DNA of 22,349 nucleotides from positions 1 to 22,349 of IMG/VR virus record IMGVR_UViG_3300010158_000348. One strand, given 5' to 3'. The position numbers and the translations under genes were made by a program. This DNA is from a virus. The notes beneath the pieces were generated by a model that saw only the letters and a list, made by a program, of their open reading frames with translations, did not search any database and had not been told where the DNA came from. Of this stretch, positions 1 to 22,349 are shown piece by piece. Within the stretch, counting starts at the first letter, position 1. The number at the start of each line of letters is the position of its first letter.

Positions 1-1
1 A

Positions 2-388
2 AAATTTATTGCAGAAGGTGCAACAAAAATGCAACCAAAAGGTCCTGCAGAAGTTGATGTTCCCGCAGCACTACGCAAGCAAAAGCGTCCAGGTCAAGCT
101 GCTGCACAAGCTGCTACTGACAAACGTAATGCAAGTTCTGGTGCCAAAGTTTGGTCCAGCAAACGCACCGAAGAAGGCAAAAAGGGTAAATGCTGCTGTG
201 ATAGAGACGGTGAAGATCAATGCCCAGTTCATGCAAAAATGGACGAAGTAGTCAACTTGAAAAAAGACCCCAACAGTGATCCAGGTGCCGAAGCACGACT
301 AGCTGCTTATCAAGCAAGACAGCCAAAATCGACAGTATATATGGATAAAAACAAACTCGTAAAAAACCCAGCGGTGGCTAAGAAATAA
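2..388 (+). CDS. Unrecognised small basic protein, 5' end outside window
   Basis: The reading frame is open to the left edge, so the true start probably lies outside the window; the first internal ATG is at 29 and gives 119 residues. The protein is rich in Lys, Ala and Gln, with no membrane segment. It has a Cys/His cluster in its middle (three consecutive Cys, then a CPVH about nine residues later) that could bind metal. It ends just before a strong terminator that separates it from gp17. Position before the large terminase would suit a small terminase subunit (gp16), but I see no sequence feature that proves it. Function not assigned. Confidence 0.55.
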   Translation, partial: KFIAEGATKMQPKGPAEVDVPAALRKQKRPGQAAAQAATDKRNASSGAKVWSSKRTEEGKKGKCCCDRDGEDQCPVHAKMDEVVNLKKDPNSDPGAEARLAAYQARQPKSTVYMDKNKLVKNPAVAKK

Positions 389-411
389 AAACGTTAGGAT
401 GTAGTCCAATT

Positions 412-432
412 AGCCCCTTCGGGGGCTTTTTT
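412..432 (+). terminator. Rho-independent terminator with UUCG tetraloop
   Basis: A perfect 6-bp stem (AGCCCC / GGGGCT) closes a C(UUCG)G tetraloop, an exceptionally stable loop, and is followed directly by a run of six T. It ends the preceding small gene and leaves only about 16 bases before the gp17 start, so gp17 must be started by its own promoter in that gap. Confidence 0.9.
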
Positions 433-437
433 ATCAG

Positions 438-443
438 TAAATA
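438..443 (+). promoter_or_regulatory. T4-type late promoter core (TAAATA) before gp17
   Basis: TAAATA lies between the terminator and the gp17 start codon, with 5 bases to the ATG. T4 late promoters have TATAAATA as their core, and related aquatic phages use shortened forms. Similar sites precede the genes starting at 2052, 13865, 21269 and (minus strand) 21988. No Shine-Dalgarno sequence fits between this site and the ATG. Confidence 0.5.
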
Positions 444-448
444 ATAAT

Positions 449-2038
449 ATGGCAAGCAAAAACTTAGACGGTAATTTAGTTAAAAAAGCACATGTTACTC
501 AACGATGGACTGAACAAGACATTGAGCATATGTTACGGTGCCAAGATCAAGAACTTGGCCCACAATATTTTTTGAATAACTTTTTCTTTATTCAACATCC
601 CACAAAAGGTAAGATTCAGTATAAACCTTTTGAATATCAAAAACGTCTATTGGACAGTTATCACGGACACAGATTTAGTGTAAACATGCTAGGCCGTCAG
701 ATGGGTAAAACTACTACTGCGGTAGGATATTTACTTTGGTATGCTATGTTTGTACCAGACAGCACTATCTTAATTTCAGCGCACAAATATACAGGCGCAC
801 AGGAAATTATGCAACGTCTGCGTTATGCATACGAAACTTGTCCTGATTTTATTCGTGCAGGCGTTACTAGCTATAACAAGCAAAGTTTAGAATTTGACAA
901 CGGATCGCGTATTGTTGCACAGACAACAACCGAAACAACTGGTCGTGGTATGTCTGTATCACTACTATACTGCGACGAGTTTGCCTATGTTGAACCTAAC
1001 ATTGCTGTAGAATTTTGGACATCAATATCGCCTACACTAGCAACTGGTGGTAAGGCAATTATTACATCAACTCCTAACTCAGACGAAGATCAGTTTGCAC
1101 AGATTTGGAATGAAGCCAACAAAAGATTTGATGAGTTTGGAAACGCAACTGAGTTAGGGCGCAATGGTTTTTATCCATGCATTGCCATATGGAATGAGCA
1201 TCCCGATCGTGACGAAAAATGGGCAAATGAAGAACGTAGTCGTGTTGGTCAAGAAAGATTTGAACGTGAACACGAATGTAAATTCTTAATTTTTGACGAA
1301 ACACTGATTAACAGTATTAGTTTGTCAGACATGGAAGGCAGTGAACCTCTTATGAAAATGGGCCAAGCTCGATGGTATAAAAAGATTAATCCTGCCAGCA
1401 CCTATATTGTAAGTTTAGATCCTAGTCTAGGCACAGGTGGCGATTTTGCAGCCATTGAAATTTTAGAACTTCCTAGTATGGACCAAGTTGCAGAATGGCA
1501 TCACAACATGACTCCTGTGCAGGCTCAAGCTCGTATTCTAAGAGACTTGCTCAAATATATTGAGGATGAGTGCACTGCACAGGGAGTATCTAGTAGTATA
1601 TATTACTCTGTAGAAAACAATACTCTAGGCGAAAGCGCCCTAGTTGCAATTAACGAATTAGGTGAAGAAACATTTCCAGGTTTGTTTCTAAGTGAGCCTA
1701 TTAAGAAAGGCCATGTTCGTCGCTTTAGAAAAGGATTTAATACTACTCATGCTGCTAAGATCTCTGCTTGTGCCAAGCTAAAACAACTTGTAGAAAGCAG
1801 ACAACTCAAAGTTAATAGCAAAACCTTAATAAGTGAAATGAAAACATTTGTGGCTCAGGGTATTACATTCAAAGCTAAAACTGGTCAACACGACGACTTA
1901 GTTGCTAGTCTATTATTAGCTATACGCATGGTTATGTTGTTGCAAGACTGGGATCCTACAATTTATGATAAAATGAGAGATCATACGGGCATGGAAGAAC
2001 ACGACCTTCCCTTGCCCATCTTTATGAGTTCTTATTAA
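449..2038 (+). CDS. 17: Terminase large subunit (gp17-like)
   Basis: Motor ATPase and nuclease that packages concatemeric DNA into the prohead through the portal vertex. At 529 residues it is somewhat shorter than T4 gp17 (610). The ATPase domain shows a Walker A at residues 82-89 (GRQMGKTT), a Walker B at 171-178 ending in Asp176-Glu177, and the coupling motif STPN at 207-210. The C-terminal RNase H-type nuclease has Asp324 in the SLDPSLGTGGD segment, Glu389 in VENN and Asp482/Asp483 in GQHDDLV, matching the acidic triad of the family. It follows a terminator and a late-promoter-like TAAATA. In T4 the tail sheath and tube genes come next; here a different protein follows, so the order is rearranged. 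Confidence 0.95.
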   Translation: MASKNLDGNLVKKAHVTQRWTEQDIEHMLRCQDQELGPQYFLNNFFFIQHPTKGKIQYKPFEYQKRLLDSYHGHRFSVNMLGRQMGKTTTAVGYLLWYAMFVPDSTILISAHKYTGAQEIMQRLRYAYETCPDFIRAGVTSYNKQSLEFDNGSRIVAQTTTETTGRGMSVSLLYCDEFAYVEPNIAVEFWTSISPTLATGGKAIITSTPNSDEDQFAQIWNEANKRFDEFGNATELGRNGFYPCIAIWNEHPDRDEKWANEERSRVGQERFEREHECKFLIFDETLINSISLSDMEGSEPLMKMGQARWYKKINPASTYIVSLDPSLGTGGDFAAIEILELPSMDQVAEWHHNMTPVQAQARILRDLLKYIEDECTAQGVSSSIYYSVENNTLGESALVAINELGEETFPGLFLSEPIKKGHVRRFRKGFNTTHAAKISACAKLKQLVESRQLKVNSKTLISEMKTFVAQGITFKAKTGQHDDLVASLLLAIRMVMLLQDWDPTIYDKMRDHTGMEEHDLPLPIFMSSY

Positions 2039-2039
2039 C

Positions 2040-2045
2040 TAAATA
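2040..2045 (+). promoter_or_regulatory. T4-type late promoter core (CTAAATA)
   Basis: TAAATA preceded by C lies two bases after the gp17 stop and 6 bases before the ATG at 2052. The sequence and its distance to the start match the other late-promoter-like sites in this window. No ribosome binding site is visible. Confidence 0.5.
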
Positions 2046-2051
2046 CACATT

Positions 2052-3791
2052 ATGAACGCAATTGAACTTATATCACAAGACGTATTTGATAAAGTCCGTA
2101 GCCGTTATAGTAACCTAGAAATGGGAGACGAAGACGGCAATGTAACGTCTGATCCTAGAACTGCTCGATTTTTTGATTTTGATTTTGTATCAGAAGGAGA
2201 AAATTTAGGGCGTGTTAGCATCAGTATTAACGAGCGCGGCGCACTAAAAATATTTTATAGTCAAGGGATTTTAGAAGGATTAAATGCCGTAGCTCAAAAA
2301 ACTTGGTTTGCATTTTTAAAAGAAATGAGAAACTTTGCTAAACGCAGACTAATGAGATTTGATACACGTGACATTACTAAATCTAACTTGAATAAAACTG
2401 ATTTTCAATACCTAGCCCAAACTGGCTCAAAGGAAGACAATATGGCAGAAAGTAAAATGTATGGTAGCAGCAAAACCAGCTACCGCCCCCTAGCAAAAGC
2501 TAAGATTATTATTAAGCATAGTAATCCAATTGATGTAGAAAGCCGCGGAGCTCGTAGTAGAGACATTGAATCTATCTTTGTTCAAAACGAACTAGGCGAG
2601 CGCATGAAAATGCCTATTCCTAGCATTAGAGCAGCAGAAGCTATGGCACGACACGTGGCTAACGGTGGTTATCCACACGACGATCATGGTAAAAAAATTA
2701 TTGAAATGGCAACTGAAATTGCCAAGCTACATGCATTCAAACGTCATGTAGGCAAGCACGACAGTATGAACAGTGATGCTAATAACATCTTAGAACGTGC
2801 ATGTATGAAGTTAGAAAATCTACGTCATCAAATGGCTTGTTTGGGTAAACAGCAACACTACGAATCATGGAAAGAAAGTTATGTTCCTGATACAAGCGAA
2901 GAGTTTGCAATGGATCAAGCTACAATGGAAAACTATAAATCAAAGTTTACTGTTAGCACATTCAAAGAAGATCTTGCAGAATACTTTCCGTTAATTCATA
3001 AAATTATGCAAGAAACTAGCGAAGTTGACCTAGATGAATACGTTAGTGAATCAGAAGAAGAGCACTGTGATACGTGCGATCATCCTGTTAAAGATTGCCA
3101 GTGCGACGACACTACTGAAGTTAAAGAATTTGCAGAGTTTGAAAATTGGGCTAATTCGGTTGTAGAAGGTCGTATGGAACCCGAAATGCTTGCAGCATTG
3201 CAAGAGTTACTAGGCAACGACTCGTTAAAAACAGTTGGTCCAGACGCAACTAATACAGTATCTTCATTGCAGAATATTGGTATCAATGATAACGGACTTG
3301 AAAGTGATCTAAAGGGGCTTGCTAAAGACACTAACGGAGAAGGAGATCCTAGCCATATTATCATGGCTTGGTTACAAAAAGAAGACCCGGCAGCAGCCCA
3401 AGAACTATCTGGCGCACCTGCAGCATCTGCTCCTCCTGAACAGGCTCCAGCTGGTGAAGTTCCGCCCGAAGCTGAACCTGCAGAAGAAGAAGTTGAAGAA
3501 TATAAAGATACCAAAAAACCTACAATTGCATCAGTTGCTGAGATGGTAAGATCATTTTACAACAGCCATCACATGGAAGAAGGTTTAGGCCCATTTCCAA
3601 TAGGAAAACAAGGTATTGTTACTAAAGTTACAAAAGAAATGGGTGATTGGGCAGGAGAACTTGCCGGACGATTAGTTGATGAATTTTCCAAAATACATCA
3701 AGAAGAAGATAATACTCTCGCTTCACAAAACACTAACGATGTTGCATTTGAAGATATTATGAAGTTAGCTGGTCTTAGAAAAATTGGATAA
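2052..3791 (+). CDS. Unrecognised 579-residue protein, possible virion protein
   Basis: No known enzyme motif found. The N-terminal third is mixed alpha/beta, followed by a helical, charged region. A compact Cys cluster at residues 339-351 (CxxC then CxC, with His338 and His344 nearby) could bind zinc. A low-complexity linker of Pro, Ala and Glu lies near residues 455-485, and the C-terminus ends in a helix with DIMKLAGL, a type of ending I associate from memory with marine phage virion proteins. It sits directly after gp17, behind a late-promoter-like site, and is closed by its own terminator, which suggests late expression and possibly a virion or assembly role. This is inference. The reverse-strand ORF over the Pro/Ala/Glu linker is a shadow. 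Confidence 0.75.
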   Translation: MNAIELISQDVFDKVRSRYSNLEMGDEDGNVTSDPRTARFFDFDFVSEGENLGRVSISINERGALKIFYSQGILEGLNAVAQKTWFAFLKEMRNFAKRRLMRFDTRDITKSNLNKTDFQYLAQTGSKEDNMAESKMYGSSKTSYRPLAKAKIIIKHSNPIDVESRGARSRDIESIFVQNELGERMKMPIPSIRAAEAMARHVANGGYPHDDHGKKIIEMATEIAKLHAFKRHVGKHDSMNSDANNILERACMKLENLRHQMACLGKQQHYESWKESYVPDTSEEFAMDQATMENYKSKFTVSTFKEDLAEYFPLIHKIMQETSEVDLDEYVSESEEEHCDTCDHPVKDCQCDDTTEVKEFAEFENWANSVVEGRMEPEMLAALQELLGNDSLKTVGPDATNTVSSLQNIGINDNGLESDLKGLAKDTNGEGDPSHIIMAWLQKEDPAAAQELSGAPAASAPPEQAPAGEVPPEAEPAEEEVEEYKDTKKPTIASVAEMVRSFYNSHHMEEGLGPFPIGKQGIVTKVTKEMGDWAGELAGRLVDEFSKIHQEEDNTLASQNTNDVAFEDIMKLAGLRKIG

Positions 3792-3835
3792 AATAATCAA
3801 ATAATTATTCCTGTATAGGTTGTAGTGATAAATAG

Positions 3836-3875
3836 AACTGTGTATACTTAATCGTATGCACAGTTTTTCTTTTTA
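3836..3875 (+). terminator. Rho-independent terminator
   Basis: An 11-bp stem (3836-3846 with 3855-3865, one G-U pair) encloses an 8-base loop and is followed by a T-rich tail of five T, C, five T. It separates the gp17 region from the gp32-uvsX-uvsY group. Confidence 0.85.
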
Positions 3876-3929
3876 GTCAGTGGGCTTTAAAGAAGAGGCA
3901 TAATAAATCAACATTAAGGAAAAAACATT

Positions 3930-4940
3930 ATGGCAACATTAGCAGAAATCAGAGCAAAACTTCAAGCAAGTTCTCAACAAAACACCGGCGGCTCACAAGG
4001 TGGAGACAACGCAATTTACCCTCATTGGAATATTGCAGAAGGTCAAACAGCAACAATTCGATTTGTTTCTGATGCTGATCCAAATAACACATTCTTCTGG
4101 ATCGAACGTGCAATGATCAAATTGCCTTTTGCAGGTGTAAAAGGTGAAACAAATTCCAAGCCAGTTACTGTGCAAGTTCCCTGTATGGAAATGTGGGGTG
4201 AAACTTGCCCAATTCTTACCGAGGTTCGTCCTTGGTTTAAAGATAAATCTTTAGAAGACATGGGTCGTAAGTATTGGAAGAAAAAGTCTTACTTGTTCCA
4301 AGGCTTTGTGGTTGACAGCCTATACAAGGAAGATCGCACACCTGAGAATCCAATCCGTAGATTCATCATGGGTTCACAAATCTTTAACATTATCAAGGCA
4401 GCATTGCTTGATCCAGATTTTGCAGAGTTGCCAACGGACTATGTTCGTGGCACTGACTTCAAGATTGTAAAGACCAGTAAAGGTGGTTATGCTGACTACT
4501 CTACCAGTAACTGGGCACGTCGTGAACGTGCTTTAGAAGAAGCAGAGCTGACAGCAATTAAGGATCACGGTCCATTTAATCTAAAAGACTTTTTGCCTAA
4601 GAAACCAGGCGATGTTGAACTCAAAGTTATGAAAGAAATGTTTGAGGCGTCAGTAGACGGCGAAGCATTTGACATGGAACGTTGGGGTCAATATTTCAAA
4701 CCGTCGGGTTACGGTGGTCGTGATAATGCAGAAGGTGGAGCAACTAAACCAGCAACACCAACAGCAACTCGACCAGTAGCAACACCTGCTTCAGTTGAAG
4801 AAGAAGTAGCACCTTGGGAAGATGATGTTGCAGTTGCAGAGAAATCTTTTGCAGCACCAGCCGCAGCAACACCAGCTGCAGATAGCGCAAGCTCACGTGC
4901 TCAAGATATCTTAGCAGCAATTCGCAATCGTAACAAGTAA
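3930..4940 (+). CDS. 32: Single-stranded DNA-binding protein (gp32-like)
   Basis: Coats single-stranded DNA at the fork and in recombination intermediates and recruits UvsY, primase and helicase loader. The 336-residue protein has a short N-terminal helix (LAEIRAKLQ) as in the cooperativity domain, then the OB-fold core with aromatic and basic patches (RKYWKKKSYLFQGFVV at about 113-128). The C-terminal part has a Pro/Ala/Thr linker and an acidic stretch (VEEEVAPWEDD), the usual partner-binding tail, but then ends in a basic helix. T4 gp32 binds zinc with His64, Cys77, Cys87 and Cys90; here only Cys85 and Cys93 are evident and the CPVC motif reads CPIL, so the site looks incomplete. A Shine-Dalgarno AAGGA lies at 3915-3919. 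Confidence 0.92.
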   Translation: MATLAEIRAKLQASSQQNTGGSQGGDNAIYPHWNIAEGQTATIRFVSDADPNNTFFWIERAMIKLPFAGVKGETNSKPVTVQVPCMEMWGETCPILTEVRPWFKDKSLEDMGRKYWKKKSYLFQGFVVDSLYKEDRTPENPIRRFIMGSQIFNIIKAALLDPDFAELPTDYVRGTDFKIVKTSKGGYADYSTSNWARRERALEEAELTAIKDHGPFNLKDFLPKKPGDVELKVMKEMFEASVDGEAFDMERWGQYFKPSGYGGRDNAEGGATKPATPTATRPVATPASVEEEVAPWEDDVAVAEKSFAAPAAATPAADSASSRAQDILAAIRNRNK

Positions 4941-4942
4941 TT

Positions 4943-4947
4943 AGGAG
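4943..4947 (+). promoter_or_regulatory. Strong Shine-Dalgarno site of uvsX
   Basis: AGGAG with a 7-base spacer to the ATG at 4955, in the 14-base gap after the gp32 stop. It fixes the uvsX start and contrasts with the late-type genes of this window, which lack such sites. Confidence 0.8.
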
Positions 4948-4954
4948 ATAGACT

Positions 4955-6013
4955 ATGGGAAAATCCTTCGATATTTCGAAGTTCCGTAAGTCTATCACTA
5001 AGTCTATTGACGGACTTGGTATAGGCTTTAACGATCCAACAGACTGGATTGGTACAGGAAACTATGCACTAAATTATCTTATTAGTGGAGACTTTAACAA
5101 AGGTGTTCCGTTAGGTAAGGTAACAGTATTTGCCGGAGAATCAGGTGCAGGTAAAAGTTATATCTGCTCCGGTAACATTATTAAAGCAGCACAGGAACAA
5201 GATATTTTTGTTATTCTTGTTGATAGCGAAAATGCACTTGATGAAAAATGGTTGAAAGACCTAGGCGTCGATACTAGTGATGAAAAGTTATTAAAACTTA
5301 ATATGGCTATGATTGACGATGTAGCAAGGACTATTTCAGAATTTATGAAAGAGTATAAGCTCATGCCTCAAGAAGACCGACAAAAAATTCTGTTTGTTAT
5401 TGATTCATTGGGTATGTTGTTAACTCCTACTGATGTTAATCAATTCGAAGCAGGTGAAATGAAAGGTGATATGGGCCGTAAACCTAAAGCACTTACAAGT
5501 CTTGTTCGTAATTGTGTTAACATGTTTGGAAGTTATAATGTAGGTATGGTTTGCACAAATCACACTTATGCAAGTCAGGATATGTTTGATCCTGACGATA
5601 AAATTTCAGGCGGTCAAGGGTTTATCTATGCCAGCTCAATTGTTGTTGCAATGCGAAAATTGAAACTAAAAACTGATGCTGATGGCAATAAGACAACGTC
5701 TGTTAACGGTATTCGTTCAGCTTGTAAGATTATGAAAACACGTTATGCAAAACCTTTTGAAAGTGTGCAAGTTGAAATTCCATACTCAACTGGTATGAGT
5801 CCTTTTAGCGGGTTAGTTGATTTGTTTGAAGACAAAGGAATGTTAAAGAAAGAAGGCAATAGTCTTGTTTATATAACTAAAGATGGTGAAATCATTAAAC
5901 AATTCCGTAAGGCTTGGGAACGTAATGAAAAAGACGGACTTACGAAAGTAATGGAAGATATTTCAAAACATGGTGAGGATTCACCTGTTGTTATCGAATC
6001 AGAGGAAACATAA
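4955..6013 (+). CDS. uvsX: RecA-like recombinase UvsX
   Basis: ATP-dependent strand-exchange protein that forms filaments on single-stranded DNA with gp32 and UvsY, driving recombination-dependent replication and repair. 352 residues against about 390 in T4. The RecA core shows Walker A GESGAGKS at residues 61-68, the ILVDSENALDEKW segment at 87-99, Walker B KILFVIDSLG at 144-153, and a loop region with NHTY, then ISGGQGF near 217-223, as in the L2 area of UvsX. It is 14 bases downstream of gp32 and its stop is just before a small acidic gene, so gp32, uvsX, that gene and uvsY probably share a transcript. Confidence 0.95.
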   Translation: MGKSFDISKFRKSITKSIDGLGIGFNDPTDWIGTGNYALNYLISGDFNKGVPLGKVTVFAGESGAGKSYICSGNIIKAAQEQDIFVILVDSENALDEKWLKDLGVDTSDEKLLKLNMAMIDDVARTISEFMKEYKLMPQEDRQKILFVIDSLGMLLTPTDVNQFEAGEMKGDMGRKPKALTSLVRNCVNMFGSYNVGMVCTNHTYASQDMFDPDDKISGGQGFIYASSIVVAMRKLKLKTDADGNKTTSVNGIRSACKIMKTRYAKPFESVQVEIPYSTGMSPFSGLVDLFEDKGMLKKEGNSLVYITKDGEIIKQFRKAWERNEKDGLTKVMEDISKHGEDSPVVIESEET

Positions 6014-6014
6014 A

Positions 6015-6260
6015 ATGGATGAAAGTTTAATCATGGAAATTTGGGATACGTTTCGTGAATATATCCCAGAAAAGAATAAAGATATCGCAGCAAATCAATA
6101 TGTCGATTTCTTGTTAGGGAAAGATATAGAGGTTGATGTATTGGAAGGATTTATTGGATACGATCCTCATCTTGATGATGCTATTCGCACAGTAGTCGAC
6201 GAAGCTAATGCTATGGAAGACGATGAAGACGATGCTGAATATTACGAAGATGAGGACTAA
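6015..6260 (+). CDS. Small acidic protein between UvsX and UvsY
   Basis: 81 residues from the ATG at 6015, chosen because AGAGGA at 6001-6006 is well placed and the upstream in-frame ATG at 5970 lies inside uvsX. The body is helical and the tail is almost entirely Asp and Glu, ending EDED. An acidic tail of this kind often mimics DNA or binds basic partners. Its place between uvsX and uvsY suggests a recombination accessory, but I do not recognise the family. Confidence 0.8.
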   Translation: MDESLIMEIWDTFREYIPEKNKDIAANQYVDFLLGKDIEVDVLEGFIGYDPHLDDAIRTVVDEANAMEDDEDDAEYYEDED

Positions 6261-6262
6261 TA

Positions 6263-6721
6263 ATGGCTCAATGGTATGCAAAGGTGAGCAAAGATATTTC
6301 TCATCTCCCGGCATGTATTGACTTTTATTACAACGAACTGGATAGTGCAAAAAGAGAAGTTAAAATTTATGGTAACATAGAAAAAGCTTCTGCAGCACTT
6401 CCAGGTATCGTTGAACAAAGATTTAATCAACTTCAAGAACTTGAAGCGGTATTAGAATATTTAAATATTGAATTACGACGCATTAGATCAAAATCTTTTA
6501 GAAAATATTTAGAGAATTATCAAAGAGCTCTAAGTAGCCGAGACGTTGAAAAATATGTTGAGGGCGAAGCAGATGTAGTTGATATGGAAAAAATTATTAA
6601 CGAATTTGCATTACTTAGAAATCAATGGCTAGGTATTATTAAAGCAATTGATCAAAAGCAGTGGCAAATAACTAATATTGTTAAATTGCGAACAGCTGGA
6701 TTAGAAGATGTCAGTATTTAA
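6263..6721 (+). CDS. uvsY: Recombination mediator UvsY
   Basis: Mediator that helps UvsX displace gp32 from single-stranded DNA. 152 residues, close to the T4 protein (137). The C-terminal half (YQRALSSRDVEKYVEGE, then LLRNQWLGIIKAIDQKQW and LRTAGLEDV) fits the UvsY pattern, including the short conserved 'LS..D' stretch and the long amphipathic helices that build the hexamer. The gene begins two bases after the acidic protein, with GAGGA at 6252-6256, and is followed by a terminator. Order after uvsX supports the call. Confidence 0.88.
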   Translation: MAQWYAKVSKDISHLPACIDFYYNELDSAKREVKIYGNIEKASAALPGIVEQRFNQLQELEAVLEYLNIELRRIRSKSFRKYLENYQRALSSRDVEKYVEGEADVVDMEKIINEFALLRNQWLGIIKAIDQKQWQITNIVKLRTAGLEDVSI

Positions 6722-6752
6722 AATAGGAGCTTGACAAGCTCTTATTTTTTTT
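6722..6752 (+). terminator. Rho-independent terminator overlapping a promoter
   Basis: An 11-bp stem (6722-6732 with 6736-6746, one G-U) with a 3-base loop and a run of eight T. The loop and its flanks are also the -35 box TTGACA of the next promoter, so one DNA segment ends the uvsY transcript and starts the next operon. Confidence 0.85.
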
Positions 6753-6759
6753 ATATAAT
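6731..6759 (+). promoter_or_regulatory. Consensus sigma-70 promoter, predicted leaderless
   Basis: TTGACA at 6731-6736, a 17-base spacer, and TATAAT at 6754-6759: both hexamers and the spacing are perfect. Only 5 bases separate TATAAT from the ATG at 6765, so transcription should begin at or within the start codon. This is expected to be an early promoter used by unmodified host RNA polymerase and would drive the long operon through 12560. Confidence 0.85.
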
Positions 6760-6764
6760 AGTTT

Positions 6765-7967
6765 ATGCATATTGAAGAATTAATTGACAGACTTGCAGGT
6801 AACGGAAAATATATATTCCAATCTCCTATTAATGTTTTTAGAGCCGATGCTACTATTATTTCTAGTTTATCGGATCAAATTCAACGAGGTAATTTTTATA
6901 CTGAAAAACAACAAACATTGGCAATTAGATTAGTATCTAAGTATGTCAAAGTTTTATCTACCGAATTAAAATATGATGTAAATGTTGATCTAGTAAATCC
7001 ACAATTTAAAAATCCTGCAAGAAAATTAAGTGGTGCTAAGAGTATACAACTTAAATCTTATGCAGACTCTAGTAAAAAAATTGTAGTTCAATTTCCATTT
7101 AATACAGAACTAGTTGAAGCATTTAGAGAATATAAGAAAACTATTTCAAGGTCAGAAGCTGCAGACATTAATTGGAATGCAGAAGACCGTGTGTGGATAT
7201 TTGGATATACTGAATCGAATATATCATATCTATATAAAATGCTCTCTAACGATTTTGAATTTGATAATGAGTTAGAAGCAACAGCTAAAGAAATTCAAAA
7301 AATTGAAGAAAATATAGAACAGTATGTTCCGATGATAGTTTATCAAAATGGACATTTTTCTTACAAAAATGTTATGAATCATGTTCCACAACCTAATTCA
7401 AATAATCTAATAGAAGTATTATTGCACGCAAGATCATGTGGTATTACCTGTTGGGACGAATCGATTGATATAGCTATATCTTCTTCTGAGGTAAGCAATT
7501 CAATTCAATTACTTATTAAAAATTCTCATTGTAATCCCATTACAATAGCCTCTAACAACTTAATAAGTATTCAAGATTTATTAAATTATTCTAAAAATAT
7601 TTTATTTGTAATTCCCGGTGGAACCGAATTAGATCATCTAAAATCTATTCATAACTTTCTCATTAATCAAAATATTTTAAACAGTCAACTGACAGTTATG
7701 TTTAGACTTGATAGTAGTTCTGGAAAACTGTGTAATGAATATATTAAAGAACATAAATTAAATACACCGGTCAGTGATGTTACTAAGTTTGTATTTGTTA
7801 GTGGTAAAATACCAAAACCATTAATTGAAACTGGAAAGAAATTTGATCTAGTTGTTCATTTTGGCACAAATTCTGCACATTACACATTGAAAAATTATAT
7901 TAAGAATCATCATAATGTTATTAGTATGAACCTAGATAACAAAAATAAGGAATTAGACTTTGGCTAA
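6765..7967 (+). CDS. 400-residue protein with HARP-like segment, upstream of UvsW
   Basis: Not firmly recognised. Residues about 106-160 (QFPFNTELVEAFREYKK, then INWNAEDRVWIFGYT and SYLYKML) resemble the HARP/SMARCAL1-type annealing-helicase accessory domain, in which a hydrophobic strand, a helix and a 'W....W.F' element follow each other. The C-terminal half has alternating strands and helices (NILFVIPGG, LTVMFRLDSSSGK, KFVFVSGK, FDLVVHFG) that look like a RecA-type alpha/beta fold, but I see no Walker A or DExx box, so it may be a degenerate helicase-like domain. It overlaps uvsW by 8 bases, suggesting coupled translation and a joint role. It has no Shine-Dalgarno site and a predicted leaderless start. 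Confidence 0.75.
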   Translation: MHIEELIDRLAGNGKYIFQSPINVFRADATIISSLSDQIQRGNFYTEKQQTLAIRLVSKYVKVLSTELKYDVNVDLVNPQFKNPARKLSGAKSIQLKSYADSSKKIVVQFPFNTELVEAFREYKKTISRSEAADINWNAEDRVWIFGYTESNISYLYKMLSNDFEFDNELEATAKEIQKIEENIEQYVPMIVYQNGHFSYKNVMNHVPQPNSNNLIEVLLHARSCGITCWDESIDIAISSSEVSNSIQLLIKNSHCNPITIASNNLISIQDLLNYSKNILFVIPGGTELDHLKSIHNFLINQNILNSQLTVMFRLDSSSGKLCNEYIKEHKLNTPVSDVTKFVFVSGKIPKPLIETGKKFDLVVHFGTNSAHYTLKNYIKNHHNVISMNLDNKNKELDFG

Positions 7968-9453
7968 CTGTAAAATTATAATTAAAGACGAAGTCAACAT
8001 CAAAGTAGAAGGTTTAGATTTAGATACTAGAAAATATCTAGTTAAAAAATTTAAATATGAAGATCCAACTGCCCGCTATCGTCCAAGCTACAAATTAGGA
8101 CGTTGGGACGGTTCAGTAAGTTTTTTTGGTTTAGGCGGAACTACCTACATGAGCATGTTAGGACAGGTATTGGCTGAATTAGAAAACAAAAATTACTATA
8201 TTGAAGTTGAGGACCTGCGTGTTAGTCCTGTATTAGAATTTGAAAAAATTAAAGAAGATTTTTGGGGCGACATGTGTTGGCCCGAAGGACATCGATTTGC
8301 AGGACAGCCGATTCGTATGCGCGAAGATCAAGTAGAAGTGGTTAACAAGTTTTTAGAAAATCCACAGTGTATTCAAGAAATTGCTACTGGATTTGGCAAA
8401 ACAATTACCACTGCTACACTGGCAAAAATTTGTGAAAAATATGGACGCACTATCACTATTGTTCCTAATAAATCATTAGTTGAACAAACCGAAGAAGATT
8501 TTATCAACTGTCAACTTGATGTTGGAGTTTACTATGGTGATAGAAAAAATCTTGACAAGACACACACTATATGCACTTGGCAAAGTTTAAATATTTTAGA
8601 TAAAGGCTCTAAAGAAGCAGACGGCGAACTAGTATTAGAACGTCTAATTGAACTGTTAGATAATGTGCAATGTGTAATGGTAGACGAAGTTCATATGGCC
8701 AAAGCTGATGTGTTAAAAACGTTATTAACTCGTAACTTTGCCAATACGCCTATTCGTTGGGGATTAACCGGAACAGTCCCCAAAGCTGACATTGACTTTC
8801 AAAATATCCGTGCAGCATTAGGAGAAGTAGTTCATCAAGTTAAAGCACACAAACTTCAGGAAGCTGGAGTTTTAAGCACTTGCCATGTTAATATTGTTCA
8901 GACTGCAGAATGGAAAGAGTTTAGCAGCTATGCAGAAGAATTAAAGTTCCTAGTAACCAATACAGAACGAATAGAATTTGTAGCCAAAATGATTGAATCT
9001 ATTGCAGATTCTGGTAATACACTGGTGTTAGTAGATAGGATCGAGTGCGGAAAAATGTTACAATTATATTTGAGTAACTTGTTTAGTTTATTATCAGATA
9101 AACCTGAGGTAGCATTTATTTCAGGAGCAGTAAAGACTAAAGATCGCAAAGAAGAATATGACGAAATTAAAACAGCAAATAATAAAATTATCATTGCTAC
9201 ATATGGTGTGGCGGCTGTTGGTATTAACATTCCTCGGATTTTTAATATGGTTCTTATTGAGCCCGGTAAATCGTTTGTTAGAGTTATTCAATCAATAGGC
9301 CGCGGTATTCGAAAAGCAGACGATAAAGATTTCGTTCAAATTTGGGATATTACCGCAAGCACCAAGTATGCTAAAAGACACTTAACGGAGCGTAAAAAAT
9401 ATTACAAAGACGCAAAATATCCGTTTACAATAGACAAGGTAAAATATCAATAA
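7960..9453 (+). CDS. uvsW: SF2 DNA/RNA helicase UvsW
   Basis: Branch-migrating helicase that unwinds R-loops and remodels stalled forks and recombination intermediates; in T4 it turns replication from origin-dependent to recombination-dependent. 497 residues, near T4 UvsW (about 500). A DNA-binding N-terminal domain is followed by motif I IATGFGKT at 141-148, motif II DEVH at 242-245, motif III TGT at 270-272, and motif VI QSIGRGIRK at 444-452. The start is TTG at 7960: AAGGA at 7947-7951 is 8 bases away and the frame gives MANCKIIIKDEV, a typical UvsW beginning. It overlaps the previous gene by 8 bases and the next by one (TAATG). Confidence 0.93.
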   Translation: MANCKIIIKDEVNIKVEGLDLDTRKYLVKKFKYEDPTARYRPSYKLGRWDGSVSFFGLGGTTYMSMLGQVLAELENKNYYIEVEDLRVSPVLEFEKIKEDFWGDMCWPEGHRFAGQPIRMREDQVEVVNKFLENPQCIQEIATGFGKTITTATLAKICEKYGRTITIVPNKSLVEQTEEDFINCQLDVGVYYGDRKNLDKTHTICTWQSLNILDKGSKEADGELVLERLIELLDNVQCVMVDEVHMAKADVLKTLLTRNFANTPIRWGLTGTVPKADIDFQNIRAALGEVVHQVKAHKLQEAGVLSTCHVNIVQTAEWKEFSSYAEELKFLVTNTERIEFVAKMIESIADSGNTLVLVDRIECGKMLQLYLSNLFSLLSDKPEVAFISGAVKTKDRKEEYDEIKTANNKIIIATYGVAAVGINIPRIFNMVLIEPGKSFVRVIQSIGRGIRKADDKDFVQIWDITASTKYAKRHLTERKKYYKDAKYPFTIDKVKYQ

Positions 9454-9956
9454 TGCAAATTTTAACACTAAACAATCAAACTTATTATCTAAATGATCTT
9501 CCAGAGGAGGTTGACGATGATATGCGATTTGCAGTAATGGATAACAGTGATCCTCAGAATCCTGACTACTTTTTTATTCCCTTAATATTTTTAGAATCAT
9601 TTACTTGCCCTGCAGCAGTATTAAAAATTGGTCCATATGAACTTACCATGCCATTAGATTGGTGCACTATTGTTGGAGATCCAGAAGGTCCCGAAATGGA
9701 AGTGTTACCATTAACTAGTTTAAATGATCGAGGGTTTAGCACATTTTGTTTTAACCCGTTGAGTTCATTTAGACCTGAGTTTCATACAATTGATATCATT
9801 AACGTATATCAAGATGTTAAATGGTATTTTCCAAAGATGAAACCTGGCCAGTTATTATCTACTCCATTACATGCAGGAGAAAAACCTACCTGCGCTTATT
9901 TTGTCAAAGAAGTAAGTCGCCAAAGCGAAATAGTTGATTATACAAAGTGTTGGTAA
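9453..9956 (+). CDS. Conserved hypothetical phage protein
   Basis: 167 residues, begun by a TAATG overlap with uvsW. It is rich in Pro, Asp and aromatic residues, with strand-like segments (YFFIPLIFLESF, LPLTSLNDRGF, INVYQDVKWYFPKMK) and no signal peptide or enzyme motif. From memory, similar proteins are common among T4-like cyanophages and keep this position close to uvsW, but their function is unknown. Operon position suggests early or middle expression with the replication genes. Confidence 0.8.
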   Translation: MQILTLNNQTYYLNDLPEEVDDDMRFAVMDNSDPQNPDYFFIPLIFLESFTCPAAVLKIGPYELTMPLDWCTIVGDPEGPEMEVLPLTSLNDRGFSTFCFNPLSSFRPEFHTIDIINVYQDVKWYFPKMKPGQLLSTPLHAGEKPTCAYFVKEVSRQSEIVDYTKCW

Positions 9957-9960
9957 TATT

Positions 9961-10317
9961 ATGGACGAAAAATTAGCAAAGGGTATATTAGGCAGTATTG
10001 CCTACAGTCAAGGAAGAAACAAAGTTTCTGGTAGGCCAGTTAAACCTGTAACTATTACAGTTACTGATTTAATTGACATTTACAATAAACAAAACGGAAA
10101 ATGCTATTGGTCCGGATTACAGTTAGATGCAAAGTTTAATAAAATAAAACATCATCCATTTGCAATTAGTCCTGAAAGACTTGATAATGCGTTACCGTAT
10201 GATATAAAAAATGTAGTGCTCTGCCGACGCATGTTTAATCTTGGAAGAATGGCATTTCCAGAAAAAGATTTTGAAGATGCAATGAAAACACTTAAAGAAG
10301 AATTTAAAAATGGGTAA
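9961..10317 (+). CDS. HNH-like nuclease-fold protein
   Basis: 118 residues from the ATG at 9961, four bases after the previous stop; an in-frame ATG at 9934 would overlap the preceding gene. The region from GKCYWSGLQL through FAISPERLDN to YDIKNVVLCRRMFNLGR follows the HNH layout in which 'C..sG.pL', 'SpeRiDn..gY...Nv' and a final Asn succeed one another. The first catalytic His and the CxxC zinc pairs are not obvious (single Cys in CYWSG), so activity is uncertain. It might be a small endonuclease or a degenerate one that only binds DNA. Confidence 0.6.
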   Translation: MDEKLAKGILGSIAYSQGRNKVSGRPVKPVTITVTDLIDIYNKQNGKCYWSGLQLDAKFNKIKHHPFAISPERLDNALPYDIKNVVLCRRMFNLGRMAFPEKDFEDAMKTLKEEFKNG

Positions 10318-10603
10318 TCTTAAACCAGGTGTAACTTTAATCTACGAAAAGGTAGATAATATTGTTTATTCTAGAGAAGCTGGATCCGATCCGTCTACTC
10401 GAATAGAAGTAGGACGAGATTACGATCCAAGAACAGGAGATGGCCGACCATTGCATGATCATATAAAAGATTCACAACTATGGGGAAATATTCATCGAGC
10501 AGCAAAAACTAATATTGCTTTGCAAAAAGCATTGGAACAATGTATAATAATATATCATCTTAGTAATCCCCCTAAGAAACCAATACAACATCATCCGGTA
10601 TAA
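10310..10603 (+). CDS. Conserved hypothetical protein, 97 residues
   Basis: Starts inside the last codons of the HNH-like gene (8-base overlap), consistent with translational coupling. It has a charged central segment (GRDYDPRTGDGRPLHDH) and a helical C-terminal part ending in Pro/His-rich residues. I do not recognise a domain. Its stop codon lies one base before the next start. Confidence 0.75.
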   Translation: MGNLKPGVTLIYEKVDNIVYSREAGSDPSTRIEVGRDYDPRTGDGRPLHDHIKDSQLWGNIHRAAKTNIALQKALEQCIIIYHLSNPPKKPIQHHPV

Positions 10604-10604
10604 T

Positions 10605-11069
10605 ATGGCAACAGCAAAACTTGATATTAAACGTGAGCTTGACGCAGTTGATACACGTAATTATAATTTTTATGATAATCTTACAATAGAAGAACAAAAG
10701 GCATTTAGCCCATTTGTTTTAATGAGATTTACTAGCAATGTAAAAGGTGATAGAGAAACACAGGAGTGGTTTGTTGAAATGACTAATGAACTAGTTAATA
10801 AAGATCATTGGACATTAAGTAAGAATCATAAGGCATTGCTCTGGAAATTGTTTGCTGGCACAGGTATTGGAACTAAATGTTTTCATCCTTATCTAGCAGC
10901 TGGAAAGAAAGATAAAGTTAATAAGATTGAAAAATTAATTGCAGAATTAAATCCTTCGATGAAAATATCTGAAGTAAAAATGCTAGCCGGCATGATGACT
11001 AAAGATGATATCAAAGAACTTTTTGATAAAATGGGCTTTGATAAAAAGCAACGAAAGGAATATGAATGA
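10605..11069 (+). CDS. Possible clamp-loader small subunit (gp62-like)
   Basis: 154 residues, largely helical. The layout resembles gp62 of aquatic T4-like phages: an N-terminal 'SPFVLMRF' block, a 'WFVEMTNELVNKDHW' helix, a central helix pair (KALLWKLFAGTGIG), and a C-terminal part with KISEVKMLAGMMTKDDIKEL, where gp62 has a similar '..A..mL..lt.eel..i'. gp62 works with gp44 to load the gp45 sliding clamp. Neither gp44 nor gp45 is in the window, so there is no context proof, and the match is by pattern only. It could also be an unrelated helical protein. It overlaps the next gene by ATGA. Confidence 0.4.
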   Translation: MATAKLDIKRELDAVDTRNYNFYDNLTIEEQKAFSPFVLMRFTSNVKGDRETQEWFVEMTNELVNKDHWTLSKNHKALLWKLFAGTGIGTKCFHPYLAAGKKDKVNKIEKLIAELNPSMKISEVKMLAGMMTKDDIKELFDKMGFDKKQRKEYE

Positions 11070-11278
11070 GTCAGTTTGATCATAAACAAATTAAAACAAT
11101 TAATATCAATTTAAATTCGTCTGTTTGGAATCCAGAAACTCATAATATACTATTAGCATATGATTCAAAATCTTTAACTAAATTTTCTATAAAGATGATC
11201 AAAGTAGATAATGATGTTGCAATCACTGATACATCTGATGCACAACAACTATTAAAACAATTTAGAATTAGCAAGTGA
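11066..11278 (+). CDS. Small hypothetical protein, 70 residues
   Basis: Joined by an ATGA overlap to the gene before and a GTGA overlap to the gene after; AAGGA at 11055-11059 is a good ribosome site. The sequence alternates charged and hydrophobic residues and suggests a small beta-rich fold with a helical end (AQQLLKQFRI). No known motif. The tight coupling on both sides supports a real gene. Confidence 0.7.
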   Translation: MSQFDHKQIKTININLNSSVWNPETHNILLAYDSKSLTKFSIKMIKVDNDVAITDTSDAQQLLKQFRISK

Positions 11279-11970
11279 TAAACCTAGTGGATCAACCTTA
11301 TAACTGCGTGCATTGTGGTAAGAGTTTTATGAAAGAAAAAACTCTAGTTGCTCACATGTGTGAAAATAAAAGACGTGCAATGCAAAAAGATGAAAAACGA
11401 GTAGTTGCCGGCATGATGACATACAATCGATTTTATCAACTTACACAAAATTCAAAAAAGAATAAAACATATGAAGAGTTTTGTAAAAGTTCTTATTATA
11501 ATGCATTTGTTAAATTTGGTTCTTTTGTAAACAATGTAAATCCCTTGTATCCAGAAAAGTTTATTGACTATGTTATTAAAAGTGGTGTTAAGTTAGATCA
11601 TTGGTGTCGTGATGAGTTATATGAAAAATATCTATACGAAATGCTCAAAGTAGAACCGGTTGAATCAGCAGTTCAACGTAGTCTTCAAACAATGATGGAA
11701 TGGGGAGATGTTAGCCAAGCACAATTTAATCATTACTTTAACTATGTTAATCATAATCGTGCTGTAAATGATATTCGTAACGGAAAAATATCTCCCTGGC
11801 TTTTATTAAATTGTAAGAGCGGTAAAGAAATGATTAGTGGATTTAATGATGATCATTTAGAAATGATATCGACGGCATTTGATGTGCCATTTTGGATTAA
11901 ACGCCTTAAATCAAATCCTGCAGATGTTGCACTGGTAAAAGAAATTTGTAAAGAAGCAGGTATAGAATGA
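11275..11970 (+). CDS. Zinc-finger protein, possibly gp59-type helicase loader
   Basis: 231 residues from a GTG start that overlaps the previous stop. The N-terminus has a zinc-finger-like element: Cys11, Cys14, then 12 residues to His27 and Cys29 (CVHCGKSF, VAHMC). The rest is helical, with YNAFVKFGSFVNNVNP, KFIDYVIKSGVKLDHWC and LYEKYLYEMLKVEPVE. This two-domain helical layout recalls gp59, which loads the gp41 helicase onto gp32-covered DNA, and gp41, gp61 and gp32 are all in the window. However, T4 gp59 has no such finger, so the assignment is only a suggestion. It overlaps the polymerase-like gene by ATGA. Confidence 0.5.
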   Translation: MINLVDQPYNCVHCGKSFMKEKTLVAHMCENKRRAMQKDEKRVVAGMMTYNRFYQLTQNSKKNKTYEEFCKSSYYNAFVKFGSFVNNVNPLYPEKFIDYVIKSGVKLDHWCRDELYEKYLYEMLKVEPVESAVQRSLQTMMEWGDVSQAQFNHYFNYVNHNRAVNDIRNGKISPWLLLNCKSGKEMISGFNDDHLEMISTAFDVPFWIKRLKSNPADVALVKEICKEAGIE

Positions 11971-12560
11971 TCAAATGTGACATTGATATTGACTTTGCTA
12001 ACCGAGAAGATATACTATCTAAAATTCCACATGTGGTTGCAGGTCGACATGATCGAGGCGAATATAAAAATCACAATACAGGCGTGTATCTACAAAAAAT
12101 TCCAGTTAATCCGTTAAACGGTATTGCTACTATAGATTATGAAGAAGCACAAACTCGCGGTTACTTTAAGATTGATTTTTTAAATGTTAATGCATACCAA
12201 GGAGTTAAAAATGAAGAACACATTGTAAAATTACTAGCTATAGAACCTCTGTGGGAATTAATGTATGAGAAAGAAGTTTGTGATCAATTATTTCATATTA
12301 ATGGCTATCACTCGTTAGTAGCACAACTTGCTCCTACAAGCATTTTAGATTTAGCCACAGTGCTTGCTTTGATTAGACCCGGTAAGAAGCACTTGATCCC
12401 AGTATGCATTGAAAAAGGTTTCCAGGCAATCCAACACGAGGTCTGGGTTAAAACAGACGAAGGATATAGTTTTAAGAAAAGTCATGCTATCGGGTATGCT
12501 CATGTAATTGTTATGCAATTAAATTTAATATGTGAAAATATCAGTTACGAATTTTCTTAA
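11967..12560 (+). CDS. Miniature C-family DNA polymerase core (Pol III alpha-like)
   Basis: A 197-residue protein that carries, in the correct order, motifs of the catalytic core of bacterial Pol III alpha, normally over 1100 residues. DIDIDF at residues 5-10 matches the PDFDxDF motif; HNTGVYL near 36 matches the HxxGVVI motif; YFKIDFLNV at 66-74 matches the KFDFLGL motif with the third aspartate (Asp70); QLFHING at 97-103 matches VFQLES; LALIRPGKKHL at 123-133 matches ALxRPGPL; and GYSFKKSHAIGYAH at 166-179 matches GYGFNKSHSAAYAL. The PHP domain, thumb, beta-binding and OB regions are absent. All three catalytic carboxylates (Asp7, Asp9, Asp70) appear kept. The gene is last in the uvsW operon and its end overlaps a minus-strand gene by 20 bases. 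Whether it polymerises, or only binds DNA or protein, cannot be told. Confidence 0.8.
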   Translation: MIKCDIDIDFANREDILSKIPHVVAGRHDRGEYKNHNTGVYLQKIPVNPLNGIATIDYEEAQTRGYFKIDFLNVNAYQGVKNEEHIVKLLAIEPLWELMYEKEVCDQLFHINGYHSLVAQLAPTSILDLATVLALIRPGKKHLIPVCIEKGFQAIQHEVWVKTDEGYSFKKSHAIGYAHVIVMQLNLICENISYEFS

Positions 12561-12924
12561 CATTTCTTATCAACTGTATTGACTTACGTTTAACTCTTTT
12601 TTCTGCAATTTCACTTAAATTAACAACTGGTCCAAATATAATATCAATATCTTTTGAATTAAATGTTTTAATAGTATATCTAAATTTCTGCATTTCGTTT
12701 AATAAAAAAATACTAATTGGAATTTTTCGATTGCTTTCCCACCACCATATTTCACCGGCTTCTATAAACATTTGTTTTTCTTCTTCGGTTTTTAATATAG
12801 AATAATCATAGATACTAGTTACATTAGCATCTAAGTTAATAATAATGCCCACGTATTCAATATCACTCGATTTTACACAGGTCATAAACGGGAAATTTTT
12901 TTGAAAGCTATTTGTTGTTGTCAT
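12541..12924 (-). CDS. Conserved hypothetical protein, 127 residues
   Basis: Start ATG at 12924 overlaps the stop of the SGNH-like gene (ATGA). The core has strand-like segments (IEYVGIIINLD, TSIYDYSILK) then a short Trp-rich stretch (IWWWESNRKIPISIFL) and a basic helical C-terminus. Similar proteins occur, from memory, in cyanophages, with no known function. The first 25 codons and upstream bases are duplicated at 13769-13846, so this gene is the complete copy of a partly duplicated sequence. Its 3' end overlaps the convergent polymerase-like gene. Confidence 0.75.
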   Translation of the reverse strand: MTTTNSFQKNFPFMTCVKSSDIEYVGIIINLDANVTSIYDYSILKTEEEKQMFIEAGEIWWWESNRKIPISIFLLNEMQKFRYTIKTFNSKDIDIIFGPVVNLSEIAEKRVKRKSIQLIRNVKKIRN

Positions 12925-12927
12925 ATA
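12850..12927. repeat. Direct repeat copy A, 78 bp
   Basis: Matches 13769-13846 in 76 of 78 positions (differences at 12859 and 12868). It covers the first 25 codons of the 127-residue gene and three bases upstream, and includes the stop of the SGNH-like gene. Confidence 0.95.
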
Positions 12928-13613
12928 GATTGCCTATGTTGATTAGTTAACTGATTAATGTACTCAATAAGTTTATCGGCTATCAGTTGATTGTTTTCTG
13001 GAGTTAAACGATTTTTCATTAGATGTACATTTACATTTCCGGTATTATGTAGCTTAACTAAATCATAATCAACGATACCACTTGAAAATTTAAACCAACT
13101 AGGTATTGTTTTTTTGTATACACAATGAATAACCGGAATTTTTTTATAGGTTAGATATTGATCAATTTGCAGTAATGCTCCTATAAATCTATTACGGACT
13201 AAATCTCTAGTATGAAAAAATTTTTCATACTCATCTAGTGCAGTTTTAATTTCTAATCGAGGAATCTCTTTAATTATTTCATTTGGCGAGTCAGTTTTTC
13301 TATTAGGATAATAGTCAATAACTCGTTGACGATATTCGCTTAGGTACCATTCTGCAGGAGTAATATTAAGATTAAAATCATGATTAAGAGACGGGACAAA
13401 TATTGAATTTTCTAAACCATGAAAAATTATAGCTAGATCTATATTTTTTGATTTTTTTAACAAATACAATATTCGTTCCTCTGACATGTTAGGAAATCTA
13501 TGCAACGATTCGTCAGGAAGACTATATTTTTTAAATATTATATCTACAAAATTTGGAGAAATTCCCCCATCTTGTCTCCTACAAATACTATTTCCAAAAA
13601 TGTGTATATTCAT
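12921..13613 (-). CDS. SGNH/GDSL-like hydrolase-fold protein
   Basis: 230 residues from the ATG at 13613; a longer TTG frame would run into the tRNA and is rejected. The N-terminal strand and turn FGNS (Ser9) resemble the GDS nucleophile block, DLAIIFHGLEN resembles block III (GxND), and the end, NRLTPENNQLIADKL, resembles the last block where a DxxH normally lies. Here Asp and His of that block are not apparent, so catalysis is doubtful. Such folds hydrolyse esters of sugars or lipids; a role on glycans or capsid-associated modification would be speculation. It lies between tRNA-Gly and the hypothetical gene, in a cassette flanked by direct repeats. Confidence 0.6.
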   Translation of the reverse strand: MNIHIFGNSICRRQDGGISPNFVDIIFKKYSLPDESLHRFPNMSEERILYLLKKSKNIDLAIIFHGLENSIFVPSLNHDFNLNITPAEWYLSEYRQRVIDYYPNRKTDSPNEIIKEIPRLEIKTALDEYEKFFHTRDLVRNRFIGALLQIDQYLTYKKIPVIHCVYKKTIPSWFKFSSGIVDYDLVKLHNTGNVNVHLMKNRLTPENNQLIADKLIEYINQLTNQHRQSI

Positions 13614-13628
13614 AGGTAGTTTAATTAT

Positions 13629-13704
13629 TGGAGCGGGCGAAAAGGAGTCGAACCTTTTATCATTAACCTGGAAAATCAATATGTTACCTCTACACTACCC
13701 CCGC
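13629..13704 (-). tRNA. tRNA-Gly(UCC), slightly irregular
   Basis: Read on the minus strand, 76 bases with CCA encoded at the 3' end (13629-13631). The D stem GTGT/ACAT, the anticodon arm TTGAT-TTTCCAG-GTTAA with anticodon TCC, and the T arm AAAGG-TTCGACT-CCTTT are all present. Glycine identity also fits the start GCGGG and the end CGCCCGCTCCA. Irregularities: one extra T between T stem and acceptor stem, and a G-G mismatch at the sixth acceptor pair. It reads GGA and possibly other GGN codons, which would suit an AT-rich phage. It is inside the repeat-flanked cassette, 15 bases upstream of the SGNH-like start, downstream of a TATAAATA site. Confidence 0.8.
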
Positions 13705-13843
13705 AACCGTTCCGGGATTTTACTCTCCTGCAAACGGTAAGATATTTATATGTGGGAAATATATTTCTCACGTATTCGATATCACTTGATTTTACACAGG
13801 TCATAAACGGGAAATTTTTTTGAAAGCTATTTGTTGTTGTCAT
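13676..13843 (-). pseudogene. Truncated copy of the 127-residue gene
   Basis: The ATG at 13841-13843 and the next 24 codons reproduce the start of the gene at 12924 with only two silent base changes. After codon 25 the homology stops, and the frame runs on for 30 unrelated codons through a late promoter and into the tRNA before TGA at 13676. This is a broken gene fragment rather than a functional gene. Confidence 0.8.
13743..13750 (-). promoter_or_regulatory. Perfect T4 late promoter TATAAATA (minus strand)
   Basis: TATTTATA on the plus strand is the exact complement of the T4 late consensus. Reading leftwards, it precedes tRNA-Gly by about 38 bases and then the SGNH-like and hypothetical genes, so it probably drives the whole cassette. 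Confidence 0.65.
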
Positions 13844-13846
13844 ATA
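13769..13846. repeat. Direct repeat copy B, 78 bp
   Basis: Second copy of 12850-12927, 919 bases downstream, 76 of 78 positions identical (differences at 13778 and 13787). Its right end is 7 bases before the late-promoter core of the next plus-strand gene. Confidence 0.95.
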
Positions 13847-13852
13847 TTAAGG

Positions 13853-13858
13853 TAAATA
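13853..13858 (+). promoter_or_regulatory. T4-type late promoter core (TAAATA)
   Basis: TAAATA with 6 bases to the ATG at 13865, in the short gap after the repeat. Same arrangement as the sites before gp17 and the 2052 gene. Confidence 0.5.
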
Positions 13859-13864
13859 CATATT

Positions 13865-14701
13865 ATGAAATTACCAGTCTATTTATATTCCAATTTGTTC
13901 GAAGTAATATTGGATCTGGACAATAATAACAGGATTAACCAAGTTATGTATCAACGCGACCTAAAACTACAAAAAGGTGTTAAAAATAAGGTTCAAATTC
14001 AATTTAAAAACAGCGATCAGAAACTTATCAATGTATCTACTAGCAGTTTTAAGTTTGTTTTGTTCGACACTGTAAATCAACGGAACCTTATTGAAAAAGT
14101 AGTAACTATTTTAGATGACGGCTCTACAAGAGCACTTCGCGGACTTGGAGAAGTAGTGTTTACAGAAAGCGATTTGCAAAACTGCGAAAGCGCCTACTAT
14201 AAAATGGGTGTAATGGCACTGGATACTGACGGCAGCTATGTTCCAACTTATGCTAATACCTATTACGGTGTTGGTGCTACTATCGAAGTTAGACATGATC
14301 TATATCCTACTCTAGTGCCAAGTCAAGAAACAAAAGTTTTTAGTATGTATTATAATGCAGATCAAAATGCGCTGCAATACGAATACTATACAGGTAATCT
14401 AAATGCATATCCTGAATTTAAATCAAATACCGCATTACACACAGCAGCAATATACATGACACGTTATAAAGGCAGAGTGCTTGTAGAAGGAACACTTGAA
14501 ACTAGTCCAACAACTTTTGGGCATTATGCTATTATTAAAGACACTACATATAACGGTTTTACCGGTATTGATTATTATAACTTTAATGGTATATTTTCCA
14601 AAATACGTATTCGTTATATACCCGAAAAAGAACCAGTTAGCCAATTGAATAATAATACGGCATTTGCCGGAACTGTAGACAAAGTGCTTTACAGAAGTTA
14701 A
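13865..14701 (+). CDS. Probable virion structural protein (baseplate or fibre-like)
   Basis: 278 residues, rich in Tyr, Asn and Thr and mostly beta, with no enzyme motif. After a short N-terminal segment, the part with KVQIQFKNSDQK, FKFVLFD, LGEVVFTESDLQ and YYKMGVMALD fits an immunoglobulin-like or BppU-type N-terminal fold found in phage baseplate and adaptor proteins. The C-terminal half (RVLVEGTLETSPTTFGHY, GIDYYNFNGIFSKIRIRY) is also strand-rich. A late-type promoter motif immediately upstream supports a virion role. It is followed after 9 bases by the primase gene, an unusual mixing of late and replication genes. Confidence 0.7.
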   Translation: MKLPVYLYSNLFEVILDLDNNNRINQVMYQRDLKLQKGVKNKVQIQFKNSDQKLINVSTSSFKFVLFDTVNQRNLIEKVVTILDDGSTRALRGLGEVVFTESDLQNCESAYYKMGVMALDTDGSYVPTYANTYYGVGATIEVRHDLYPTLVPSQETKVFSMYYNADQNALQYEYYTGNLNAYPEFKSNTALHTAAIYMTRYKGRVLVEGTLETSPTTFGHYAIIKDTTYNGFTGIDYYNFNGIFSKIRIRYIPEKEPVSQLNNNTAFAGTVDKVLYRS

Positions 14702-14710
14702 ACTATATGT

Positions 14711-15712
14711 ATGAATCTCATACAGGCAAGTTTACAATCAGTCCTACCGGCCAATAGAAAATCAACTAGTGGCGGTTGGGTAAGCTTCAATGCGGTATGT
14801 TGTTTGCATAGAAACGAAAGCGTTGATAAGAAAAAACGTGGCGGCGTTCTATTTAAAGAAAATGGTTTTACCTATAGTTGTTTCAACTGCGGATTTAAAG
14901 CAGGTTGGCAACCAGGAAAACTTTTTAGTAAAAACACTAAGAATCTTTTTCAATGGTTAGGAATGCCAACAGATGTAATTAATAAAATTACTCTTGAAGC
15001 ACTGCGAGAAAAAGATGCAATGCCTGTTGCTACTAAATTATTTACATTAGAGTTGCAAGATGTTGCGCTGCCCGATAATACATTATCCATAATAGACTGG
15101 ATCAATGAAGGATGTAACGATCCCGAGCTAGTTTTGTGTATTGAATATATATTAAGCAGAGGACTTACATTAGATGATTATAACTGGCATTGGTCAGCTA
15201 CTAACGGATATCGAGATAGGGTAATTATTCCGTTTTATAATCAGAAGCACATTGTTGGTTACACCGGAAGAAAAATTGTAGATGGTAAACCAAAATACTT
15301 AACTCATTCTCAAAATGGTTATGTATTCAATATTGATGCACAAACTCAAGACAGAAAATATGTTATAGTAGTTGAAGGACAGTTTGATGCTATTGCATCA
15401 GAAGGTGTTGCTATCATGCACAACGAACCTAGTGAAACTCAATGTTTTCGTATTAATTCTCTAGGTCGAGAAGTTATTGTAGTTCCTGATAGAGACAAAC
15501 CCGGAGCAAAAATGCTAGAAGCTGCTATCAATAATGGATGGAGTATGAGTTTGCCTCCTTGGGGTGATGATATCAAAGACGTAGCTAAAGCAGTCGAAGT
15601 TTATGGTAAAGCCTATACGCTAGCCACAATCTTACACTATCGAGAGTCTAATAAGATAAAAATAGAATTACAAAAGAAAAAATTAGAGAACCTCAATGAC
15701 AACAAAAAATAA
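14711..15712 (+). CDS. 61: DNA primase (gp61-like)
   Basis: Makes RNA primers for lagging-strand synthesis in complex with the gp41 helicase. 333 residues against 342 in T4. An N-terminal zinc-ribbon is seen as Cys30/Cys31-His33 and Cys57-x2-Cys60 (YSCFNCGF). The TOPRIM domain has Glu222 in VVEGQFDAIA and the Asp pair in VVPDRDKPGAK (Asp260, Asp262), the metal-binding acidic residues. The end overlaps gp41 by 17 bases, which fits stoichiometric production of the primosome. Confidence 0.92.
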   Translation: MNLIQASLQSVLPANRKSTSGGWVSFNAVCCLHRNESVDKKKRGGVLFKENGFTYSCFNCGFKAGWQPGKLFSKNTKNLFQWLGMPTDVINKITLEALREKDAMPVATKLFTLELQDVALPDNTLSIIDWINEGCNDPELVLCIEYILSRGLTLDDYNWHWSATNGYRDRVIIPFYNQKHIVGYTGRKIVDGKPKYLTHSQNGYVFNIDAQTQDRKYVIVVEGQFDAIASEGVAIMHNEPSETQCFRINSLGREVIVVPDRDKPGAKMLEAAINNGWSMSLPPWGDDIKDVAKAVEVYGKAYTLATILHYRESNKIKIELQKKKLENLNDNKK

Positions 15713-17156
15713 TACAGACTACAGTTATGACATACAAAAACTTTATTTAGAAATGTTTCTTTCGGATGCAGAAACATTTTGCCGATGCCAAAATATTTTT
15801 GATTCAGAAAACTTTGATCAACGATTAAGAGAGACAGCTACGTTTATTAACTCATATGTTGATCAATATAAGGTAATGCCAGAGACACAGATCATTAATG
15901 CACAATGTAAAATGGAGTTTCAACCAGTTACATTGCCTAAACAACACTATGATTGGTTAATGAACGATTTTGAAAGTTTTAGTAGACACAAATCATTAGA
16001 ACGAGCAATTTTAAAGTCAGCTGATCTACTTGAAAAGGGTGACTACGGTCCAGTTGAAAAAATGATCAAGGATGCTATTCAGATCAGTCTAAACAAGGAC
16101 ATGGGCACAGACTATTGGTTTGATCCTCGCGCTCGATTAATGAAACTTAAAGATAACAACGGACAAATTTCTACAGGATGGCCTAGTGTAGATAAAAAAC
16201 TTTATGGCGGATTTAAACGCGGCGAATTGAATATTTTTGCAGCAGCATCGGGTGGTGGTAAGTCATTATTCCTTGCTAACTTGGGTGTAAACTTTGCACT
16301 TGCAGGACTAAATGTAATCTACTTTACATTTGAGCTTTCAGAAGAACTGGTAGGTATGCGTGTGGATAGTATGGTGACAGGAGTTACTACTAGAGACATC
16401 TTTAAGCAGTTAGATGATGTTGAAATGAAAGTCAAACTCACAGGGAAGAGGGCTGGAGGAATGCAGATAAAATACCTGCCTTCTGGTAAGAATTGTAACG
16501 ATTTAAGGTCATATTTGAAGGAATATGAAGTCAAAACAGGCAAAAAACCTGACATTATTTTAGTGGACTACTTAGACCTTATGATGCCTCTTTCTATTAA
16601 AATTAGTCCGTCGGATTTGTTTATTAAAGACAAATATGTTTCAGAAGAACTGCGTAACTTTGCTATGGAGAATCAATCAGTTGTAGTTACCGCTAGTCAA
16701 TTAAATCGTAGTGCAGTTGAAGAAATTGAGTTTGATCACAGTCATATCTCAGGTGGTTTAAGTAAGATTCAAACGGCTGATAATGTAATTGGTATCTTTA
16801 CCAGTCGTGCAATGAAAGAACGTGGGCGCTATCAAATTCAGTTTATGAAAACACGTAGTTCAAGTGGTGTTGGACAAAAGGTTGATTTAGAGTTTAATGT
16901 AGATACACTGCGTATTACTGATCTAGGAGAGGAAGAAGAAACTAGTTTTAACAGTCAACGAACAAGTTCTACCACTGCTAACATTGTTCATCAATTTAAG
17001 AAAACTAGTTCAGTAAAAGAAACAGTCAATCAAGATACTGGAGAAATTAGACCTAGTGATCCTACGCAAGGAATATCTATAGGTAAAGTAAAAGCAACAA
17101 CTGATTCTAGTCGTATTCGTGCCATGTTGGCAAATATGAATACTGAAAAAGATTGA
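15696..17156 (+). CDS. 41: Replicative DNA helicase (gp41-like, DnaB family)
   Basis: Hexameric 5'-3' helicase moving on the lagging strand, partner of gp61. 486 residues (T4: 475). An N-terminal helical domain is followed by the RecA-like motor: Walker A ASGGGKS at 184-190, catalytic Glu in TFELSEE near 213, Walker B IILVDYLDLM with Asp291, the polarity motif TASQLNR at 332-338, and HISGGLSKIQTADNVI. The C-terminal tail is Ser/Thr-rich with a basic end (SSRIRAMLANM). It overlaps the primase gene and its last codons contain the -35 box of the next promoter. Confidence 0.94.
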   Translation: MTTKNNTDYSYDIQKLYLEMFLSDAETFCRCQNIFDSENFDQRLRETATFINSYVDQYKVMPETQIINAQCKMEFQPVTLPKQHYDWLMNDFESFSRHKSLERAILKSADLLEKGDYGPVEKMIKDAIQISLNKDMGTDYWFDPRARLMKLKDNNGQISTGWPSVDKKLYGGFKRGELNIFAAASGGGKSLFLANLGVNFALAGLNVIYFTFELSEELVGMRVDSMVTGVTTRDIFKQLDDVEMKVKLTGKRAGGMQIKYLPSGKNCNDLRSYLKEYEVKTGKKPDIILVDYLDLMMPLSIKISPSDLFIKDKYVSEELRNFAMENQSVVVTASQLNRSAVEEIEFDHSHISGGLSKIQTADNVIGIFTSRAMKERGRYQIQFMKTRSSSGVGQKVDLEFNVDTLRITDLGEEEETSFNSQRTSSTTANIVHQFKKTSSVKETVNQDTGEIRPSDPTQGISIGKVKATTDSSRIRAMLANMNTEKD

Positions 17157-17181
17157 CATTATATAAAGATAATATTATAAT
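17153..17181 (+). promoter_or_regulatory. Consensus sigma-70 promoter, predicted leaderless
   Basis: TTGACA at 17153-17158 overlaps the gp41 stop codon; after a 17-base spacer TATAAT lies at 17176-17181. As in the promoter at 6731, exactly 5 bases separate TATAAT from the ATG (17187), so the transcript should begin at the start codon. Confidence 0.85.
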
Positions 17182-17186
17182 ATAGT

Positions 17187-17699
17187 ATGACTAACAAAAC
17201 ATTTTATTTAGATATGGACGGAGTAGTAGCAGATTGGGCAGAAGGTGCTGCTATTATTGTAGGATATCACATGACAGATCCAAATGCATATTATCCTCCA
17301 GAAGATTGGGAAAAAGTTAAGCAGCATCAACGAATGTTCCTTGATCTTCCGCTGATGCCAAAAGCTCATCAAATGGTTAATCTTGCAAGACGATTTCGAG
17401 ACGAGTTAGGATACAATTTAATATTCCTTACAGCAGTTCCTCACTACAATGATATTCATTGGGCATTTTGGGACAAATGTTTATGGGCACAAAAGCACTT
17501 TTCTGATATACCAGTGCATTTTGGTCCTTACTCGGGCGACAAACAGAAACACTGTATACCCGGTGATATTCTAGTTGATGATCGTCCCGACAACTGCAAA
17601 CATTGGAGAGATGCCGGTGGACTTACTATAAATGTAACTGCTGACTATGATCTTGCATTGACTCAACTACAAGACTTGTTTGATAAAAGTTCAGTATAA
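17187..17699 (+). CDS. HAD-family 5'(3')-deoxyribonucleotidase-like protein
   Basis: 170 residues. Motif I is LDMDGVVADW with Asp9 as predicted nucleophile and Asp11 as acid/base; motif II is the Thr of FLTAVP (Thr82); a Lys near 119 (GDKQKH) suits motif III; motif IV is ILVDDRPDNC with Asp131 and Asp132. This is the pattern of 5' nucleotidases of the NT5C type, which remove phosphate from (deoxy)nucleoside monophosphates. In a phage this would adjust nucleotide pools during takeover of host DNA. It has no Shine-Dalgarno site; a strong promoter abuts the start. Its 3' end overlaps a convergent small ORF by 9 bases. Confidence 0.85.
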   Translation: MTNKTFYLDMDGVVADWAEGAAIIVGYHMTDPNAYYPPEDWEKVKQHQRMFLDLPLMPKAHQMVNLARRFRDELGYNLIFLTAVPHYNDIHWAFWDKCLWAQKHFSDIPVHFGPYSGDKQKHCIPGDILVDDRPDNCKHWRDAGGLTINVTADYDLALTQLQDLFDKSSV

Positions 17700-17888
17700 G
17701 TGCTTGACCATTTGAATTACCATTTGGTAATCCGAACAGTAGGAAAACGATTCTTCGCCCAAAGGAGTTTTCCATCGTAATATCCAGGATGCATCAATTT
17801 CTGCTATTGCAATGGTATAACCCTTTGGGTTTTTTAATGGACCCAAAGACCAAAAATCAACTGGTCGAAAATGATGTGAATCAAACAA
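17691..17888 (-). CDS. Small hypothetical protein, start uncertain
   Basis: 65 residues from a TTG start at 17888; the frame stays open upstream into the preceding gene, so the real start could be a little earlier at another non-ATG codon. Aromatic and Pro-rich (VDFWSLGPL, ILRWKTPLGEESFSYC) with a C-terminal helix. It follows the 366-residue gene by 13 bases and converges with the nucleotidase gene. No known domain. Confidence 0.5.
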   Translation of the reverse strand: MFDSHHFRPVDFWSLGPLKNPKGYTIAIAEIDASWILRWKTPLGEESFSYCSDYQMVIQMVKHLY

Positions 17889-17901
17889 GATAACTCGTGT
17901 C

Positions 17902-19002
17902 TTATGCGTCGGGTGCAGGTAATTCTGGAGTTTCTTCAGGCGGTTTTTCTTTTGGACGCTTGTTAGTAGTCATCCACCCTGCTGCAACAAATTTTTGTAA
18001 TTTTGCAATTTCTTCGTCAATTTTGTATTCTTTAACTTTAGTATCAGAAGTCTGTAAATTTGGATCCTCAGCAGCAGTCTTAATATAAGTTTCAATGTCA
18101 GCTTTTTTGGTGCGTAATCCATTGATAATATCGTCGTATAGATATGGAAACTTTTCATTAATATATTGTTTAGACGGAGGCTGATCTGCAATGTTCATAA
18201 AATTTGGATTATATGATCCTACATCAAACTGATAACGCTCTTTACCTTCAATTTTTCGAGAATCTCCACGAATTAATTCAACTTCTTCAGGATCATACGG
18301 AAACATTTGAAACAGCATTCCAGCTTTAGCATAATTATGATAATGTCCGTCGTATGAACTGCTAGATGTGCACCAGGTTGTTCCTTGACCCATTGCCACG
18401 TTGGCAGCACGATTTAACGTGGTATAAATCTTATAATCATCATTATCTACTATTAAGAATGCACGCACTGCTTTTTTCATAGCAGCCGCTTTCATCTTAG
18501 CATCGTAATCAGCAAGTGCCTGTTGATAATGATGAACCATATATTCGCCAATTTCTCGTATACTTTTAAATGCAGGAATATTAGTATGTGCTGCATCTAA
18601 CATATTACGATTCTTAAGAAAGTAAAACTTTCCCAAATTCATACTCATTGTTCCAGTAATGTCTTCCCAGTTGTGTGCACCTAGAATATATTTGGCTGCA
18701 ATCCATGCATGATTCACACCATCACGCGAATATTGGACACCTTCGTATCCCGCTTTTTCAATTTGATCTAGTTGTTCAAGAAACCATTCAGCTACATTTT
18801 GATCAGGTAATTTTTCAACTTTAGCAGAAAATCCAGAAGGAAAGTTTTGAGGATTCATCCTAGCATCGCGTCTAACTCGTTTAGCTAGCCCTGCAACCAT
18901 TTCGGCATTCTTAATAACCTGCTGACCACCTTTGGAAAGTGCTACATTTTCTAGTAGCAAACTTTCCACAAGATTAATTAATGATCTAAAATCAAACGAC
19001 AT
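17902..19002 (-). CDS. WCT-motif phage protein of unknown function
   Basis: 366 residues. The middle shows FLIVDNDDYKIYTTLN, then GQGTTWCTSSSSYDGHYHNY and AGMLFQMFPYD; the 'GTxWCT ... Y...G.L' arrangement (residues 197-202 onwards) recurs, from memory, in uncharacterised proteins of large tailed phages. The N-terminus (MSFDFRSLINLVESLLLE) is an amphipathic helix with Leu-x-Glu steps, like a capsid-targeting sequence. The C-terminus is Pro/Glu-rich and probably disordered. It starts two bases after the 730-residue gene, under the same late promoter, which suggests a virion or internal head protein. Confidence 0.7.
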   Translation of the reverse strand: MSFDFRSLINLVESLLLENVALSKGGQQVIKNAEMVAGLAKRVRRDARMNPQNFPSGFSAKVEKLPDQNVAEWFLEQLDQIEKAGYEGVQYSRDGVNHAWIAAKYILGAHNWEDITGTMSMNLGKFYFLKNRNMLDAAHTNIPAFKSIREIGEYMVHHYQQALADYDAKMKAAAMKKAVRAFLIVDNDDYKIYTTLNRAANVAMGQGTTWCTSSSSYDGHYHNYAKAGMLFQMFPYDPEEVELIRGDSRKIEGKERYQFDVGSYNPNFMNIADQPPSKQYINEKFPYLYDDIINGLRTKKADIETYIKTAAEDPNLQTSDTKVKEYKIDEEIAKLQKFVAAGWMTTNKRPKEKPPEETPELPAPDA

Positions 19003-19004
19003 GA

Positions 19005-21197
19005 TTACTGATTAGCTTTGATCAAATTGGCTTTTAGAGCAGACATAAAAGGCTTTAGTTTTTCCGCACCCGGAGTAGTGTTTAACATGACAAGATATTC
19101 GCCCTGATCTTCTCCACTTTGACTTGCTGCATCTGATATTGATCGGTCAATCAATCGACCAACAGGACTATTATATGAATTCAAATCAATATCGCCTTGT
19201 GTGTTGATTGAAATTAACAAAGTCTCAATCTTTTTGGCTACTGACATCCATGTTTGAGCACGTTCAAACGCTCCTGCTTCCATTGCATCGCGAGCTTCTT
19301 CTCTAACATCTAACATGGCTAAATTGCCAACACGTTTGAATAAAGGTTTAACTATAGGTTTTAATTTGTTTTTAAAATTCATCATTTCTTGATAACGATC
19401 AGCACCATTTTTTGGTTGTTCTGGTCGACGAGCTGCAATCTTTTCACGTTCAACGCCACCGTGTGTTCCAGCAATACCAGCAGCCTGTCCACCGCCTGGC
19501 TCGTAGCTTTTTGTAAATGCTTTGACGTCTCTTTTGCCAAGACCGGTAATGCGGCCTTTACTGATATACACAGCCTGCAGTGAACCAATTTGATCAGATA
19601 GTGAATCAAATATATTGAATTCGTTGCGTGTATCTCTCTTGTTGATCATACCTCCACGAGCTTTCATAACTGTGGGATCTGCGTCTCTTTCAACTTCTGC
19701 TGGGTTACGGAACAGTGCAGGATCAACCTGCTCATCACGACGGAACGCAACAATCTGATAGCGTAGGGTATTATCTCTAGCTGGATTATAACTTTGATTC
19801 TTTTTAGCGGCAGCAGCTTCACCGCGCTTGATATCGGCTTCGTTTGGTTTAATACCGGCAACACCGTTGCTGGCACTGATAATCATAAACTGATCCGGGT
19901 GATTCTTAAATTCAGTCCATAGCACACGTTCGCTAAATGGTTGACTTGCGTATTCAGCTGTGTTACTTAACAAGTGACGTCCATGCATCCAACGAACTAA
20001 ATTCTGTCCACCGGGAACTTCACCGATTAATCTGCTCAATGTGCTTTCATTTAATAGGTATCCAGCTAGTTCTTCAGCATATTGATTTTCAAGTAGGCTA
20101 CGTGTTTTGTAGATTTCAAGATTTTCTTTTAGATATGAACTGAAACTTTCTTTTACCTTTTGCTTAGGTTGAGTCAACTCTTTTTTAGCCTCTGCTCGGG
20201 TCTTGCCGTATTTCTTTTTAAATGCAGCGTCAGTCATGGTTTTATCTTTGATATCGGCATCTAGCTGTTTGACAGCGCCTTCTGCCACTGTGGTTTTATT
20301 GTTTGTATTCATGGTGCTTTCTCTATTAAGTCTAGGTTGGTCTCGTCCGGGTAAACGATCTTGTGCGCCCCCTGTGCGAGCGTCTTGTTCTGGATATGCA
20401 TATATGTAGGTGCCCATGGGGTCACGCACCACATGGAAACGCATACCCATTGCTGTATATTCATGAACATCAGGTTCATAACCGGGCACAGCCTGACCGT
20501 GTCCAACTTGAACAGCACCACGATCTTCACCGTGCTGTCTTAAGTAACTGGCCACTGCACGCATTTCTGCATCAGTATTGGGACCCTGGCCATCTACGTT
20601 GGCAATGGTCATGATCTGTTCTAATGGTGTGCTGGTCATCATGCTGAACATCTGACGACCCATGCCGCGAATAGCACGGGCCATATAACCTGGTAGATTA
20701 TTGATTGTGTGCCACTCGGGCATCTGTTCTCCTGCTGCACGTAGCTGATGATTCAATACCATGGGCACGTCTGCTGGGCGAACACGATCAACTTGACGAT
20801 TGGGAGTATCTGGACGATTGTCTGCATCCAGCCCAGCACGACGAGCAGCTTCTGCATCACTGATCTCATCATCTTGATTCATGTCAATACGACCCAACAT
20901 GTCGCGCATTTGATCAGTGGGAGTCCTACCCGCCATGCGTGCACGAGTATCATCCCCACTAGCACGGGGCATAGTGGGACCTGCTGTGTCATCTGCAGAA
21001 TCACCCTTGGGACTATCGCCCTGTGCATCAACGGGGCCACTGGGTAAGTTGCTGGTCCCACCAATGTCGCCCAGATCATCTAAAAAGTCAAAAGGATTGG
21101 CTTTCTTCTTGGTCTGAGTGGGTTTGGCAGGTTTTGGCTCATCCTCGGGCTCCATTGCTGCAATGGGTGCTTCAAATAGTGCTTTGTATAAATTCAT
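19005..21197 (-). CDS. Large late protein with EF-hand, possible internal virion protein
   Basis: 730 residues from the ATG at 21197 (a TTG at 21215 adds six residues). The start MNLYKALFEAP resembles T4 capsid-targeting sequences and offers an L-x-E/A cleavage site. Residues 15-100 are a disordered stretch rich in Pro, Asp and Lys. A canonical EF-hand loop lies at 105-116 (DMNQDDEISDAE), with Asp105, Asn107, Asp109 and Glu116 as predicted calcium ligands. A segment near 295-350 (AEGAVKQLDADIKDKTM, then FKKKYGKT) and a helix (VKESFSSYLKENLEI) look like short modules joined together. The C-terminal third is helical and charged. No enzyme motif seen. A perfect TATAAATA upstream marks it as late. 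Confidence 0.75.
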   Translation of the reverse strand: MNLYKALFEAPIAAMEPEDEPKPAKPTQTKKKANPFDFLDDLGDIGGTSNLPSGPVDAQGDSPKGDSADDTAGPTMPRASGDDTRARMAGRTPTDQMRDMLGRIDMNQDDEISDAEAARRAGLDADNRPDTPNRQVDRVRPADVPMVLNHQLRAAGEQMPEWHTINNLPGYMARAIRGMGRQMFSMMTSTPLEQIMTIANVDGQGPNTDAEMRAVASYLRQHGEDRGAVQVGHGQAVPGYEPDVHEYTAMGMRFHVVRDPMGTYIYAYPEQDARTGGAQDRLPGRDQPRLNRESTMNTNNKTTVAEGAVKQLDADIKDKTMTDAAFKKKYGKTRAEAKKELTQPKQKVKESFSSYLKENLEIYKTRSLLENQYAEELAGYLLNESTLSRLIGEVPGGQNLVRWMHGRHLLSNTAEYASQPFSERVLWTEFKNHPDQFMIISASNGVAGIKPNEADIKRGEAAAAKKNQSYNPARDNTLRYQIVAFRRDEQVDPALFRNPAEVERDADPTVMKARGGMINKRDTRNEFNIFDSLSDQIGSLQAVYISKGRITGLGKRDVKAFTKSYEPGGGQAAGIAGTHGGVEREKIAARRPEQPKNGADRYQEMMNFKNKLKPIVKPLFKRVGNLAMLDVREEARDAMEAGAFERAQTWMSVAKKIETLLISINTQGDIDLNSYNSPVGRLIDRSISDAASQSGEDQGEYLVMLNTTPGAEKLKPFMSALKANLIKANQ

Positions 21198-21223
21198 AAG
21201 TTTGAATGCTTTCAAATATATGT

Positions 21224-21231
21224 TATTTATA
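21224..21231 (-). promoter_or_regulatory. Perfect T4 late promoter TATAAATA (minus strand)
   Basis: Exact late consensus on the minus strand, 26 bases before the ATG at 21197 and 8 before the alternative TTG at 21215. It would drive the 730-residue, 366-residue and small downstream genes as one late unit. Confidence 0.7.
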
Positions 21232-21258
21232 TTGGCTTAGCAGATATCTTAATCAAAA

Positions 21259-21264
21259 TAAATA
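21259..21264 (+). promoter_or_regulatory. T4-type late promoter core (TAAATA)
   Basis: TAAATA with 4 bases to the ATG at 21269. Divergent to the minus-strand late promoter 28 bases to its left, giving a compact bidirectional late promoter region. Confidence 0.5.
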
Positions 21265-21268
21265 CACC

Positions 21269-21613
21269 ATGAGAATCTATGAAGTAATCCAAAAAGAAAT
21301 TGTCCAAGGTCAAGAATTCAATCATTCTCATACGGATTCAATGGGACTGACCTGGCGAGCAGAAAGCCGCGGTGAATTCGATCTAAACATCAGTGTAACC
21401 AGTCCACATCAAGGTCAAATAGCACATCTAGTGCTGGAAGTAAATCCCGACGAAGAAACCATGTCAAGTCAAGATACTTGGGTAGATAAAAAGTGGCGCA
21501 GAATGAGCATAGCCACTAAGATGTATAACTGGGCACAAGAGCTGGGCAACACTGTGATTAAATCAGATCGTCTTAGTGATTATGGTCGAGAGTTCTGGCG
21601 GACAAGAGCCTGA
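21269..21613 (+). CDS. Small GNAT-like protein
   Basis: 114 residues from the ATG at 21269, preferred because it follows the TAAATA site; an in-frame ATG at 21206 would lie beyond the promoter. A strand-rich first half (LTWRAESRGEFDLNISV, AHLVLEVN) leads to VDKKWRRMSIATKMYNWAQELG, which follows the GNAT pattern in which 'R..g.A..l' binds the acetyl-CoA pyrophosphate, and to a final SDYGREFWR like the closing 'a..fy.k.GF' helix. The glycines usually seen in the pyrophosphate loop are replaced (RRMSIA), so activity is not certain. The beginning MRIYEVIQKE also resembles a capsid-targeting sequence. Confidence 0.65.
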   Translation: MRIYEVIQKEIVQGQEFNHSHTDSMGLTWRAESRGEFDLNISVTSPHQGQIAHLVLEVNPDEETMSSQDTWVDKKWRRMSIATKMYNWAQELGNTVIKSDRLSDYGREFWRTRA

Positions 21614-21693
21614 CAACTGCGCGAAGCGCCAAGCGGCAAAAATTTTCAGCAGAGTTATCTACACAGTTAATAGTGACTCTAATTGTATACACA

Positions 21694-21713
21694 GTGACAA
21701 GTGATCCCTGCAC
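21694..21713. repeat. Imperfect direct repeat, copy 1 (20 bp)
   Basis: Matches 21829-21848 in 17 of 20 positions (GTGACAAGTGATCCCTGCAC against GTGACAAATGATCTCTGCGC). It lies in a region with several ACAGTG words. Confidence 0.6.
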
Positions 21714-21767
21714 AGTGTAGATTTTCTATACAGTAGAAGAAAAAAATTGTAAAAAAATTTTCAAATG

Positions 21768-21785
21768 ACTGAAATCTATTTCAGT
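21768..21785 (-). terminator. Weak hairpin downstream of the minus-strand small ORF
   Basis: A 7-bp stem (ACTGAAA / TTTCAGT) with a 4-base loop. On the minus strand it follows the 62-residue ORF and is succeeded, after about 10 bases, by a long T run. The gap before the T run makes terminator function uncertain. Confidence 0.35.
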
Positions 21786-21799
21786 GACCAGTTAGAATA

Positions 21800-21988
21800 C
21801 TAGTATAGATCCCAGCGTGCTTTAAACTGTGACAAATGATCTCTGCGCTTGAAGCGATATTCTACAGTGTTGGGAGACGCTGAGATCACTAGATAATCCA
21901 CAGTCAATGTGATATAGTTCTGAGTGAGATACAGTGAGTATTCAAAAGAGCGAGTTAGGTTAACAGTGACTGTATATGGATAGTTCAT
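21800..21988 (-). CDS. Possible 62-residue protein
   Basis: MNYPYTVTVNLTRSF begins a short, strand-rich protein with alternating hydrophobic residues and a basic end (VEYRFKRRDHLSQFKARW). TAAATA stands 5 bases before the ATG, the same arrangement as the other late genes, and the composition is protein-like. Against it: the DNA is part of a repeat-rich stretch, and no ribosome site or recognised family exists. Confidence 0.5.
   Translation of the reverse strand: MNYPYTVTVNLTRSFEYSLYLTQNYITLTVDYLVISASPNTVEYRFKRRDHLSQFKARWDLY
21829..21848. repeat. Imperfect direct repeat, copy 2 (20 bp)
   Basis: Partner of 21694-21713, 135 bases away; lies inside the possible 62-residue gene. Confidence 0.6.
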
Positions 21989-21993
21989 GGTGA

Positions 21994-21999
21994 TATTTA
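21994..21999 (-). promoter_or_regulatory. T4-type late promoter core (TAAATA), minus strand
   Basis: TATTTA on the plus strand, 5 bases from the ATG of the 62-residue ORF at 21988. The sequence TAAATATCACCATG closely resembles TAAATACACCATG before the GNAT-like gene. Confidence 0.45.
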
Positions 22000-22171
22000 C
22001 AGTAGATCACTATGAGAACAGCCCGAGGGGTCTACACAGGGCAAAAAAGTGCCGCGCAAAAAAAAGCAACCTTGGAGATCTCGGCCCCTGGTGATTGCAC
22101 TACACTGGTACTAGAATTTGACAAGCAAGCGTGTAAGCTAGCTGTAAGCATTGCTGTATAAGCCCCCCACC

Positions 22172-22195
22172 ACCACCTGATGGTACCACCTGATG
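22172..22195. repeat. Tandem 13-base repeat, two copies
   Basis: ACCACCTGATG occurs at 22172-22182 and again at 22185-22195, with a GT spacer giving a 13-base period. Too short to define a family; it may be a protein-binding pair or chance slippage. Confidence 0.6.
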
Positions 22196-22349
22196 AAATC
22201 ATTACTGCCCGTGGGGTTCTCTCTAAATTTAAATTGTTCCCAAGGCTGCTGCAAATACCTCTGCACGCTGCTAGCGGTCTTGTGGGGTTAGTATAACACA
22301 AGCCCCACTCAGCTGCACACAGTTGCTCAGTGTGCTAGCGTGCGGGCTG

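Follow-up and report, generated by a model that had tools for sequence, protein, structure and literature searches.

Two promoters abut start codons in a jumbo-type phage fragment

A perfect sigma-70 promoter lying directly against a start codon raises the question of whether the gene behind it is read from an mRNA without a leader. This question was addressed in the window, the whole stretch of DNA analysed here, a virus record of 22,349 bases whose gene content marks it as a genome fragment from a jumbo-type phage related to T4. Its genes include those for terminase, ssDNA-binding protein, UvsX, UvsY, UvsW-type helicase, primase and DnaB-type helicase, and the best matches of UvsX were ~58-67% identical and were found in phages of ~340-490 kb. 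The gene of interest, predicted to be leaderless, has 400 codons (6765-7967) and lies on the plus strand between the UvsW-type helicase gene and uvsY, an open reading frame on the same strand encoding a UvsY-like recombination mediator (6263-6721; PHROG phrog_231, E 4e-18). The 400-residue protein had no Pfam or PHROG match, and its predicted fold was of middling confidence and had no PDB match at E <= 0.001. The C-terminal half of this protein is strongly conserved.

The arrangement TTGACA-17-TATAAT-5-ATG that an earlier note had described at 6731-6767 was confirmed base for base. The -35 hexamer TTGACA (6731-6736) and the -10 hexamer TATAAT (6754-6759) agree with the sigma-70 consensus at 12/12 positions with a spacer of 17 nt, and five bases (AGTTT) separate the -10 from the ATG (6765-6767). 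A second site with the identical five-base gap, claimed in the same note, was also found: TTGACA (17153-17158), 17 nt, TATAAT (17176-17181) and ATAGT precede the ATG at 17187 of a predicted leaderless gene of 170 codons for an NT5C-like 5'(3')-deoxyribonucleotidase (17187-17699; PF06941, phrog_2643). At this site, the stop codon of a helicase gene (TGA, 17154-17156) falls within the -35. Perfect TTGACA-15..19-TATAAT matches in the window numbered two, compared with 0.08 expected from dinucleotide shuffles, none of which contained two perfect promoters. A third, weaker promoter (TAGACA, 14676-14681; 17 nt; TAAACT, 14699-14704) overlaps the 3' end of the gene upstream of primase and ends 6 nt from the ATG at 14711 of the T4 gp61-type DNA primase gene (14711-15712; phrog_47, E 2e-33). 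All three promoters and the genes behind them are on the plus strand.

Neither perfect promoter is followed by a Shine-Dalgarno (SD) site, as had been noted before for the first. The energy of the duplex with the anti-SD sequence was +1.7 and +1.8 kcal/mol at ATG 6765 and ATG 17187, respectively, compared with -6.1 kcal/mol for the ssDNA-binding protein gene and -7.3 kcal/mol for the uvsX gene (SD sequence AGGAG) of the same window.

Two further features of the window were recorded. The gene at 10605 has a TATAAT abutting its ATG (10599-10607) with a spacer of zero, so that a promoter there would initiate within the gene. Two minus-strand neighbours (12843-12924 and 13762-13843) are open reading frames that share their first 25-odd residues (MTTTNSFQKNFPFMTCVKSSDIEYV), which suggests duplication of a 5' segment or else a scar left by recombination.

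A predicted terminator is fused to the first promoter

The more unusual part of the first site is not the leaderless promoter but its overlap with a terminator, which the earlier note overlooked. A terminator scan and fold energies identified an intrinsic terminator hairpin at 6720-6748 on the plus strand (-12.8 kcal/mol, z -5.0), with a stem of 13 bp (AAAATAGGAGCTT, loop GAC, AAGCTCTTATTTT) and a tract of eight T residues (6745-6752). The hairpin starts within the uvsY stop codon (6719-6721), and the stem, the 3-nt loop, the T-rich tail and the overlap with this stop codon are together those of an intrinsic terminator. In the fused layout, the -35 is centred on the hairpin loop and reaches across it, the 3' arm and the T-run double as the spacer of the promoter, and the -10 comes immediately after. 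Since the stem has few G-C pairs, termination may be partial. The second site at 17153 had no terminator hairpin (fold z 0.4). Elsewhere in the window, a strong hairpin resembling a terminator, with a stem of 14 bp, was seen at 3834-3867, upstream of the ssDNA-binding protein gene.

The same locus was compared in relatives of the 400-residue protein drawn from viral contigs. The complete fused element was kept in three of them (L001, L002 and L007; 61-64% protein identity), each with a gap of 6 nt between the -10 and the ATG. Two others, L004 and L005, had neither terminator nor promoter here, and their uvsY stop codon overlapped the same ATG (TATAATG). In five relatives, conservation of the N-terminus of the protein begins at M1, and the start codon is therefore correct. 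The cultured jumbo phages GAP32, XbC2 and Munch carry a terminator at the same position after uvsY, annotated as such in Munch. This terminator resembles that of the window in position and hairpin size, but it is an ordinary one, with a different loop and no promoter in the hairpin, and in XbC2 and Munch the gene that follows has an SD site, unlike that of the window. The anatomy of the element and its conservation are thus established by comparison.

Distances between promoter and start codon fall into two classes

Promoters with no more than one mismatch were collected from a clade of related contigs (G004, G007-G009, G013-G016 and others), and their gaps were measured from the -10 to the ATG or GTG that opens an open reading frame of 40 or more codons. 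Gaps of 5, 6 and 7 nt were found 7, 25 and 6 times (38 in total), compared with ~1.7 expected at each distance (~5), counts that are slightly inflated because G009 and G013 are among the few contigs that share sequence. The distribution was bimodal: gaps either measured 5-7 nt, with a mode of 6 nt, or were spread broadly over ~20-35 nt with a ribosome site, and none measured 10-14 nt. The 5-nt gap of the window is one base below the usual 6 nt of its relatives. In an arbitrary sample of viral contigs, 14 and 9 gaps of 6 and 7 nt were counted, with ~0.85 expected for each, an excess indicating that the leaderless class extends past this clade. The start codons at 5-7 nt comprised 45 ATG and 1 GTG.

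The promoter near the ATG of the deoxyribonucleotidase gene in the window has counterparts 6-7 nt from the ATG of the homologues in G008, G014 and G016. Two other families were leaderless by geometry, one DnaJ-like (G004, G014 and G015) and one of proteins that start with a PPPF motif (G014, G015 and G016). In all three families, the geometry was present despite unlike upstream sequence between genomes. As judged by these comparisons, the leaderless geometry is a conserved class, one of two leader classes that they establish.

In one contig of the clade, G004 (IMGVR_UViG_3300013094_000017), perfect promoters were clustered at 221-232 kb, with SD sites and a leader nearly constant at 30 nt (gcacttacactaacacaacggagaaacaaaATG); the cluster is apparently an early region that has a conserved leader of its own. 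The earlier note had called the leaderless genes of the window early genes. This label found no support, as the genes have replication, recombination and nucleotide functions and the early-looking cluster of G004 uses SD leaders of ~30 nt. Nothing in the tests made supported the further suggestion that leaderless genes are favoured by a change in ribosomes or initiation factors following infection.

Among the leadered promoters of the clade, a pyrimidine was found at position 6 after the -10 in 83% and an A at position 7 in 71%. The A at position 7 marks the likely start base, and a gap of 6 nt therefore places the A of the ATG there. A preference for a pyrimidine at -1, just ahead of the ATG, was not confined to the leaderless class. 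The proposal that transcription begins at the A of the ATG is supported in that the start predicted from leadered promoters lands on this base; it fits the window itself less exactly, where, with a gap of 5 nt, the A falls at position 6, one short of the preferred position 7.

With this gap, the preferred start would be the T of the ATG, as might be expected if the promoter were strong but the gene not leaderless, the 5' end lying upstream or the true start codon downstream, and the gap without meaning for translation. We consider this unlikely. Whether or not they carry the promoter, relatives share this ATG as the homologous start, and a search for a downstream start found no in-frame ATG within well over 100 codons. 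In addition, the sharp peak at 5-7 nt, the empty interval at 10-14 nt and the near-exclusive use of ATG are unexpected for a neutral gap. Collectively, these comparisons argue strongly for leaderless initiation at these genes. The 5-7 nt peaks and the predicted start base, together with the codon conservation in the primase -35 described below, likewise point to the deliberate leaderless design that had been proposed before, although with no place in it for the overlapping terminator.

The fused element recurs in other phages and its stem covaries

Two further fused elements were found in G004 (38839 and 46432), with differing stems and 6-nt gaps, and one in G015 (ATG at 217363), also with a 6-nt gap. 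A promoter-based scan with a fixed 3' arm returned 59 unique leaderless sites, 26 of which had a stem of at least 6 bp around the -35 and none a stem of exactly 5. When viral contigs were searched with a seed representing the hairpin only (AGGGYC-TTGACA-RRCCCT), at least 120 stretches matched, compared with a single match for a reversed-loop control, and 86 unique copies were present among the matches listed. Among these listed copies, a TATAAT with at most one mismatch stood at exactly 17 nt in 82/86, against a background of 0.9%, and a start codon followed 5-6 nt away in 31 of the 82. The remaining fused elements among the matches listed were mostly leadered, often with SD sites; more than half of all the fused elements listed drive genes with a leader. 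The genes downstream, again among the matches listed, belonged to ~25 protein families, and the type of leader was mostly constant within a family.

The stem pair at positions 7 and 26, which was not part of the seed, was paired in 60/63 copies compared with 34 in shuffles, and A-T, G-C, T-A and C-G pairs all occurred. By this measure, the unseeded stem positions covary in the wider family, and covariation of the stem is established by comparison. Inverted repeats at -35 boxes are also classic operators, and the dyad might bind a repressor or activator over the -35 instead of terminating transcription; stems that differ by site in G004 and G015 would then allow for several regulators in one phage. 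This reading appears quite improbable, since pairing is kept while the sequence of the stem varies, the T-run lies 3' of the stem only, and GAP32, XbC2 and Munch have ordinary terminators after uvsY. On these grounds the operator reading was disfavoured.

Within the arbitrary viral sample, none of the 24 leaderless promoters had a hairpin at the -35 (0/24), and terminator fusion is therefore unnecessary for the leaderless class. The same terminator-loop promoter was found in a small ssDNA phage, gokushovirus KT264799 (L451, 3905-3950), with an SD leader before VP5, and the element thus reaches beyond tailed phages. This gokushovirus and cyanophage RB11-B, which has a degenerate element, were the nearest cultured cases; the exact fused element with a leaderless ATG was not found in a cultured phage among the records scanned. 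Perfect TTGACA-17-TATAMT-5..7-ATG was absent from S-CRM01, S-CREM1 and RB49, and blastn of plasmids for the fused element returned nothing convincing.

The primase promoter is conserved at a fixed distance from the start codon

The promoter of the primase gene was compared in the window and 29 relatives (30 loci). The upstream gene held the -35 in its final codons, and its stop codon was covered by the -10. The Asp codon that gives the GAC of the -35 was GAC in 29/30 loci. GAC was used at 174/563 (31%) of the other Asp codons of the same upstream genes, in which GAT is usual, a comparison that yields no formal probability because the sequences are kin.

The upstream stop codon was 8-9 nt from the primase start in 29/30 loci, as would be expected if the fixed gap reflected translational coupling or genome compaction, with the promoters incidental. 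This explanation is very unlikely. In L131, the sole locus with GAT, the stop codon lies 35 nt before the start, with a new TTGACA-17-TATTAT-6-ATG in the interval; translational coupling at the primase gene was rejected on this locus. Coupling also leaves the GAC of the other 29 loci unexplained, and at ATG 6765 the uvsY stop codon is 43 nt upstream, with the terminator in between. As far as comparison can tell, the primase pattern is explained by a conserved promoter at a fixed distance from the start codon, and conservation of this sister site is established at the level of DNA.

In Pseudomonas phage PA5oct (L202, MK797984, 145884), the annotated GTG of the primase abuts the -10, and the next GTG, 6 nt on, completes TTGACA-17-TATAAT-6-GTG. 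The annotated start is probably 6 nt too early, with the downstream GTG as the true start. A second gene of this phage, EST35_0240, has a perfect promoter with a 7-nt gap (TTGACA-17-TATAAT-7-ATG) to its annotated ATG at 158242 and is a cultured-phage candidate for the class.

Weak promoter-like words are common in the window (99 found, 77 expected), as a chance placement of such words near start codons in an AT-rich phage genome would predict, but the count of perfect matches, the conservation in relatives and the reversed-loop control make chance a negligible explanation.

A proposed gene boundary downstream of uvsY

The reading that we regard as highly probable is that a fused terminator-promoter divides uvsY from the next gene, which would be served by a leaderless mRNA. 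As RNA, 6720-6752 would fold into a hairpin with a U-tract and terminate transcripts that come in from uvsX and uvsY. Read as DNA, these bases would provide the -35, over the loop, and the spacer, made of the 3' arm and the T-tract, of a strong host sigma-70 promoter. RNA polymerase would then initiate on, or within one base of, the A of ATG 6765, and the downstream gene would be read from a leaderless mRNA independently of an SD site, by 70S initiation on the 5'-terminal AUG. Termination, promoter activity, the start at the A and 70S initiation are all steps that we infer from sequence. Since ATG 6765 has no SD site, read-through transcripts should be poorly translated and expression should depend on the gene's own promoter; the fusion would insulate the gene from read-through. 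Counting against this fused model are the 5-nt gap of the window, the scarcity of G-C pairs in the stem, the leaderless promoters that lack a -35 hairpin, the leaders behind more than half of the fused elements, and the absence of both promoter and terminator from this locus in L004 and L005. A more speculative extension, which we think unlikely, is that polymerase terminating in the U-tract is released over the overlapping -10 and re-initiates there, which would tie leaderless output to traffic over the upstream gene in many unrelated phages.

If the fused model is correct, a phage element of ~45 bp holds an RNA terminator and a sigma-70 promoter in one DNA sequence and often yields an mRNA that begins at AUG. 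In uncultured phages, such elements would be searchable markers of true start codons and of the limits between genes, and start-codon calls would be affected, as is probably the case for the PA5oct primase. They would also be natural test pieces for the fit between sigma, terminators and leaderless 70S initiation, and a direct route to asking whether an overlapping promoter reuses the polymerase that has just terminated.

Comparison with known systems

The cI mRNA of phage lambda, transcribed from PRM, is a leaderless phage mRNA made from a sigma-70 promoter. Unlike the window promoter, PRM is a regulated prophage promoter that is controlled by operators and has no terminator fusion. More generally, leaderless phage mRNAs are known (PMC5312081), and leaderless SigA promoters have been predicted in Cluster O mycobacteriophages (PMC4351075). 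The latter concern other hosts and phages, and the available portion of that report describes no terminator fused to a -35. The literature searched, coverage of which was partial, contained no description of a leaderless gene driven from a -35 that lies within a terminator loop, and we claim no priority; given its recurrence in many unrelated environmental phages, the fused element seems to be a genuine form of viral gene punctuation that has been little described so far.

Composite promoter-terminator cassettes called PeSLs (promoter-early stem-loops) occur in T4-like phages such as RB49 (Arbiol 2010; Comeau 2014, cited in PMC4503421). Like the window element, they join a strong sigma-70 promoter to an intrinsic terminator and stand between the genes of phages related to T4. 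In RB49 (1-50000), however, any terminator paired with a promoter stands apart from it, stopping 13-17 nt short of the -35, and the genes have SD leaders of ~30 nt, whereas in the window the -35 sits within the loop of the terminator, the spacer consists of the 3' arm and U-tract, and there is no leader. The window element also lies between core recombination genes, unlike the RB49 cassettes. A further mark of PeSLs is multiple near-identical copies that mediate recombination of ORFan genes; copies of the fused element numbered one in the window and two, unlike each other, in G004. Direct membership was rejected because the separate terminator, promoter and SD leader of RB49 are missing, although the strong promoter and terminator stem-loop that mark a PeSL are both present. 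The window element would thus appear to act like a compact PeSL in which overlap is complete and the leader is gone, a variant of the composite terminator/promoter cassettes.
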